Shown: positions 1 to 64,000 of the stretch, piece after piece | Layout of the letters: each line of letters starts with the position of its first letter | Numbering within the stretch: the stretch's first letter is position 1 | Origin: Pontiella agarivorans | GTDB lineage: Bacteria > Verrucomicrobiota > Kiritimatiellia > Kiritimatiellales > Pontiellaceae | DNA: 64,000 bases | Direction: 5' to 3' | Assembly: GCF_034531395.1 (NCBI RefSeq) | Contig: NZ_JARVCO010000002.1 | Coordinates: 558,001-622,000 of the forward strand | Translations under genes and position numbers: made by a program | Notes under the pieces: generated by a model | The model's input: only the letters and a program-made list of their open reading frames with translations | Told to the model about the DNA's origin: nothing | Databases searched by the model: none

Positions 1-864
1 GGAAGTCACCTTCATGCCGTCGAGTTCAATGTTTTCCGTACGTTCAACGATCAGGCCCATGCCGCCGGCGTCATGAACCGTGACGTTTTCGATTTTCACA
101 TTCTTTGAATTGGTGATGTGAATGGCCGGGCAGAGACGGCTGGTCGGATGAACGCCGTAAACCACGAGTGTTGAACCGACCGGCGGCGGTTCTTTTTTGA
201 AACATTTTTCCAGCTTGATCTTGTTTTTACCGGGTTTGGAAACCTTGTTCGGTTTCCAGCCCTGAACGGCATAGCGATCGGTGTTGTAAATCGGGGCATG
301 GGTGTCTTTGTCCCAAACCATATTGGCCCCGATGGGGTCCCATTGTCCCATGCGATCAAACATCAGCATACCGTTGTCGATTTTGTTGGGGTAGAGCGTT
401 TCATCGCATTCGAAGACGGCTGACTGTTTGGCGATGTCGCGTTCAATGCACTTGAGCTCAGCGTGGAACGACTGTTCCCAGTCAATGGAGAAGTTTTTCA
501 GTGTGATGCCGCTGGCGCGTTCGAGGGTGAACGGGACGACGCGACCGTGCATGAGGAAAAGCGATCCGTTGCCTTCGATGGTGATGTCTTTATGGTCAAA
601 CAGCGGGAAAATTATGCGTTTGAGGCCGTTGTCATGATTGGAAACCGCCCGGTACACCTCGGCGGCATTGTCTTGATGAAAATCATAAGTTCCCTTGGGG
701 AAATTAAGTGTAACGCCGGATTCGTTCCCGATGGATTCGAGCAGACGGTTAAGCGCGAAGGTGTTGTCTTTTCCCGGAGCGATGCCGTGATCGGACACAT
801 TGATGATGCGGGCCTGCGCGGCCAGCGCACCCAGAATGACAGTGCATGCTAAAAGTGATTTCAT
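1..864 (-). CDS. GH110-like alpha-1,3-galactosidase, 5' part (runs off the left edge)
   Basis: The first 288 codons of a gene whose 3' part lies outside the window. It starts at the ATG complementary to 862-864 with a signal peptide (MKSLLACTVILGALAAQA). After it comes a right-handed beta-helix-type sequence with segments typical of GH110: a YRAVSNHDNGLKR block near residue 73, FPLFDHKDITIEGNGS, and GITLKNFSIDW. Further on, HITNSKNVKIENVTVHD and GGMGLIVERTENIELDG are parallel beta-helix rungs. GH110 enzymes cleave terminal alpha-1,3-linked galactose (blood-group B antigens, some algal or mucin glycans); a periplasmic or secreted location is expected. It diverges from the sulfatase at 1352, which fits degradation of a sulfated, galactose-bearing glycan. 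The active-site region is not in view, so substrate is inferred from family resemblance only. A different beta-helix hydrolase or lyase is possible. Confidence 0.72.
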   Translation of the reverse strand, partial: MKSLLACTVILGALAAQARIINVSDHGIAPGKDNTFALNRLLESIGNESGVTLNFPKGTYDFHQDNAAEVYRAVSNHDNGLKRIIFPLFDHKDITIEGNGSLFLMHGRVVPFTLERASGITLKNFSIDWEQSFHAELKCIERDIAKQSAVFECDETLYPNKIDNGMLMFDRMGQWDPIGANMVWDKDTHAPIYNTDRYAVQGWKPNKVSKPGKNKIKLEKCFKKEPPPVGSTLVVYGVHPTSRLCPAIHITNSKNVKIENVTVHDAGGMGLIVERTENIELDGMKVTS

Positions 865-1351
865 AACCCAAACCTTTCTCTTTATCTATACACGGCTAAA
901 CCCAGATACCCGTGATAAACGATATGTATACGTTAGCGCGGGGATGCGGGCTATACCCGTTTTCGTAAAAGACATGCGCTTTTTTGTCAGAGTAAGAGGC
1001 GGGAGAAACGGGGGGCCGTGTCGCCTATTCATCTGTATAGTTTGCCGTTGTCTGCGGGATGGATATCATGTTTAAACCTTAGGCCTTTTCTGCGAGTTAA
1101 TGTTGGTTCTGTTGTTAACACTGGATCTCCTGAAGAGGCTGAATGCGGTGACGTGACAGGAAGCGCATGTGACCAAATCGGAATCTTTCAGTGCGGGCAG
1201 GTCCGTGATGTTTCCGGAAAGCCGGGAGCGGGCAGAGCTGTCGTGGAAAAACATTTGCCGCATGGAGGGCAGCGGCGATGGTATTGTGTCCGGAACGAGT
1301 AACGTTTATTGACCGACCGTTTAAGGGTTCGGAAATCAGTCGGAAAGGGAA
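865..1351. other. Divergent intergenic region, 487 bp, no gene seen
   Basis: The region lies between the divergent GH110-like gene and a sulfatase and should hold both promoters. I see no convincing ORF, and no sigma-70 box pair I would defend. A dyad AACG-N9-CGTT at 921-937 could be an operator half-site pair for a sugar-responsive regulator, but this is weak. Confidence 0.4.
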
Positions 1352-2986
1352 ATGATGAAATATGGAATTGTTGTCGGTTTGCTCTGTGCCATCGGGATCG
1401 GTGCTGCAGCTGCTCCTGATCGGCCGAATGTACTGTTTATTGCCATCGATGATCTGCGGGCCGAGTTGGGCTGTTATGGATCTGAGATTGCCATTACACC
1501 GAATATCGACAAGCTGGCCTCGCAGGGATTGCAGTTTAATCGGGCCTATTGTCAGCAGGCCATCTGTGGAGCATCGCGTGCCAGTCTCATGACGGGCGGC
1601 CGTCCCGATACCATTGGCATCACGCATAATTATGTGAAATTCCGTGATCTGAATCCTGACATTCTCACGTTGCCGCAGGCCTTTGCTGCGCAGGGATACG
1701 ATACGGTCTACTGCGGTAAGGTCTATCATCACGGCGATCTGGATCCGGCTTCGTGGAACCGCCAGCCTGCGGTGGATAAACTTCCTGCCGGAACTCATCC
1801 GGTGAAAGATGGGTTTGCACTTCCTGAAAACAGAAAGCTTAAGGCTGAAACGCGCAAAAAAATGCTCGCGAAATATGGGGAAGTGGCCCGGTTGGGTCTT
1901 GCCATGGGGCCGGCATTCGAGTGCGCCGATGTGCCGGATAATACCTATCGGGATGGCTACAATACGGACCTTGCCATTGCCACGCTGAAGGAGATGGTCG
2001 CCGAGAATGATAAGCCCTTTTTCCTGGGATTCGGGATGAATAAACCGCATCTCAACTGGGTGGCTCCAAAAAAATACTGGGATCTCTATGATCCCGAAAC
2101 GATTCCGCTTGCTGCAACGTCACAGGGGCCGAAAGACGGAGCTATGGTGGGCATTCATCCGTCGTTTGAACTGCGTGTTCGCGCCGGTATTCCGAAAAGC
2201 GGCGACTTTGACCCGGAACTGGCCCGCACCATGAAGCATGCCTATCTGGCCTGCGTCAGTTATGTGGATGCACAGATCGGCCGGATGATCCAGGCACTGG
2301 AGGAATCTGGTGTTCGCGATGATACGATCATTATTCTCTGGAGCGATCATGGGTATCATCTCGGCGAAATGGGAATGTGGTGTAAAGCGACCAACTATGA
2401 AATTTCCACCCGCGTTCCGATGATCATCTGGACGCCGAATATGCCCGAAGTCAGCCAGGGAAAAACCACTGACGCGCTGGTTGAGCTGGTGGACATGTAT
2501 CCGACGCTGTGCGACCTGGCGGGAATCAGAAAACCGGCGCATCTGGAAGGCACCAGTTTTGCACCGCTGCTCGAAGATCCTTCCAGACCTTGGAAAACCG
2601 CTGCATTCAGTCAGTTCCCCAGTCCGGCGTTACGAGAATGGGGGGCTTATCCCATTCGGCCCGCGATGCGCGAAACCTATTTCGGTCCATTGCTGATGGA
2701 GGTGGAAGACCGGATCAAAGATCAGATGGGGGAAAAGTGGGAACGCGATCTGTTTGAAAATCATCTGATGGGCTATGCCATGCGCACCAGGCAATATCGT
2801 CTGATTGCCTGGAAGGATACGCAGCATCCCGAAGCGGAACCGGTATTTGTCGAGCTCTATGATCATAAAACCGATCCTGATGAAATGGTGAACATTGCCG
2901 GGCAATATCCGGAACTGGTAAAAGAACTGCTGGTCCGGCTTTCCAAGGGTTGGAAAGGCGCATTGCCTGTGATTGGGAATCAATAG
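1352..2986 (+). CDS. Iduronate-2-sulfatase-like sulfatase (S1 family), secreted
   Basis: A 544-residue sulfatase that hydrolyses sulfate esters on glycans, probably periplasmic. A signal peptide (residues 1-20, AAAA cleavage region) is followed by NVLFIAIDDLR, with the Ca-binding Asp pair D33/D34. ITPNIDKLASQG and the formylglycine motif C72-G-A-S-R follow. C72 must be converted by a formylglycine-generating enzyme or anaerobic maturase encoded elsewhere. LWSDHGYHLGEMGMW supplies the second metal-site DH pair. The whole pattern (CQQAICGASRASLMTGG, RPDTIG) is that of iduronate-2-sulfatase-like S1 members. The start could be either of two adjacent ATGs. It diverges from the GH110-like gene, suggesting the same glycan target. 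Two copies of the dispersed 15-bp palindrome lie near its 3' half. Confidence 0.92.
   Translation: MMKYGIVVGLLCAIGIGAAAAPDRPNVLFIAIDDLRAELGCYGSEIAITPNIDKLASQGLQFNRAYCQQAICGASRASLMTGGRPDTIGITHNYVKFRDLNPDILTLPQAFAAQGYDTVYCGKVYHHGDLDPASWNRQPAVDKLPAGTHPVKDGFALPENRKLKAETRKKMLAKYGEVARLGLAMGPAFECADVPDNTYRDGYNTDLAIATLKEMVAENDKPFFLGFGMNKPHLNWVAPKKYWDLYDPETIPLAATSQGPKDGAMVGIHPSFELRVRAGIPKSGDFDPELARTMKHAYLACVSYVDAQIGRMIQALEESGVRDDTIIILWSDHGYHLGEMGMWCKATNYEISTRVPMIIWTPNMPEVSQGKTTDALVELVDMYPTLCDLAGIRKPAHLEGTSFAPLLEDPSRPWKTAAFSQFPSPALREWGAYPIRPAMRETYFGPLLMEVEDRIKDQMGEKWERDLFENHLMGYAMRTRQYRLIAWKDTQHPEAEPVFVELYDHKTDPDEMVNIAGQYPELVKELLVRLSKGWKGALPVIGNQ
2581..2595. repeat. Dispersed palindrome, core GACCT
   Basis: Perfect TTCCA-N5-TGGAA inside the sulfatase at 1352, read in the frame giving S-R-P-W-K. 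Confidence 0.9.
2941..2955. repeat. Dispersed palindrome, core AGGGT
   Basis: Perfect copy close to the 3' end of the same sulfatase, read as S-K-G-W-K. Confidence 0.9.
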
Positions 2987-3347
2987 TCAGGTACCTGCAC
3001 TTTGAACTGAATAATCCGCGTGGTGTTTTGTGCTGAGCCTTCTGCTGAAGATGATCCGGTGGAAATTCAGCACAGCCGGAGGCGGAATGCGGCGGCCCCT
3101 GTTTTCGTCATCACACCCGGCCGTTGAATCCGATGTCGGTTTTTGGAACCCGGCGATTCAGAGGCAGTTAACTTTTTGGTGCGTCATGGCTGCGTGCCTT
3201 AACGGGGCGGTCTGAAGGGGCCCGGAAGCGGCGTTTTTTCGGCCGGGGGAAGGTTTTTTTGTGAAAACCGCTGTACTCAGAAGGGTTTTTCTTGGATAAC
3301 TTCGCCCCTTTGACAGTACAACGAATTTAACTTAAGGACTTTACGAA
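2987..3347. other. Intergenic region, 361 bp
   Basis: No credible gene is present. TTGACA at 3310-3315 lies close to the next gene and could be a -35 box, but no good -10 follows at 17 bp (TAAGGA). AAGGA about 10 nt before the ATG at 3348 is a usable ribosome binding site. Confidence 0.4.
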
Positions 3348-4184
3348 ATGATTTCTCTCCTCATTTCCTTTGCAATCTGGGGCATCATCAGCGGCACCTG
3401 CATGGCGGCCGGTGTAAAACACGGATCCATTGCTTACGGGATTCTTGGATTTATTCTGTCGCAGGTGGTGATCAGCCTGGTGACGCGCCGAAAATTCAAG
3501 GCCATCAATAATGAAATGCAGGAAGCTCTCGGTGCCGGGCAGAAAAAAATCCAGCATAAAATTCACCAGTTCCAGAGCAAGCCCGGCGGAAATCCGCGCT
3601 TGATCCAGAAACAGCTTGAGGCCGACCAACAGGCGCTTTTCCGGCAGGCCCTTGATTTTATTCCTAAATTCGAGGCCTATAAAAAATGGAACATTCTTAT
3701 GGGTAAACAGATTTCCACGATGCGCCTGCAGTTTCTCTATCAGCTGAAGGAATTTGATCAGGTCGATGAAATCTTCAAACAGAATTTTATGTCCAGTCCG
3801 GTGCTTTCGGATCCGCTGCTGGTGGCCATGAAAATGGCGAGGCAGTATGCCGGCAAGGATATTGCGGGAGCCGAGAAAACGTTTAAACGCCATATTCGCT
3901 GGTTCCGCGATGATCGCGGCGCACTGTTGTACGGCCTGATGTCCTGGATTCTGGTGAAAGAGAAAAAGACCGACGAAGCACGCGACCTGCTCGCGAAAGC
4001 TAAAGACAAAATGTACAACGAAATCATCAACCGGAATTGGGAGATGCTTTCCAATAACCGCGCGAAGAGTTTTTCCAATGCCGGTTTCGGTGATCCTTGG
4101 TACAGCCTCTATCTTGAAAACCCGCCGGCACCGAAGCAGCAACGTGTGCGCATGAATGCCAAAGGGCAGCAACGCCCGTTCTAA
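3348..4184 (+). CDS. Membrane-anchored protein of unknown function, helical/TPR-like
   Basis: 278 residues that I do not recognise as a named family. Two hydrophobic segments (about 3-22 and 26-46) make an N-terminal membrane hairpin. A basic, mostly alpha-helical soluble part follows, with TPR-like helix pairs (for example QFLYQLKEFDQVDEIFKQNF and LVKEKKTDEARDLLAKAKD). The C-terminus is basic and proline-rich. The layout suggests a membrane-tethered scaffold rather than an enzyme. It is monocistronic, with a strong terminator just downstream at 4209. Its ORF is read through by a long open frame on the other strand, but the start, ribosome binding site and terminator all fit the plus strand. 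Confidence 0.8.
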   Translation: MISLLISFAIWGIISGTCMAAGVKHGSIAYGILGFILSQVVISLVTRRKFKAINNEMQEALGAGQKKIQHKIHQFQSKPGGNPRLIQKQLEADQQALFRQALDFIPKFEAYKKWNILMGKQISTMRLQFLYQLKEFDQVDEIFKQNFMSSPVLSDPLLVAMKMARQYAGKDIAGAEKTFKRHIRWFRDDRGALLYGLMSWILVKEKKTDEARDLLAKAKDKMYNEIINRNWEMLSNNRAKSFSNAGFGDPWYSLYLENPPAPKQQRVRMNAKGQQRPF

Positions 4185-4208
4185 ACGACAAATTGCAGTA
4201 GTCATTTC

Positions 4209-4242
4209 AAGGCGCTCCGATCATTCGGGGCGCCTTTTTTTG
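4209..4242 (+). terminator. Intrinsic terminator
   Basis: An 11-bp stem (4209-4219 with 4226-4236, one G-T pair) with loop ATCATT and a T tract, 25 nt after the hypothetical gene. Confidence 0.9.
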
Positions 4243-4438
4243 TCGGACAAAACGCTCCGTCGAACCGCTTTCCGGGAATGCAGTTTCTTATGCGGTTTAT
4301 AAACGGGGCAATGAAGATCCGTAGTATGATTTTTAACAGGCCGGATTTATCTGTTGAGTTAAAGTGATCATAAATGAATATCCGGGGATTGGAAAAGCCG
4401 TCGCGGTTCGCTAAGTTGCGCGCTTTTGGGGAACTGCC

Positions 4439-5569
4439 ATGTATTTTGATTATGCCGCCACGACGCCTCCGAATGATGAGGTGCTGAAAACATTTGATAC
4501 TGTAAACCGCGATTTCTGGGCGAATCCGCATGCATTGCATCGGCCGGGCCTGCGGGCGGAGCAGCTGCTGGAGCAGGCACGCGGTCAGGTGCTTGCGCTG
4601 CTGGGGGCGGAAAGCGGATTCCGCTGTATTTTCACGAGCGGAGCGACGGAATCGAATAATATGGCGATCCGCGGGACGGCGTACCGGTTTAAAAAGCGCG
4701 GAAAACATCTGATTACTTCGGCGGTGGAACATCCGTCGGTTCTGACGGTTTTCCAATCGTTGGAAAGCGAGGGGTTTGATGTGACGGTTCTTCCGGTCCT
4801 TGGAAACGGGACGGTTGATCCTGAGGAATTAAAAAATGCACTGCGTCCGGATACCACATTGGTTTCGCTGATGCATGTCAACAACGAGGTCGGCGCGATC
4901 AATGAGCTCCCCATCCTTGGAAAGGTGATCAAGGAAGGTTCCGATGCGGTTTTTCACGTTGATGCGGCGCAGTCGGCGGGCAAGCTGCCGATTGATCTGA
5001 GTAAACTTCAGGTGGATCTGCTGACATTTTCGGCGCACAAGTTTTATGGATTGAAAGGATCGGGAGCACTGCTGCTTCCGGAAAAAATGGTTTTTAAACC
5101 GCTGCTCTATGGCGGCGGTCAGGAATTCGGTCTGCGTTCGGGCACGGCCGATCCGGCGCGCGCGGCGGCAATGGCGAAGGCGCTGCGGCTTTCGCTGAAA
5201 AACTGGGAAGAGGATTTTGCCTGGGTGAGTAAGCTGAGGTTCCAGATTCAGGAAACCCTGCAGAAGATTCCGGAGGTTGAAATCAACGGGTCGTTGGATG
5301 AGGGGTCGCCGTATATCATCAACTGCTCGGTGGCGGGGATTAAGCCGGAAACAATTTTACAGGGGCTGGCGGAAAAGAAGATCTATATTTCCACGGTTTC
5401 GGCCTGCTCGGCCCGGCAGACGGCCGAGAGTTTTGTGGTGAAGGCGGTGACGGGGGATACGAAGCGCGCGCAGCACAGCATTCGTATCAGTCTGGCTTCC
5501 ATTACTGCGCAGGATGAGGTTGATGGTCTCTGCGCAACGTTGCCGGAACTGATTGAAACCCTCCGCTGA
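4439..5569 (+). CDS. Cysteine desulfurase, NifS/IscS-like
   Basis: A 376-residue PLP enzyme that takes sulfur from cysteine as a persulfide. It begins MYFDYAATTPP, the usual N-terminus of the class. SGATESNN and the conserved His of VEHPSV bind PLP, HVDAAQSAGK follows, and the PLP lysine is K201 in SAHKFYG. C323 in a flexible STVSACSARQ loop is the persulfide cysteine. The loop type is that of group I (IscS/NifS), unlike the SufS at 55126. It lies 34 nt before thiI, the arrangement known from the NifZ-ThiI pair of Bacillus, so its main job is probably sulfur supply for tRNA 4-thiouridine rather than bulk Fe-S assembly. Confidence 0.93.
   Translation: MYFDYAATTPPNDEVLKTFDTVNRDFWANPHALHRPGLRAEQLLEQARGQVLALLGAESGFRCIFTSGATESNNMAIRGTAYRFKKRGKHLITSAVEHPSVLTVFQSLESEGFDVTVLPVLGNGTVDPEELKNALRPDTTLVSLMHVNNEVGAINELPILGKVIKEGSDAVFHVDAAQSAGKLPIDLSKLQVDLLTFSAHKFYGLKGSGALLLPEKMVFKPLLYGGGQEFGLRSGTADPARAAAMAKALRLSLKNWEEDFAWVSKLRFQIQETLQKIPEVEINGSLDEGSPYIINCSVAGIKPETILQGLAEKKIYISTVSACSARQTAESFVVKAVTGDTKRAQHSIRISLASITAQDEVDGLCATLPELIETLR
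4751..4765. repeat. Dispersed palindrome, core ATCGT
   Basis: Perfect copy in the cysteine desulfurase gene, read as F-Q-S-L-E. A one-mismatch copy (TTCCG arm) follows at 4791-4805. Confidence 0.9.
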
Positions 5570-5603
5570 TGGCGGTCAAAAAAGAACAGGTAGGAATGTT
5601 AAG

Positions 5604-6839
5604 ATGCAGTACGATGCCATATTGATTCGGTTAGGTGAGCTGTTCCTGAAAGGAAAGAACAAGCAGCGGTTTATTGACCGTCTGTTTCAGACCGCAAAAA
5701 ATAAACTGGCTGCTTTTCCGGAGCTGAAGCTGGAAAAGGAGCGTGACCATTTTATGGTGCTGCTTAACGGCACCGACTTTGAAGCCGTGCTGAAGCGGCT
5801 CGATTTGGTGTTCGGTATTCACTCCTATGCTTTGGGGACCCTGTGCGATTCCAATATGGATGCGATCTGCGAAACCGCACTGCCGGCGGCAATCCGCGCA
5901 TGCGGGGACGGCAAAAGTATTAAGTTTGAGTCGAAACGAAACTGGAAAAAGTTTGAGCTCAACTCCATCGAAATTTCTCAGCAGGTGGCCCGGTATGTCG
6001 GAACGCACGCGCCCGAGGGATCGATTAAATTCAACGTCAAACAGCCCGATCTGGCCATCCGCGTTTTTGTGAAAGAACATCAGACGCTGATTGTTTCCGA
6101 CGTGCGGCAGGCGGCAGGCGGATTGCCGATCGGCCTGAATGGACGGGCGCTGCTGATGCTTTCGGGCGGGCTGGATTCGCCGGTCGCCGGTTATTATATG
6201 ATGAAACGCGGGCTTGTGGTGGAGGGCATCCATTTTGAGTCGCCGCCGTATACCACGGCGCGGGCACGCCAGAAGGTCTATGACCTTGCCGAAAAAATGG
6301 CGCATTACCTTCCGCGCGGAAAAATGCAGGTTCATATGATCCCGTTCACGGAACTGCAGAAGGCGATTTTTGATCATGTGCCGGAGAGCTATGGCATGAC
6401 GGTGATGCGGCGCATGATGTACCGGGTGACGGAAAATATTGCGAACAGCCGGACGATTCATCTGCTGGCCAATGGCGAGAGCCTGGGGCAGGTGGCATCG
6501 CAGACGCCCGACAGCATGTGGGCGATCAATGCCGTGACGAATCTGCCGGTGATCCGTCCACTGGCCTGTATGGATAAAGTTGATATTATGGAAACGGCCC
6601 GGAAGATCGATACGTACGAAATTTCGATCCGCCCGTTCGAGGACTGCTGCACCGTTTTTGTGCCGAAATATCCCAGTACCTCGCCGTCGCTCAAAAAATG
6701 CGAAAAATATGAAACATTTTTTGACTGGGCTCCGCTGGTGGAAAAATGTGCGCAGGGGGTGGAAACCGTCACGATCGAAGCCGGAAAACCGATCCGGCTC
6801 GATGCCGATACGACCGACGAAATCTGTTCGCTGCTTTAG
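5604..6839 (+). CDS. thiI: tRNA 4-thiouridine synthase ThiI (no rhodanese domain)
   Basis: 411 residues, adenylating U8 of tRNA and transferring persulfide sulfur to it. The start at 5604 (MQYDAILIRLGEL) is preferred over an in-frame ATG at 5553 because TAGGAA lies 8 nt upstream and the family begins here. The order is an N-terminal ferredoxin-like segment, a THUMP domain (about 60-165), and a PP-loop ATPase with SGGLDS at 187-192. The FEDCCTVFVPKYPSTSP segment carries the conserved cysteine used in the persulfide relay. The C-terminal rhodanese domain of E. coli ThiI is absent, as in Bacillus-type proteins that rely on a dedicated NifS partner. That partner is encoded immediately upstream. 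Confidence 0.95.
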   Translation: MQYDAILIRLGELFLKGKNKQRFIDRLFQTAKNKLAAFPELKLEKERDHFMVLLNGTDFEAVLKRLDLVFGIHSYALGTLCDSNMDAICETALPAAIRACGDGKSIKFESKRNWKKFELNSIEISQQVARYVGTHAPEGSIKFNVKQPDLAIRVFVKEHQTLIVSDVRQAAGGLPIGLNGRALLMLSGGLDSPVAGYYMMKRGLVVEGIHFESPPYTTARARQKVYDLAEKMAHYLPRGKMQVHMIPFTELQKAIFDHVPESYGMTVMRRMMYRVTENIANSRTIHLLANGESLGQVASQTPDSMWAINAVTNLPVIRPLACMDKVDIMETARKIDTYEISIRPFEDCCTVFVPKYPSTSPSLKKCEKYETFFDWAPLVEKCAQGVETVTIEAGKPIRLDADTTDEICSLL

Positions 6840-6917
6840 GGCCGGGGTTGCGGAACAGGATGCGATCCCGGAAGAATAGGCTTTCAAGTCCGACGCAAAG
6901 TTCTGCATAGTTTTTCC

Positions 6918-7787
6918 ATGAAAAAGATCGGACTGACTTTAGGGGGCGGCGGCGCAAGAGGCTTTGCGCATCTGGCGGTGCTTGAGGTGTTCGATGAGCT
7001 GGGTGTTAAACCCTCGTATATTTCGGGAACGAGTATTGGTGCCATTATAGGTGCGCTGTATGCAGCGGGTAACTCTGCCGCCGGAATTCATGAAATGGTC
7101 AGTGGTATCTTTGGTCCGCCGAAGAAAAACGGCATAAAAAAAATTCTTAAACCAACAGAAAATTTTAAGTTTATTGAGCTGTTCGATCCGCATCTGAGCC
7201 TGAAGCCGAAAGGGCTGATCAAAGGGGAAAAACTGCTGAATTTCCTTTATGAAAAAATCGGGGTATCCACGTTTGAAGAACTGGAAATTCCGCTCAAAAC
7301 CGTAGCGACGGATTTCTGGAGAAATGAACAGGTGGTGTTCAGTTCGGGCGAACTGCTGCCGGCAATTCGCGCCAGTATGGCGATCCCCTATGTGTTCACA
7401 CCGATTTGTATGGATGACCGGGTTTTGGTGGATGGCGGACTGGTGAATAATGTTCCGCTGGATCTACTGAGTTCCCAATGCGATATCCGCATTGCGGTCG
7501 ATGTGATGGGGGAGAGCTCCAAACCCAAAACAAAAGTGCCGAATCCCATCGAGGCTGTTTTTCATACTTACGAAGTGATGATGAGCACGATTGCCGATGA
7601 AAAACTTGCGGCCAATCCTGTAGATATTTTTCTGCGTATTCCGCTGGTGGATGCCGAGCTGCTTGATTTCCATAAAACGGAACTGATTTACAATCAGGGG
7701 CTCGCTGTAAAAGGGGAATTCAAACGCCAGCTGACGAAGCTGATCGAAAATAATCATCCGATTTTTAACTGGCTGCGGAGAAGATAA
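6918..7787 (+). CDS. Patatin-like phospholipase
   Basis: A 289-residue patatin-family lipid acyl hydrolase. The oxyanion motif GGGGARG lies near residue 8, the nucleophile is S39 in GTSIG, and the catalytic D172 is in VDGGLVNN, making the Ser-Asp dyad complete. There is no signal peptide, so a cytoplasmic or inner-membrane-facing role is likely, similar to the RssA/NTE-like single-domain proteins. Its stop codon overlaps the start of the NYN nuclease gene by one base, so the two are co-transcribed. Substrate is not evident. Confidence 0.92.
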   Translation: MKKIGLTLGGGGARGFAHLAVLEVFDELGVKPSYISGTSIGAIIGALYAAGNSAAGIHEMVSGIFGPPKKNGIKKILKPTENFKFIELFDPHLSLKPKGLIKGEKLLNFLYEKIGVSTFEELEIPLKTVATDFWRNEQVVFSSGELLPAIRASMAIPYVFTPICMDDRVLVDGGLVNNVPLDLLSSQCDIRIAVDVMGESSKPKTKVPNPIEAVFHTYEVMMSTIADEKLAANPVDIFLRIPLVDAELLDFHKTELIYNQGLAVKGEFKRQLTKLIENNHPIFNWLRRR

Positions 7788-8257
7788 TGCGTTTGGAATG
7801 GTTGATTATCGACGGCTACAATCTGTTGCACAAGGTGGAGGAATTGAGCGTCCTGCTGCACCGCGATATGGAACTGGCCCGCCATAAACTGGTCCGTATG
7901 CTGGAAGCAACCGCCCATCGCATGGCTCCTCAGACCACCATTGTTTTTGACGGACGTGAGCAGGGGCAGGATGCCGCGTTGACTTCGAAACACCTCGAAA
8001 TTTTCTTTTCGCCGGGAAAGCACACGGCCGATACGGTAATCGAGCGGCTTGTGGCCAAGTTTCCAACCCCTGGAAAAATTTTAGTTGTGACGTCTGACCG
8101 CGCAGAAGCCGATACGGTGCTGAGCGATGGTGCACAAGTGATGTCCTGTTCTGAATTTCTGGCGCAGTGCAACGCCGATGCGCGGAAAACAACCGGAAAA
8201 CAAATCCGCCCCGGACAGAATCCGAAACTCGGTGATCTGTTCCCTGATGGAATGTAG
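7787..8257 (+). CDS. NYN-domain (YacP-like) RNase
   Basis: A 156-residue PIN-like NYN-domain protein. It opens with WLIIDGYNLLH, the metal-binding Asp (D9) and Asn (N12) of the family. IVFDGRE and ILVVTSDRAEADTVLSDGAQVMS supply the later acidic positions (VTSD). YacP/Rae1-type members are ribosome-associated or mRNA-cleaving endonucleases. It overlaps patatin by one nucleotide (TAATG). The tail after residue 130 is polar and probably disordered. Its RNA target cannot be read from sequence. Confidence 0.88.
   Translation: MRLEWLIIDGYNLLHKVEELSVLLHRDMELARHKLVRMLEATAHRMAPQTTIVFDGREQGQDAALTSKHLEIFFSPGKHTADTVIERLVAKFPTPGKILVVTSDRAEADTVLSDGAQVMSCSEFLAQCNADARKTTGKQIRPGQNPKLGDLFPDGM
8061..8075. repeat. 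Dispersed palindrome, core ACCCC
   Basis: Perfect copy in the NYN gene, read as F-P-T-P-G-K, the third of the three frames used. Confidence 0.9.
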
Positions 8258-8308
8258 GCTAAACCCTCTGTTTTCTGGCGGGCTGCATGGCGAAGCCGGG
8301 AGCGTTGT

Positions 8309-9244
8309 CTATGTTATCCTTTTTACACGGACTTTGGTTTTCAGACGTTCAATGTCTTTAGGGATAAGGTGTCCTGACAACAGGTTCAGTGCATTGGCTG
8401 CACCGCATGCTGTGCCTTGCACAAGGGCCTCTTTCAGGGAACTGCCCGAGTTTAAGGCCAGTGTAAGTCCCGCCGTTACTGCATCGCCGCTTCCTGTCGG
8501 ATTCACCGCCTGAATTTCCGGAGGATCAATCTCCAGGGATCGGAGCGCATCAACATACAACGACGGCCGCCTGCCCCGGGTGATAAAAACGGCCTGGGCA
8601 CCGCGCTCGATCAATTTCCGGCAACCGGCGGATATTTCATCGGTTCCTGTGGCGTCAGCCAGTTCGCGGCTGTTGATTTTAACCAGATCGGGATGGTGCT
8701 GCAGCGTATGCATCAGCGGTTCGCCCTGCGTGTCGACAATCAGTTTTCCGCCGGCTTCTTTTGCAATACGGCAGATCTCGGCATATCCGTCCGTCGGAGC
8801 TCCGGCCGGAAGTTTTCCGGAGAGGGCTGTCCAGCTCCCGGAATGTTCCAGTGTCTGGAAAAGCAACAACGCCTTTTTCCAGTCATTGGAAGTGATCGGG
8901 GGCATTTCTTCCACCAGTTCTGTCGTGTCGGGGTTGCCGGATTCCACCAGCGTCTGGCAAATCCGCGTTTCTCCATCGACTTCAATATGGCGGTAGCCGA
9001 TGCCCTCGGCATTCAGAAGCTGTTCAAGCAAGCGCCCGTTTTTTCCGCCCGAAAATTCGATCAGCTCGGCCCTGCCGTTGAGCTGATGGATCATCCGAGC
9101 CACATTGGCTCCTTTGCCGCCGATGCCGATCGTTACCGATTCGGCACGGTTGACGGCTCCTTTTTTAATTTTTTTTAACGTAATGATTCGCTGGATCGCT
9201 GGCGTAAATCCGCAACAGATAATGGGTTTTGATGATGAGCTCAT
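8309..9244 (-). CDS. PfkB-family kinase, 1-phosphofructokinase/hexose-phosphate kinase type
   Basis: A 311-residue ribokinase-fold sugar kinase. The N-terminal substrate motif GIGGKGANVARM (near residue 42) is that of the 1-phosphofructokinase/tagatose-6-phosphate kinase branch. The C-terminal NPTGSGDAVTAG carries the catalytic base D254 and anion hole. The opening ICCGFTPAIQRIITL resembles FruK starts (TLNPAID). No fructose PTS or aldolase gene is adjacent, so the substrate is uncertain: fructose-1-phosphate and tagatose-6-phosphate are both possible. It is convergent with the NYN gene. Two copies of the dispersed palindrome lie 31 bp apart in its middle. Confidence 0.88.
   Translation of the reverse strand: MSSSSKPIICCGFTPAIQRIITLKKIKKGAVNRAESVTIGIGGKGANVARMIHQLNGRAELIEFSGGKNGRLLEQLLNAEGIGYRHIEVDGETRICQTLVESGNPDTTELVEEMPPITSNDWKKALLLFQTLEHSGSWTALSGKLPAGAPTDGYAEICRIAKEAGGKLIVDTQGEPLMHTLQHHPDLVKINSRELADATGTDEISAGCRKLIERGAQAVFITRGRRPSLYVDALRSLEIDPPEIQAVNPTGSGDAVTAGLTLALNSGSSLKEALVQGTACGAANALNLLSGHLIPKDIERLKTKVRVKRIT
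8846..8860. repeat. Dispersed palindrome, core GTGTC
   Basis: Perfect copy in the pfkB-type gene, read on the minus strand as F-Q-T-L-E; one of a 31-bp pair. Confidence 0.9.
8877..8891. repeat. Dispersed palindrome, core GTCAT
   Basis: Second member of the pair in the pfkB-type gene, read on the minus strand as S-N-D-W-K. Confidence 0.9.
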
Positions 9245-9284
9245 AAGTCGGAAACAATAACCGAACTTTTTCTTAAAATCACAG

Positions 9285-9312
9285 TAGACAATGCAAAAAA
9301 TTCGGGTATGTT
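9285..9312 (+). promoter_or_regulatory. Sigma-70-type promoter for tRNA-Tyr
   Basis: TAGACA (9285-9290), a 16-bp spacer, and TATGTT (9307-9312), ending 21 bp before the mature tRNA 5' end. Confidence 0.6.
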
Positions 9313-9333
9313 ATTCGCTCCTTTCGGGGAAAC

Positions 9334-9418
9334 GGTGGGATAGCGAAGCGGTCAAACGCAGCAGACTGTAAATCTGCCCTCTTAGAGTTCGATGGTTCGA
9401 ATCCATCTCCCACCACCA
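9334..9418 (+). tRNA. tRNA-Tyr (anticodon GTA), type II with encoded CCA
   Basis: The acceptor arms GGTGGGA (9334-9340) and TCCCACC (9408-9414) pair fully. The anticodon stem GCAGA/TCTGC encloses CTGTAAA with anticodon GTA. The variable arm is long (CTCT-TA-GAG), as expected for bacterial tRNA-Tyr, and the T arm is GATGG-TTCGAAT-CCATC. The discriminator is A at 9415 and CCA is encoded at 9416-9418. U8 is present, and this is the base modified by ThiI, whose gene lies 2.5 kb upstream. Confidence 0.97.
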
Positions 9419-9422
9419 TCTT

Positions 9423-9459
9423 AAAAGGCCGGTTTTCTAAACGAAAACCGGCCTTTTTT
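9423..9459. terminator. Bidirectional intrinsic terminator
   Basis: A long GC-rich stem (AAAAGGCCGGTTTTC with its complement) with a T tract on one strand and an A tract on the other. It ends tRNA-Tyr on the plus strand and dus on the minus strand. Confidence 0.92.
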
Positions 9460-9461
9460 CG

Positions 9462-10436
9462 TTAAGCCTGCCATTCAGCATCGGCAAGGAATTCGGCAAC
9501 GATGGCTTTATAGGTACTGAGCTTCTGGGCCTTTTTGAGTTTCTTGAACATTTTTCGGCCATTGGAGAGGTGGGTGGCCTGATAGGTCCAGAATTCTTTC
9601 ATTTTCCCGAGCACAGGGTGATCGCCGTGGAGGACGGCTTCGTATTGGTCCACAAGGTCATCGTGAAAAGCGCGGATGCGGGGAATCGGTTTTTCATACA
9701 TTGCAATGTGTGAAATGGAGCTCTGTTTAATCTGTTCGCAAAGGAAGGGATTGGCGAGCAGTCCGCGGCCGAGCATGAAACGTTGAATTGTCGGAAAACG
9801 CTTTTCCAGGGTCTGGAAGAATGCAGGATCGTTGATGTCGCCGTTGTAGCAGACGGTGTGTTCCAGAGCCTGGAAGGCTTCGTCGAAGGCGTTGAGGTCG
9901 ACGTGTCCCTCATACATCTGTTCGGCCGTTCGGGGATGAATAATGACTTCGCTGAGCGGAAATTGATTGAGTACGGGGATCAGTTTTATGAGTTCCGATT
10001 TGTCGGAAACCCCGAGCCGGACTTTTACGGATATTTTGACGGGGCTGCGTTCGCAGACTTCGTTGAGGATTTGATCGACGGTATCGGGAAACGGCAGCAG
10101 GCCGGAGCCGCGGCGTTTTTTGCGGATGGGTTTATGGGGGCAACCCAAATTCCAGTTGACCTCGGTGTAGCCGAGGTCGGCCAGAGCGATATTCATCTGC
10201 ACAAAATCGTCGGCGTTGTTGCCAATGACCTGGGGGATCATGGGCAGTCCGGACTGGTTTTCGGGAAGAACGTCTTTGAGCAGTTTCGGATTGATGCGTT
10301 CGGCGCTGACCGTCGGGATGAACGGGGCCATCTCGATATCCAGTCCCTGGAAATGGCGGACAAAGGCGCGGCGGTAGTGCATGGTGGTGATGCCGCGCAT
10401 GGGGGCCAGAATTAGAGTGGGGCTGGAAGAGGGCAT
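9462..10436 (-). CDS. dus: tRNA-dihydrouridine synthase
   Basis: A 324-residue FMN enzyme reducing uridines in tRNA. The TIM-barrel start ILAPMRGITTMHYR is followed by VNWNLGCPHKPIRKKRRGSG, with the catalytic proton donor C99. SVKVRLG and VIIHPRT supply FMN and tRNA contacts, and MLGRGLLANPFL forms the phosphate-binding end of the barrel. The C-terminal helical domain (about 240-324) recognises tRNA. It belongs to the Dus superfamily, but I cannot assign DusA, B or C. It contains two perfect copies of the dispersed palindrome, plus a one-mismatch copy at 10338-10352. Confidence 0.94.
   Translation of the reverse strand: MPSSSPTLILAPMRGITTMHYRRAFVRHFQGLDIEMAPFIPTVSAERINPKLLKDVLPENQSGLPMIPQVIGNNADDFVQMNIALADLGYTEVNWNLGCPHKPIRKKRRGSGLLPFPDTVDQILNEVCERSPVKISVKVRLGVSDKSELIKLIPVLNQFPLSEVIIHPRTAEQMYEGHVDLNAFDEAFQALEHTVCYNGDINDPAFFQTLEKRFPTIQRFMLGRGLLANPFLCEQIKQSSISHIAMYEKPIPRIRAFHDDLVDQYEAVLHGDHPVLGKMKEFWTYQATHLSNGRKMFKKLKKAQKLSTYKAIVAEFLADAEWQA
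9804..9818. repeat. Dispersed palindrome, core GGGTC
   Basis: Perfect copy in dus, minus-strand reading F-Q-T-L-E, 57 bp from the next copy. Confidence 0.9.
9861..9875. repeat. Dispersed palindrome, core GAGCC
   Basis: Perfect copy in dus, minus-strand reading F-Q-A-L-E. Confidence 0.9.
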
Positions 10437-10466
10437 TTTTTATCATCCACTGGCTTGAAGATACAA

Positions 10467-10502
10467 AGCGCACAGCGGTTTTCTCGTTATCCGCTGTGCG
10501 CT
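10467..10502 (-). terminator. Hairpin after efpL, possible terminator
   Basis: A perfect 12-bp stem (AGCGCACAGCGG and complement) with a 12-nt loop between efpL and dus. The tail on the minus strand is only TTTG, so termination may be partial. Confidence 0.6.
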
Positions 10503-10519
10503 CTGTAGTGAATTATATA

Positions 10520-11086
10520 TTAAGCACGGGAGAGGAACTTGCGTTCTTTGGTGTCGATTTTGATGACTTCGCCTGGTTCGATATATTCCGGAACCTGGAT
10601 GATGAGGCCGGTCGGCATGGTGGCGGGTTTGGTGCGTGATGTGGCCGACGCGCCTTTCATGGCCGGCGGGCATTCGACAATTTCCATTTCGATGGTGTCG
10701 GGCATGCGCAGGGTCAGAATACGGCCCTCGGAAACGAGGGCGGTGATGCCTTCCATGCCTTCAATGAGGAAGGGAAGAATGTCTTCAATATCCTCTTCAG
10801 TCAGTTCGAAGGATTCATAGGTTTCCAGGTCCATGAAGGCGTAGCGGTCGCCGTTTTTATAGTCGTAGGAAACTTCCTGGGTTTCGAACGAGGTTTCCTG
10901 CAGAGCATCGTCGGCGCGGTAGGTCATGTCGACCTTGTTTTTGGTGGAGACGTTGCGGAACCGGACTTTATAAATGGTGCCGCCGCCGCGGGCGGTGGGC
11001 GACTGCTGGCTGATATTTTCGACGGTATGCGGCGCGCCGTCGATGTCGATTACGTGTTGTTTCTTGAGGTCACAGGCCTTAATCAT
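10520..11086 (-). CDS. efpL: Elongation factor P-like protein EfpL (YeiP)
   Basis: A 188-residue, three-domain EF-P paralogue that relieves ribosome stalling at proline-rich and related motifs. The domain I tip loop reads QQSPTARGGGT, with R33 where canonical EF-P carries the modified lysine. This and the VRFRNVSTKNKV, YAFMDLETYESF, GLIIQVPEYIEPGE and IDTKERKF segments match the YeiP/EfpL subgroup rather than EF-P proper. Because the tip residue is arginine, no EpmA/B/C-type lysine modification is expected. A true efp gene probably lies elsewhere. It is transcribed toward dus, with a hairpin between them. Confidence 0.9.
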   Translation of the reverse strand: MIKACDLKKQHVIDIDGAPHTVENISQQSPTARGGGTIYKVRFRNVSTKNKVDMTYRADDALQETSFETQEVSYDYKNGDRYAFMDLETYESFELTEEDIEDILPFLIEGMEGITALVSEGRILTLRMPDTIEMEIVECPPAMKGASATSRTKPATMPTGLIIQVPEYIEPGEVIKIDTKERKFLSRA

Positions 11087-11152
11087 AAATTGCTCCTTAT
11101 TTTAGAAAAGGCGCAATATCTCCAAACCGGGAGCAACAATCAAGACAGATCG

Positions 11153-11899
11153 CTATTTCAAGGCATTCACCAGAGCGGCATTAAAGCCGGCTCCGAAACC
11201 GTTATCGATGTTGACGACGGTGATGTTGGGGGCGCAGGAATTCAGCATGGTGAAGAGCGGTGCGAGGCCATTGAGGTGCGAGCCGTAGCCGACGGAGGTG
11301 GGGACGGCAATGACCGGGCAGGGGGCGAGACCGCCGACAACGGAGGGCAGCGCGCCTTCCATGCCGGCCACGCAGACGATAGCGCGGGCCTGCTGGATTT
11401 TTTCGTTGTGGGCCAGCAGGCGGTGAATGCCGGCCACGCCGGCGTCGTAGATCCGTTCCGCGCGGGCTCCGGAAATGGAAGCGGTTTCATAGGCTTCTTC
11501 CGCCACCGGGATGTCCGCGGTTCCGGCGGAAATAATCAGTACGCTGCCGGTTTTTTCTTTTTCTGTGTTTTCCAGAACGATGGTTCGTCCGAGTTCGTTG
11601 TAACGTAGACGCGAATTGATTTTTTCCAATCGTTGGAACAATTCCGGTTCGGCACGGGTCAGCAGAATATGGTCATTTCGTTTTTCCAGAGCCTGGAAAA
11701 TCTGTTCCACCTGCTCGTGGGTTTTTCCCTGGCAGAACACCACCTCCGGGTAGCCGGTGCGGAGCGCGCGGTGGTGGTCGATTTTGGCAAAACCCATATC
11801 TTCGAACGGAAGGTCTTTCAGTGCGGCGAGTGTAGCCTCCATATCGGAGTCGTCGTTTTTAAATCGGGAGAGCAGGGCTTCGAGTTTATCTATTTCCAT
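11153..11899 (-). CDS. larB: LarB, nickel-pincer nucleotide cofactor synthesis
   Basis: 248 residues from the ATG at 11899; a longer in-frame reading exists but has no family similarity. LarB carboxylates and hydrolyses nicotinate adenine dinucleotide, the first step to the Ni-pincer cofactor of lactate racemase-type enzymes. The N-terminal part contains MGFAKIDHHRALRTGYPEVVFCQGKT, characteristic of LarB. The C-terminal half is a PurE-like fold (ISAGTADIPVAEEAYETA, VAGMEGALPSVVGGL, PTSVGYG). larC and larE are not in the window. It overlaps the upstream HAD gene by 10 nt, so the two form one unit. Two palindrome copies sit 60 bp apart in it. Confidence 0.92.
   Translation of the reverse strand: MEIDKLEALLSRFKNDDSDMEATLAALKDLPFEDMGFAKIDHHRALRTGYPEVVFCQGKTHEQVEQIFQALEKRNDHILLTRAEPELFQRLEKINSRLRYNELGRTIVLENTEKEKTGSVLIISAGTADIPVAEEAYETASISGARAERIYDAGVAGIHRLLAHNEKIQQARAIVCVAGMEGALPSVVGGLAPCPVIAVPTSVGYGSHLNGLAPLFTMLNSCAPNITVVNIDNGFGAGFNAALVNALK
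11624..11638. repeat. Dispersed palindrome, core ATCGT
   Basis: Perfect copy in larB, minus-strand reading F-Q-R-L-E. Confidence 0.9.
11684..11698. repeat. Dispersed palindrome, core GAGCC
   Basis: Perfect copy in larB, minus-strand reading F-Q-A-L-E. Confidence 0.9.
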
Positions 11900-12774
11900 G
11901 GCGGTGTTTCCGGGAGTTTGGCATTGAATTCGTGAATAAGCTGTTTTTGATAGTGGTCGGAAAATCCGCCGTCGAGGAAGCGGGCGTAGGCTTCGTTGAT
12001 AAAGCGCTTCCAGCTTTCGATTTCCTGCCCGGGGATGATCGGATAAAAGTTGCATCCAATGTTCAGGGCGGTGGCGAGGTCGCCGGTGGCGTCGCCGATC
12101 ATGAGGATGGTATGGCCGGGATAACGCTCCGTGGCGGCCATGGAAAAGCAGTCCACTTTGGATCCGATTTCGGGTCCGGCGATGACGCTGACATATCGGG
12201 CCAGGTTGTCGCGGTACCAGTCTTTGAGGAGCGCAACGGCCTGGGTCTGAGACATCACCACGGCATCGGAATTCTTCTGAATTTGTTTGAGCGCATCTTC
12301 CGCACCGGGAAAGGCCGGCGGATCAGGCATGTTGGCATCGATATCTTCGTTCAGTTCAACGCTCCAGCGGTGTGCCTGATCGAGCAGTTCACTGCCGGTG
12401 CGTTCGGCTTCTACTTTACAGGTGGCATTGCTGAGCGGGAGGCCGGAGTCGCAGTAGGCCCGCAGATCGGCGGGATCAGGAATGGCGGCTTTTTCCCGGG
12501 CCTGCGGCCAGTCGAGCAGCAGTTCGAACGTTTTACATAGACCGAGGAATCGGTTCAACCCGCGGTAGCAGGAGTAAAGATAGGTGAATTCCGCCGCAGC
12601 ACGCACTTCGGTCTCGATGGCTTCAAGGCCCCAGATCCGGATAATGTGCGGGTGGAAGAAATCCTTCTGCTTGGTATCCATGGTGTCGAATACGCATCCA
12701 TCGGAGTCGATTCCGACAAAGGTTTCGAACTGTGGAAGAAAATTGATGAGATCGTCTTTAGTGAATTCGCGCAT
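11890..12774 (-). CDS. HAD-superfamily hydrolase
   Basis: 294 residues from the ATG at 12774 (MREFTKDDLINFL); an in-frame start at 12897 would add residues that look non-coding. HAD motif I is GIDSDGCVFDT, with D23 (nucleophile) and D25 (acid/base). Motif II is probably VVMSQTQ and motif IV MIGDATGDLATA. A large helical cap lies between about 45 and 170. Phosphatase activity on a small metabolite is likely. The 10-nt overlap with larB hints at a role linked to the Ni-pincer cofactor or to lactate metabolism, but that is context only. Confidence 0.85.
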   Translation of the reverse strand: MREFTKDDLINFLPQFETFVGIDSDGCVFDTMDTKQKDFFHPHIIRIWGLEAIETEVRAAAEFTYLYSCYRGLNRFLGLCKTFELLLDWPQAREKAAIPDPADLRAYCDSGLPLSNATCKVEAERTGSELLDQAHRWSVELNEDIDANMPDPPAFPGAEDALKQIQKNSDAVVMSQTQAVALLKDWYRDNLARYVSVIAGPEIGSKVDCFSMAATERYPGHTILMIGDATGDLATALNIGCNFYPIIPGQEIESWKRFINEAYARFLDGGFSDHYQKQLIHEFNAKLPETPPWK

Positions 12775-12938
12775 AGTTTTTTCCAGTGAAGAGAAAGAGT
12801 AGGTGGGGAACAGGCGGGGATCAAGCTTTCTGCCGCAAAAGGCGATTTCCTGCAAAATTATATCGATCCGACGGCCGGGCTCCGCTAAATTGCGCAACTA
12901 TATTCATAAATCCGAATAAACGAATAGAGGTTTAGAAC

Positions 12939-14126
12939 ATGAGTAAAATCCGCGTAGATCACGTTTTTACGTCCGAGTCCGTTTCCGAAGGACATCCGGA
13001 TAAGGTGTGTGACCAGATTTCCGATGCCATTCTTGATGCCTGTCTTGCGCAGGATCCTAAAAGCCGCGTGGCCTGCGAAACCCTTACCACCACAAATCTG
13101 GTGGTGAATGCCGGCGAAATTACGTGTTCCGGCTGGGATCAGGTTGATCCGGAAGCCATTGCCCGCGAAGTGTGCCGCGAGATCGGCTACGACCGCGAGG
13201 AGCTTGAATTTTGCGATAAAACGTTTGAATACATCAACCGGCTGCACGGTCAGTCTCCCGATATTTCCCAGGGGGTTACGGAAGGCGAAGGCCTTTTTGC
13301 CGAACAGGGAGCGGGGGATCAGGGTATGATGTTCGGTTATGCCTGTAACGAAACAGATGAGCTGATGCCCGCACCGATTGCGTTCAGTCATCGTCTGCTC
13401 GACGAATTGCAGAAAATCCGCAAGGCCGGAACCCTTTCCTATCTGCGTCCCGATTCCAAATCGCAGGTTTCGGTTCAGTATAAAGGAGGAAAGCCGGTTT
13501 CCATTGAAACGGTGGTGATTTCGCACCAGACCGATGATGTGCCGCTGGAAACGATCCGCGAAGATTTGATCAAGGTCTGTAAAGCCGTGCTGGAGCCGAC
13601 GGGCCTGCTTAAAGAAGATACGGAATATTTCATTAATCCGACCGGTAAATTTGTAATCGGCGGCCCGCACGGGGATGCCGGACTGACCGGACGTAAAATT
13701 ATTGTGGATACCTATGGCGGGGTCGGCAGTCACGGCGGCGGGGCTTTCTCCGGTAAAGATCCCTCAAAAGTGGACCGTTCCGCGGCCTATTATTCCCGCT
13801 ACGCCGCGAAAAATATTGTGGCGGCGGGGCTGGCTGAAAAGTGTGAAATTCAGGTGGCTTATGCCATCGGGGTTCCGGAACCGCTGAGTATCAATGTGGA
13901 TACTTATGGAACCGGCAAGGTGGATGATCATAAAATTGAAGCGGTGCTCAAAAGCGGTGATATTTTTGATTTCCGCCCGAGCGCACTGATTGCAGATCTG
14001 GATCTGGTACATCCGAAGGGCTGGAGCTATCGTGAGTCGGCGGCTTATGGGCATTTCGGACGCAACCAGTTCCCCTGGGAGAAAACCGACAAGGTGGATG
14101 CGCTGAAAAAAGCGCTGAATATTTAA
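12939..14126 (+). CDS. metK: S-adenosylmethionine synthetase
   Basis: A 395-residue MetK making SAM from methionine and ATP. The signatures [33 protein letters not shown] and [18 protein letters not shown] are all intact. The length matches the family. Only 41 nt separate it from the divergent HAD gene's upstream reading frame and I find no SAM riboswitch there. AGAGG about 9 nt upstream of the ATG serves as ribosome binding site. A hairpin terminator follows at 14150. Confidence 0.97.
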
Positions 14127-14149
14127 GCGGATTTCCAGATGCTGTACCC

Positions 14150-14178
14150 AACGCGTGCCCGTTTCGGGTGCGCGTTTT
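14150..14178 (+). terminator. Intrinsic terminator of metK
   Basis: A 12-bp stem with two G-T pairs (14150-14161 with 14165-14176), a 3-nt loop and a short T tail. Confidence 0.8.
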
Positions 14179-14184
14179 CTGTTG

Positions 14185-15495
14185 CTAAACCTTGATGTTA
14201 AGCAATGGCAGATAGAGGCGCTGGCGCGCGGTTTCGCCGGGCAGCAGGTTCATTTTCCGCCAAGGGAGCTCGGCGCGGCTGTTTTGCGGCGCGTCGTTGA
14301 GTTTTAAGGCGGTGCCGGTGTGTACCTTATGTTTTCCGAAGCGTGCGTTTATTTCATCGATGGTTTTAGTCAGCCTTTCATATCGGTCGATTTCGATCCG
14401 GTTTTCAAACAGGTCAAACTGGGTGCTGTTGGCTGATTCGAGACGGGACAGCCAGATTTGGGTGGTTCGGTATTCAAAGCCGGGACGGTAGATTTTTTCG
14501 AAAAGCTGTTTCACCACCGGCAGGATTTCCTGGGTGGAATCGGTTGCCCGGTTAAGCTGGGCGCCGAGGCCGAATTCATGAAAATTTTTCAGACGGAGGG
14601 CAATGTGTATTTCTTTGGTTCGCTGTTTGTGGCGGCGCAGCCGGATCAATGCCGATTCCACGTTACGCACGAGTTTGGCATAAATGAACGCCTGGTCAGC
14701 TGATGGAGCGGTGAAGGTTTTTCCTTTTCCGATACTTATATTGGCCGGTTTGGGGGAGGAGGTTACCGGAAGCAGGTTGACGCCGCGCAGTTCGTGCCAT
14801 ATTTCCAGACCGGGTTTCCCCAGCATCTTTTTGGCCCATTTTTCCGGCTGTTGTACAAAGTCGAAGGCGGTTTGCAGGCCGTATTTTCGTAGCAACTGCA
14901 CGGTATTCCGGCCGAATCCCCATACCTCTTCCAGAGGAATGCGTTTGAGAAAGAGATGGATGTGCCGCCCCTGCACTACGGTAAGGCCCTTCGGTTTTTT
15001 GTAATCCGAGGCGATTTTGCAGAGTCCTTTGGATAAACTGAGGCCGACCGAAACGCCGAGGTCCAGCTCCGCCTCAATACTCTTCTGTATTTTCCGGGCG
15101 ATTTCGGGGTAGGACATCCGGTGATAGCGGCGTAATCCGGTGAGATCGGCAAAGGCTTCGTCGATGGAATATTCTTCAACTTCCGGGGTAAAGCGCCGCA
15201 TGATTTCAAAAATTCGTTTCGAATAGATGCTGTAGCTCTCATAGTCGCTCGGCAGCACAATGAGATCGGGACAGATTTTACGGGCTTCTCCCAGACTGAT
15301 TCCTCGGCGTATGCCCAAGGCCTTGGCTTCGTAGCTGGCGCAGGCGATAATGCCGCGTTCTTTACCGGTGACAACCGGCCGGCCTTTCAGGTGGGGGTGC
15401 ATAGCCTGTTCCACCGAAGTGAAAAAGGCATCGGCATCCACATGAACCAGAGCTTGTGGAAAAGAGCAGTTTAAAAGAGGATTTTCGGAGTTCAT
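14185..15495 (-). CDS. dinB: Y-family DNA polymerase (DinB/Pol IV type)
   Basis: A 436-residue translesion polymerase. The palm carries LVHVDADAFFTSVEQ (D20) and YSIDEAFADLT (catalytic D and E), and the steric region reads IACASYEAKALGIRRG. An HhH region (GFGRNTVQLLRKYGLQT) and a little-finger domain (about 240-350) follow. The C-terminal extension ends PWRKMNLLPGETARQRLYLPLL. The start is uncertain: an ATG at 15531 adds 12 residues and would put the palindrome at 15503 inside the gene, but neither start has a good ribosome binding site. I see no clear LexA box upstream. Confidence 0.9.
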   Translation of the reverse strand: MNSENPLLNCSFPQALVHVDADAFFTSVEQAMHPHLKGRPVVTGKERGIIACASYEAKALGIRRGISLGEARKICPDLIVLPSDYESYSIYSKRIFEIMRRFTPEVEEYSIDEAFADLTGLRRYHRMSYPEIARKIQKSIEAELDLGVSVGLSLSKGLCKIASDYKKPKGLTVVQGRHIHLFLKRIPLEEVWGFGRNTVQLLRKYGLQTAFDFVQQPEKWAKKMLGKPGLEIWHELRGVNLLPVTSSPKPANISIGKGKTFTAPSADQAFIYAKLVRNVESALIRLRRHKQRTKEIHIALRLKNFHEFGLGAQLNRATDSTQEILPVVKQLFEKIYRPGFEYRTTQIWLSRLESANSTQFDLFENRIEIDRYERLTKTIDEINARFGKHKVHTGTALKLNDAPQNSRAELPWRKMNLLPGETARQRLYLPLLNIKV

Positions 15496-15502
15496 TTTTG
15501 TG

Positions 15503-15517
15503 TTCCAGTGCTTGGAA
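15503..15517. repeat. Dispersed palindrome, core GTGCT
   Basis: Perfect copy just upstream of the preferred dinB start, in the leader or the first codons if translation begins at 15531. Confidence 0.9.
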
Positions 15518-15632
15518 TTTAAACTGAACATTCGTACATAAACAAGCGCTGTTGCGGTTTTTAATGTACTGCCTTGAAGTAAAAGACGGTGGGGGTATAG
15601 TGGCCGCTGATTATTAACCTGTATTTTTTTTC

Positions 15633-16814
15633 ATGGCGCATAAGCGAAAATCTGAACAGCTCGAAACGTATCTCCTGTCGGTGATCGATGGCTCGGCCGA
15701 GGGGAAATGGCCCTCGGTTCTTCGGGTCATTATGGCGATATTTTCATGGTTGTTTACCTTAATTGTTCAAACGCGGATTCAGCTGTATAAGCACCGCATC
15801 ATTCGGGGGAATACACTGGGCTGCCAAGTGATTTCTGTGGGCAATCTGACCGTGGGCGGAACCGGAAAAACGCCGGTGGTGGAGGTTTTTGCGCGCAATT
15901 TGCAACAGCAGGGTCGAAAAGTGGCGATTCTGAGCCGCGGCTATAAAAGTAAGGAAGCCTCGTTCAAGGATAAGATGATCCAGCGGATCACAACCGGAAG
16001 AATTGAAACGCCGCCGCGGGTTGTTTCCGACGGTAAGCGCCTGCTGCTCGATTCCTGGACGGCCGGGGATGAGCCGTACATGCTGGCCACCAATTTGCCG
16101 GAGGTCGCGGTGGTGGTGGATAAAGACCGTGTTAAAGCCGGAAAATATGCCATCCGCGAGCTGGGGTGCGATACGCTGATTCTTGATGATGGTTTTCAGT
16201 ATCTGAAGGTCGGACATCGGCTGGATATTGCGCTGGTCGACAGCACCAATCCATTTGGCTACGGCCATCTTCTGCCGCGCGGCCTGCTCCGCGAACCCAT
16301 GCGGAATATCAAACGTGCGGGTTTTATTTTCATTACCAAATGTAAAGAGGACGGGGCTCCGGAACTCAAAGAACAGTTGCGCCGGCTGAACCCTGTTGCG
16401 GAAATTTCAGAATGCCGGCATGCGGCGAAATATCTTAAAGATGTATTTGGGGATACCACCTATCCGCTGGAAAAATTGAAGGGGCTCAAAGTGGCGGCGG
16501 TTTCGGCCATTGCGGTGCCGGAGAGTTTTGAAAGCGCGCTGGAGGCCTTCGGGGCGGAAATCGTCTATGTCCGCCGTTTTGCCGACCATCACCGGTTTTC
16601 GCAGCAGGAGATTATCAATACCATCAACTGGAGTGCAAAACGGGGGGCTCAGGCGATTCTTACGACCGAGAAAGATGCCGTACGTTTTCCGTTTGTCGAG
16701 CGGCGGGATATTCCGATTCATTACATGCGTGTCGAAATCGAGATGCTTTCCGGCGAAGAGGAGTTCATGGATTGGATTATGCGTATCTGTTTTAAAACTC
16801 CGCGGGATGATTAA
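15633..16814 (+). CDS. lpxK: Tetraacyldisaccharide 4'-kinase LpxK
   Basis: A 393-residue lipid A 4'-kinase, an inner-membrane enzyme of Kdo2-lipid A synthesis. A membrane-associated N-terminal helix (about 30-48) precedes [15 protein letters not shown], with the P-loop at 75-80. [22 protein letters not shown] is the conserved Walker-B-like region, and PRGLLREP with [12 protein letters not shown] are LpxK hallmarks. The protein is about 60 residues longer than E. coli LpxK, mostly at the N-terminus. Its presence implies an LPS-containing outer membrane. It overlaps the heptosyltransferase gene by one base. Confidence 0.95.
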
Positions 16815-17779
16815 TGGCTGAACGTATTCTTATTATGGGGCTCAACTGGATTGGTGATGCGGTCATGAGTATGCCGGCCATTCAGGCTTGCCGACATGAA
16901 AACCCCGATGCTCACATTGGTATTCTGGTGAAACCCTATCTTAAACCGTTCTGGGAAATGCATGCCGCTCCCGACCGGATATTGACTTTGGACTCTATGG
17001 GCGGGGCAATCCGGGAAATTCGCGACTACGGCTTTGAAAAGGCCTTTATTCTCCCGAATTCATTCCGGTCGGCTCTTATTCCAATGCTGGCCGGAGTTCA
17101 GCAACGGATCGGTTTCCGGGGAGATCATCGCCGGTTGATGCTGACGGATGTGGTGCCGGTGGCCGGAGGGCATCAGTCGAATGAATATTTCCCCATCGTT
17201 GCTCCGAAATCGGTCGATTTGGTTAAAGAGCTTCCGGAACTGAATGTTCCCGATGAGGCGTTCCAAACCCTGGAACGCAAATTTCCGAATCTTGAGCGCT
17301 ATGTGGTTCTAATGCCGGGTGCGGCGCGAGGGGCTTCTAAGATGTGGCCGTTAGGTCACTTTGAGCAGCTCTCTCGGATGTTACTGGACCAGACCGATCT
17401 GCGATTGGTTTTTGCCGGAGGTTCCGGAGATGCACCGGCCTGTGAGGAACTGGCGGAAAAACTCGGCGGTCGTACGGAAAGTGTGGCGGGCAGAACCAGC
17501 TTGAAAGAATGGGCGGCCCTGCTGAAAAATGCAAAACTCGCCGTGGCCAACGACAGCGGAGGGATGCATCTTGCCGGTGCAGTAGGGACTCCGGTGGTGG
17601 GTATTTATGGCCTTACCGATCCGGAAAAAACGGGGCCTTTGGCCCGGAAATTCAGGGTGATTCAGAACAGCACTATCAAATCCCGCGATATTGCGCGGAA
17701 TTCCGATGAGGCGGTAAAAACGCTTGAATCCATCACGCCGGAGCAGGTTATGAGATCTGCTGCGGAACTGATGGTATAA
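16814..17779 (+). CDS. LPS heptosyltransferase (GT9, WaaF-like)
   Basis: A 321-residue GT9 glycosyltransferase adding heptose to the LPS core. The N-terminal LIMGLNWIGDAVMSMPAIQACR is typical of heptosyltransferase II. The C-terminal nucleotide-binding part contains PGAARGASKMWPLGHF and VANDSGGMHLAGAVGTPVVGIYG. It starts on the last base of lpxK, so lipid A phosphorylation and core assembly are co-transcribed. WaaF is more likely than WaaC or WaaQ from the WIGDAVMSMP motif, but acceptor specificity is inferred. Confidence 0.9.
   Translation: MAERILIMGLNWIGDAVMSMPAIQACRHENPDAHIGILVKPYLKPFWEMHAAPDRILTLDSMGGAIREIRDYGFEKAFILPNSFRSALIPMLAGVQQRIGFRGDHRRLMLTDVVPVAGGHQSNEYFPIVAPKSVDLVKELPELNVPDEAFQTLERKFPNLERYVVLMPGAARGASKMWPLGHFEQLSRMLLDQTDLRLVFAGGSGDAPACEELAEKLGGRTESVAGRTSLKEWAALLKNAKLAVANDSGGMHLAGAVGTPVVGIYGLTDPEKTGPLARKFRVIQNSTIKSRDIARNSDEAVKTLESITPEQVMRSAAELMV
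17261..17275. repeat. Dispersed palindrome, core AACCC
   Basis: Perfect copy in the heptosyltransferase gene, read as F-Q-T-L-E. Confidence 0.9.
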
Positions 17780-17782
17780 AAA

Positions 17783-17811
17783 AAAGCGGCCGCTGGTACG
17801 ACCGCTTTCTT
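17783..17811 (+). terminator. Weak intrinsic terminator after the heptosyltransferase
   Basis: AAAGCGG/CCGCTTT stem with a 12-nt loop and a short, interrupted T tail, 4 nt past the stop codon. Confidence 0.6.
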
Positions 17812-17895
17812 CATTTGCCGGAAGGAAAAGGAGAAAGAAAACCTTACCGGCGATTTCTAATTCGTATGATTTGACCCGGCCGCCTTATGGGTGTT

Positions 17896-17923
17896 CAAAA
17901 AAATGCCCCGGAAACCGGGGCAT
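17896..17923 (-). terminator. Intrinsic terminator of the carA-guaA-carB operon
   Basis: On the minus strand a perfect ATGCCCCGG/CCGGGGCAT stem with a 3-nt loop is followed by seven T, 25 nt past the carB stop. Confidence 0.93.
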
Positions 17924-17947
17924 GCTTTCTGAATTGGGATTATGCGG

Positions 17948-20900
17948 TTAGATGTGGAAATCCTGAATGGACCGAACGTCCCAGTCGTTTTCCTTGATGT
18001 ATTTAATCGCTTTCACCGAGGCTTCCGCGCCGGAGCGGGTGGTGACAATCGGCAGTCCGCGCAGAATGGCTTCGGAACGAATATTGATTTCATCCACCCG
18101 GGCAACCGGTCCGCTGGGTGTATTGATCAGAAGCTGCACACCGTTTTCTTTCATCAGATCGATGACATTTTTTCCGTCTTCGCTGAGTTTATGGGTCAAC
18201 TTGACTTCCAGACCGGCATTGTGAAGGGCCTGGGCGGTGCCCTCGGTGGCCACAAGGCTGAATCCGAGAGCTGAAAATTCGCGGCCCACGGCAACAATCC
18301 AGTCTTTATCGCGATCCTTGGCACTCAGGAAAACGGCCCCTTCAGCGGGCAGCACCTGTCCGGCGGCCACTTCGGCTTTCCAGAAAGCCAGTTCGAAATT
18401 GGAATCAATGCCCATCACTTCCCCGGTGGATTTCATTTCCGGGCCGAGAATCGGATCGACGCCGGCAAACCGATTGAACGGGAATACGGCTTCTTTCACG
18501 GCATACCATTCCATCTTGGGCTCAAAACCAACCATGCCGAGTTCCTTCAGCGTTTTTCCCATGGCGATTTGTGTGGCGAGATTGGCCATCGGAACATTGG
18601 TGGCTTTAGAGACATACGGAACGGTACGGGATGCGCGCGGATTGACTTCGATGATGTAGAACTCGTTGTCTTTCACTGCGATCTGCGCATTCATCAGGCC
18701 TTTCACGCCGATCTCCATCGCCATGGCGGTGCAGGCTTCCTTAATGCGCGCCACCATTTCGTCGGAGAGGGTATAGGGCGGAATCGAGCAGGCGGAGTCG
18801 CCGGAGTGAATGCCGGCTTCCTCAACGTGTTCCATTACACCGCCGACATAGACGTCGGTGCCGTCGCAAACCAGATCAACATCCACTTCGATGGCATGTT
18901 CGAGGAAGCGGTCGATCAGGACCGGATGATCCGGGCTGGCTGCGAAGGCGGCGTTCACGAACGGTTCAAGTTCCTCTTCTTCATAGGCCACCATCATGGC
19001 GCGTCCGCCCAGTACGAAAGAGGGGCGAATCATAACCGGGAACCCGATTTTTTCAGCAATCACTTCAGCTTCTTCCAGGGTGACGGCTGTGGCCGATTCC
19101 GGCTGTTTAAGCTCAAGCTTGTCCAGCAGCTGACGGAACTGTTCGCGATCTTCGGCGGCCGCAATGGATTTCGGTGAAGTTCCCAGGATCGGAACACCGG
19201 CTTCCAGCAGGCGGTCGGCAAGATTGAGTGGGGTCTGTCCGCCCATCTGAACAATCATACCCATCGGTTTTTCGGCTTCGTAGATGTTCATCACATCTTC
19301 GAAGGTGAGCGGTTCGAAATAGAGTTTGTCGGAGGTATCATAGTCGGTCGAAACCGTTTCCGGGTTGGAGTTGACCATGATGGCTTCATAGCCCATTTCC
19401 CGCAGGGCCTTCACGGTGTGAACGCAGGAGTAGTCGAACTCAATCCCCTGGCCGATCCGGTTCGGGCCGGAGCCCAGAACAATGACGCTCTTCTTATCGG
19501 TTTTTCGGGTTTCATCCAGCTGGCCGCCGTAGGTGGAATAGAAATAGGGGGTAGACGCCGCGAATTCACCGGCGCAGGTATCCACCAGACTGTACACCGG
19601 AATCAGGCCCAGCTCTTTCCGCAGGGCACGGATTTTATTGCCTGAAACGCCGCGCAGGGCACCGATCTGTTCGTCGGAAAATCCGTTTTTCTTGGCATAT
19701 TTCAGCAGATCAAAATCCAGTTCGGCTGCATCCATCAATTGTTTTTCAATTTCCACGAGCTGGAGGATCTGGTCGATGAACCAGGGATCGAGATGGGTCA
19801 TCTCCTGGATTTTTTCAATCGTGTATCCTTTTTTCAGACCGGATTTGATGGCAATTGTGCGCTCCGTGCAGGTGGTGTTGAGATAATCGTCGAGACGGTC
19901 CTGATCAATCTTGGCTTCGGCTTTTAGGTCGAGCCCGTCTACGCCGATTTCCAATGAACGGAAGGCTTTCTGCAGTGATTCTTTGAAGTTCCGGCCGATT
20001 GCCATGGTTTCGCCCACGGACTTCATGCTTGGACCGAGTTTCGGGTTTGCTGCAGGGAATTTTTCAAAAGTGAAGCGCGGAATCTTGGTTACGACATAGT
20101 CGATGGAAGGTTCGAAGCAGGCCGGCGTTTCTTTGGTGATATCGTTCGGCAGTTCGTCGAGGGTGTATCCGCAGGCCAGTTTGGCCGCCAGTTTGGCAAT
20201 CGGGAAGCCGGTGGCTTTGGAGGCGAGTGCGGATGAGCGCGATACGCGCGGATTCATTTCAATGACCGCCAGGCGTCCGGTTTCCGGATGGATGCAGAAC
20301 TGAACGTTGGAGCCGCCGGTTTCAACACCGACCACGCGCAGAACAGCCAGCGAAGCATCGCGCATCATCTGATATTCACGGTCGGTGAGGGTCTGGGCCG
20401 GGGCCACGGTGATTGAGTCGCCGGTATGAATGCCCATCGGGTCCATATTTTCGATGGCACAGATGATGACGCAGTTGTCTTTATTATCGCGCATCACTTC
20501 CATCTCGTACTCTTTCCACCCGAGTACGGATTCTTCCAGCAGCACTTCTGTCGTCAGTGACGCTTTAAGTCCGCCTTCAGCAATGGCCAGCAGTTCTTCC
20601 ATATCGTTGGCAAAACCGCCGCCGGTTCCGCCCAGCGTGAAGGAGGGGCGGACAATGATCGGAAAATCAAGTTCTTCGGTTGCGATTCTTTTGGCTTCTT
20701 CAAGGTCGTGAACTTCGTAGCTGCGCAGGGTTTCGATGCCGACTTCGGCCATAGCCTGTTTAAAGAGGTCGCGCTCTTCACCGCGCATGATGGCATCGTA
20801 TTTGGCGCCGATCATTTCCACGCCGTACTTTTCCAGAATCCCCTGTTCCACGAGCTCCATGGCGGCGTTGAGTGCGGTCTGTCCTCCAAGGGTTGGAAGA

Positions 20901-21157
20901 ATGGCATCCGGCTTTTCTTTGATAATGATTTTTTCGATCGCTTCCGGAGTGATCGGTTCGATGTAGGTCCGGTCCGCCGTCGCCGGGTCGGTCATAATGG
21001 TTGCCGGATTGGAGTTAATCAGGGAAATGGTATATCCCTCCTCCCGCAGTGCTTTACACGCCTGGGTTCCGGAATAGTCAAATTCACACGCCTGGCCGAT
21101 GACGATGGGGCCGGAGCCGATAATCAGAATGTGGTGGATGTCTTCTCTCTTAGGCAT
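17948..21157 (-). CDS. carB: Carbamoyl-phosphate synthase large subunit
   Basis: A 1,069-residue CarB making carbamoyl phosphate from ammonia, bicarbonate and two ATP, for arginine and pyrimidine synthesis. The start at 21157 ([22 protein letters not shown]) has TAAGGA upstream. The two homologous ATP-grasp halves are intact: [14 protein letters not shown] in the first and [15 protein letters not shown] in the second. An oligomerisation segment lies between them, and a C-terminal MGS-like allosteric domain runs from about 935 ([17 protein letters not shown]). It is separated from guaA by the GxxExxY cassette. Two one-mismatch palindromes lie in it, at 19949-19963 and 20885-20899. Confidence 0.97.
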
Positions 21158-21169
21158 AATACTGTCCTT

Positions 21170-21205
21170 AACGCAAAGGCGCAAAGCGCGCCGAGTTTCG
21201 CAAAG
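21170..21205. repeat. Left inverted repeat of the GxxExxY cassette (ACGCAAAGG-type)
   Basis: AACGCAAAGGCGCAAAG then a degenerate continuation (GAGTTTCGCAAAG). It is the inverted counterpart of 21591-21629 and abuts the carB ribosome binding site. Confidence 0.8.
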
Positions 21206-21210
21206 TTAAT

Positions 21211-21588
21211 CTATAAGTTGTTTACTATTCGGCTGATTCCGTCTTTTAGCATTGATTCATGATAATTGATTATAAGCGCCAATTTGAAATTGCCCAGGCG
21301 GAGATAGGTCAAGGTTTGAGCCCTGTCTCTGGGGGTAACTTCTTCCTTAGCTTTGTTCTCAACGATCACTTTATTCTCAACAAGCAAATCAATTCGGTAA
21401 TCGGTTTTAAGTTGTTTGCCTTTATACTTCAGTTCCTGACGTTTTTGGCGTTCGTATTTTATTTCCCGCAAATCCAATTCGCAACAAAGAGCTTCTTCAT
21501 AGGCGCTTTCGAGAAGACCGGGACCAAGGTGGCGATGTACTTCAATGGCAGCGCCTATAATTTCCTTGGATAATTCGTTCTCGGTCAT
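21211..21588 (-). CDS. GxxExxY protein (PD-(D/E)XK-like nuclease fold)
   Basis: 125 residues, the usual size for the GxxExxY family. The signature is GLLESAYEEAL, preceded by IIGAAIEVHRHLGPG. DYRIDLLVENKVIVENKA has the D...ENK spacing of a PD-(D/E)XK nuclease-like core, the fold assigned to the family; activity is unproven. An in-frame reading from 21645 would add residues (NAKVQKNTKVRRE) translated from the flanking repeat, so the ATG at 21588 is preferred. It lies in the same orientation between guaA and carB, bounded on both sides by inverted ACGCAAAGG-type repeats, which marks it as an inserted cassette. Such genes are often multicopy in their hosts. Confidence 0.88.
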   Translation of the reverse strand: MTENELSKEIIGAAIEVHRHLGPGLLESAYEEALCCELDLREIKYERQKRQELKYKGKQLKTDYRIDLLVENKVIVENKAKEEVTPRDRAQTLTYLRLGNFKLALIINYHESMLKDGISRIVNNL

Positions 21589-21590
21589 TT

Positions 21591-21629
21591 CTCTGCGAAC
21601 CTTTGTGTTCTTTTGCACCTTTGCGTTTA
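21591..21629. repeat. Right inverted repeat of the GxxExxY cassette
   Basis: On the minus strand it begins AAACGCAAAGGTGCAAAAG and continues with CACAAAGG and CGCAGAG, a degenerate array of the same ~10-nt unit. It ends 3 nt before the guaA stop codon. Confidence 0.8.
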
Positions 21630-21631
21630 AT

Positions 21632-23179
21632 CTATTCCCATTCAATGGTGGACGGCGGCTTGGAGCTGATGTCGTAGCAGACCCGGTTCACGCCGCGCAC
21701 TTCGTTGATGATTCGGTTGGAAATGGAATCCATTACGTCGTATGGCAGTTTGTACCAGTCGGCCGTCATGCCGTCGCGGCTTTCAACCGCACGGACCGCC
21801 ACGACGTTTTCATAGGTGCGGTCATCGCCCATGACGCCGACGGACTGGATCGGGAGCAACACGGCGAAGTATTGCCAGACATCGAGGTGATTCGGCATTT
21901 TCATGATTTCTTCGCGGACGCGCAGGTCGGCCTGCTGGAGTACGTCAATGCGTTCCGGCGTGATGTCACCGATAATGCGCACGGCAAGGCCCGGGCCCGG
22001 GAAGGGCTGGCGGTCTACCACATAGCTCGGCAGCCCGAGTTCCCGGCCGACTTCGCGGACTTCGTCTTTAAAGAGCTCGCGCAGCGGTTCGACGAGTTCA
22101 AACTGAAGGTCTTCCGGAAGACCGCCGACGTTGTGGTGACTCTTAATGGTGGCCGACGGGCCGCCGATTGGAGAGACGGATTCGATGACGTCGGGGTAGA
22201 GTGTGCCCTGACCGAGGAATTTTACTTTATCGCTCAGACCGCGTGCTTTTTCGGCAAATACATCGATGAAGGTGTTGCCGATGATTTTCCGTTTTTCTTC
22301 CGGATCGGAAATTCCTTCAAGTTTGCCGAGGAACAGATCGCCTGCGTGGGCCACAGTCAGGTCGATGCCGAACGCATTGCCGAAGAGTTCTTCAATCTCT
22401 TCCGTTTCCTTGTGGCGCATCAGGCCGTTGTCGACATAAACGCAGTGCAGCTGATCGCCGATGGCTTTGTGGAGCAGCGCGGCAACGACGGAGGAGTCGA
22501 CTCCGCCGGAGAGGCCGAGCAGAACATGGTCATCACCGACCTGATTCTGAATGTTTTTAACCGTGTTTTCGATAAATTTGGACATTTCCCAGTCGCCGGA
22601 GCATTGGCAGACTTTGAATGCAAAGTTCCAGAGCATCTCTTTGCCCTGCGGGGTGTGGACTACTTCCGGGTGGAACTGTACGCCGAAGATATTCCGGTCG
22701 AGATTCTGGATAGCGGCCAGCGGGCAGTTGTCAGATTGGGCCACGACTTCGAAGCCTTTGGGCATGGATTCAACTTTATCGCCGTGACTCATCCAGACCT
22801 GTACGTCCGGTGAAAGCCCTTTAAAGAGCGGGGAGTCTTTGGTGATGCTCATCATGGCCTTGCCGTATTCGGCTTTGGTGCCGCGATGGACCGAACCGCC
22901 GAGCGTCAGAGCGGTGAGCTGCATGCCGTAGCAGATTCCAAGGATTGGAAGCCCGAGGTCAAAAATTGCCGGATCGCATTTCGGCGAGTCTTCATCCGGC
23001 ACGCTGCAGGGGCCGCCGGAGAGGATAATGCCTTTGGGGCTGCGTTTTTTGAGTTCGTCGGCAGGAGTGTCAAAGCGGATAATTTCACAGTAAACCTTTT
23101 GCTCGCGGAGGCGGCGGGCAATCAGCTGGGTGACCTGGGAGCCGTAGTCGAGGATGGCGATCCATTCGGGATGATTCAT
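21632..23179 (-). CDS. guaA: GMP synthase (glutamine-hydrolysing)
   Basis: A 515-residue bifunctional enzyme converting XMP to GMP. The N-terminal class I amidotransferase has LGICYGMQ with the nucleophilic Cys, and the His/Glu pair in VQFHPEVVHT. The PP-loop of the synthetase domain is GLSGGVDSS, and the C-terminal dimerisation domain ends SKPPSTIEWE. The ATG overlaps the stop of carA, so it is translationally coupled to another glutamine amidotransferase. The palindrome at 22936 falls exactly on the conserved LPILGICYG segment, using synonymous choices. Confidence 0.97.
   Translation of the reverse strand: MNHPEWIAILDYGSQVTQLIARRLREQKVYCEIIRFDTPADELKKRSPKGIILSGGPCSVPDEDSPKCDPAIFDLGLPILGICYGMQLTALTLGGSVHRGTKAEYGKAMMSITKDSPLFKGLSPDVQVWMSHGDKVESMPKGFEVVAQSDNCPLAAIQNLDRNIFGVQFHPEVVHTPQGKEMLWNFAFKVCQCSGDWEMSKFIENTVKNIQNQVGDDHVLLGLSGGVDSSVVAALLHKAIGDQLHCVYVDNGLMRHKETEEIEELFGNAFGIDLTVAHAGDLFLGKLEGISDPEEKRKIIGNTFIDVFAEKARGLSDKVKFLGQGTLYPDVIESVSPIGGPSATIKSHHNVGGLPEDLQFELVEPLRELFKDEVREVGRELGLPSYVVDRQPFPGPGLAVRIIGDITPERIDVLQQADLRVREEIMKMPNHLDVWQYFAVLLPIQSVGVMGDDRTYENVVAVRAVESRDGMTADWYKLPYDVMDSISNRIINEVRGVNRVCYDISSKPPSTIEWE
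22936..22950. repeat. Dispersed palindrome, core AGGAT
   Basis: Perfect copy in guaA, minus-strand reading L-P-I-L-G-I next to the catalytic Cys, where the protein sequence is nearly invariant. Confidence 0.9.
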
Positions 23180-24276
23180 TATTTATTTTCCTTCATTAAT
23201 TCGATGAATTCCTCGAAGAGGTAGAACGGGTCGTGCGGGCCGGGAGCGGCTTCCGGGTGGTACTGGACACAGAAGAGCGGCTGCAGTTTGTGCTTCAGGC
23301 CGGCGACGGTGTTGTCGTTCAGGTTCAGGTGGGTGATTTCGGCCACTTCCGGATTTACGGTGTCGGCATCAATGCAGAAGCCGTGGTTGTGGGAGGCGAT
23401 TTCCACTTTGGTGGTGCGCAGGTCCTGAATCGGCTGGTTTCCGCCGCGGTGTCCGAATTTGAGTTTAAAGGTGTCGGCTCCGAGGGCGCGACCGAGCATT
23501 TGGTGACCGAAGCAGATTCCGAACATGGGCACCTTGGATTCGATCAGCTTGCCGACCAGTTCGGTGGTTTCGGGAGCACCGGCCGGATCACCGGGGCCGT
23601 TGGAGACAAAGATGCCGTCCGGGTTGGCGGCCAGAATGTCTTCCGCTTTGGTTGTATTCGGATAGACGGTGCATTCGCAGCCGAGCTGTTCCAGAATACG
23701 CAACTGGTTGAGTTTAATGCCGCAGTCGATGACGGCGACTTTAAAGGCGGCGTCAGGTTTGCCGCCTTCGGGCCAGACATAGGCTGAATCGATCGAGACC
23801 TCAGAAGCCAGGTCGCGCCCGATGAGGCCGACGGAATCTTTGGCTTTCTGAACGAGGCTGTCGTGGTCAACGTTTTCGGTGGAAACGACGCACTTCATGG
23901 CACCTTTATCGCGGATGTGCAAGGTGATGGCGCGGGTATCGACATCATCGATGCCGATTTTTCCGTTTTCCTCGAGATATTTCGCGAGCGATTTACTGGC
24001 ACGCCAGTTGGAGTGGATGCGGGAGCATTCGCTGACGATCAGGCCTTGCGCGAAAATGCCGCGGGACTCCACATCTTCCTCGTTAATGCCATAGTTGCCG
24101 ATCAGCGGGTAGGTCATGGTGACAATCTGTCCATGATAGGAGGGGTCTGTCAGGATTTCCTGATAGCCGGTCATGGAGGTATTGAAGACCAGTTCCCCGT
24201 AAAATTCGCCGGAACCGGCAAATGCGCGGCCTTCAAAACACGTGCCGTCCTCGAGTGCAATAATCGCTTTTTTCAT
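23179..24276 (-). CDS. carA: Carbamoyl-phosphate synthase small subunit
   Basis: A 365-residue glutamine amidotransferase subunit that passes ammonia to CarB. The N-terminal CarA domain (LEDGTCFEGRAFAG, MTGYQEILTDPSYHGQIV) is followed by a class I amidotransferase with GICFGHQMLGRALG and QYHPEAAPGPHD. It is the first gene of the minus-strand operon carA-guaA-(GxxExxY)-carB. The last base of its stop is shared with the guaA start. I see no pyrimidine or arginine attenuator upstream, but the 5' region was only read by eye. Confidence 0.97.
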   Translation of the reverse strand: MKKAIIALEDGTCFEGRAFAGSGEFYGELVFNTSMTGYQEILTDPSYHGQIVTMTYPLIGNYGINEEDVESRGIFAQGLIVSECSRIHSNWRASKSLAKYLEENGKIGIDDVDTRAITLHIRDKGAMKCVVSTENVDHDSLVQKAKDSVGLIGRDLASEVSIDSAYVWPEGGKPDAAFKVAVIDCGIKLNQLRILEQLGCECTVYPNTTKAEDILAANPDGIFVSNGPGDPAGAPETTELVGKLIESKVPMFGICFGHQMLGRALGADTFKLKFGHRGGNQPIQDLRTTKVEIASHNHGFCIDADTVNPEVAEITHLNLNDNTVAGLKHKLQPLFCVQYHPEAAPGPHDPFYLFEEFIELMKENK

Positions 24277-24426
24277 GGTTTTTCCTGTGAAATTCCGCCT
24301 TTTAGAGAGCTTGTTTTTCCAAAATTCGGCATATCATCCATGTCCGGTGCGCGGCATGCAACCCTTATTATGAGGGAAATGTTCAGGTTGCTCCGGATCG
24401 GGGGTTTTGGGCCCGAAAATAGGGAG

Positions 24427-24455
24427 TTGACGCCAACGGTGAAGCTCCATACACT
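24427..24455 (+). promoter_or_regulatory. Sigma-70-type promoter upstream of the HAD-like gene
   Basis: TTGACG (24427-24432), a 17-bp spacer and TACACT (24450-24455), about 119 bp before the next start codon. Confidence 0.65.
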
Positions 24456-24573
24456 ACGCGCTCATTTTTTAAAAAAAGCTCCATTGGAGGAGCCGGTTGT
24501 CGGTTCGTTGGTTACACAGCCGTAATGCCGCAACCCACAAACGGATAATTAAAAACGAAACGGAGTTTCTTTC

Positions 24574-25263
24574 ATGAGCGAAGAAAAAGCAGCCAGCACG
24601 ACCCACGCCCTTATTTTCGAGCTGGAATATGTAGCCACCGCCACGCGCAAGGTTGAATTTGAATCGATCAAGAGTGCGGTCGGAACCAAAGGTGTTGAGC
24701 TTTCACCGATTGCTTTTGCCCGTTCGGGGATGTCCCCGCTGCACCGTCCGGCGATTACAGCAGTGTTGTTGCAGGCCGGTAAAAAAGCCGATGCCATTGA
24801 AAAGGCTGTTGCTGAAGTGGATAAAAAAGTGTCCGCATTCTGTGCGAACGAAGCGGAGCTGGATGCCGGACTTGAAAAGCTGATTAAAGCAACCATGGCC
24901 CGCGGTATTCCGGTGGTGGCCTTTAGTGCGTTGCCTGAATCCGACGCCAAAGCGCTGATGGCTAAACTTGGTCTGGATGAAATGGGGGTTGAACTGCTCA
25001 TCCCGGAAGAGATTAAAGATTCCTTCCCGCGTGCTGACGACTGGTTGAAAATGCTGAAGCAGTGCGGCAAGGAAAACAGCACGTTGGTTGCTGTGGTCTC
25101 TTCACAGGTGGCTTGCAAAGGTGCACTTACCGCCGGTGCAGCATGCATTGCGGTGCCGGATGAATTCACTTCCTATCAGGATTTCAGCGGAGCGAAAATG
25201 GTGCTCGATACGCTGGCCGATGAAAAACCGGATGTGATGCTTGATCTGACGTTGCGGATGTAA
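24574..25263 (+). CDS. HAD-fold protein lacking catalytic aspartates (probable pseudoenzyme)
   Basis: 229 residues resembling beta-phosphoglucomutase-like HAD proteins. The C-terminal half is recognisable (FPRADDWLKMLKQCG, then a CIAVPDEFTSYQDFSGAKMVLDTL-like ending). The N-terminal nucleophile motif FDxDG is replaced by FELEYV (E16, E18), and the motif IV acidic pair is VVSS. A region shaped like a helical cap lies between about 20 and 95. Phosphotransfer is therefore unlikely; a binding or regulatory role is more plausible. It has its own promoter (24427) and terminator (25286), so it looks expressed, not decaying. A misread HAD relative with other residues doing catalysis is the alternative. 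Confidence 0.82.
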   Translation: MSEEKAASTTHALIFELEYVATATRKVEFESIKSAVGTKGVELSPIAFARSGMSPLHRPAITAVLLQAGKKADAIEKAVAEVDKKVSAFCANEAELDAGLEKLIKATMARGIPVVAFSALPESDAKALMAKLGLDEMGVELLIPEEIKDSFPRADDWLKMLKQCGKENSTLVAVVSSQVACKGALTAGAACIAVPDEFTSYQDFSGAKMVLDTLADEKPDVMLDLTLRM

Positions 25264-25272
25264 TTCATAATC

Positions 25273-25287
25273 TTCCAAATTTTGGAA
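25273..25287. repeat. Dispersed palindrome, core AATTT (intergenic)
   Basis: Perfect copy 9 nt past the stop of the HAD-like gene; its right arm overlaps the A-rich foot of the terminator stem. Confidence 0.9.
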
Positions 25288-25318
25288 AAGCCGACTCGTT
25301 TTGGGTCGGCTTTTTTTT
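25286..25318 (+). terminator. Intrinsic terminator
   Basis: AAAAGCCGAC/GTCGGCTTTT stem with a 9-nt loop and a run of eight T. Confidence 0.92.
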
Positions 25319-25567
25319 GTGTGCACTCTGCCGGGCGCATACACTTGGGGATGAGCGTTCATCCTGCGCTCGGCAGGGGCAGACGCACGGGCTCAATATC
25401 CGCTTCGTCATCGTAAGGTTGTGTGGGGAAAGGGATAAGGGTAGAGATTCGGGCCGCCGATCCGGAATCGTAGATGAGCCATCTAGCCAAAAGGATTGTC
25501 CAGAACAACGGGTTATAAACGCCCTTTTGTATGCAAAGATTACAAAAATAGGCAGGGAGAGATAAAA

Positions 25568-27073
25568 ATGAGTCGGTTCATATGCTTTATTGGGGTTCTG
25601 TTGCTGTCGGGGGTTGTCGCGGGATCTGAACGGCCGAATATCATCCTGATTCTTGCAGATGATATGGGGTATTCCGATATCGGCTGTTATGGCGGTGAAA
25701 TTGAAACGCCGAATATTGACCGGCTGGCCGAGGAGGGGATGCGTTTTCGTAATTTTTACAATAATTCGAAGTGCACCACCACGCGGGCGTCGCTGATGTC
25801 GGGCCGCTATCCGAATCGGGGAAAGGGCGGGTTGTTACCGCAGGATTGTCTGACCTTGCCGGAAGCTATGAAGATGGCGGGTTATCGTACGATCCTCAGC
25901 GGAAAATGGCATCTCGGGCATAGAAAAGGCAGTCTTCCGATAGATCGCGGTTTTGATGAGAGCTATGGCCTGTTTGACGGCTGCTCAAGCTTTTTTTATC
26001 CCACCGATCCCGATAAGCCCAATTTCGGCATGCGTTATTTCGGGCATAATGAAAAACGGATCATCGAATTTCCTGACCATTTTTATGCAACCGATGCATT
26101 CACCGATCATGCACTTGAAGAAATAAAAAAATCGATAGAGGCTCAACAGCCTTATTTTCTTCATCTGGCCTATACGGCTCCGCACTATCCGTTGCATGCC
26201 CTTCCTGAGGATATTGCAAAATATAAGGGGCGTTATTCCAAAGGCTGGAAAGTCCTGCGTGAGGAACGATATCAGCGGATGATTGAGCTCGGCGTCATTG
26301 ATTCCTTGGTGCAGCTTTCTCCATTGGATCCCAAAACTGAAATATGGACTGGAGATGCGCATTATCAACGGCTGATGGAAATTCATGCGGCAATGGTGGA
26401 CCGGATGGATCAGCAGATCGGCCGTGTGTTGAAGTTGCTGGATGAAACCGGTACGGCAGAAAATACGTTGATCTTTTTTCTGTCCGATAACGGGGCCAGC
26501 CGGGAATGGCATAATTATGATTGCGTTGAACAGGCGGAAATCGGTGCGCGCGGATCGTATCGGTCGATTGGTTTGAACTGGGCGAATGCGGCGAACACAC
26601 CATTCCGGAAGTTTAAACTCTATGGTCATGAAGGGGGCATGTGTACCCCCTGTGTGGTACGCTGGCCGGTTACGGTTCCGGCGGGAAGCTGGACGGATGC
26701 CGTTGGGCATATCATTGATTTTCAGCCTACGTTTATGACGGTTGCGGGTCTGGATCCGGTTGAGGATATCCCGGTTGAAAAGAAACCGCTCGACGGTGAA
26801 ACGCTGGTGTCGGTTTTGCAGGGCGAAGAGCGTAACCGCGATAAGCCGGTCTTTATGGAATTTGCCGGGAATCGTGCGATGTTGGATGGCAACTGGAAAA
26901 TTGCCTATGCCAAAGAGCTGAAGCGGTGGGAGCTGTTCAATCTTTCCGAAGACCGCACGGAGCTGAATGATCTTTCTGAAGCTTATCCTGAGCGGTTGCT
27001 ACATATGAGTACGCAGTGGAATGCCTGGGCGCGGAATTCCGGTATAAAATACAAAATAAAGGGGAACGAATGA
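25568..27073 (+). CDS. Arylsulfatase-like sulfatase with a CTTTR active-site motif
   Basis: 501 residues from the ATG at 25568, which has GGGAGA upstream and opens a signal peptide (FICFIGVLLLSGVVAGS). An in-frame start at 25496 would bury the signal. The metal site begins LILADDMGYSDIGCYGG. The modification site is C69-T-T-T-R-A-S-L-M-S-G, a CxTxR form rather than textbook CxPxR or CxAxR; SGKWHLGH and FFLSDNGA follow. The protein is probably periplasmic, removing sulfate from a glycan. It is the first gene of an operon, overlapping the PhoD-like gene by 3 nt, with GH36-like and GH29 genes downstream. Confidence 0.92.
   Translation: MSRFICFIGVLLLSGVVAGSERPNIILILADDMGYSDIGCYGGEIETPNIDRLAEEGMRFRNFYNNSKCTTTRASLMSGRYPNRGKGGLLPQDCLTLPEAMKMAGYRTILSGKWHLGHRKGSLPIDRGFDESYGLFDGCSSFFYPTDPDKPNFGMRYFGHNEKRIIEFPDHFYATDAFTDHALEEIKKSIEAQQPYFLHLAYTAPHYPLHALPEDIAKYKGRYSKGWKVLREERYQRMIELGVIDSLVQLSPLDPKTEIWTGDAHYQRLMEIHAAMVDRMDQQIGRVLKLLDETGTAENTLIFFLSDNGASREWHNYDCVEQAEIGARGSYRSIGLNWANAANTPFRKFKLYGHEGGMCTPCVVRWPVTVPAGSWTDAVGHIIDFQPTFMTVAGLDPVEDIPVEKKPLDGETLVSVLQGEERNRDKPVFMEFAGNRAMLDGNWKIAYAKELKRWELFNLSEDRTELNDLSEAYPERLLHMSTQWNAWARNSGIKYKIKGNE
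26236..26250. repeat. Dispersed palindrome, core AAGGC
   Basis: Perfect copy in the CTTTR sulfatase gene, read as Y-S-K-G-W-K. Confidence 0.9.
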
Positions 27074-28545
27074 ATCGGAGAAAATTTACAACGGCATCAG
27101 CGGTGTTCGGTCTGTTCGGGCATCGGGTTGCCGGAAAAGAACTGCCGATTCATCAGAAGCTCGGAAAGGGGGCGCTGGATGTCAGTCTGAGAATTCTCAA
27201 TCTTCATGGAGAACAGCCGAAATCCATTCAGAATTTATTTAAGGCTTCGCATCCCATTCTGTTTGCGGAGAAAAATCAGACGTTTGCGGAACTGATGCGG
27301 CATCCGGAAATTGTTAAACGTTGTGCGGATGCCGGAATGACTCATCTCGGCGGTCCGATGCTCGGTTGTATTTCAGAAACGGGGGCATCGGTATGGATCC
27401 GGACGTTAAAGCCGGCTTCAGTTACCGTTGAAGCGAACGGTCGGATGTTCGGACCGGTTGACAGTTTGGAGGAAAGTGATCTGACGGCCGTGATCCGGGT
27501 TGATGGACTGAAACCGGGCAGCGAAACCGGATACCGTGTGCGGATTGACGGGAAACCGATTCGTTTCAATGGAAATACCGTGATTCGTACCACGTCGGAT
27601 AAGCCGGGAATCACCCGCATTGCCTGGGGCAGCTGCTGGCACCGCTGGGGACTGGGGCATCCGCAGATGGATCTGGTCCGGAAACGCAGGCCGAGTGCAT
27701 TGCTGATGATCGGAGACAGCGCAGTACAGGATCGGCTGGGTAAAACCGGTGCAGCCCGTTTTGATGTCATGCTGCGCGATCTGACGCCCCGGTGGACGAC
27801 ATTCTGTTCGGAAGTTCCGGTTTATGCCACCTGGGATGATCATGATTATGCGGGCAATGATATCGGCGGTCTGGTTGAAGGAAAGTTTTCAGCGGAGGAT
27901 CGGTCGAATGTCCGGGATCTGTGGATGCAGACCTGGGTGAATCCCCAATACGGATTTGAGAAAGAACGGAGCGGTATCTTTTTCAAAACACAGATCGGTC
28001 CGGCGGATGTGATTATGATCGACAACCGCTATTTCCGGGATCACAGAAAAGGACTGAACTCCTTTCTCGGTAAAGCGCAGATGGACTGGGTGAAAAAGCA
28101 GCTGCTGGAGAGCAAAGCACCGTTTATCATTCTTTCCTGCGGAACCATGTGGAGCGATTATGTTTCCAATGGAAAGGACTCCTGGGGCAGATATGATAAA
28201 GAGGGCCGCGAGGAGCTTTTCCGTTTTATTGAAGAGCATAAAATCGGCGGTGTTCTGCTGATTTCCGGAGATCGGCACGGTGCGCGCGGTTTTACCATTC
28301 CGCGGAATAACGGATTTAAGTTTTACGAATTCGGCGGTGCCTGTTTCGGCGGGCGGATTGGACCGCCGGCAAAGGATCCGGCCTGGAAAACGCAACTTTA
28401 CGGTATTGCCGCTGAGTATGCATTCAGTGAATTTGATATCGACAGTTCCAAACCGGATCCCGAGGTGACGATGCGTCTGATTCACGAATCGGGAAAAGAG
28501 ATTTATTCGATCACGCTGAAACGAAGCGAGCTGACTCCGGCTTAG
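27070..28545 (+). CDS. PhoD-like metallophosphatase, Tat-type leader
   Basis: 491 residues starting at the ATG that overlaps the sulfatase stop (ATGA). The leader MNRRKFTTASAVFGLFG looks like a Tat signal with a twin arginine, as in PhoD. An N-terminal Fn3-like domain (about 95-180, GASVWIRTLKPASVTVEANG) precedes the catalytic domain. Metal motifs are IAWGSCWHRW, LMIGDSAVQD, ATWDDHDYAGND and LISGDRHGARGF. PhoD enzymes are Ca/Fe phosphodiesterases or phosphatases. In this glycan operon it may remove phosphate or phosphodiester groups from the polysaccharide, though that is inference. About 180 nt without a gene follow it. Confidence 0.9.
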   Translation: MNRRKFTTASAVFGLFGHRVAGKELPIHQKLGKGALDVSLRILNLHGEQPKSIQNLFKASHPILFAEKNQTFAELMRHPEIVKRCADAGMTHLGGPMLGCISETGASVWIRTLKPASVTVEANGRMFGPVDSLEESDLTAVIRVDGLKPGSETGYRVRIDGKPIRFNGNTVIRTTSDKPGITRIAWGSCWHRWGLGHPQMDLVRKRRPSALLMIGDSAVQDRLGKTGAARFDVMLRDLTPRWTTFCSEVPVYATWDDHDYAGNDIGGLVEGKFSAEDRSNVRDLWMQTWVNPQYGFEKERSGIFFKTQIGPADVIMIDNRYFRDHRKGLNSFLGKAQMDWVKKQLLESKAPFIILSCGTMWSDYVSNGKDSWGRYDKEGREELFRFIEEHKIGGVLLISGDRHGARGFTIPRNNGFKFYEFGGACFGGRIGPPAKDPAWKTQLYGIAAEYAFSEFDIDSSKPDPEVTMRLIHESGKEIYSITLKRSELTPA

Positions 28546-28723
28546 AGGGGGTAAAGGAGCCGTTAAAATATAACGTCCGGATGGGGAATTCTTTTTGTAG
28601 AAACGGGCCTTTTCCGGTCGGATTCCTGTCCGGGGAACCGTGGTGTATTCTATTAGATAGATTGATTCGGTTCGGAATACAGGTTGTTCTGCATTTTCTG
28701 TATAACAAAAGGAGAGTGGGCGT

Positions 28724-30781
28724 ATGTCTGGGTGGTTGTTGGGTGTTGGTTATCTCGTTGGTGTGTTCTGTCTATGGGTATCCCCCTGTGGGGCTGACGT
28801 GCTTGATCTGTCCCGCAGCAGGAACGGGGTTGAAGTCTTGAGGGATTACAGCGGCACCCCGGACAGCAGCGGTGTTCTGGAGGTTTATGCGCTGAAAATA
28901 CCGGCGGTTAAACAGGCGGCTTACTGGCGCGGGGAATGGTGGCCCTATGGAGGAAACCGCGTTTGCGGTGAAGTGCTTTCCCGTGATTCTGAAGAGGGCG
29001 GTTTATTTTCGATTCTGGAACTGAACGACGGTTCTTTTCTGGCAGTGCTTCCGCTCTGCGGGGATCAGGCCTGGGCGTGGTTTGCGCCGGACGACGGAGA
29101 GCTGAAACTGAAACTGGGGACCAAAGGTACTGCAACGGTTTCGGGAAACCTTCCGGTGGTGGCATGGTCGCGGTCAGCGTCGCCCTATGAAGCGGCTTCC
29201 GAGGTCTGGAAACTGGCGGCGGAAACAAAGCCGATCAGAGACCATATGAAACTGCGCGGGCAGAAACCTTATCCAGAAATGTTCAACTATCTCGGCTGGT
29301 GCTCATGGGAGGAGTTTAAAAAAGAAATCCGTTCCGATCTGCTGGTAAACGTTTTCCAGGCATTGGAAGAAAATGAGCTGCCGATTCGCTACATGCTGGT
29401 GGATGACGGGCATTTTTCGGCTCAGACGCTTTTGCCGAAGAGGGATACTTTTCCGGAGGGATATGCGCCGCTGACCGCCCTTAGAAATGACCGGGGTATT
29501 TCCTGGGTGGGGATGTGGCATGCACTGCTGGGTGAGGCCAAAGGACTGGAGCCGGGGAACCCTCCGGCTCTTTCGGATGCCATGATGACATTGCGGAACG
29601 GGAAGGCGGTTCCGAAACCGGACGCCCGTTCGATCCGCATGTTCATGGAGTATCTGTTCAGCTCTTCCGAAAAGGATGATATCGATTTTATAAAAGTTGA
29701 TTTCTGCGGAACCCTGCTGCCTTTTATTGCCGGAACGGAAACGCAGAAAGCGGCTTCTGATTTTCCGGAGACGAATGAGCAGGCCATCGGGAATCCTTCT
29801 GCCATGGCGGCTCTCTATTCGCGTATTTACCAGAGTGTGGCAGAAGAACGGTTTGACGGGGTGCTGAACTGTAACTGGCACGTTCCTCATTTTATTTTTA
29901 ATTCTGGAAACAGTGTCGTTGGACGCTGCGGTCCGGATTATAAACTGACGGTGGAACGTGCGCGGCGGTCCGTTTTCACCAATTTCAGTACCATCCCCTG
30001 GCTGGGGCAGGTGGCGTGGGGGGATCACGATATGTTTCATTCCTCCGATAAACTGGCCGCACGGATGATGGCCGTTTCCAAGGCGTTATCCGGAGGACCG
30101 GCCTATCTTTCCGATGCCCCGGACCGGCTTGTTCCGGAAGTGGTCTGGCCGCTTTGTTATTCGGACGGACGGCTGCTGCGTCCGCTGGCTCCCGGTGCAC
30201 CGCTGCCGGAAGACCTGTTTATGAACGAAAACACGATGCGGATTTTTCGTACGATGTCTCCGTTGCCGAACCGTTCTGCAGCTTTTGCCTGTTTTAATCT
30301 GCAGGGTGATGGAAAGCGTGCAGAGCCGGTGTTGGAGACGATCATTAAACCTGAGCACTATTCGTCGGCGTCGGGCATGATTCAGCCGTTTCCCGGGGAT
30401 TGGAATATTCCGGAAGAAGGATTGCTGGTTTATGATTTTCAGACCCGGTCGGCCGTCAAACTGCCCTGCTCCGGATATCGGGTGAAACTCGCCGGTTTCG
30501 GGGAGTACCTGCTTCAGCTGAGTCCGGTTCAGAACGGATGGTCTGTGATTGGACGTCCGGATAAATATCTGGCTGCGGCGGCGGTTGATGTGCTGCACTG
30601 CGATGAAAAAGAGCTTTCTGTCAGGATGCATGAAGCGGGGCCGTTGGCGATATGGCTGGAAAAGGGCGTTCCATATGTTGACGGGGCCGTGTTTAAATCC
30701 TGTGGAAACGGATTGTTTGTTGCGGAATGGCCTGCAACGGCTGAACCGGCGGTTATTACGATACGAAAAGGAGAACAATGA
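28724..30781 (+). CDS. GH36-like/raffinose-synthase-family alpha-galactosidase
   Basis: 685 residues with a signal peptide (to about CGA at 24) and an AAAGGAG ribosome binding site. The N-terminal beta-sandwich (about 30-180) leads to a TIM barrel. FNYLGWCSWEEFKKEI, YMLVDDGHFS and IDFIKVDFCG carry the probable nucleophile D326. VVGRCGPDYK holds a candidate acid/base, D405. GQVAWGDHDMFHS and a C-terminal beta domain complete the raffinose synthase/Sip1-type layout. Bacterial members are probably retaining alpha-galactosidases. It overlaps the GH29 gene by 4 nt (ATGA), so alpha-galactosyl and fucosyl residues are probably removed from one glycan. The palindrome at 29354 is in the coding region. 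Confidence 0.82.
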   Translation: MSGWLLGVGYLVGVFCLWVSPCGADVLDLSRSRNGVEVLRDYSGTPDSSGVLEVYALKIPAVKQAAYWRGEWWPYGGNRVCGEVLSRDSEEGGLFSILELNDGSFLAVLPLCGDQAWAWFAPDDGELKLKLGTKGTATVSGNLPVVAWSRSASPYEAASEVWKLAAETKPIRDHMKLRGQKPYPEMFNYLGWCSWEEFKKEIRSDLLVNVFQALEENELPIRYMLVDDGHFSAQTLLPKRDTFPEGYAPLTALRNDRGISWVGMWHALLGEAKGLEPGNPPALSDAMMTLRNGKAVPKPDARSIRMFMEYLFSSSEKDDIDFIKVDFCGTLLPFIAGTETQKAASDFPETNEQAIGNPSAMAALYSRIYQSVAEERFDGVLNCNWHVPHFIFNSGNSVVGRCGPDYKLTVERARRSVFTNFSTIPWLGQVAWGDHDMFHSSDKLAARMMAVSKALSGGPAYLSDAPDRLVPEVVWPLCYSDGRLLRPLAPGAPLPEDLFMNENTMRIFRTMSPLPNRSAAFACFNLQGDGKRAEPVLETIIKPEHYSSASGMIQPFPGDWNIPEEGLLVYDFQTRSAVKLPCSGYRVKLAGFGEYLLQLSPVQNGWSVIGRPDKYLAAAAVDVLHCDEKELSVRMHEAGPLAIWLEKGVPYVDGAVFKSCGNGLFVAEWPATAEPAVITIRKGEQ
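29354..29368. repeat. Dispersed palindrome, core GGCAT
   Basis: Perfect copy in the GH36-like gene, read as F-Q-A-L-E. Confidence 0.9.
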
Positions 30782-32259
30782 AAAATACGATGATGCTCAT
30801 CATGCTGATGCTGCTGGCCGTCAGTGCTTCAGCGGAAAAATATGAAGAAGACTGGAGCTCGTTGCGCCGGCATTCCGTGCCGGAGTGGCTGGATGGTATG
30901 AAGTTCGGCATCTACTGCCATTGGGGGCCGCAGACCATTCAGCTTGTGGAAAAACAGAAAGGGAATGAAATCTCCCGCCCTGAGGCTTTTGAGATGTGGC
31001 GGGGTGAAAAGTTTGATGCCGCAGCATGGGTTGATCTGTTCGAAAAAGCGGGGGCGCAGTTTGCCGGTCCGGTGGCGTGGCATGGGTCGGGTATTCTCAA
31101 CTGGGACAGCGATTTCTCGGACTGGACGATGGCGAAACGCGGGCCGAAAATCGATATGGTCGGTGAGTTGGTTTCCGAATTGCGGAAACGCAATATGAAG
31201 GTGCTGATGTCGTTCCATAACAACCGGTCGATCTGGGGTCAGGTTTCGCCGGAAAACAAGCTGGTTCTGGATCCGGCCGGAGAAAAGGAGGAACCGCTGT
31301 ATGCTGCCAATGAAGGACGCCGCGATGAGCAATTGCTGGAGGGCTGGTTTGCGCGCATGAAGGAGGCGATTGATAAGTACGCGCCGGATATGGTCTGGGT
31401 GGATACAAGTTATGGCGGAACGGTGGGGGCTGAATTGCAGAATCGCAGTATTCAGGGGCGGCATCTTCCGGGAAAGGATAATGCCATCCGTACCATTCCC
31501 GAGCCGTGGCAGCAGAAGCATTTGGCCTATTATTTCAATCAGGCCGCTGCGGATGGGCGTGAGGTGGAGTTTATTTATAAGTCGTTCGATATTCCGCCGG
31601 GCATCGGCATGCGGGATATTGAAAACGGCAGTCTGATCGGGCTGCAGTACGATCCCTGGATGGCGGATATCAACATGGCGCATCATCTGGAGTGGGGAAC
31701 GCCGTGGTTTTATAATCCGAACAATCCGATGAAGTCGGCGAACCATCTGGTGGATCTGCTGGTGGATCTCGCCAGTAAAAACGGCCGCATGCTGTTGAGT
31801 GTGCCGCCGATGGCCGATGGTTCTTTTTCGGCGGATCAGGTGAAGCAGCTGACCGATCTTGGAAACTGGCTGAAGCTCAATGGCGAAGCCGTCTATGATA
31901 CGGTTCCCTGGAGTTATTTCGGGGAGGGGCCGACTGAAGAAACGTCGCCGGGGCACCATCAGCATGGCACCTGGGACGGGAAGGATGAAAATATTCCGCA
32001 CTGGGGCGCGGAGGATATCCGCTTCACGCAGAAGAACAAAATTCTCTATGCCATCGTTCTGGGGTGGCCCGGGGAAAAGCTGAAGATCCGGACGCTTGGC
32101 CATGCCGGAAAAATCTATCCCGGCGAATTCCAGTCGTTGGAACTTCTGGGGTGTGAGGAGACACTTGAATGGACGCAGTCGCCGGAGGCGCTGACCGTCA
32201 GGTTCCCGAAAGAAAAACCCTGCGATTTTGCCTATGTTCTGAAGATTGAACGGAAATAA
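30778..32259 (+). CDS. GH29-family alpha-L-fucosidase-like enzyme
   Basis: 493 residues with a signal peptide ending SASA. The GH29 barrel opens VPEWLDGMKFGIYCHWGPQTI, and WDSDFSDWTMAKRGPKIDMVGEL is recognisable. The nucleophile region is YAPDMVWVDTSYGG with D209. The usual KHHDGF block is altered to AWHGSGI, so this is a divergent subfamily, and activity on fucose versus a related sugar is uncertain. KNGRMLLSVPPMADGSF is the conserved barrel end. It is the last gene of the sulfatase-PhoD-GH36-GH29 operon. The sensor kinase gene begins 91 nt downstream. Confidence 0.87.
   Translation: MKNTMMLIMLMLLAVSASAEKYEEDWSSLRRHSVPEWLDGMKFGIYCHWGPQTIQLVEKQKGNEISRPEAFEMWRGEKFDAAAWVDLFEKAGAQFAGPVAWHGSGILNWDSDFSDWTMAKRGPKIDMVGELVSELRKRNMKVLMSFHNNRSIWGQVSPENKLVLDPAGEKEEPLYAANEGRRDEQLLEGWFARMKEAIDKYAPDMVWVDTSYGGTVGAELQNRSIQGRHLPGKDNAIRTIPEPWQQKHLAYYFNQAAADGREVEFIYKSFDIPPGIGMRDIENGSLIGLQYDPWMADINMAHHLEWGTPWFYNPNNPMKSANHLVDLLVDLASKNGRMLLSVPPMADGSFSADQVKQLTDLGNWLKLNGEAVYDTVPWSYFGEGPTEETSPGHHQHGTWDGKDENIPHWGAEDIRFTQKNKILYAIVLGWPGEKLKIRTLGHAGKIYPGEFQSLELLGCEETLEWTQSPEALTVRFPKEKPCDFAYVLKIERK
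32128..32142. repeat. Dispersed palindrome, core GTCGT
   Basis: Perfect copy near the 3' end of the GH29 gene, read as F-Q-S-L-E. Confidence 0.9.
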
Positions 32260-32350
32260 CGGATGTGCAATCGGCCCGGGGATCGTGATCGAGCAGACTT
32301 GTTCCTGTATTGCCTCACTGCTATTTTCAGATTTCGTGAAAGGTTATTGT

Positions 32351-34510
32351 ATGAAGTTTGTCCGGGTATTGCTGTGTACTCTCAGTCTGATTTTGTTCTG
32401 TGGAGAGGCTCACGCAGCCGTGGATTCCATTTTCAAGCTTCGACGGATGAACGAGCAGAGTGCCGCCGAAGGCCGGCCGGTTGAGATTCGTGCGCAGGTG
32501 GTTCGCACGAACCCTATCCAGAACTCGCTGTTTATTTTTGACGGCAAAGAAGAGGGGGCTTTTGTCAAAGGACCGCCGGACACTCAGACGGTCGGTCGTT
32601 TGAAGCAGGGGGACATTGTCATCGTCCGCGGAATTACGACCGCGGGCGGTTTTGCACCGGACATCCAGGCATCGAGGATAGATGTGGTCGGTCATGAGAA
32701 GGTTCCTGACGGAAAGCCTGTGCAGAACAACGACTTTCTTTCTACCGGGCAGGATTCGAATTGGGTTCAGGTTCGCGGCCGTGTACTGGCGTTTAATAAA
32801 TCCTCCAATTCAAAGTTTATCCTGGTGGAAGTCAGCCGGAATTCCCGGATTCTCAATCTGCAGGTTCCTTATTCTGATGAGAACATGGTGAAACTGAATG
32901 AACATCTGTTCAGCTTTGTTCACGTCAATGCAGTGGCCGGAACCATCTTTAACCTTAACCGACAGATGGTCGACCGCGTATTTTATGTCCATTCTGCAGA
33001 TGATTTCCGGACCGCCGGAAAAGAGTTTCGGATGAATGTGGAAACTGATGCCCAGATTCATGAACTGATGCGTTTCCGTATGGTGGTGAACCGGCCGATC
33101 CGAACGTTCGGATCGGTGATTCATGCGGCTGAAGGTGAGATTTATATTCGGAACGAAAAAGCAGGGTTGCGGGTTTCAGTTCCTCCTGCAACACAGGTTA
33201 AACCCGGGGATGATGTGGCCGTGGTCGGCATCGTTGAGCCGCTTCCGGTGAGTCCGGCATTTATTGCCGGTTCGGTGGAGGTGACTGGAAATTCAGGTGT
33301 TCCGGAACCGATTGCGGTGGATTTGGATCGATCGATTGATGCACGGCTGAATTTTAACCTGATTCAGGTAACGGCTGAGCTGGTCGACTATTCCAGTGAA
33401 TATTTCAGTGAGGACGGTTCCTCCATGCAGTTGCTTCGTTGCCGTGCCGGTGGACAGGTTTTTGATGTGATTCTTCCGGGGGATATGCCTCGGAACGAAG
33501 AGTTGGAGCCCGGGGCTCAGCTTCGTCTGACCGGCCTGTGTCATGTGTTGAAACGGCCTGAGCGGCATTGGTATCTCGATGTGGTTGGTTTTCGGCTGGA
33601 GGTGCGGCATCCCGCTGATGTTGAGGTGCTGGCGGCTGCCCCATGGTGGAATACCCGGCGATTGGTCTGGTTTTCGGGGATTACGGTCAGTTTGTCTTCC
33701 CTGTTTTTGGTGTGGATTGTCGCATTGCGTAAAACAGTGGACCGGCAGACGACGATTATTAGCGAAAAGGTGGAGCGTGAGGCGGTCATGGAGGAGCGTT
33801 CGCGCATGGCGCGCGAACTGCATGATAATCTGGAACAAGGTCTGGCCGGAGCATCCATACAACTGAGCGGCTGTCAGCGGCTGGTTGAATTGAGCCGGGA
33901 GCAGCAGTTGGATTTTCTGGAAGCTTTGCGGTCTTCGGAACAAAATGGGCTTCAGGATCAACGGGAGCACCAGCGTTTTGAGGTCGAGAAATCGGCTGCA
34001 AAACAGTTCCGGGCCCTGGAACTGGTGAGCAATATGGTGGACCGTTGCAGCAAAGAGGCGCGGGCGACTATTCTCGAACTGCGCGGCGGTCTGCTGGAAA
34101 AAATGGATTTGTGTACCGCTGTGGAAATAACCATTGAGCCGCTGGCCCGCGAATGCGGGGCAAAGCTGGACTATGCCTGCATCGGAAAGCCGGTGGGGTT
34201 GCAGCTTAAAGCCGAACGGCACCTGCTGCTGTTTATCAAGGAAGCTGTCAGTAATGCCGCGCGGCATTCGTCTCCTTCAACAATTTCCGTGCAGATTGAA
34301 TATGAGGCAGATGCAATGCGGGTTAGGATCGAGGATGATGGGTGCGGTTTTGATATGGCGGAAAGTGTGAAGCTGGGACATTTTGGTTTACGGGGCATGA
34401 AAGAACGTGCGGCTCAGCTGGATAGCGAACTTGAAATTGAGAGTGAAAAGGGCAAAGGCACCTGTATTCTTCTGTTGTTGCCTTCGCTCAGGAAATGGGG
34501 GATAGGTTAA
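32351..34510 (+). CDS. Sensor histidine kinase (NarL-type) with OB-fold-like periplasmic domain
   Basis: 719 residues from the ATG at 32351, chosen because it opens a signal peptide (MKFVRVLLCTLSLILFCGEAHA) and has AAAGG upstream. Residues about 25-430 are periplasmic and look like a chain of OB-fold-like units (GRPVEIRAQVV, NWVQVRGRVL, IHAAEGEIYIRN, LIQVTAELVDY). One TM segment (about 437-460) precedes a HisKA_3 dimerisation helix with phospho-acceptor H491 in ARELHDNLEQG. The HATPase has KEAVSNAARHS, DDGCGFD and GLRGMKERA. It is followed without a gap by its response regulator. The position after the glycan operon suggests it senses a breakdown product; the ligand is unknown. Confidence 0.92.
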   Translation: MKFVRVLLCTLSLILFCGEAHAAVDSIFKLRRMNEQSAAEGRPVEIRAQVVRTNPIQNSLFIFDGKEEGAFVKGPPDTQTVGRLKQGDIVIVRGITTAGGFAPDIQASRIDVVGHEKVPDGKPVQNNDFLSTGQDSNWVQVRGRVLAFNKSSNSKFILVEVSRNSRILNLQVPYSDENMVKLNEHLFSFVHVNAVAGTIFNLNRQMVDRVFYVHSADDFRTAGKEFRMNVETDAQIHELMRFRMVVNRPIRTFGSVIHAAEGEIYIRNEKAGLRVSVPPATQVKPGDDVAVVGIVEPLPVSPAFIAGSVEVTGNSGVPEPIAVDLDRSIDARLNFNLIQVTAELVDYSSEYFSEDGSSMQLLRCRAGGQVFDVILPGDMPRNEELEPGAQLRLTGLCHVLKRPERHWYLDVVGFRLEVRHPADVEVLAAAPWWNTRRLVWFSGITVSLSSLFLVWIVALRKTVDRQTTIISEKVEREAVMEERSRMARELHDNLEQGLAGASIQLSGCQRLVELSREQQLDFLEALRSSEQNGLQDQREHQRFEVEKSAAKQFRALELVSNMVDRCSKEARATILELRGGLLEKMDLCTAVEITIEPLARECGAKLDYACIGKPVGLQLKAERHLLLFIKEAVSNAARHSSPSTISVQIEYEADAMRVRIEDDGCGFDMAESVKLGHFGLRGMKERAAQLDSELEIESEKGKGTCILLLLPSLRKWGIG

Positions 34511-35137
34511 ATGATTCGTATTTTAGTGGTGGATGATAATGCGCTGATGCGGCTGGGACTGACCGAGGCCATCGGTATCGAACCGGAATTGGAAGTGGCC
34601 GGGGAAGCGGCGAGCGGAGCGGAAGCGCTGGAGGTTTTCCGGAGAGTAAACCCGGATGTAATCACCATGGACTACCAGATGCCCGGTGGCGAGAGCGGCA
34701 TTGAATGCACGAAAAAGATTATGGCCGAAGATCCGCATGCTAAAGTTATTCTGCTCTCGGTGTTCGATTCAGAAGAGGATATTTATCTGGCGAAACAGGC
34801 CGGGGTGAAGGGGTACCTCACCAAAAAGGCCGGCGGAGTACGCGATGTGATTGGGGCGATTCAGGAGGTGGCATCGGGCGGGACCTATTTCCCGGCTCAG
34901 ATTGCGACCAAACTGAATAACCGGCTTAAACAGCCCGATCTGACCAAACGTGAAATGCAGGTGCTGAAACTGTTGGCGGAGGGGAACAGTAACAAGGAAA
35001 TCGGAGATATTCTGAGTATTTCACTGGCCACAGTCAAACTGCACATTGCCAATTTGCGTGAAAAACTGGGGGCTTCTGATCGGACGCAGGCCGTGGTTTT
35101 CGCCTATAAACGCGGAATTCTTCATCTAGATGATTAA
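34511..35137 (+). CDS. NarL/FixJ-family response regulator
   Basis: 208 residues. The receiver domain (1-120) has the acidic pair in VVDDN, phospho-acceptor D54 in [10 protein letters not shown], the Thr/Ser switch LLSVF and K in YLTKKA. The LuxR-type HTH (about 142-205) contains [23 protein letters not shown]. The ATG directly follows the kinase stop codon, so the two are co-expressed. Likely targets are the neighbouring glycan genes or the secreted protein gene at 35274, but no operator could be assigned. Confidence 0.95.
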
Positions 35138-35207
35138 AACCTAACCTTTAGGTTATATCGACCATCGGATAGATAGACGGAAAAGATTCTCCATGTAAAA
35201 AAAGATG

Positions 35208-35253
35208 TTAACGCTCTCTAAGCAAGGCTGGCGAGTACAGTTCGGAGCGTTAA
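35208..35253. promoter_or_regulatory. Inverted repeat in the leader of the secreted FN3 protein gene
   Basis: TTAACGCTC (35208-35216) and GAGCGTTAA (35245-35253) are perfect 9-nt inverted copies separated by 28 nt, ending 20 bp before the ATG. It may be an RNA stem near the ribosome binding site (GGAGG) or a pair of operator half-sites. A shorter hairpin, AACCTAA-N3-TTAGGTT, just past the response regulator stop, could be a weak terminator. Confidence 0.5.
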
Positions 35254-35273
35254 ACACTTAATGGAGGATAAAG

Positions 35274-38200
35274 ATGAGAAAATACGTGCTTACCGCCTGT
35301 GCGGCGGGAATAACTGCACTGTCGTATGGCCAGATCCTGTTTGACCGTTCTGCTGGCAGCTACACGGCCGGGGATCTGAATGGACAGAACAACTGGACCG
35401 TTCTGCAGCAGTTTGACACCAATGCTGTTCCGCAGCTGGGTACGGATGCGTTTACGGTGGATAACTCCAGCTGGCTGATCAACGATTCCGTCAGTGATAC
35501 CGCTTTTCTGGTTACCACAAACGGGAGTTATATCTATCTGGATGAAATATCGGCCGGAAATGAACTCTACAGTGAGTGGAGCGGGGAGATGGATTTCAGT
35601 TTCAGCATTCCGCAGGGTACTTACGCCGGAAACGGTACCATGCCCAATGCGAACTTTTTCACGATCGGATTAACCTCATCAACCACAAACGGGCTGTCAC
35701 AGGGAGACCAGAATGATGCGGTACTGTTTCTGCGGTACCGGGCCAACAACCGTCTTGATATGCAGCTCTGTTCCGAACAGGATGCAGATCTTCGTATTTT
35801 TCAGACGCCTTCCGATGGCGACACCTGGGTGGAGCCCGCCGGGCAGGAAATTCTGGGTATGAACCCGCAAGCGGGTGACTGTCAGTCGGATGAGCTGCAC
35901 CTGTCATGGACCATCCGGAAAACGACGGATGGGAATTATCTGGCCTGGGGCAGTGTATCCAATAAAAATACCGGAGCCTGGGTCGATGATGTACGCACAA
36001 ACGGGCTGGGCGGGCGTGTGGTTTCGACCGAAGGGAAAAACAAATCTTCAGCAGTTTATAACTCAACAGATCCAGTGCTGGCCATGGGCCGTCATGTGGA
36101 TGCGTATTCCTCAAACTATGCGGTATACGGCAACGGATTGCTGGATATGGATATTGAGAATCTGACGGTGATTAAATCAATCGTTTCGCCGGAATTAACG
36201 GCGCCGACCAATTTAGTGGTTCTTCCGTATGATGCTCAGGCTACCCTGATCTGGGATGCTGTAACTGAGGCTTCGAGCTATGATGTATTTCGTTCGACCG
36301 TGAGCGGATCTTACGGTGTTGCATTTACCAATTTGACGGGGACCAATCTCGTCGACAGCGGCCTGATTAATAATACCGAATATTTCTATGCCGTTCAGGC
36401 GGTATACGATGGGTTTGGGAATTCAACGAATTCGCTGGAAGTTGCCGCTACGCCGACTGAAATCTTTGGCGGAACCATTTTGGATACCTCGTTTACTTCT
36501 GCAGAAGGGTATTCCGATGGCGATCTGGCCGGTCAGCAGGGCTGGGTGGCTGCAGCGAATTCTGATCCCAATGCGTTCAATATCGTTAATGCCGCATCGA
36601 CCGGCGAAGCTTCGACGATTGGAAACGGTTTTATGGATACGAACTATATCGGCAATGCAGTCTATCTGGACAAACTGATGGATAACAATGCAGACGATAC
36701 CTTAGAAGGTTCCATCGAATTTAAAGTGCAGTCCTATCTTGCAGAAGGACAGACCGTGGCCACTCTTCTCAATGCGGATATTTTTTCATTCGGTTTGACC
36801 TCTGCCGAGGATGAAGCGCATGTGGCCTGGGACAGCAAAAAAGCTCTGATGCTGGTGCGTTTAGCGGCGGACGGCAATGTGGCGGTACTTTTCACCACGG
36901 AAACTGCCGATAATTCTACAAAACTGGCCGAACTGCAACGCGAAGATCTCAGCTGGGATCCGGAAGATGAAGAAGCCGACGGAGTAACCTCTGATGATCT
37001 CATGACAGAAACCATCACGCTGGATTGGAGCATCCGTAAAACCCGTGAATCCGGAGTCTATCAGGCCAAGGCCACGCTCAGTTCTTTGACAGCAACCAAC
37101 ACGAGTCTGGCGTATTATGTGAGTTCTGGAAAACAGAATATGTATGACAGCTCCACCTCTAAATTCACGATGTCGCATTACAGGAATGCCTGGAAAACAA
37201 ACGGCACACTGACCAATAAAGCGGATGTGGTGTTGGAATCACTGAGCGTCGTGCAGACCAATTATCCCCCGGAAGTGACTGCTCCGATCGATGTTGCGAC
37301 CGTTGGCGGTGACCGCAGCGTTACGGTGAGCTGGCCGGCGACGCTGGAAGCCACCAGTTATGACATTCTGTTTGCAGAAAGTGCCGGCGGGGATCAGGTC
37401 GAGCTGGCAACTATTACGGATATCATCTATCTGGACTCACCGCGGTTCAACGGGGTGACAAACTGGTATACCATACGGGCGAATTTTGATGCCGGTTCGG
37501 CTGAATCGGACGAAGTCGCCGGGGCACCGTTTGCTTCGGTTACCGTCCTTGAGTTCGATGGGGTCAATCTGGATATGGGGTCTGCTGATGTAAACTTCAG
37601 TCTGACGGACGGGCTCACGACTAACGGTTCGCTGGTCTATATCGACAACACCGTTACACCGCTGATTTCCAGCAGTGAATACAACGGCCCGACCTTCTAT
37701 GCCTATACTCTGCTGGATTCATTGGCCGCAGATATTACGGATGGACGCGGAAGCATCGGGTATCGTTTTGACAATGCCAATGGCGGAAATGGAGTGACCA
37801 CGGACAACTTTGAATACCGTCAGAACGGCGGTGCTCCCCGGGCGGATCTGCTGTGGTATGTGGAGTCGACCGACTGGGCGGAACCGACAGCATCGGTTGA
37901 TGCGATTGCCAATGCCGTGGATGTACGGATTGCGAACAAGCTTCTTTCGTCCGGTACGTTCCAGATTGCAGTCCGCAACGGCAGCACCTGGTATGTCAGT
38001 GAAGACACGGCCGGCAATGGAACCGGCGGGGAATGGAACACCACCGGCACGTTGCATATTCCGAATATTGCGGAAGCAAACTTCGGAGAACTTCCGGTGA
38101 TCATCGGTTCGGAGATGGGTCAGCCTTCCTCCTTTGATACGGGCGCAAATCTCGGTTTCACCGATATCAATGCCATCGGCTGGTATTCGGATGAACAGCT

Positions 38201-38636
38201 GCGCGTCAAACCGGTACAGCTGACCATTAATGTCAGCGGTTCGGTGCCGTCGATCGACTACTGGGCGGAAAATAACAACATCGAAAATCTGAATGAAGAT
38301 ACGGATGGCGATAAGGTGAGCAACCTTAAAGAGTATGCTTTCCTGGGAGATCCGAATGATCCGAACGATGCCGGAACATTGCCGGAGCTGACTGCGGCAG
38401 AATATATGGGCACCAACGGATTCATCTTCGTGAATGTTGAACTGCGCGACCCGGCGCCGGGCATTGAATATTCACTGGAAACCACCGGGGATCTCGTAAA
38501 CCAGGGATTTGCTCCGGATGCAGAGATCGTCAAAATCGGTGAAGACAACATTGATTACTATACCAAGGCGGTGACCAACTTTGTTCCGGCTACAGCGGCA
38601 GCGAAGTTCATCGACCTGAAAATCAGCGAACAGTAA
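35274..38636 (+). CDS. Large secreted protein with repeated LamG/jelly-roll-like and FN3-like modules
   Basis: 1,120 residues with a signal peptide (to about YG at 19) and GGAGG before the ATG. Residues about 20-300 and 400-660 are homologous to one another (GSYTAGDLNGQNNWTV versus EGYSDGDLAGQQGWVA; both contain IYLDE/VYLDK and LSWTIRKT/LDWSIRKT). Each is followed by an FN3-like domain (LTAPTNLVVLPYDAQATLIWDA, TAPIDVATVGGDRSVTVSW). A third related but shorter module follows. The C-terminus has a Ca-binding segment (ENLNEDTDGDKVSNLKEYAFLGD) and a final beta domain. No catalytic motif is evident; glycan binding or cell-surface attachment is likely. No perfect copy of the palindrome lies in it. 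Confidence 0.85.
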   Translation: MRKYVLTACAAGITALSYGQILFDRSAGSYTAGDLNGQNNWTVLQQFDTNAVPQLGTDAFTVDNSSWLINDSVSDTAFLVTTNGSYIYLDEISAGNELYSEWSGEMDFSFSIPQGTYAGNGTMPNANFFTIGLTSSTTNGLSQGDQNDAVLFLRYRANNRLDMQLCSEQDADLRIFQTPSDGDTWVEPAGQEILGMNPQAGDCQSDELHLSWTIRKTTDGNYLAWGSVSNKNTGAWVDDVRTNGLGGRVVSTEGKNKSSAVYNSTDPVLAMGRHVDAYSSNYAVYGNGLLDMDIENLTVIKSIVSPELTAPTNLVVLPYDAQATLIWDAVTEASSYDVFRSTVSGSYGVAFTNLTGTNLVDSGLINNTEYFYAVQAVYDGFGNSTNSLEVAATPTEIFGGTILDTSFTSAEGYSDGDLAGQQGWVAAANSDPNAFNIVNAASTGEASTIGNGFMDTNYIGNAVYLDKLMDNNADDTLEGSIEFKVQSYLAEGQTVATLLNADIFSFGLTSAEDEAHVAWDSKKALMLVRLAADGNVAVLFTTETADNSTKLAELQREDLSWDPEDEEADGVTSDDLMTETITLDWSIRKTRESGVYQAKATLSSLTATNTSLAYYVSSGKQNMYDSSTSKFTMSHYRNAWKTNGTLTNKADVVLESLSVVQTNYPPEVTAPIDVATVGGDRSVTVSWPATLEATSYDILFAESAGGDQVELATITDIIYLDSPRFNGVTNWYTIRANFDAGSAESDEVAGAPFASVTVLEFDGVNLDMGSADVNFSLTDGLTTNGSLVYIDNTVTPLISSSEYNGPTFYAYTLLDSLAADITDGRGSIGYRFDNANGGNGVTTDNFEYRQNGGAPRADLLWYVESTDWAEPTASVDAIANAVDVRIANKLLSSGTFQIAVRNGSTWYVSEDTAGNGTGGEWNTTGTLHIPNIAEANFGELPVIIGSEMGQPSSFDTGANLGFTDINAIGWYSDEQLRVKPVQLTINVSGSVPSIDYWAENNNIENLNEDTDGDKVSNLKEYAFLGDPNDPNDAGTLPELTAAEYMGTNGFIFVNVELRDPAPGIEYSLETTGDLVNQGFAPDAEIVKIGEDNIDYYTKAVTNFVPATAAAKFIDLKISEQ

Positions 38637-38643
38637 TCCTGAT

Positions 38644-38673
38644 TTCCTGCGCCCTCCGGCGCAGGAATGTTTT
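38644..38673 (+). terminator. Hairpin terminator
   Basis: TTCCTGCGCC/GGCGCAGGAA 10-bp stem with a 4-nt loop; the tail TGTTTT is short. Confidence 0.7.
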
Positions 38674-38753
38674 CATCATCACCCCTTAACCGGGTGGCTC
38701 CGTCGTAAGGCGGAGTTCTTATTTTTTTAAGCAAATAACAAACAGGAGAAATA

Positions 38754-39521
38754 ATGAAAAACTGGATGATCACACTTATGATTATTCCGGCAGTTGTGGC
38801 GCATGGATCATTGCTGACGGATAATTTTGACAGCGGCCTGGATGCAGCCTGGACGATTTCATATCAAGGCACTTCGGATGCGGATACCTATGCGGTTGCC
38901 AGCGGAGCGGAATCCGCATTCACGGCAGCTTCCAATCCGACGGGGAAATCGCTTCTTATGTACGATGCTTCCACCAATGGAGAGGTCAACCTGAGATTCA
39001 CCATGGACAGCGGAAGTGTCGGTGCCGGTGAAACGCTGAAGGTTCAGTTTGATTTCATGAGTCCGAATTCAAGCCCGGCCACGCTGGCGAATATGCAGGT
39101 GCAGTCAGGCACGGGAAAAGCTTCCAATACAAGTTTCTTTCAGAATAAATCCGGAACGGACAGCAATCAGTTTCTGAACCATGACGGTAATAGTAATGTT
39201 ACCCTTTCGAATACGATGAAGGAAGATACCTGGTATCGTTTTATCGGAGAATATTCGGCGAACGGGGCCGATCCGGATACGTATAAAATTACTCTGACTG
39301 AATATGGAGGAGCCACGCAGATTTGGGACACCACTCCTCAAAATGATAAAGCATCCGTTAATTCGGTTCTGTTCCATTGGAATATTCCTGAAGGATCCAA
39401 AGGGAAAGAATACTATCTGGACAATGTGGATATCGCCGTGATTCCTGAACCGGCCACGTTGGGACTGATTGCTCTTTTCGGTGGCGGGATGCTGGTTGTC
39501 CGCCGGTGCTTTTCGTTGTAG
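38754..39521 (+). CDS. PEP-CTERM sorting-signal protein
   Basis: 255 residues. A signal peptide (MITLMIIPAVVAHG) leads to a beta-rich domain typical of secreted lectin-like proteins (LLTDNFDSGLDAAWTI, YLDNVDIAVIPEP). The C-terminus is a textbook PEP-CTERM tail: PEPATLGLIALFGGGML, then RR and a short end. The tail is recognised by an exosortase, which must be encoded elsewhere. The domain resembles a jelly roll, so carbohydrate binding is possible. It follows the FN3 protein with a terminator between, and may be part of the same surface programme. Confidence 0.9.
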   Translation: MKNWMITLMIIPAVVAHGSLLTDNFDSGLDAAWTISYQGTSDADTYAVASGAESAFTAASNPTGKSLLMYDASTNGEVNLRFTMDSGSVGAGETLKVQFDFMSPNSSPATLANMQVQSGTGKASNTSFFQNKSGTDSNQFLNHDGNSNVTLSNTMKEDTWYRFIGEYSANGADPDTYKITLTEYGGATQIWDTTPQNDKASVNSVLFHWNIPEGSKGKEYYLDNVDIAVIPEPATLGLIALFGGGMLVVRRCFSL

Positions 39522-39547
39522 AGAATTCTTTTCGTCAATGTGAAATC

Positions 39548-39583
39548 AAAGGGCAGCTGGGGATTATTGCTGCCCTTTTTGTT
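39548..39583 (+). terminator. Intrinsic terminator
   Basis: AAAGGGCAGC/GCTGCCCTTT stem, 11-nt loop, T-rich tail, after the PEP-CTERM gene. Confidence 0.92.
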
Positions 39584-39612
39584 ATTTTGTACGTAATAAA
39601 AAAAGAAAGTAA

Positions 39613-41106
39613 ATGATGCGATATGTTTTTAGATGCTTGTTAATGGCGATTTGGGCCGGTGCGGTCTGTGCTGCCGAGCGACCTAATTTTTTGATTATTC
39701 TGGCGGATGATCTGGGGTATGCCGATTTGGGATTTACCGGGTCGACAGAAATCAAAACCCCGGTATTGGATAAACTGGCGGCTGACGGGGTGCAGTTTTC
39801 CAATGGCTATGTGACGCATCCGTATTGCGGCCCGTCGCGTGCGGGATTAATCACGGGGCGGTATCAGGCACGTTTCGGTTTGGAAATCAATTTAACCAAT
39901 GCCTTTTTTGATCAGCACAGCGGTCTGCCTCTGAGCGAAGTGACCTTTGCAAAGCGTCTGCAGCAGTCCGGATATCGTACCGGAATGATTGGAAAATGGC
40001 ATCTGGGCGGATCGCATGTTTTTCATCCGAATAATCGCGGGTTTGATTATTTCTTCGGTTTTCTGTCGGGCGGTCATTCCTATTTCCCGGAAAATGTAAA
40101 CACCACATTCCCGTTGGAACTGGAAAACGGGAAGCCGCATTATACGGCGAACGAAGGCGGTTATTGGCCGCTGTCTCGCAACAATAACGCCGCGGAGTTC
40201 GATGAATATCTGACCACCAAACTGAGCCGCGAAGCCGCGCAGTTTGTTCGTGAAGCAGATAAACCGTTCTGCCTTTATCTGGCCTATAATGCGCCGCATG
40301 CTCCGCTGGAGGCCCCGAAAGAACTGATTGAAAAATATGCGCATATTGACCATCGGGAGCGCCGGATTTATGCGGCGATGGTAGATGCGATGGATCAGGG
40401 AATCGGCAGGGTGATTCAGGCGCTGAAAGAGTCCGGCAAATTTGATAATACGCTGATCTTTTTTCTGTCGGACAACGGCGGAATTGTGGACAAGTCCCGC
40501 CCTTACGGAACGCCGCGCGGGAAATCGCACGACTGGGGCGACAGCGGTAATTTCCGGGGTGGAAAGGGCAGTATGCTGGAAGGCGGGAACCATGTTCCGT
40601 TTATTCTGCACTGGCCGAACGGATTGCAGGGGGGCGCAACGTATGACCTGCCGGTCATTTCGCTGGACATTGCGGCGACGGTTGTTGCGCTGGGCCGGGG
40701 CGATACGTCCGGACCGGAAATTGAAGGGGTGAATCTTATTCCGTATATCAACGGTGAAAAAAAAGGGGTTCCGCATGACGCGCTCTTCTGGCGCATGCAG
40801 GACGGTCAGCACTGGGCGGTTCGCACTCCGGATGCCAAATATCTTCTGCCGCGTAAGCAGGTAAGTGACAGCCCCATGCTGTTCGATATGAAACAGGATC
40901 CCTATGAGCGTAATAACATTGTCGATCTGCAGCCGGAATTGCGTCAGAAATTGGCCGGACTCTGGAATAAATGGAATGCGAAAAACGAACCGAATAAATT
41001 TCTGCAGTCCGGTGCCTATCAGCAGGCCCGTCTGAAATTCTATGAAGACCTTCGGAAAAAACTCGATAAAGAAGCGGCTGCAAAAAAACCGCTGGTGATC
41101 GAATAG
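39613..41106 (+). CDS. Sulfatase (S1 family, CGPSR motif), secreted
   Basis: 497 residues with a signal peptide (AIWAGAVCA). FLIILADDLGYADLGFTGS gives the first metal ligands. The formylglycine site is C72-G-P-S-R-A-G-L-I-T-G, the canonical CxPxR form. MIGKWHLGGS and FFLSDNGG follow. Conserved KGSMLEGGNHVPF indicates an arylsulfatase A-like subgroup different from the two earlier sulfatases. It is flanked by terminators on both sides, so it is an independent unit. It contains no palindrome copy. Confidence 0.93.
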   Translation: MMRYVFRCLLMAIWAGAVCAAERPNFLIILADDLGYADLGFTGSTEIKTPVLDKLAADGVQFSNGYVTHPYCGPSRAGLITGRYQARFGLEINLTNAFFDQHSGLPLSEVTFAKRLQQSGYRTGMIGKWHLGGSHVFHPNNRGFDYFFGFLSGGHSYFPENVNTTFPLELENGKPHYTANEGGYWPLSRNNNAAEFDEYLTTKLSREAAQFVREADKPFCLYLAYNAPHAPLEAPKELIEKYAHIDHRERRIYAAMVDAMDQGIGRVIQALKESGKFDNTLIFFLSDNGGIVDKSRPYGTPRGKSHDWGDSGNFRGGKGSMLEGGNHVPFILHWPNGLQGGATYDLPVISLDIAATVVALGRGDTSGPEIEGVNLIPYINGEKKGVPHDALFWRMQDGQHWAVRTPDAKYLLPRKQVSDSPMLFDMKQDPYERNNIVDLQPELRQKLAGLWNKWNAKNEPNKFLQSGAYQQARLKFYEDLRKKLDKEAAAKKPLVIE

Positions 41107-41150
41107 ACCAACGGCGCGGTTAAAGCAGGTCGTTCTGTTTAGAAGCACAC

Positions 41151-41190
41151 AGGCATAGCTGTTTGGCTAAACGGCTATGCCTGTTTTGTT
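41151..41190 (+). terminator. Intrinsic terminator of the third sulfatase
   Basis: AGGCATAGC/GCTATGCCT perfect 9-bp stem, 14-nt loop, then GTTTTGTT. Confidence 0.85.
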
Positions 41191-41244
41191 GAAGCAGGCC
41201 ATTTTCGGAGCCTTTTAATCAGGGCTTTTTTGTTCCAAAAAGGT

Positions 41245-41360
41245 GAGGGGTGAAAAGTCCTTTTTGAGGGGTGAAAAGTCCTTTTTGAGGGGTGAAAAGT
41301 CCTTTTTGAGGGGTGAAAAGTCCTTTTTGAGGGGTGAAAAGTCCTTTTTGAGGGGTGAAA
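41245..41360. repeat. 21-bp tandem repeat, five full copies plus a partial
   Basis: Unit GAGGGGTGAAAAGTCCTTTT plus one further T, identical in all five full copies (41245-41349), then 11 nt of a sixth. Perfect identity implies recent expansion or active homogenisation. Confidence 0.95.
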
Positions 41361-41495
41361 TGTTCTCTATTGATGCGAGACCGTATAAACCGGTTTATTC
41401 GTATTTCCAGACCTTGGAGATCATTCTATGACAAAAGCATTCAGCCTGAATGTTGATCCTGTTATGTTTCGCGATCATTTACGGAGAAATAGGCT

Positions 41496-42284
41496 ATGTC
41501 GAAAAATGCTGAATCTATAGAGCGGTTACTGGATGTTATGCGGACACTGCGGGCTCCGGACGGGTGCCCGTGGGACCGGGAGCAGACGCATGAATCGATT
41601 AAGGGCGATTTGATTGAAGAGGCGTATGAGGTGCTTGATGCCATTGAAAGCGGTGATGCTTCCATGCTCGAAGAGGAGCTGGGCGATCTGTTGCTGCAGG
41701 TGGTGTTTCATTCGCAGATTGCCGCTGAGGACGGCGAGTTTGAATTTCATCAGGTGGCCGACGGGATTTCGGACAAGCTGATCCGCCGGCATCCGCATGT
41801 GTTCGATGAAGTGATTGTGTCCGATTCGGGCGAGGTGTTGAAAAACTGGGATGCGATCAAAAAGCAGGAAAAGAAAGACGCGAATAAAAAAGTGTCGATT
41901 GTTTCCGGTATACCAAAGCATCTGCCAGCCCTGCAGAAGGCGCATCAGGTGCAGAAGCGCGCGGCCCGGGCGGGATTTGACTGGGATAAAATCGAGGATG
42001 TTTTCGATAAACTTCATGAGGAGATCGAAGAGCTGAAGGAGGCGATCGCCTCTGAAAATGAAGCGGAAATCCGGGACGAACTCGGGGACCTTCTTTTCTC
42101 GGTGGTGAATGTGAGCCGTTATCTGGGTCACAATCCGGAAGAAATTCTGCGGCACAATATCGATAAGTTTGTGTCGCGTTTCCAATATGTGGAAGACCGG
42201 GTGCATGAAAGCGGCCGCGATTTTCCGGAGTATACCCTCGAAGAGCTCGATGCGTTCTGGAATGAGGCCAAACGCGCGGAGTGA
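41496..42284 (+). CDS. mazG: Nucleoside triphosphate pyrophosphohydrolase MazG
   Basis: A 262-residue, two-domain MazG that hydrolyses NTPs and dNTPs to monophosphates, clearing damaged nucleotides and lowering (p)ppGpp signalling. The N-terminal repeat has CPWDREQTHESIKGDLIEEAYEVLDAI and EEELGDLLLQVVFH. The C-terminal catalytic repeat has EEIEELKEAI and RDELGDLLFSVVNVSRYL, with all the acidic Mg ligands. It is convergent with the giant gene, with 38 nt between them. A palindrome variant is at 42180. Confidence 0.95.
   Translation: MSKNAESIERLLDVMRTLRAPDGCPWDREQTHESIKGDLIEEAYEVLDAIESGDASMLEEELGDLLLQVVFHSQIAAEDGEFEFHQVADGISDKLIRRHPHVFDEVIVSDSGEVLKNWDAIKKQEKKDANKKVSIVSGIPKHLPALQKAHQVQKRAARAGFDWDKIEDVFDKLHEEIEELKEAIASENEAEIRDELGDLLFSVVNVSRYLGHNPEEILRHNIDKFVSRFQYVEDRVHESGRDFPEYTLEELDAFWNEAKRAE
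42180..42194. repeat. Dispersed palindrome variant, core ATATG
   Basis: Both arms are perfect, in mazG (F-Q-Y-V-E). It is the only copy whose inner flank is not R...Y, so it may be fortuitous. Confidence 0.6.
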
Positions 42285-42322
42285 CGATTGATCCGTGAAT
42301 CGCCGCCTCCGCGTGCTGCCGT

Positions 42323-45300
42323 TTATTCGGGTTCAATCTGAAGGCGGTAGAAGCCCTGCGATTCCGCCGAATGGAGGGTGTCGGTGAAACTTCCGACCGG
42401 ATAGGGCACTCCATTGGTGAGCAGGGTGAACAGATTGGTCAGGCTGTCGGTCCAGAGGATGCCGTAGCGCTGTCCGGAGACGGAGGTCCAGTTGAGCACA
42501 AATCCGCTCGGCGCCATATATCCCGTGATGGCGTTGCCTGGATAGGAGAGCGGATTGTTCGGATCGGTGCCGTAGAGGAATTCTTCGTAGTTGGTGTAAC
42601 CGTCCCCGTCGGAATCCGCATCGTCTCCGGGATAGCCTGTGCCGATGCAGCGGACGGTGAGCCGGTAGAATCCGGTGGACTCGGCCGCATGCAGGGTGTC
42701 GGTGTAGGCATTCTGCGGATAGGCCAGCCCGTCAACCAGCGGCACAAACGGATTTGCGAGACCGCCGGTGCGGCGGATGCCGTAGATGTGGTTGGTTTCA
42801 GCCGTCCAGTGGATGACAAATCCGGCCGGCGAACTTTCACCGCTGTCGATATGGCCATAGGTTTCGGGGCCGCCGCACGGGAAGTGCGTATTGATCCATT
42901 CCGGAGTGACGCCTTCAGTGCCGCGGTGACCGGTATCCGGTGCGCTGTAGCCGCCGTACCCGCCGGAACACCACGACCGCACGAAGTAAAAGTAGGTGCG
43001 GTTTTCCTGCCCGCCGATGTCCGAGAAGGTATTCGTGGTGACGTACCCCAGGTAGGACGCTCCGGAGGTGGTGTTGGTGTGGTTACGGTAGATGTAATAC
43101 CGGTCGGCATGGGCCAGAGAATCCCATGAGACCTCGGTGCGGTCGGAGAAGTCTCCGTCGGTGGCCTGAACATTCACCGGCACGCCGAGCGGCAGCTGGA
43201 CCACCGTGAAGGCCTGGTTGGCCACGGTGATGGTTCCGGTGCGCGCGACGGTGCTTCCGTATTCCGAAATGCTGTAGACGACCTCGCCGTCGTTGGTACC
43301 GGGAACGCCGGCGTCGAAGGTTAGCCAGGACAGACTCTCGGCCGCCGTCCACAGGGTGCCGGCCGGTGCGGTGACATCAACGGTTCCGCTGCCGCCGGCG
43401 GAGGTGAATACAGCCTGTGCCGGCGAGATGGTGCCGCTGCCGGGGCGCCAGCCGGAATCGCCGTCGCTGAACCAGGCGGTATCGGTTTTGCCGGCCACAC
43501 TGACCCAGTAATAGTAGAGCTGTCCGGGAACGGCTGAGGTGTCGTTGTACGAATTGCCCGAGGTGCCGCTTACCAGGTTGATTGCCGTGGCGGGATCGTC
43601 GGTGGTATTTCGCCAGACTTCGTAGTAGCCGACTCCGCTGATGGAGTTCCACGTTACGCGGACATCGTTTTCGCGGGTGCCGTCGGTGGCACTGACATTC
43701 TGCGGAATTTCAGGTGCGCGGCTGCCGCCCATCACGAGCACGAAGGACTGAGCCGTAGCCGCGGTGTTGGTTACCGTGAAGTAGTAGGTATAACCGGGGC
43801 GCCAGGGCCACTCGTCGTAGAGGCGCAGCAGGTATTTGTTGTGCGGTGTGCTGCGACCGTTGATGTTGCGGTAGTGGTCGTAGGTGGTTTTCGACGGGAG
43901 GGTGCCCTGTTCCAGGTAGACGTGGATGTCGGCGGTGTTGGTGGTGGAGTGGATCCAGCGCACCGCATCTTCGGGTACATCGACCTGATAGGTTATCTGG
44001 ACGCCGGCCGGAATATTCGTATTGACGAACCCGGTCTCGAAATCGACCTTTTCATAGGTCGGCATCAGACCGCCGGCAGAGGCGGAGCTGACGGAGAAGG
44101 ATGCGTCGGAACGGGCGAGGAAGCCGAGGTAGTAGGTGTGCCCCGGCCGCAGCGGCGGCATGTTGACGGTGTGGGTTCCGACCTCCGGATAGTCGGGCTG
44201 CAGCGTGCCGCTGTTTTTGTCGTCGTTGTCCCAGTCGCGGATGTAGCTGTCGGCGACACGGGTGTGGTTGCCGGGTGGGACGGTATCGCGCAGATAGAGG
44301 TCGACGTTGCCGGATTCCTGGGAGTAGGTAATGTTCCAGTCGACCGGCGGGTTGGTCGGGTAGTCCACGCGATAGTAGCGCCAGTCGCCCTCGGCGAGGA
44401 GCTGACCGGAGTATCCGGGATCGTTCAGACTGAGCGACTGCACGTTGCCGTTGGTGTAGACGTTGCCGCCGGAGACGCGGAGGCGGTACCGGGCAGTGCT
44501 GCCGCCGTCGGCCTTGACCATGAGGTGCCAGATGCCGGGTTCGAGCTGCATTTCATAGCGGCCGTCCTTCGGAACCCAGTTGCCGTATTCGGTGTTGGAG
44601 GTGCTGTCGAGCCGGTGGTCGTATTGCACCGCATAATTGACAGAGTAATCGGTGGTCGGGGCGAGGCCGGGGCGGATGTAAAGATTGGGGTTTCCGCTGA
44701 TGGCTTCGAGCTGTGTGCGGAGCAGGCCGGTGTTGCCGTCCGGAATTTCCACCGTGTAGAAGTGGTAATAGCCGTTTTCGAGGTCGACGCCCTGATCGAT
44801 CGGGAGCGGATCGCCGTCTTCATCGATTCCGGAATCGCCGAAGAACGGATCAGCGACACCCGGCGTATTGTTGGTCTGGCCGGGTTCGGGCATGGTCCAC
44901 TCCCGCTCCAGCCGGATGGCGGAACTGGTGAGCGTGTAGTCGGTGGCGCCGTCGCCTTTAACTTCAATATACCAGGTGCCGGGCGTCAGCAGCGGGGGAA
45001 CAATGACCTGTGCAGGGGAGTCGAACGGGGTTTGTCCCTGGTTGATGCCGAAACCGTCGGCGGGCAGCAGGTTTTTGCGGACGCGGGTCAGCGCATCGCC
45101 CTGCGTGGTCTGGGTGGTGATGTACCAGCCGAGAATGGGTTCGCCGTCGATCATTTCCGGAACGTCGACGCGGAAGAAGTCGCGCTGATTGTCGGCGAGC
45201 AGGCCGGAAACCACGTTGGTGATTGCGTTGGTGCTGAGCCGCGCATCGAAGGCGAGGTCGGCGGGAGCCTTGTGGGTGATGCGGAGGGTGTATTCGCCGT

Positions 45301-48300
45301 TCTGCAGACTGGAAGCATAGTCCGGATCTGCGACGAGCATGGACCAGGTGTCCGGAGACGGGTTGGCGATGGTGATGATGGCATCGCTGTAGTGTTCGTC
45401 GTTGTAGCCCGAATAGGCCCCGTAGTTGACGCCGTTCGGAATGCCGGCATCTTTGCGCAGGTACATGCGCGGGTTTCCTGCGGCGACATCAATCAGGCTC
45501 AGCTCGACGGCCCCCAGGCTATTGGTGACGTCGAAGCGGTAGGTGTTGTCGGCCTCGCCGGCGAGATAGGTGTTGGTGACGGTCAGGCTGCCGCCATAGG
45601 GCAGGCTGCCGAGATGGGGAACAGTCTGTTCGCCGAGGCTGTGCAGAATGGCGGATGAGGTTCCGGTTCCGATGTAGGATCCGGTGGGATTCTGTCCGAG
45701 GCTGGTGACCATCAGGTAGTATTTTCCCGGCGGGATGGTGGTTGCCCCGTTTTCTGGATGCAGGATGAAATATTCATCGTCGTCTTTATCGAGCCGCACC
45801 ATGGTGCTGATGCTTGCGCCGGGCGAAGTGTAGGCATACTGCGCCATGCCCCAGGTCGGCACGTGGGCTTCCCGGAGATGGAGGGTGGTTTCGCCGGAGG
45901 TGTTTTCGAGGCGGATTTTCCAGTTGGCGGTGTTGGTCGGTACCTCGACGGAGAAATACTGCACGTCGCGTGCGGGCAGGCTGGTTACGGTTGCGCTGTC
46001 GACAAAGCCCATCGGCTGCGGTTCGTAGGTCATGCCCATGCCGATACCGCTGCTGACGAAGCTGTAGGTGCTGGTGGCGACATTATGGGCGTTGTAGAAG
46101 GAGACGTAGTAGGTTCCGGGCGCGGAGAGCGGCCGATCGATGCCCATGGACAGCAGGTATTTCGGGTGAGCCTGCGAGCCGTCGGAGGTGTAACTGCGCT
46201 TCGACCAGTCGCTGGAGGTGGTCCGCCACTGGAAGCCGCTCGGCCATTCGGTGTAGGAGTAGGGATAGTACCAGCCGGGCACGCCACTGGAGGCGGGCAG
46301 TTCGTCGCGGCGGATGTACATGTGCGGGCGGGAACCGGACGAATTGGACCATTCGGTCAGGCGCATCTCCCAGCCGATTACATCGTTGCCGTTGGTTTGA
46401 ACGGGGACTTCGACTTTGTAGTGGTGCCATGTTTCGGGCGGAAGAACGACGTTGGTGGCGGCGCCGCCGTCGAAGATGACGGGGGTGGTGCCGGAGGTGA
46501 CGATGCGCAGCGTATAAGCCCCGGCCGCCATGGACCCGGCGTTGCGGGAATCGTTGATCATGAGGGACCAGGTGCCCGGATCAGGTTCCGAAAAGTTGAT
46601 GATCGCGGTGTCGGAATATTGAGCGCCGAATCCGGAGTAGACTCCATAACTTGCGCCGTTGGGGAAGCTGGTATCGAGGCGAAGGTTCATTTCAGGACTT
46701 CCGACAGCGTCGTCGAGCCGGATCTGCATGCTTTGGACGCTGGCGGGGACGGTGAACTGGTAGCGGTTGATTCGGCCTTTGTCGTAGGTGTCGGGATGCG
46801 ACAGCGTGTTGGGATTCAGGAGAATGCCGAGGTCGGTGACAGGGGCTGTTCCATGGCTGTGCAGGATGGCGGAGGCCGAGTTTGTGCCAATGGTGGAGCT
46901 GTTTGGATTCTGCCCTTCGGAGACGACCATGAGATAGTAGTCGCCCTCGGGGATGGTGGTATGACCGCTCTCGGGAAGGAGGGTAAAGTGCTCGCTTCCG
47001 GTCGTCTGCAACCGGGTCATGGAGCTGAAAGAAGCGCCGGGCGAGGTGTAGGCATACTGCGCCATGCCCCAGGTCGGCACGCGGGCTTCGCGGATATAGA
47101 GCTGCGATTCGCCGGACGTGTTTTCGAGTTCGAAACGCCATGAGGGTTGTCCGGCGGGGATGGTGAGTTTGAAGTATTCCACGTTTCGTGCCGGCAGGTC
47201 GGTGATGGATTCGCTGCCTGCGGCGGCGAGTGTCCGCGGGTCGTAAGTCATGCCGGTGCCGATGGCACTGCTGGCAAAGCTGAAGGTTCCGGTTTCGGTG
47301 GTTGAGGTGTTGTGGAAACCGATGTAGTACGAGCCGGGTTCAAGCGGCGCGCCCATGGCCATGGAAAGCAAAGGGCTCGGATGGGCGGTGCCGGCGGGAT
47401 CGTAGGTGTAGCCGCTCCAGTCCTGGGACTGAGTTGACCACTGCTGACCGTTGGGCCATGACGCAGAGCTCCAGGGGTAATACCAGCTAGGAACACCGTA
47501 GGAAGAGGGCAGCAGATCGCGCCGGATATACATACGGGGGCGTGCGCCCATCCAGTCGGTCATCTTGAGTTCCCACCCGATCACATCCTGTCCGTTGGTC
47601 TGTGCAGGAACATCGACGTGGTAGAATATCCACTCTTCCGGAGGAAGGGCGACGTCGGTGTCGCCGCCGCCGTCTAAGGTGATTTCGGTGTAGTCGAGCG
47701 CGTGGATCTCGAGGGTGTAGGCTCCTGCCGCGGGATTGCCGGCTTTGCCGACTACAATCGACCAGGTTCCGGTTGAGGGATTGGCGAAGGTCCGGATTTC
47801 GGTGTCGTTGTATTCGTCGTTATGACCGGAATAGATGCCGTACCCGGGGCCGTTCGGGATATTTTCGTCCTGTCTCAGGTAGAAGGAGGGGGAGCCGGTG
47901 GTGTTTTCGAGTCGTACTTCGAGGGCGGGGACGTTGGCGGCAATGTCGAACTGATAGAGCACGGTTTCGCCGGAAACATAGGTTTGGGCATCGGAAAGCA
48001 GCCCGCCGGGATTGAGGGTTCCGAGTGCGTTGACAGATGCTTCGCCGAGGCTGTGGAGAATGGCCGAGGCGGTGCCGGTGCCGATGGTGGAGCCGGCGGG
48101 GGACTGCCCTTCGGAGACGACCATGAGGTAGTAGTCGCCGGCGGGTATGGTGGTTTCGCCGCTTTCGGGCAGGAGGGTGAATAACTCATCGCCGGTCTGC
48201 TGCAGGCGGGTGAAGGAGGTAAAATACTGCCCTGGAGAAGTGGTGTCGCCGGTGCTGGTCTGACGCGTGGGCACGCGGGCTTCGCGGATGTAGAGCTGCG

Positions 48301-51010
48301 ATTCGCCGGATGTATTTTCGAGGCGGAGCTGCCAGGACGGGGTGTTGGAGGCGATGTTCACCTTGAAATACTGTACGGCACGGGCGGGCAGGTCGGTGAT
48401 GATGGCGCTGTCGATGAAGCCCAGTGTGGCGGGTTCATAGGTCATGCCGGTTCCGATGGCGCTGCTGGTGAAGGTATATCCGGCCGTTGCGGAATCGGAA
48501 TTGTTGTAGAATGCGATGAAGTACGACCCGGGTTCAAGCGGGTTGCCCATGGCCATGGAGTGCAGGGGTTGCGGGTGAGCCTGACCACCGGGATCGTATG
48601 TGTAGCCTGTCCAGTCGGTGGTGTTCATCGGCCACTGGTTGCCGCTGTTCCAGTCGATTTGGTTCCAGGGATACCAGTAGAGCGGAATCTGGCTGGTTCC
48701 TTCGGGGAGCTGGTCGCGGCGGATGATCATGTAGGGTCGCTCGTTGGTCCAGGAGGTCATGCGCAGTTCCCAGCCCAGGACATTCTGACCATTGGTCTGG
48801 GCGGGGACGGTGACGCGGTAAAAATGGTAGCTGTTGGGTTTAAGAGAGAGGGTCGTGTTGGTGTAGCCGTCCATGGGAATTTCGATCGGCGTATGCGAGC
48901 CGCTGTCGAGGGTGAAGGTGCCGAGGGCTGCGTAGGGATAATAGACACCGATATACCAGACATCGGCGTCGTGATCGGGGTCCTGCAGGAACCCGAGGGT
49001 GCTGGACTGATCGTTGTCGGAGCTGGAGTAAATGTTGGCACTGCCGTTCTTTCGGTAGTTCCAGCGGCCGGGCACATAGTTTCGGCGGATCGCGATTTCG
49101 GTTCCGTCCACGTGGTTGGTGAGCTGGAGCAGCCAGCCGAGCTGGCCGAGCTGCTGGGCGATATCGGATACCGCATAATAACGCCAGCCGACCCGCAGCG
49201 GATCGTCGTTGGTTACGGTATCGATAAAGTCGATCTGCGTGATGACCGGCTCACGGTTACGCAGGTTGAATTCCACTGCGGCATCCCCATAGACGGTGAC
49301 ATAGAAGGTGCCGTCGGAAAGCGTTTCCGGCACGAGGGTGATGCTGTCGCTGATGTTGGTGTCGGCAACTTCCGAAAAAGCGTCGTTATTGAACGCGTTG
49401 GGGACCATGCTTTGGCGCACGGCGAAATTCGGGTCGGTTCCGTTGACGGGTTCAACGGTAACTTCCCAGGCAATCTGTTCGGGCGGAACGGGAATGCGGT
49501 AGGTTTTGAAGAGGAAGCCGGACTGCGACTGGGCGTTGAGGGTATGGTTGTAGGTTTCGTCGGTAATTTCATGCTGCCGGGAGTCGAGCTGGAAGGTGTC
49601 GCCGGGGGTTCCGGGTACGCCGACATAATAGAATGCCGGGTCGCCGGGGACGAGATAGGTTGGCACAAGGAGCCCCTGGCCGGTGCGGGCGCGGTCGTAG
49701 TGACTGCTGCTGGAGGGGTGGGGCGCGAGGCCGTGGCGGACGTAGAAAGGCTGGCTGAGTGTTGTGCTTCCGGCCGCATCCTGGAGCCACAGCCGCCAGG
49801 CGTACGTTGCGGAGGGAATGGTGGTCTTGAAGTAGCGGATTTCTTCGGGCGGGATGGTAGCCATTCCGCTGCCGCTGGATGCGTCGGCGGCGAGTGCGCC
49901 GAGATCCCGGGCAAAGACATCGCCTGAGAGCAGGTTCCAGGTAGAGCCGGTATCGGCCAGCACGAGGATATACCATTCCTGACCCGCTCCTCCGGTTTCC
50001 GAGAGGTAGCGCGTGAAGCCGTCATCGCCGGTCCGTATAGAGTTTTCGGTATAGGATTGCCCGCCGCTGTTTACGTAGGGTAGAGCGTTCTGACGGATGT
50101 AGAGGTCGGCTTCGCCTCCGAGGACATAGAGCGCGGTGCGCCAGGCTGCCAGATCGGGCAGCTCGGTGGTCAGTTTAAAATAGTATGCGCCGCCATCGGT
50201 GTTCAGATTGTTGAATACGGCGGTTCCGGTGTCGGCCGTGCCCGGATCCCAGGCGAGGGTATTCATTTTGATATCCCCGGAAAACAGGCTCCATGCCGCG
50301 CCTTCTTCGGCTTCGACCAGAATATATCTGGTCTGGCCGGCGGAAAGCGACTGAACGATGGTGTCGCTGCCGGCTGCTTCGGAGCGGTACTGATATTCGT
50401 TGGGGGCTATGTTGGCATTGGGGTCGGTATAAAGATCGGCTTCACCGGCGGTCAGGTTCAATACGGTGCGCCACAGGCCGGCGTTGTTCGGCGTGTCCTG
50501 CGTGACGATGCGGAAGAGATAGCTGCCTTCCGCCGTGCCGGGGTTGGTGTAAACTTCGGTTCCGCTTTGCGCTGTGCCCGGGTCCCAGGTCAGGTCATGG
50601 ACATGCATATCGCCGGCAAAAAGGCTCCAGGTAGAATGGGCTTCCGATTCGACGAGGATATACCAGGTCTGCACTCCCGAGAGTGCGCGGGTGATCCGGT
50701 CGTTGCTGACAGTATCGGATTTCTGGGAGTAGTAGTTGGTGGTGACCGAAGGGCTGGTACTCATATACAGATCGGCCTCGCCGCTGGTTACGGTCAGCAC
50801 AGACCGCCAGTAGCCGACATTATTGACCGTGCTGGTGGTGGTGATCGTGAACAGGTAACTGCCCGCATTGGTGTCGGTGTTGGAATAGATCTCCGTGCCG
50901 GACTGAGCGGTTCCGGGGTCCCAGGTTAACGGGGTTTGAGCCTGCACCGAAAAAACGGTGAACAGCATGAAAAGCTGTGTGGATACGAAAAGAAAAACGC
51001 GCGTTTTCAT
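42323..51010 (-). CDS. Giant secreted repeat protein (PPC-like, FN3, BACON and Ca-binding modules)
   Basis: 2,895 residues. The ATG at 51010 is chosen because it opens a signal peptide (MKTRVFLFVSTQLFMLFTVF...VQA) with GGGAGG upstream. Order: three ~112-residue repeats (each with TWDPGTA), several pre-peptidase-C-like beta domains, three ~400-residue repeats (QTNG...GWEL, YIRRD, GSYYI, SSAIGTGMTY), and further PPC-like units. These are followed by an FN3 domain, a BACON-like domain (near WTAAESLSWLTFDAG), a second FN3, and two C-terminal beta modules split by a Ca-binding stretch (DADSDGDGYTNYEEFLYG). No catalytic motif or membrane anchor is visible. It is probably an adhesin or surface glycan-binding protein. 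Third-position GC is clearly higher than in neighbours, giving long spurious open frames on the other strand, and no palindrome copy occurs in 8.7 kb. Confidence 0.9.
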   Translation of the reverse strand: MKTRVFLFVSTQLFMLFTVFSVQAQTPLTWDPGTAQSGTEIYSNTDTNAGSYLFTITTTSTVNNVGYWRSVLTVTSGEADLYMSTSPSVTTNYYSQKSDTVSNDRITRALSGVQTWYILVESEAHSTWSLFAGDMHVHDLTWDPGTAQSGTEVYTNPGTAEGSYLFRIVTQDTPNNAGLWRTVLNLTAGEADLYTDPNANIAPNEYQYRSEAAGSDTIVQSLSAGQTRYILVEAEEGAAWSLFSGDIKMNTLAWDPGTADTGTAVFNNLNTDGGAYYFKLTTELPDLAAWRTALYVLGGEADLYIRQNALPYVNSGGQSYTENSIRTGDDGFTRYLSETGGAGQEWYILVLADTGSTWNLLSGDVFARDLGALAADASSGSGMATIPPEEIRYFKTTIPSATYAWRLWLQDAAGSTTLSQPFYVRHGLAPHPSSSSHYDRARTGQGLLVPTYLVPGDPAFYYVGVPGTPGDTFQLDSRQHEITDETYNHTLNAQSQSGFLFKTYRIPVPPEQIAWEVTVEPVNGTDPNFAVRQSMVPNAFNNDAFSEVADTNISDSITLVPETLSDGTFYVTVYGDAAVEFNLRNREPVITQIDFIDTVTNDDPLRVGWRYYAVSDIAQQLGQLGWLLQLTNHVDGTEIAIRRNYVPGRWNYRKNGSANIYSSSDNDQSSTLGFLQDPDHDADVWYIGVYYPYAALGTFTLDSGSHTPIEIPMDGYTNTTLSLKPNSYHFYRVTVPAQTNGQNVLGWELRMTSWTNERPYMIIRRDQLPEGTSQIPLYWYPWNQIDWNSGNQWPMNTTDWTGYTYDPGGQAHPQPLHSMAMGNPLEPGSYFIAFYNNSDSATAGYTFTSSAIGTGMTYEPATLGFIDSAIITDLPARAVQYFKVNIASNTPSWQLRLENTSGESQLYIREARVPTRQTSTGDTTSPGQYFTSFTRLQQTGDELFTLLPESGETTIPAGDYYLMVVSEGQSPAGSTIGTGTASAILHSLGEASVNALGTLNPGGLLSDAQTYVSGETVLYQFDIAANVPALEVRLENTTGSPSFYLRQDENIPNGPGYGIYSGHNDEYNDTEIRTFANPSTGTWSIVVGKAGNPAAGAYTLEIHALDYTEITLDGGGDTDVALPPEEWIFYHVDVPAQTNGQDVIGWELKMTDWMGARPRMYIRRDLLPSSYGVPSWYYPWSSASWPNGQQWSTQSQDWSGYTYDPAGTAHPSPLLSMAMGAPLEPGSYYIGFHNTSTTETGTFSFASSAIGTGMTYDPRTLAAAGSESITDLPARNVEYFKLTIPAGQPSWRFELENTSGESQLYIREARVPTWGMAQYAYTSPGASFSSMTRLQTTGSEHFTLLPESGHTTIPEGDYYLMVVSEGQNPNSSTIGTNSASAILHSHGTAPVTDLGILLNPNTLSHPDTYDKGRINRYQFTVPASVQSMQIRLDDAVGSPEMNLRLDTSFPNGASYGVYSGFGAQYSDTAIINFSEPDPGTWSLMINDSRNAGSMAAGAYTLRIVTSGTTPVIFDGGAATNVVLPPETWHHYKVEVPVQTNGNDVIGWEMRLTEWSNSSGSRPHMYIRRDELPASSGVPGWYYPYSYTEWPSGFQWRTTSSDWSKRSYTSDGSQAHPKYLLSMGIDRPLSAPGTYYVSFYNAHNVATSTYSFVSSGIGMGMTYEPQPMGFVDSATVTSLPARDVQYFSVEVPTNTANWKIRLENTSGETTLHLREAHVPTWGMAQYAYTSPGASISTMVRLDKDDDEYFILHPENGATTIPPGKYYLMVTSLGQNPTGSYIGTGTSSAILHSLGEQTVPHLGSLPYGGSLTVTNTYLAGEADNTYRFDVTNSLGAVELSLIDVAAGNPRMYLRKDAGIPNGVNYGAYSGYNDEHYSDAIITIANPSPDTWSMLVADPDYASSLQNGEYTLRITHKAPADLAFDARLSTNAITNVVSGLLADNQRDFFRVDVPEMIDGEPILGWYITTQTTQGDALTRVRKNLLPADGFGINQGQTPFDSPAQVIVPPLLTPGTWYIEVKGDGATDYTLTSSAIRLEREWTMPEPGQTNNTPGVADPFFGDSGIDEDGDPLPIDQGVDLENGYYHFYTVEIPDGNTGLLRTQLEAISGNPNLYIRPGLAPTTDYSVNYAVQYDHRLDSTSNTEYGNWVPKDGRYEMQLEPGIWHLMVKADGGSTARYRLRVSGGNVYTNGNVQSLSLNDPGYSGQLLAEGDWRYYRVDYPTNPPVDWNITYSQESGNVDLYLRDTVPPGNHTRVADSYIRDWDNDDKNSGTLQPDYPEVGTHTVNMPPLRPGHTYYLGFLARSDASFSVSSASAGGLMPTYEKVDFETGFVNTNIPAGVQITYQVDVPEDAVRWIHSTTNTADIHVYLEQGTLPSKTTYDHYRNINGRSTPHNKYLLRLYDEWPWRPGYTYYFTVTNTAATAQSFVLVMGGSRAPEIPQNVSATDGTRENDVRVTWNSISGVGYYEVWRNTTDDPATAINLVSGTSGNSYNDTSAVPGQLYYYWVSVAGKTDTAWFSDGDSGWRPGSGTISPAQAVFTSAGGSGTVDVTAPAGTLWTAAESLSWLTFDAGVPGTNDGEVVYSISEYGSTVARTGTITVANQAFTVVQLPLGVPVNVQATDGDFSDRTEVSWDSLAHADRYYIYRNHTNTTSGASYLGYVTTNTFSDIGGQENRTYFYFVRSWCSGGYGGYSAPDTGHRGTEGVTPEWINTHFPCGGPETYGHIDSGESSPAGFVIHWTAETNHIYGIRRTGGLANPFVPLVDGLAYPQNAYTDTLHAAESTGFYRLTVRCIGTGYPGDDADSDGDGYTNYEEFLYGTDPNNPLSYPGNAITGYMAPSGFVLNWTSVSGQRYGILWTDSLTNLFTLLTNGVPYPVGSFTDTLHSAESQGFYRLQIEPE
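45240..48880 (-). repeat. Three tandem ~1.2-kb repeats inside the giant gene
   Basis: Equivalent points recur near 48790, 47588 and 46385, a period of about 1,202 bp (about 400 residues). Stretches such as the ones near 47040-47110 and 45815-45880 remain nearly identical at DNA level, so recombination could change copy number. Assembly from short reads would be at risk here. Confidence 0.85.
50240..51010 (-). repeat. Three ~335-bp repeats at the 5' end of the giant gene
   Basis: The TWDPGTA codons recur near 50,911, 50,573 and 50,240. They encode the first three beta modules after the signal peptide. Confidence 0.75.
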
Positions 51011-51191
51011 CTTAGCCTCCCGCCCGCTCAGGGCATCTGTCTGCCTACTCTTTTTTTTTAACGACCGCAAGAAAATCAGTGTCGAGATGAAAAGGTAGCA
51101 ACATCGAAATTTAAATCCGATCTAAATAGTACCATTTCTTGAGATAAAGGCTTGCGGAGCTGTAAGCGTCTGATACGTTACGTGGCAATTA

Positions 51192-51206
51192 AGACCAAAT
51201 AGGTCT
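51192..51206. promoter_or_regulatory. Palindromic operator upstream of rrf2 (AGACC-N5-GGTCT)
   Basis: A perfect inverted repeat with an A/T-only spacer, 21 bp before the rrf2 start. Its position and type suit autoregulation by the Rrf2 protein, as IscR does at its own promoter. The assignment is inferred. Confidence 0.6.
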
Positions 51207-51227
51207 ACTATGTAAGGATTTGTAAGT

Positions 51228-51632
51228 ATGCTCAGAATTACCAAAATTACGGATTACGGGTTTATTCTGCTGGCCCACATGGCCAAGGCGGAAAAAGATC
51301 AACTGCACAATGCCAAAGATCTTTCCGCTGCAATCGGTATTCCGTTACCCACTGTGAGTAAAGTTCTCAAAATTCTGACGCAGGGGCATATTCTTAAATC
51401 TCATCAGGGAAGCAAGGGCGGTTATTCGCTGTCTAAAACAGCAGATCAGATTACCGCTGCTGAAATAATAGAAGCAGTTGAAGGCCCGGTGGCCATCACC
51501 GACTGTTCGAGTGCTGAAGGCTGTGAGCGGAATTGCCCGATCAGCCCGAGCTGGCAGCGGGTGAACGATGCTGTACTCGGTGCTTTAAACGGATTGACAC
51601 TCGGCGATATGGCCGACGGCGGCTCCAAATAA
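51228..51632 (+). CDS. Rrf2-family regulator of the SUF system
   Basis: A 134-residue winged-helix regulator. The N-terminal TKITDYGFILLAHMAK and recognition helix IPLPTVSKVLKIL are typical of Rrf2 and IscR. The cluster-binding segment is DCSSAEGCERNCPIS, with Cys spacing x5 and x3, which should ligate a 2Fe-2S cluster. It stands at the head of sufBCDSU with a 66-bp gap and no terminator, so it probably senses Fe-S status and represses or activates the operon. AAGGA precedes the ATG. Confidence 0.93.
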   Translation: MLRITKITDYGFILLAHMAKAEKDQLHNAKDLSAAIGIPLPTVSKVLKILTQGHILKSHQGSKGGYSLSKTADQITAAEIIEAVEGPVAITDCSSAEGCERNCPISPSWQRVNDAVLGALNGLTLGDMADGGSK

Positions 51633-51698
51633 TAAAATCTACTGATTAATATTCCTTTGTTTAGACTGAATTTTAAAATAGTACAAAATTAGGCCAAT

Positions 51699-53153
51699 AT
51701 GAAAATTGAAGACGAAAAATCATTCGATGAGCTGACCGATAAGGATTACAAATATGGCTTTGTGACGGACATTGAGTCTGACAGTTTGCCGCCCGGATTG
51801 AACGAAGAGATCGTGCGAGCCATCTCGAAACGGAAGAATGAGCCGGAGTGGCTGACCGAGTGGCGGGTGAAGGCGTATCATCACTGGACCACGCTGGAAG
51901 AGCCGACCTGGGCGAAGGTGGAGTTTCCGCCGGTCGACTATCAGGCGCTGAGTTATTATTCTGCGCCAAAGCAGAAAATTGAGGGACCCAAGAGTTTGGA
52001 TGATGTTGATCCCGAACTGCTTGAAACCTACGAAAAACTGGGCATTCCGCTGAAAGAGCAGGAGGTCCTTGCCGGCGTTGTGGCCGTAGATGCCGTCTTT
52101 GACTCCGTTTCCGTGGCAACCACCTTTAAAGGTAAACTTGAAGAGATGGGCATCATTTTCTGTTCCTTCTCGGAAGCAGTAGCGGATCATCCGGAACTGG
52201 TTAAAAGATATCTGGGTACGGTGGTGCCATATAAAGACAACTATTATGCCACGCTGAACTCGGCGGTATTTTCCGATGGTTCTTTCTGCTATGTGCCGCC
52301 GGGTGTAAAATGTCCGATGGAACTTTCGACGTATTTCCGGATCAATGCCGCCAACACCGGCCAGTTTGAGCGGACGCTGCTGATTGCCGACGAAGGGGCA
52401 ACGGTCAGTTATCTTGAAGGCTGTACCGCACCGCAGCGCGATGAAAATCAGCTGCATGCCGCGGTTGTGGAACTCATTGCGCACAAAGATGCCAATATTA
52501 AATATTCGACCGTGCAGAACTGGTATCCGGGCGACAAAGACGGCAAAGGCGGGATCTATAACTTCGTGACCAAGCGTGGGCACTGCCGCGGCGATAATTC
52601 AAAAATTTCGTGGACGCAGGTGGAAACCGGCTCGGCCATCACCTGGAAGTATCCGAGCTGCATCCTGAAGGGCGACAATTCGATCGGTGAATTTTATTCG
52701 GTGGCCGTGACCAACAACATGCAGCAGGCGGATACCGGCACAAAAATGATTCACATTGGAAAAAACACGAAGAGCACGATTATCTCCAAAGGGATATCGG
52801 CCGGTAAGGCGCAGAACAGCTACCGGGGGCTGGTCCGGATTCAGGAAACCGCTGAAAATGCGCGCAACTTTTCGCAGTGCGATTCGATGCTGATCGGCGA
52901 CCGTTGCGGAGCACACACCTTTCCTTATATCGATGTGAATAATCCCAGTGCTCAGGTAGAGCACGAAGCCACAACCACAAAGATCGGCGAAGATCAGATT
53001 TTCTACTGCAACCAGCGCGGCCTTGATACTGAGGAAGCTGTGAATATGATTGTGAACGGGTTCTGTAAGGAAGTATTCCGTGAACTGCCCATGGAATTTG
53101 CAGTGGAAGCCCAGAAACTTCTGGGTATCAGTCTGGAAGGTTCTGTCGGTTAA
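51699..53153 (+). CDS. sufB: Fe-S cluster assembly scaffold subunit SufB
   Basis: A 484-residue SufB of the SufBC2D scaffold. Family segments are [34 protein letters not shown], the beta-helix core, and [11 protein letters not shown]-like [15 protein letters not shown]. The conserved Cys and the [11 protein letters not shown] segment near the C-terminus match the family. The N-terminal [20 protein letters not shown] is a normal SufB start. SufB receives persulfide sulfur and builds the cluster with SufC and SufD. sufC begins 30 nt downstream. Confidence 0.97.
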
Positions 53154-53183
53154 CAACCATTTTAATACGGAGATAACTAAGCA

Positions 53184-53933
53184 ATGCCACTACTTGAAAT
53201 AAAAGACCTGCACGCAAGTGTTGCCGATAAGGCGATCATCAAAGGCCTCAACCTCACTATCAACCCGGGCGAAGTTCATGCCATCATGGGCCCGAACGGA
53301 GCGGGCAAGAGTACGCTTTCGAACGTGCTTGCCGGTAACGACGCTTATGCCAAAACCGGCGGACAGGTGCTGCTCGAAGGAGAAGACATCGACGAGATGG
53401 CCGCCCATGAACGGGCCTGCGCCGGAATGTTTCTGGCCTTTCAGTATCCGGTTGAGATTCCGGGCATCAGCAATATGTATTTCCTGAAAGCGGCGGTGAA
53501 TGCGGTGCGAGAAGCTCAGGGGAAAGATCAGCTCGACGCCATGGATTTTCTCGATCTGGTGGAAGATAAAAAGAAAATGGTTAAAATCCGCGGCGATCTG
53601 CTGGAGCGTGCGGTCAATTCCGGATTTTCGGGCGGCGAAAAAAAACGTAACGAAATTTTCCAGATGGCCATGCTGGAGCCGAAGCTCTGTATTCTTGACG
53701 AAACGGATTCCGGCCTCGATATCGACGCCCTGCGCGTTGTTTCCGACGGGGTGAACGCTCTGCGCTCGGAAGATCGCGGTTTTCTGGTAATTACCCACTA
53801 TCAGCGTCTGTTGGATTATATTGTGCCCGACTTTGTACACGTGCTGGTTGACGGAAAAATCGTGAAATCAGGCGATAAAACACTGGCGCTCGAACTTGAA
53901 AACGAAGGCTACGCATCCTGGGTTGAGGAATAG
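53184..53933 (+). CDS. sufC: Fe-S assembly ATPase SufC
   Basis: A 249-residue ABC-type ATPase of the SUF scaffold. Walker A is GPNGAGKS (36-43), the signature is SGGEKKRNEI, and Walker B is LCILDETDSGLDID. The VITHYQRLLDYI switch region is intact. ATP binding drives the SufBCD conformational change that exposes the cluster assembly site. It lies 30 nt after sufB and 5 nt before sufD. Confidence 0.97.
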   Translation: MPLLEIKDLHASVADKAIIKGLNLTINPGEVHAIMGPNGAGKSTLSNVLAGNDAYAKTGGQVLLEGEDIDEMAAHERACAGMFLAFQYPVEIPGISNMYFLKAAVNAVREAQGKDQLDAMDFLDLVEDKKKMVKIRGDLLERAVNSGFSGGEKKRNEIFQMAMLEPKLCILDETDSGLDIDALRVVSDGVNALRSEDRGFLVITHYQRLLDYIVPDFVHVLVDGKIVKSGDKTLALELENEGYASWVEE

Positions 53934-53938
53934 AAATT

Positions 53939-55129
53939 ATGGACCTCGCAAAACTTAGACAAAAAGCTGAAGCGGATTTTAAAGAAGTCGGTTTTCCGAC
54001 GACCAAAGAAGAGCTCTGGCGATTCACCGATGTTTCGCGCGTTGCGAATACGGAATTTTCCAATGATTGGAAATCGTCGGATCTCGAGTTCCAGGCTCTG
54101 GATAAAATCACGGTCGTTTTCGAAAACGGAAAGCTCTCCCGCGAAAAATCGAATTTTGATGTGCTGCCGAAAGGCGTCTGCATAGGCTCGATTCTCGATC
54201 TGGTCGATCCGCGTATCGGCACTCTGGCGAATGCAAAGAATGCTTTTGTTTTATCGAATACGGCCGGTTTTTCAGATGGATATTTCATAGAAGTCACTGA
54301 GGGGTCGAAATTGGATGGAGCCATTCATGTGATCCATCTGGCCGATGTGGACGGGGCGGCGTTTCATTTGCGCAATTTTGTTTCAGCGGGTGAAGGTGCG
54401 GAAGTGACGGTGATCGAGGAATACATCGGCCGTTCCGGCACGCAGTACTGGACCAATGTGGTGACCGAAGTGTTTGTCGCCGACCGAGCCGTGGTGGATC
54501 ACTACAAAGTGCAGCGCGAAAGCGAAGCATCCTTTCATTTCCAGACGTTGGAAAGTCATCTCGGTACGGAATCCGTTTTCAGCAATCACGCCGTCACATT
54601 CGGCGCGGCGCTGGGACGGAATGATATTCGCGGAAAGCTGACCGGCGAAGAGGGCGAAGCCATCTGCAACGGTCTTTATCTGCTGAAAGACAGCCAGGTT
54701 TTTGATACCCACATGTTCATGGATCATGCCGTGCCGAAGTGCAACAGCCATGAGCTTTATAAAGGGATTCTGGATGACAAATCGCGCGGCGTTTTCTGCG
54801 GCCGGATTCTGGTGCAGGAAGATGCCCAGGAAACGGATGCGGTGCAGAATAACGGCAACCTGCTGCTCAGTCGAAAGGCCAAAGTGAACACGTTGCCGCA
54901 GCTTGAAATTTATGCGGACGATGTCAAGTGTACGCACGGAGCAACGGTGGGTGAGCTGGATGAGCAGGCGCTGTATTATCTGCAGACCCGCGGCATCGAT
55001 CCTAAAAAAGGGCACGCCATGCTCGTGTTGGCGTTTGCCAACGAAGTGCTTGATGAAGTGAAGTGTAAAAAAGCTAAAGTCTATATTGAAGAGCTGGTTT
55101 ATGCCTGGCTCGAGAAAGTTCAGGTATGA
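53939..55129 (+). CDS. sufD: Fe-S assembly scaffold subunit SufD
   Basis: A 396-residue SufD, the SufB paralogue in the SufBC2D complex. The conserved C-terminal part reads AVQNNGNLLLSRKAKVNTLPQLEIYADDVKCTHGATVGELDE, then YYLQTRGI. The central beta-helix shows NDIRGKLTGEEGEAICNGLYLLKD. The last bases overlap sufS (ATGA). It contains two perfect copies of the dispersed palindrome and one with a single mismatch (54089), the densest cluster in the SUF operon. Confidence 0.96.
   Translation: MDLAKLRQKAEADFKEVGFPTTKEELWRFTDVSRVANTEFSNDWKSSDLEFQALDKITVVFENGKLSREKSNFDVLPKGVCIGSILDLVDPRIGTLANAKNAFVLSNTAGFSDGYFIEVTEGSKLDGAIHVIHLADVDGAAFHLRNFVSAGEGAEVTVIEEYIGRSGTQYWTNVVTEVFVADRAVVDHYKVQRESEASFHFQTLESHLGTESVFSNHAVTFGAALGRNDIRGKLTGEEGEAICNGLYLLKDSQVFDTHMFMDHAVPKCNSHELYKGILDDKSRGVFCGRILVQEDAQETDAVQNNGNLLLSRKAKVNTLPQLEIYADDVKCTHGATVGELDEQALYYLQTRGIDPKKGHAMLVLAFANEVLDEVKCKKAKVYIEELVYAWLEKVQV
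54058..54072. repeat. Dispersed palindrome, core ATGAT
   Basis: Perfect copy in sufD, read as F-S-N-D-W-K. A one-mismatch copy starts 31 bp further on, at 54089 (F-Q-A-L-D), the same arrangement as in the pfkB-type gene. Confidence 0.9.
54539..54553. repeat. Dispersed palindrome, core GACGT
   Basis: Perfect copy in sufD, read as F-Q-T-L-E. Confidence 0.9.
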
Positions 55130-56358
55130 CCAACTCTGCACAGTACGATATTGCTTCGATCCGCAACGATTTTCCGATCCTTGGAAGAACGGTGTGGGAT
55201 AAACCGTTGGTGTATCTCGACAATGCGGCTTCCGCGCAGCGTCCGACCGCAGTGATTGATGCGGTTAAAGGGCTGTATGAAAACAACTATTCGAATGTGC
55301 ATCGCGGTGTGCATCGGTTGAGTCAGGAATCCACGGATCTGTACGATGATGCGCGCGTAAAAGTTCGCGGTTTTCTGAATGCAGCCTGTGTGCATGAGAT
55401 TATTTTCACCCGGGGTACCACGGAATCGATTAATCTGGTGGCTCAGAGTTATGCGCGGCCCCGTCTGAAAGCCGGCGATGAAATTCTGATCACGCATATG
55501 GAACATCACTCCAATATTGTGCCGTGGCAGATGGTCTGTGAGCAGACTGGAGCATCCTTGAAGGTCGTTCCGATTACCGATCGCGGCGAGCTCGATATGG
55601 AGCAGTTCCGAAACCTGCTCTCAGAAAAAACGGTGCTGCTGGGGGTGACCCATGTTTCCAATGCACTGGGTTCCGTAAATCCGGTTAAGGAAATGATCCG
55701 GGCCGCGCATGAACGGGATGTTCCGGTGCTGGTGGACGGTGCCCAGGCGGTGCCGCATATCCGGGTGGATGTACGGGAGCTGGATGCGGATTTTTATGTG
55801 TTTTCCGGGCACAAGATTTACGGCCCGACCGGCGTAGGGGTTCTGTATGGAAAAGAAAGACTGCTGAATGCCATGCCGCCGTATCAGGGGGGCGGGGATA
55901 TGATTCTCTCGGTCACTTTTGAAGGTACAACCTACAATGAACTTCCTTATAAATTTGAAGCGGGAACGCCGAACATCGCCGGCGTTGTCGGCCTCGGCGC
56001 GGCCATTGATTATGTCAATAAAATCGGGCTGGGCGCCATTGCGGCGCATGAGCACGGCCTGCTGATGTATGCCACCTCGAAACTCAAAGAAATCGACGGT
56101 CTGCGGATCATCGGCGAGGCCGAGCAGAAAGCGGGACTGATTTCGTTTGTATTAGACGACGTTCATCCGCACGATATCGGCCAGATGCTGGATGCGGAAG
56201 GGGTGGCGGTTCGTGCCGGTCATCATTGCGCGCAGCCGGTGATGGAACGCTTTGGGGTTCCGGCAACGGCCCGGGCGTCGTTTGCCATGTACAACACCTA
56301 TCAGGAAATTGATGTGTTGACGGATGCCATTAAGAAGACCATCGATATGTTTAAATAA
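55126..56358 (+). CDS. sufS: Cysteine desulfurase SufS
   Basis: A 410-residue group II cysteine desulfurase. The N-terminal FPILGRTVWDKPLVYLDNAASAQRP, the PLP lysine in FSGHKIYGPTGVGVLYG and the persulfide Cys in RAGHHCAQPVM are present. The short active-site loop is typical of SufS, which needs a partner to accept sulfur. That partner here is SufU (56425), not SufE. The start overlaps the sufD stop. A one-mismatch palindrome at 55172-55186 lies on FPILG. Confidence 0.97.
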   Translation: MTNSAQYDIASIRNDFPILGRTVWDKPLVYLDNAASAQRPTAVIDAVKGLYENNYSNVHRGVHRLSQESTDLYDDARVKVRGFLNAACVHEIIFTRGTTESINLVAQSYARPRLKAGDEILITHMEHHSNIVPWQMVCEQTGASLKVVPITDRGELDMEQFRNLLSEKTVLLGVTHVSNALGSVNPVKEMIRAAHERDVPVLVDGAQAVPHIRVDVRELDADFYVFSGHKIYGPTGVGVLYGKERLLNAMPPYQGGGDMILSVTFEGTTYNELPYKFEAGTPNIAGVVGLGAAIDYVNKIGLGAIAAHEHGLLMYATSKLKEIDGLRIIGEAEQKAGLISFVLDDVHPHDIGQMLDAEGVAVRAGHHCAQPVMERFGVPATARASFAMYNTYQEIDVLTDAIKKTIDMFK

Positions 56359-56424
56359 GGCAGGACGACTTCGCGGAAAGCGTCTATGACGGCTTGGCGA
56401 TCCGTCTCTGCGATCAGGGACAAT

Positions 56425-56874
56425 ATGGAAAATTTAAGAGAGCTTTATCAGCAGGTCATTCTTGATCATAACAAGAATCCCCGCAATTTCCGGAAGATGG
56501 GGGAACCCGACGGATTTGCACACGGGAACAACCCGCTCTGCGGCGATCAGATTGATGTCTATATCAAAATTAAAGACGGCATTGTGGATGACATTTCATT
56601 TGACGGTGCCGGCTGTGCCATCTGTATGTCGTCGGCTTCGATGATGACGATGGCGTTGAAAGGAAAAACCGAAGAAGAGGCCGATGCGCTGTTCAACAGT
56701 TTTCACCATGCGCTGACCGAAGATGAGGCCCATCCGGAAGATGTTCCGCTGGGCAAGCTGGAGGTGCTCAAAGGGGTGAAGGATTATCCGATCCGCGTGA
56801 AATGCGCCACGCTGGCCTGGCATACGTTTGAAGCGGCTCTCAGAAAACTTAACGGTGAAGTCAGCACGGAGTAA
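56425..56874 (+). CDS. sufU: Sulfur transfer protein SufU
   Basis: 149 residues from the ATG at 56425 (MENLRELYQQVILDHNKNPRNF), preferred over an in-frame ATG at 56386 because AGGGA lies just upstream and the family starts here. Zn/persulfide ligands are C in NPLCGDQ, C in AGCAICMSS and C in VKCATLAW, with the GDQ aspartate. Residues 85-110 contain the insertion that separates SufU from IscU. SufU takes the persulfide from SufS. It lies 66 nt after sufS and 6 nt before the MIP18 gene. Confidence 0.95.
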   Translation: MENLRELYQQVILDHNKNPRNFRKMGEPDGFAHGNNPLCGDQIDVYIKIKDGIVDDISFDGAGCAICMSSASMMTMALKGKTEEEADALFNSFHHALTEDEAHPEDVPLGKLEVLKGVKDYPIRVKCATLAWHTFEAALRKLNGEVSTE

Positions 56875-56880
56875 GTTCCT

Positions 56881-57231
56881 ATGTTTGGAAAAAAGAAAAA
56901 AGAACGCTTCAATCTCGAAGAACACAATCCCGACCTTTATAAGCAGGTGGTTCGTCAGTTGCGTATGGTATTCGACCCGGAGATTCCGGTGAATGTCTGG
57001 GATCTGGGCCTGATTTACAACCTGGATATCGACGAAGACGGAAAGGTGTATGCGCGGATCACACTGACAGCACCCAACTGCCCGGAAGCCGAGCGGATTC
57101 CCGGAAATATTCAGCGGGCGATTCTGGAAGCAGAGGGGGTTGAAGATGCGGATATTGAATTGGTATTTGATCCGCCGTGGACGCGCGACAACATGTCGAC
57201 TGCGGCTTTGCTCGCATTGGGTCTGATTTAA
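56881..57231 (+). CDS. MIP18/DUF59-family Fe-S assembly protein (SufT-like)
   Basis: A 116-residue single-domain MIP18 protein. The family core is VFDPEIPVNVWDLGLIYNLDI, then ITLTAPNCPEAERIP with the conserved Cys, and the C-terminal VFDPPWTRDNMS. SufT-type members help mature Fe-S proteins under high demand. It lies in the suf operon between sufU and the Mrp-type ATPase, whose own N-terminal domain is a second copy of the same fold. Confidence 0.93.
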   Translation: MFGKKKKERFNLEEHNPDLYKQVVRQLRMVFDPEIPVNVWDLGLIYNLDIDEDGKVYARITLTAPNCPEAERIPGNIQRAILEAEGVEDADIELVFDPPWTRDNMSTAALLALGLI

Positions 57232-57252
57232 AGAATGTAATTAGGAAGTAGA

Positions 57253-58647
57253 ATGATCACAGAACAGCAGGTACTCGACGCTCTCAGCAATATTATTGAT
57301 CCGGATTTCCAGCGCGACATTGTCTCGCTGGGTTTTGTGCAGGACATGGTGATTGACGGCGGCACGGTTTCGTTCACCATCGAACTGACGACGCCGGCGT
57401 GCCCGTTGAGTCCCGTTTTTCAGAAGCAGGCGATTGATCTTGTCGGCGATCTTCCGGGCGTGGAACAGGTGAAGGTTAATATGACCGCGCAGAAACGCGG
57501 TCACCGCCAGATGAATGCCGAGCAGAGCGGCCTGAAAGATGTGAAATATATTCTGGCTGTCAGTTCCTGCAAAGGCGGCGTCGGTAAATCAACGGTGTCC
57601 GCATTGCTGGCCAAAACACTGGCGGCGCGCGGGGCGAAGGTCGGCCTGCTGGATGCGGATATTTACGGCCCGTCTGTACCGACGCTGTTCAACCTGCATA
57701 AGCAGGGGGTACGCGCTACGGCTGATGAGAAATATTTTATGCCCAATGAGGCTGACGGCCTGAAGGTGATGTCGTTCGGCTTTCTGATGGGCGACGGGCC
57801 GGCGGTGATTCGCGGGCCGATGGTTTCGCAGTATATGCAGCAGTTGCTGCACAATGTCCAATGGGGTGAACTGGATTATCTGATCATCGATATGCCTCCG
57901 GGCACCGGCGATATTCAGTTGACCATTTCCCAGTCGGTGCAGATTGATGCTTCGGTGATTGTGACCACGCCGCATCAGCTTTCACTGACCGATGTGCGCA
58001 AGGGCATCATGATGTTCGATAAGGTGAATGTTCCGGTGCTGGGTGTGGTGGAGAATATGGCTTATTTCATCTGCGACGGTTGCGATAAACGCCACTACAT
58101 CTTCGGAAAATCCGGCGGTAAAGAACTGGAAGAACGCTTCGGGCTGGAAACCATTGCGGAGCTTCCAATCACTGGAAATCTCAGCGGTTCACTGGATGAT
58201 CTGACGGCCAGCGGTATTGCGAATGAAACCACGGATATTATTATTCGAACGCTGGGTAAAAAGCTGATGGATAAAGTGGATCGTCCGGAAATTATTCACG
58301 ATGCGAAAACCATCACGCTGAAATGGCCGGACGAAACCGTAACGGTTTCCAACGCGGCTTTGCGCCGGGCCTGCAACTGTGCGTTGTGTGTTGATGAAAT
58401 GACGCGAAAACCGCTGCTTGATCCGGCGACGATTCCGATGGATATTCACGCGATAAAGGCGGAACTCATCGGAAATTATGCCGTGATGGTTGATTGGTCC
58501 GACGGGCATAATACCGGCTTTTTCCCGTATTCTGTTTTCCGCGATATCGAAAAAAACGCGCGCCACAATAAAAGCATGAATCAGGCAACCGGCGCTGCCG
58601 GAAAAAGCGGCGGTTGCGGTTCGGGCTCGTGCGGCTGCAAAAGTTAA
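57253..58647 (+). CDS. Mrp/NBP35-type Fe-S carrier ATPase fused to MIP18 and DUF971 domains
   Basis: 464 residues in three parts. Residues 1-80 are a MIP18/DUF59 domain (NIIDPDFQRDIVSLGFV). Residues about 95-345 are the Mrp P-loop ATPase, with deviant Walker A CKGGVGKS (106-113), DADIYGPS, and the cluster-binding CxxC in FICDGCDKRH. Residues about 350-440 match DUF971 (ITLKWPDETVTV, ACNCALCVDE). The tail is cysteine- and glycine-rich (GGCGSGSCGCKS) and could bind metal or a cluster. It is the last gene of the suf operon and probably delivers clusters to client proteins. Its stop overlaps the convergent small gene at 58644, with no terminator between. Confidence 0.93.
   Translation: MITEQQVLDALSNIIDPDFQRDIVSLGFVQDMVIDGGTVSFTIELTTPACPLSPVFQKQAIDLVGDLPGVEQVKVNMTAQKRGHRQMNAEQSGLKDVKYILAVSSCKGGVGKSTVSALLAKTLAARGAKVGLLDADIYGPSVPTLFNLHKQGVRATADEKYFMPNEADGLKVMSFGFLMGDGPAVIRGPMVSQYMQQLLHNVQWGELDYLIIDMPPGTGDIQLTISQSVQIDASVIVTTPHQLSLTDVRKGIMMFDKVNVPVLGVVENMAYFICDGCDKRHYIFGKSGGKELEERFGLETIAELPITGNLSGSLDDLTASGIANETTDIIIRTLGKKLMDKVDRPEIIHDAKTITLKWPDETVTVSNAALRRACNCALCVDEMTRKPLLDPATIPMDIHAIKAELIGNYAVMVDWSDGHNTGFFPYSVFRDIEKNARHNKSMNQATGAAGKSGGCGSGSCGCKS
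58163..58177. repeat. Dispersed palindrome, core ATCAC
   Basis: Perfect copy in the Mrp-DUF971 gene, read as L-P-I-T-G-N. Confidence 0.9.
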
Positions 58648-58871
58648 TAAACAGCAGAGCCTGCCGCCAGCAGCACAAAGAAAATAAAATACAGAAAGCC
58701 CGCCAGCAATACCCAGAGTATGGTTGCGCGGCAGTAGGTGACACGGCTTCGGTTGCCTGCTCCGCAGGCCCAGATGATCAGACAGATTACATTTACGACC
58801 GGGATCGAAAGAATCAGCAGGGTTAAAAACCAGGAGCCTGTCGTCATTGGCCGTTCGTCATAGGTGCTCAT
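58644..58871 (-). CDS. Small two-TM membrane protein
   Basis: 75 residues. A short polar N-terminus (MSTYDERPMTTGSW) is followed by TM1 (FLTLLILSIPVVNVICLIIWA), the basic turn GNRSRVTYCRA, then TM2 (ILWVLLAGFLYFIFFVLLAAG). I recognise the pattern from short hypothetical proteins in many bacteria but know no function. AGGAAT precedes the ATG. The 3' ends of this gene and the Mrp-type gene overlap on opposite strands by 4 nt. Confidence 0.75.
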   Translation of the reverse strand: MSTYDERPMTTGSWFLTLLILSIPVVNVICLIIWACGAGNRSRVTYCRATILWVLLAGFLYFIFFVLLAAGSAVY

Positions 58872-58930
58872 AATATTCCTTTCGATGCGTTCCTTCTTCT
58901 TTTATGGCTGAATTTCTATAGGACTAAAAC

Positions 58931-58945
58931 TTCCAACCATTGGAA
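58931..58945. repeat. Dispersed palindrome, core ACCAT (intergenic)
   Basis: Perfect copy extended by one more base pair (CTTCC/GGAAG), in the 95-bp divergent region, 21 bp before the start of the rhomboid-like gene. Confidence 0.9.
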
Positions 58946-58966
58946 GTTTTGATTACCTTCCATCAG

Positions 58967-59740
58967 ATGGATCTGATTTCAAAACTGGAAAAACGCTTTG
59001 GCTCCTGGGCCATCCCGCATCTGTCGCTTTACATTATCGCGATTCAGGCGATCGGAGTGGTTTTATTAATGTCCGATCGCGCGGATTTCATGGATCTGCT
59101 GCTGCATGGAAGTTCAGTGATGGACCGAGGGCAGTGGTGGCGCCTGCTTTCGTTCATGATGCTGCCGAAAACGCTGAATCCGATCTGGCTGTTTTTTGCA
59201 TTTTATATTTTCTATCTCATCGGAAATTCCCTGGAACAGCAGTGGGGCGCTTTCCGGTTCAATCTGTTTATTCTGTCGGGTTATCTGCTGACGGTACTGA
59301 TGGCGTTCATCAATCCGGGCGTTATTATCACCAATACCTATTTCCTGGGCTGTGTTTTTCTGGCGTTTGCAACGCTGTTTCCGAATATGGAATTCCGGAT
59401 TTATTTTATTCTTCCGGTAAAGGTGAAGTGGCTGGCCTGGATTACGGTGGGATTTTATATCCTGAATCTGTTTTCGGCGGATATCGGTGCGCGGCTGGGC
59501 GTGATTGCGGCATTCATTAACTACGGTCTGTTTTTCGGAAAAGATCTGTTTCTGGGGGTTAAGGCCGGAAGGCGGAAAAAAGCCTTTGTGGCGCAGCAAA
59601 CAAAAACAGCTGAAGAACCGATGCATGTCTGTTCGACTTGCGGAAAAACGGAATTAAGCCATCCGGAACTGGAGTTCAGATATTCTTCCTCGGACGGTGC
59701 GTGTTATTGCGAGGAGCACATCAACACACACAACCATTAG
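58967..59740 (+). CDS. Rhomboid-like membrane protein without catalytic residues, C-terminal zinc-ribbon-like tail
   Basis: 257 residues from the ATG at 58967 (MDLISKLEKRFG). About six TM segments follow. The rhomboid-type element is the L1-like FYLIGNSLEQQWGAFRFNLFILSGYL with the conserved WR and LE...G pattern (MDRGQWWRLLSFM). The GxSG serine motif and catalytic histidine expected in TM4 and TM6 are absent (TNTYFLGCVFLA). So it is an inactive rhomboid-superfamily protein, or a related non-protease. The cytoplasmic tail (about 215-257) holds CSTCGKTELSHPELEFRY and CYCEEH, a probable zinc-binding ribbon. It sits 3 nt upstream of the Mla operon. Confidence 0.75.
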   Translation: MDLISKLEKRFGSWAIPHLSLYIIAIQAIGVVLLMSDRADFMDLLLHGSSVMDRGQWWRLLSFMMLPKTLNPIWLFFAFYIFYLIGNSLEQQWGAFRFNLFILSGYLLTVLMAFINPGVIITNTYFLGCVFLAFATLFPNMEFRIYFILPVKVKWLAWITVGFYILNLFSADIGARLGVIAAFINYGLFFGKDLFLGVKAGRRKKAFVAQQTKTAEEPMHVCSTCGKTELSHPELEFRYSSSDGACYCEEHINTHNH

Positions 59741-59743
59741 GCC

Positions 59744-60880
59744 ATGTCGAGCAATGACCTCCAGGCTGGATTGGAAACGTCCGTTGAAAACGGGCGGCTG
59801 AAACTAACCCTCTCCGGCCGCCTGGATGCGGCGTCTGTTTCAATGCTGTGGCCGAAGACCGCCGATGCCCTGCGGACGGATACGCTTCGGGAAATTACGG
59901 TGGAGGGCCACGGCATTTCCTATTGCGACGGAGCGGGAACGGCTTTGCTGGTGTCCGTTCGACGTGAAGGGTTGAAGCGTGGGATTACGGTGGAATTTAC
60001 AGGCTTGTCGGAAAATGTTTCAGCCATGCTGGCGCTGTATCCTCCGGAAACCCTTTCTGCGGCGGTGCAGGATCAACCGAAACACCTCGGGCATCTGGTG
60101 GAACAGATCGGCCGGGCTTTCTGTGAAACACTGACGGGGCTCCGGGAGCATATTGCATTTATCGGGGAGCTGACGGTGGCACTTTTCCGGGCTTTGCTTC
60201 GTCCGGGGTCGGTTCGGCTGAAAGATTTTTTTATGGTGGTGGAGGCGAGCGGACCGCAGGCCCTTCCGATTGTCGGAATTCTCGGTTTTCTCATTGGTCT
60301 GATTATTGCGTTTCAGGGGGCGAATCTCATGCGCCAGTTCGGCGCGGAGATCTATATTGCGGATTCTGCAGGATTGCTGATGACCCGAGAGCTGGGTCCG
60401 CTGATTACGGCCATTCTTGTGGCGGGCAGAACGGGCTCGGCCTTTGCGGCGGAGCTCGGAACCATGAAGGTGAATGAGGAGCTTGATGCACTGACCACAA
60501 TGGGGCTGGATCCGGTTCGTTTTCTGGTGATTCCTCGGGTTTTAGCGGCTTCGGTTATGACGCCGCTTTTGACGGTTTTTGCCGACCTTGCCGGTATTAC
60601 CGGTGGAGCGGTGGTTATGCTGGGGATGGATTATCCGTTGATTACTTATGTGAACCGTCTGCTGAATGCACTCGGTCCGGCGGATTATCTCAGCGGTTTG
60701 GTTAAAGCACTGGTGTTCGGTATTCTGATTGCTTCGGCAGGTTGTCTTTGCGGGCTTAAAACGGGCGAGGGCGCCAGTGCGGTCGGGCATTCGGCGACGC
60801 GTGCTGTGGTCAGCTCTATTCTGCTGATTGTTTTGACCGATGGTATTTTTGCGGTGCTCTTTTTCTTTCTGGGGATCTGA
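59744..60880 (+). CDS. mlaE: MlaE-type lipid ABC transporter permease with N-terminal STAS domain
   Basis: 378 residues. An N-terminal STAS-like domain (about 10-105: LKLTLSGRLDAASV, VEGHGISYCDGAGTALLV) is fused to the permease, where E. coli has a separate MlaB. The permease (about 130-378) has IVGILGFLIGLIIAFQGA, ADSAGLLMTRELGPLITAILVAGRTGSAFAAELGTMKVNEELDAL and a conserved GE-rich loop (KTGEGASAVG). It works with the ATPase and MCE protein encoded next to move phospholipids between inner and outer membranes. Its stop overlaps the start of mlaF. Confidence 0.94.
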   Translation: MSSNDLQAGLETSVENGRLKLTLSGRLDAASVSMLWPKTADALRTDTLREITVEGHGISYCDGAGTALLVSVRREGLKRGITVEFTGLSENVSAMLALYPPETLSAAVQDQPKHLGHLVEQIGRAFCETLTGLREHIAFIGELTVALFRALLRPGSVRLKDFFMVVEASGPQALPIVGILGFLIGLIIAFQGANLMRQFGAEIYIADSAGLLMTRELGPLITAILVAGRTGSAFAAELGTMKVNEELDALTTMGLDPVRFLVIPRVLAASVMTPLLTVFADLAGITGGAVVMLGMDYPLITYVNRLLNALGPADYLSGLVKALVFGILIASAGCLCGLKTGEGASAVGHSATRAVVSSILLIVLTDGIFAVLFFFLGI

Positions 60881-61638
60881 TGGAAACGAAGCATATCATA
60901 ACGGTGGAGAAGATGACGGCGCGTTATGGGGAACAGGTGGTTCTCGATGAACTGTCGTTTGGGGTCCGCCGTGGAGAGATTTTTGTGATTCTCGGCGGAT
61001 CGGGGTGTGGAAAATCAACGCTGCTGAAACATATGATCGGTCTGTATAAACCGGCGGCGGGGGATATCCGCATCGGTAATGTCAGTATGGTGCATTCCGA
61101 GGGTACAGAACGCGCGGCGCTGATTCGCCGGTTCGGTGTGATGTACCAGAGCGGGGCGCTTTTCGGATCGATGACCCTGTTGGAAAACGTCTGTCTGCCG
61201 CTTGAGGAATTTACAGACCTTGGCAAAGAGGCCCGGGAATTGATTGCCTGTATGAAGCTGAGTCTGGTCGGGCTGGCGGGCTTTGCGCATCATATGCCGT
61301 CGGAAATCAGCGGCGGCATGAAAAAACGGGCGGCTATTGCCCGGGCAATGGCGCTGGATCCTGAAATTCTTTTTCTGGACGAGCCCTCCGCCGGCCTTGA
61401 TCCGGTGACGGCGGACGAATTGGATGACCTGATTCTTCAGCTGTCCCGTTCGCTGAATATTACGTTTGTTGTGGTGACGCACGAACTGCCGAGTATTTTT
61501 AAGATTGCAGACAGGGCCATTATGCTGGATGCCCGCACCAAAAAAATTGCCGCCGAGGGGAAGCCTGAAATGCTGCGTGAAAATCATGAAGATGAATGGG
61601 TCAGAAATTTTTTCAACCGCAAGGGCGGGGCAATTTAA
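60880..61638 (+). CDS. mlaF: MlaF-type ABC transporter ATPase
   Basis: 252 residues. Walker A is GGSGCGKS (39-46), the Q-loop is in YQSGALFGSMTLLENV, the signature SEISGGMKKRAAIARA, and Walker B LFLDEPSAGLDPV, with the switch His in VVTHELP. SGALFGSMTL and PSEISGGM are typical of the Mla/Ttg2A branch. It overlaps mlaE by one base and is followed 13 nt later by mlaD. Confidence 0.95.
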   Translation: METKHIITVEKMTARYGEQVVLDELSFGVRRGEIFVILGGSGCGKSTLLKHMIGLYKPAAGDIRIGNVSMVHSEGTERAALIRRFGVMYQSGALFGSMTLLENVCLPLEEFTDLGKEARELIACMKLSLVGLAGFAHHMPSEISGGMKKRAAIARAMALDPEILFLDEPSAGLDPVTADELDDLILQLSRSLNITFVVVTHELPSIFKIADRAIMLDARTKKIAAEGKPEMLRENHEDEWVRNFFNRKGGAI

Positions 61639-61650
61639 CCGGAGAATACA

Positions 61651-62520
61651 ATGCGTACAAAACCTCATTATTTTGCCATTGGAATATTTGTGATTGTTGC
61701 GGTGCTGCTTGGCCTGGCCGGTCTGGTACTGCTGAGTTCCGATGCCCTGCAGGCTCCGGACCGCTTTATTGAAACCTATGTGGATGAGTCGGTGCAGGGG
61801 ATTGATGTCGGAACACCGTTTAAACTGCGCGGGGTGAAAGTCGGCAGTGTGAGCCGGGTATCCCTGGTTTCGTCTGTCTATGAGACCGGTAAAATGTATG
61901 TGCTGATCCGGATTGCGCTGGATAAACGGCATATGGATTTGGAGGATACGGAATTTGAAAAGGAGCTGGAGCGTCAGATCCGAAATGGGTTGCGGCTGCA
62001 TATTGTCCCGCAGGGGATTACCGGTCTCTCTTTCGTGGAGGCGGATCTGTTTCCCGAAAGGCTCCGGCCGCCGCTGGAAATTGACTGGGAACCGGAGGTG
62101 CTGTATGTGCCGTCGATTCCGTCGACCCTCAGTGTTTTGAGCCGATCGCTTGAGCGGTTTGCGGAACAGTTGAATACGTTGAACCTTGATGTGATCGGAA
62201 GTGATATTGAAGAAATTACGGGCAACCTGAATGAAACCATTGTGCATGTTCAGGAGCTGATGGCCAATGCGGCGGAAGCCTCGGAAGATGTGGCTGAAAA
62301 TATACGGACGGCCTCGCACGATCTTCCGGAAATTACGGCGAATCTGAAACATACTACCGATCAACTGGAAATGATGGTTAATTCATCCGATCAGGATATT
62401 GATCAGGTTCTGCAGAATCTGCGCTACATTACGGATGATGCACGGGAGCTGATCCGCATGCTTAAACGCTATCCGGGGATGCTGCTTTCCGAGCCGCCTG
62501 AACAGAAGATGAGCCGATAA
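61651..62520 (+). CDS. mlaD: MlaD-type MCE-domain protein
   Basis: 289 residues. One N-terminal TM (about 5-29: YFAIGIFVIVAVLLGLAGLVL) anchors it. The MCE domain (about 38-120) contains ETYVDESVQGIDVGTPFKLRGVKVGSVSRV. The rest is a long helical or coiled-coil region (about 165-280) that could line a lipid channel. The partner genes are upstream, and the lipoprotein downstream completes the transporter. No ribosome binding site is unusual here (CCGGAGAATACA before the ATG). Confidence 0.94.
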   Translation: MRTKPHYFAIGIFVIVAVLLGLAGLVLLSSDALQAPDRFIETYVDESVQGIDVGTPFKLRGVKVGSVSRVSLVSSVYETGKMYVLIRIALDKRHMDLEDTEFEKELERQIRNGLRLHIVPQGITGLSFVEADLFPERLRPPLEIDWEPEVLYVPSIPSTLSVLSRSLERFAEQLNTLNLDVIGSDIEEITGNLNETIVHVQELMANAAEASEDVAENIRTASHDLPEITANLKHTTDQLEMMVNSSDQDIDQVLQNLRYITDDARELIRMLKRYPGMLLSEPPEQKMSR

Positions 62521-62530
62521 GGAGAAGATT

Positions 62531-63127
62531 ATGAAAGCGCTGAAGCTGTTGGCCGTGCTGTCTGCACTGCTCACCCTGAGCGGGTGTGTGAAAATCTGGC
62601 AGGATAACCAGGATATAAAAACCTATATGCTGCAGATCGAACGTCCGGGAGAACGGGCCGCTGTTCCAGACCTTGGAAATCTGTTGATTGAAGAGGTGCA
62701 TGTCCTGCCGCCCTACAATGTCCGCAGCCTGACGGTGCGGGAGAGCGATGTCGAATTTTCAACAACCTATTATTCCGAGCTGCTGATGTCGCCGGCGGAA
62801 AATTTCCGGAATCTGTTCTACGACTGGTTTTCCGCAAGCGGCCGTTTCAATGCAGTGTCTGTTTCGGGGCGCAGTGAAATGAAGTATCGGCTGGTGGCCA
62901 CAGTCATGGATTTTTACGGCGACCGGGAAAGCTCTGAAGCCGTGCTGCGTATGAAGGTATCGCTGTTCGGAAGCGACCGGCAGGTATTGCTGCACAACGA
63001 ATATATGGAGCGCGTTTCTTCCGTCTCTCCTGCCGCCGAAGATTATATCCGGGCCTACAATCAGGCGGTTGAGAAGATTCTTCTGCAGTGTGAAAACGAT
63101 ATAGTCCGTGTGATCTCCGCCAGATAG
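62531..63127 (+). CDS. ABC-type transport auxiliary lipoprotein (PqiC-like)
   Basis: 198 residues. The lipobox LTLSGC places the lipidated cysteine at C19. The mature part has a beta-rich layout with KTYMLQIERPG, LPPYNVRSLTVRESDVEFSTTYYSELLMSP and AYNQAVEKIL, as in the PqiC/ABC_trans_aux family. It is expected at the outer-membrane inner leaflet as a partner of the MCE machinery. It starts 10 nt after mlaD. The palindrome at 62664 is in the coding region. Confidence 0.88.
   Translation: MKALKLLAVLSALLTLSGCVKIWQDNQDIKTYMLQIERPGERAAVPDLGNLLIEEVHVLPPYNVRSLTVRESDVEFSTTYYSELLMSPAENFRNLFYDWFSASGRFNAVSVSGRSEMKYRLVATVMDFYGDRESSEAVLRMKVSLFGSDRQVLLHNEYMERVSSVSPAAEDYIRAYNQAVEKILLQCENDIVRVISAR
62664..62678. 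repeat. Dispersed palindrome, core GACCT
   Basis: Perfect copy in the lipoprotein gene, read as V-P-D-L-G-N. Confidence 0.9.
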
Positions 63128-63183
63128 ACATTGAAAGACGCTATCAGCCCGCATACGCTTAACCGTAAACTGAAAGGGAAATT

Positions 63184-64000
63184 ATGTCGCTGAATCAGGC
63201 CGTACTTTTTACAAAACCGTTGCATCATCTCGGCATCGATCTTACGCCGGAAAAACTGGACGAGCTGTCCCGGACATTTTTTGAGGATAAAGGATTTGAG
63301 ATTTCTTTCTCGAAAAAGGTGACCGGCCCGCAGCTGGCGGAACGGGATGTGATTCGTCAGCATTATATCCTCTACAGTACTGCCGCCTGGGCGGAAGATA
63401 TATCGATGTCTGATGCCGGAAAAAAACGGTTTGCCGAAGCGTTTGACAGGAGCTGGGATGAAGAAGTCTCTGTGGGGCGGATTCTGCCGACAGCGGAATT
63501 GCTGAAACGCAGGGCAATCGATTCACATCAGCTTTTCAACTTCTGGAACAGCATTTTTTCCGCCGGGGAAACCGTCAAACTCCAGGATGGATTCATTATG
63601 GGATATATCGCTGAGCTGGATGCGTATTGCATAAACGGGTTTTATCCGTCCATGGAAGCCAACTTTTATCATCCGGATACGGTCATGACCTACTATGTGG
63701 TCGAGTTTGATTCCTCCGAGACTTCCTGGTCCGATTTCAGGAAAAAAATACTGGGTTCCACCAACGCCAGCAATGCTGTGCACGAAAGTTTCCGCGGGCA
63801 GCTCTATTCCGAATATCCGGTTCAGTTTCCGGGGCGCGATAATTTTCTGCACGGCAGTGCCGGCCCGCTGGAAGGGCTGGTTGAACGTGCTATCCATGAA
63901 ACCGATTTTGATATAACCGCGAACCCGGTCGGGCAGTGGCTGAATGAAAAAGGCATAACGCTGGATCGGTTTCAGGAATGGAAGACTACCCGGTCGGTTT
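63184..64000 (+). CDS. Nucleoside-diphosphate-kinase-like protein with insertion (3' end outside window)
   Basis: 272 codons visible, open to the right edge. It begins AVLFTKPLHHLG, where NDP kinases have the phosphate-binding lysine (FIKP). The catalytic end of the fold is clear: LGSTNASNAVHESFRGQLY, then GRDNFLHGSAGPLEGLVERAI, in which NFLHGS supplies the phospho-His. Between them lies an unusually long insertion (about residues 60-190, including DAYCINGFYPSMEANFYHP), and the sequence continues beyond the usual ~150 residues. The enzyme is probably active on NDPs, but the insertion may alter its job. AAGGGA precedes the ATG; it is 56 nt after the lipoprotein gene. Confidence 0.72.
   Translation, partial: MSLNQAVLFTKPLHHLGIDLTPEKLDELSRTFFEDKGFEISFSKKVTGPQLAERDVIRQHYILYSTAAWAEDISMSDAGKKRFAEAFDRSWDEEVSVGRILPTAELLKRRAIDSHQLFNFWNSIFSAGETVKLQDGFIMGYIAELDAYCINGFYPSMEANFYHPDTVMTYYVVEFDSSETSWSDFRKKILGSTNASNAVHESFRGQLYSEYPVQFPGRDNFLHGSAGPLEGLVERAIHETDFDITANPVGQWLNEKGITLDRFQEWKTTRSV

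Follow-up and report, generated by a model that had tools for sequence, protein, structure and literature searches.

What has placed a gene of 125 codons, framed by inverted repeats, in the short space between two genes of a bacterial operon? The question arises in the window analyzed here, a stretch of 64,000 nucleotides from Pontiella agarivorans, where the minus strand reads carA, guaA, the 125-aa gene, and carB. A first-pass annotation of this DNA had described a PD-(D/E)XK-like gene between inverted degenerate arrays and had taken the whole for a small mobile or mobilisable unit. Both parts of the description stand: the gene belongs to the GxxExxY family, and the cassette is very probably a mobile unit, to judge by empty junctions, the same unit at different junctions, boundaries at the arm tips, and a recent transfer.

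The cassette in the window

The cassette measures 458 nt from arm tip to arm tip (21170..21627, minus strand). Its limits are set by the inverted repeat, by the elements of relatives, which stop at the arm tips, and by the empty junctions of relatives (6-29 nt). The outer repeat pairs positions 21170-21185 (AACGCAAAGGCGCAAA) with 21612-21627 (TTTGCACCTTTGCGTT), with 15 of 16 positions complementary; both arms extend inward with more degenerate words (to about 21170-21207 and 21591-21627). The 5' arm, on the upstream side of the gene (21591..21627, minus strand), consists of four degenerate 7-nt words, ACGCAAAG GTGCAAAAG AACACAAAG GTTCGCAGAG, recognized by sequence, inverted repetition, and the word structure of the family. 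The 3' arm (21170..21207, plus strand), recognized by sequence and inverted repetition, reads AACGCAAAG GCGCAAAG CGCGCCGAG TTTCGCAAAG. The gene itself (21211..21588, minus strand) runs from an ATG at 21588 to a stop at 21211.

On either side stand host genes. Upstream lies guaA (21632..23179, minus strand; stop codon 21632-21634), an ORF conserved beside carB in relatives; downstream lies carB (17948..21157, minus strand), an ORF with the same N-terminus as in relatives. The fit is tight: 4 nt separate the guaA stop codon from the cassette arm, and the carB Shine-Dalgarno sequence AAGGAC (21169-21164) adjoins the arm tip at 21170, with the carB ATG at 21157-21155. The unit sits, as annotated, between the guaA stop and the carB ribosome binding site in operon orientation. 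The flanks score 13.5 for inverted repetition; in 20 shuffles of this sequence the score never exceeded 10.0. A strict 16-mer search of the same genome recovers the window pair and only four scattered matches with 2 mismatches, the level of a reversed control.

No transposase lies within the cassette, in agreement with the annotation, and GxxExxY is the only ORF with family-level similarity between the arms. No known RNA family matched the locus, and defence-system models gave no match. The earlier remark that the repeat is open in the frame of the gene holds for the window (NAKVQKNTKVRRE) but does not extend to the family (44 of 92), where the domain starts after the arm. Elsewhere in the window, two strong, perfect or near-perfect terminator-like hairpins of other sequence (9423-9457 and 10462-10507) are the only others of such strength.

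The GxxExxY protein

By profile, the window gene encodes a full-length member of PF13366 (PDDEXK_3; E 9e-38, 130 bits against a cut-off of 22) and of TIGR04256 (E 3.4e-41, 140 bits against a cut-off of 35), in each case above the curated cut-off and over the whole profile; the family is defined as a protein model, and the cassette lies outside that definition. The protein conserves E27, Y30, D67, E77-x-K79, Q91, and Y95. D67, E77, and K79 are invariant across 60 sequences, and Q91 and Y95 are kept in at least 90% of them; this is the RecB-type motif set. The AF2 model (pLDDT 95.5) has as its top structural match Cas4 SSO0001 (4ic1_G; Z 9.5, rmsd 3.5, 100 aligned), followed by a match at Z 7.4; lower matches, at Z about 6-7, are restriction-fold nucleases including Cas4, Hjc, MGME1, Dna2, and AddAB. 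Foldseek gave a match for the model at E 0.0038 only, and a sequence search of solved structures gave only a weak match to T7 endonuclease I (E 0.6). From motifs and fold, the protein is predicted to be a PD-(D/E)XK nuclease of the RecB/Cas4-like branch. Nuclease activity is expected of it, and what it acts on we infer. No copy in its site clade evolves faster than that of the window (branch 0.31), which has ENK in place of the usual E[IL]K and retains the catalytic residues.

Inverted arms as a family property

PF13366 genes occur in 49 of 58 relatives' genomes, many of them fragmented assemblies with home-made gene calls, at 1-17 copies each; the annotation had held that family members with many genomic copies would speak for a mobile unit. 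We scored arms as the best inverted match between the 5' and 3' flanks of a gene, with a threshold of 13. At or above it stand 92 of 110 GxxExxY genes of relatives (median 17), against 4 of 210 control genes from the same loci. Across phyla, arms are found at 59 of 79 GxxExxY genes and at 6 of 155 controls; this set was drawn from GTDB genomes by protein similarity to a hand-written consensus query and is thus biased to typical members. It includes Acidobacteria, Bacteroidetes, Planctomycetes, Cyanobacteria, Chloroflexi, Proteobacteria, and Candidatus Altarchaeum, among others. A second family behaves alike: S23 four-helix-bundle proteins (TIGR02436) are known from rRNA intervening sequences (IVS), and inverted arms flank 29 of 39 S23 genes here. 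Judged by sequence, such units form a widespread family, found among bacteria and in one archaeon or more.

The arms are modular. Those of GxxExxY genes usually hold about three 7-nt words of consensus CRCNRAN, spaced 8-10 nt apart; examples are CACAGAG, CGCAAAG, CACGGAG, CACGAAG, CACTAAT, CACGAAT, and CACAGAT. Agreement at the variable positions is 0.87 within an arm and 0.88 between the two arms of an element, and falls to 0.48 between elements. S23 arms are strictly 7-nt periodic in 27 of 29 elements. Minority clades of GxxExxY carry other arms (CAGGAT, ACAGAAGG, ACCACCCGCTC, or plain GGCTACTCTTTATACACATCT). The last kind is seen at L209 and L252 (Bacteroidales bin-5057), where units of about 700 nt, two copies in one genome, have this arm inverted and non-repeated. 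The 3' arms of L039 and L042 are almost identical save for one added 9-nt word unit (CTTTGCGCT), a difference which suggests that word arrays quickly gain and lose units. Past position 3370 of locus L030, two tandem arm-only hairpins with near-identical interiors follow a GxxExxY gene, like piled-up non-autonomous copies.

Do the arms serve the transcript? The gene could be an immobile host gene whose hairpin serves regulation or processing, the mRNA counterpart of an rRNA IVS cut by RNase III. The arms can pair in the transcript in silico (whole-element fold z -2.2), and sense orientation in operons, long residence, and purifying selection would all suit such a role. However, sense-strand G-U wobbles are not in excess in the arms (91 vs 80; 51 vs 75; 29 vs 28), so nothing points to upkeep of the complementarity for pairing in RNA. 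An immobile gene is also hard to square with empty sites and with near-identical units at more than one junction, and as the sole explanation it is already contradicted by the transfers described below. We consider this reading quite improbable; a role in mRNA processing could coexist with mobility of the cassette.

Gene and arms at unrelated junctions

In the relatives, 99 elements occupy 61 junctions. When the word class of the arms is mapped on the nuclease tree, it changes 7 times, against 34.8 times in shuffled data (minimum 29); with one row per site it again changes 7 times, against 23.5 (minimum 19). Word class thus tracks nuclease clade, and a clade recurs with its own arms at several unrelated junctions. 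Near-identical units at unrelated junctions (L089/L100/L099, L019/L022, L020/L023, L209/L252, and L179/L188) share similarity that starts precisely at one arm tip and stops at the other, with unrelated sequence beyond. L209 and L252 lie on two contigs of one genome, with units 88% alike; L179 and L188 come from Deltaproteobacteria and Nitrospinota, with units 87% alike. L211 and L234 share their flanks too and therefore give no evidence of movement.

Insertion leaves no consistent target-site duplication. Direct repeats outside the arms average 2.66 in relatives against 2.50 in shuffled sequence, and 1.71 against 1.91 for S23; the cross-phylum set has a weak excess (2.87 vs 2.45), which is not a consistent one. 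We rejected a classical IS or MITE with a DDE transposase, of which target-site duplication would be the mark. A phage origin was likewise rejected, with the cassette family in none of 50,697 phages and at no IMG/VR locus; it occurs in 8 of 72,556 plasmids.

Histories of single junctions

The annotation had named the presence of the gene at this locus in all relatives as a sign of vertical inheritance, and an empty guaA-carB junction as something to look for. Among 30 loci upstream of carB, the guaA-carB junction is empty (6-29 nt) in 8. GxxExxY stands at guaA-carB in 5, and 1 further carB locus has a cassette with no guaA upstream. S23 cassettes take the place in 6 (L059, L062, L063, L065, L074, and L082), with 7-nt-period arms that are of the TGAAACYTGAAAC type in four. 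Arm-only hairpins account for 3 loci, a nucleotidyltransferase-HEPN pair for another 3, and other genes for the remaining 4. The pair, MntA-HepT-like by reading, lies at L055, L057, and L070 (genomes G017, G018, and G014) and lacks word-array arms; L057 read without guaA in its contig. At L064, L073, and L080 (G002, G006, and G034), the gene next upstream of carB is a different one, whose protein contains ...ALDLSSTRLREGLKVLNPN.... The sign of vertical inheritance named in the annotation is thus not seen, although an orthologous copy does stand at guaA-carB in several relatives, which indicates that residence is often long and vertical.

The trpE-trpG junction shows a similar series. It is empty in 12 genomes, the window's own included; among the fetched loci it holds an intact GxxExxY gene with CGCAAAG arms in 6, decayed or internally deleted copies that retain their arms in 4, and other insertions, mostly arm-only hairpins, in 8. 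Copies at one site usually belong to one clade. Same-site dN/dS is 0.01-0.11 in most measurable pairs, with dS saturated, and 0.31 in one very close pair. One clade per site, low dN/dS, and saturated dS together point to long residence with the protein kept functional; the resident cassette is under purifying selection.

One pair records a different event. Over the trpE-trpG element and its short flanks (39 nt before it, 37 nt after it), about 515 nt in all, G001 and G017 show 9 substitutions, and one of the two has an additional 9-nt arm unit; in the genes beyond this tract they differ by about 10 substitutions per 60 nt. The alignment marks the tract as recently transferred from one trpE-trpG junction to another, as would be expected of homing or of short-tract recombination. 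It is the sole clear case of co-conversion among about 70 same-site pairs, and when all filled genomes are compared at the start of trpG, a co-conversion signature is indistinguishable from ordinary constraint. Most same-site copies look vertically inherited, so mobility would be slow.

Could the unit be a free-standing homing endonuclease gene, which cuts the empty junction and is copied in by homologous repair, so that its movement is nearly confined to alleles of one junction? Such a gene would leave a tract like that of G001/G017, which takes in about 38 nt on either side of the unit. The patchy distribution, in which some sites hold decayed copies and others are cleanly empty, and the prevalence of one clade per site also agree. 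But homing has no need of arms, which are near universal, and one clade is found at several unrelated junctions. Moreover, one junction can be hit by different word families and clades, as at ribD site s2 and at site s7, and by S23 cassettes. Pure homing is therefore an unlikely account. On these comparisons, the gene and both arms behave as one unit, which has reached many junctions and genomes, where it can be lost altogether or decay until only the arms remain.

Placement within operons

The units are inserted with a strong bias of orientation. In counts from codon-scored gene calls, 77 of 82 GxxExxY units lie in sense between co-directional genes, with 1 antisense, as do all 25 S23 units, with 0 antisense; for control genes the figures are 55 of 101, with 21 antisense. 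The bias is weaker in the cross-phylum GxxExxY set (24 of 35, 1 antisense). The distance from the upstream stop to the arm start has a median of 3 nt for GxxExxY and 7 nt for S23.

Sense-only placement, together with element ends that can pair in RNA, recalls spread through RNA: reverse transcription of operon RNA would yield both the sense bias and the missing target duplication. The window's own genome, however, has no reverse transcriptase (PF00078); nor do 29 of 48 cassette-bearing genomes, or the cassette-rich G007 (17 copies), G041 (16), and G031 (12). We rejected reverse transcriptase as the mover on these absences and regard RNA-mediated spread as very improbable.

Candidate movers

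Which enzyme moves the cassette? DDE_Tnp_1 is absent from the window's own genome and from 17 cassette-bearing genomes, and its density, like that of RVT_1, shows no correlation with S23 or GxxExxY density; it too was rejected. Since DDE_Tnp_1 and reverse transcriptase are each missing from cassette-bearing genomes, both are unnecessary.

Y1_Tnp gives another picture. It is present in 47 of 48 GxxExxY-bearing genomes, and its copies per Mb correlate with those of S23 (rho 0.53) and GxxExxY (rho 0.40), a trend that fits action in trans. The cassette might then be a non-autonomous passenger, moved by a Y1 transposase of the HUH, RAYT type that works on single-stranded hairpins, with the nuclease as cargo in some other role. 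The hairpin ends and the lack of target duplication would suit such a passenger, and Y1 genes are themselves bounded by inverted repeats in 28 of 37 cases. Their arms are different, though: at L283-L322, transposases of about 340 aa lie between inverted repeats of the GGGGTCAG type and those of about 150 aa between repeats of the CCCCGGAGGGG type, not between word arrays. Y1 units in the same genomes show no operon-sense bias (6 of 14, against 77 of 82), G051 has cassettes and no Y1 match, and the correlation comes partly from small reduced genomes, without which the rho for GxxExxY falls to 0.28. Because of the small-genome contribution and the different arms, we rank the cassette's own nuclease first, Y1 second, and pure homing third. 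Transposition by Y1 in trans is an alternative that we think unlikely, if worth keeping in view.

In our best guess, on which we are evenly balanced, the nuclease encoded in this single-gene mobile cassette acts on the arms of its own unit. Degenerate 7-nt words make up the two inverted arms on either side of the RecB/Cas4-like nuclease gene, and the nuclease would be the element's own enzyme of mobility or maintenance. Its recognition sites would be the word arrays, which can fold back when single-stranded. A nick or cut at the arms may launch the unit or break the recipient copy; repair would then copy the unit in, in a homing-like manner at the homologous junction and, rarely, at an ectopic one. 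Insertion is without target duplication, in sense, into the short spacer between stop codon and Shine-Dalgarno sequence of an operon. The sense-only placement may reflect the need of a promoterless gene for host transcription and the tolerance of the host for that spot. Since gene and arms travel together, their co-variation alone is no proof that the protein reads the arms, and the arm-only hairpins at junctions indicate that arms can exist without the gene in cis.

Relation to known systems

The closest parallel is the 23S rRNA IVS of Coxiella burnetii, which is about 430 nt long and has one small sense ORF (S23), paired ends, and tandem 7-nt GACAGAT repeats directly upstream of the ORF (PMC4990558). 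Like the IVS, the operon cassettes described here include S23 genes within 7-nt-period arms, also at guaA-carB. Unlike the IVS, the window unit lies between the protein-coding genes guaA and carB and not in an rRNA gene, its ORF encodes a predicted GxxExxY PD-(D/E)XK nuclease and not an S23 four-helix bundle, and the words of its family are spaced 8-10 nt apart.

Two other systems share single traits. RAYT units (REP-associated tyrosine, or Y1, transposases) are also single genes within inverted repeats, in the same genomes; the cassette differs from RAYT/REP units in having no Y1 transposase gene, in its arm sequences, and in its strong operon-sense bias. Free-standing homing endonuclease genes, PD-(D/E)XK enzymes included, are likewise single intergenic nuclease genes of patchy presence, and the G001/G017 pair adds one allelic transfer with co-conversion of flanks. 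Unlike them, the cassette has word-array arms and ectopic copies, and its target site is only putative.

Implications

Our literature search, with most subscription journals and preprints outside its coverage, found no account of GxxExxY or S23 cassettes as mobile elements. We tentatively suggest, at somewhat less than even confidence, an unrecognized class of single-gene elements spanning many phyla and at least one archaeon. In this class, each unit would be mobilized by its own product, a minimal Cas4/RecB-like nuclease or, for a sister class, the S23 pentamer, which would read modular, concertedly evolving arrays of 7-nt words; insertion would be aimed at stop-start junctions in sense.

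The arm code, with words that vary between elements and are uniform within them, is an unusual recognition problem, and in the junction series the steps of insertion, homing-like transfer, decay, and loss can be read from nature. If the proposal is true, rRNA intervening sequences would gain a mobility system, and their origin would become testable outside rRNA. GxxExxY and S23 are common small families of "hypothetical" proteins; if theirs are the genes of mobile cassettes, both families would acquire a biology.
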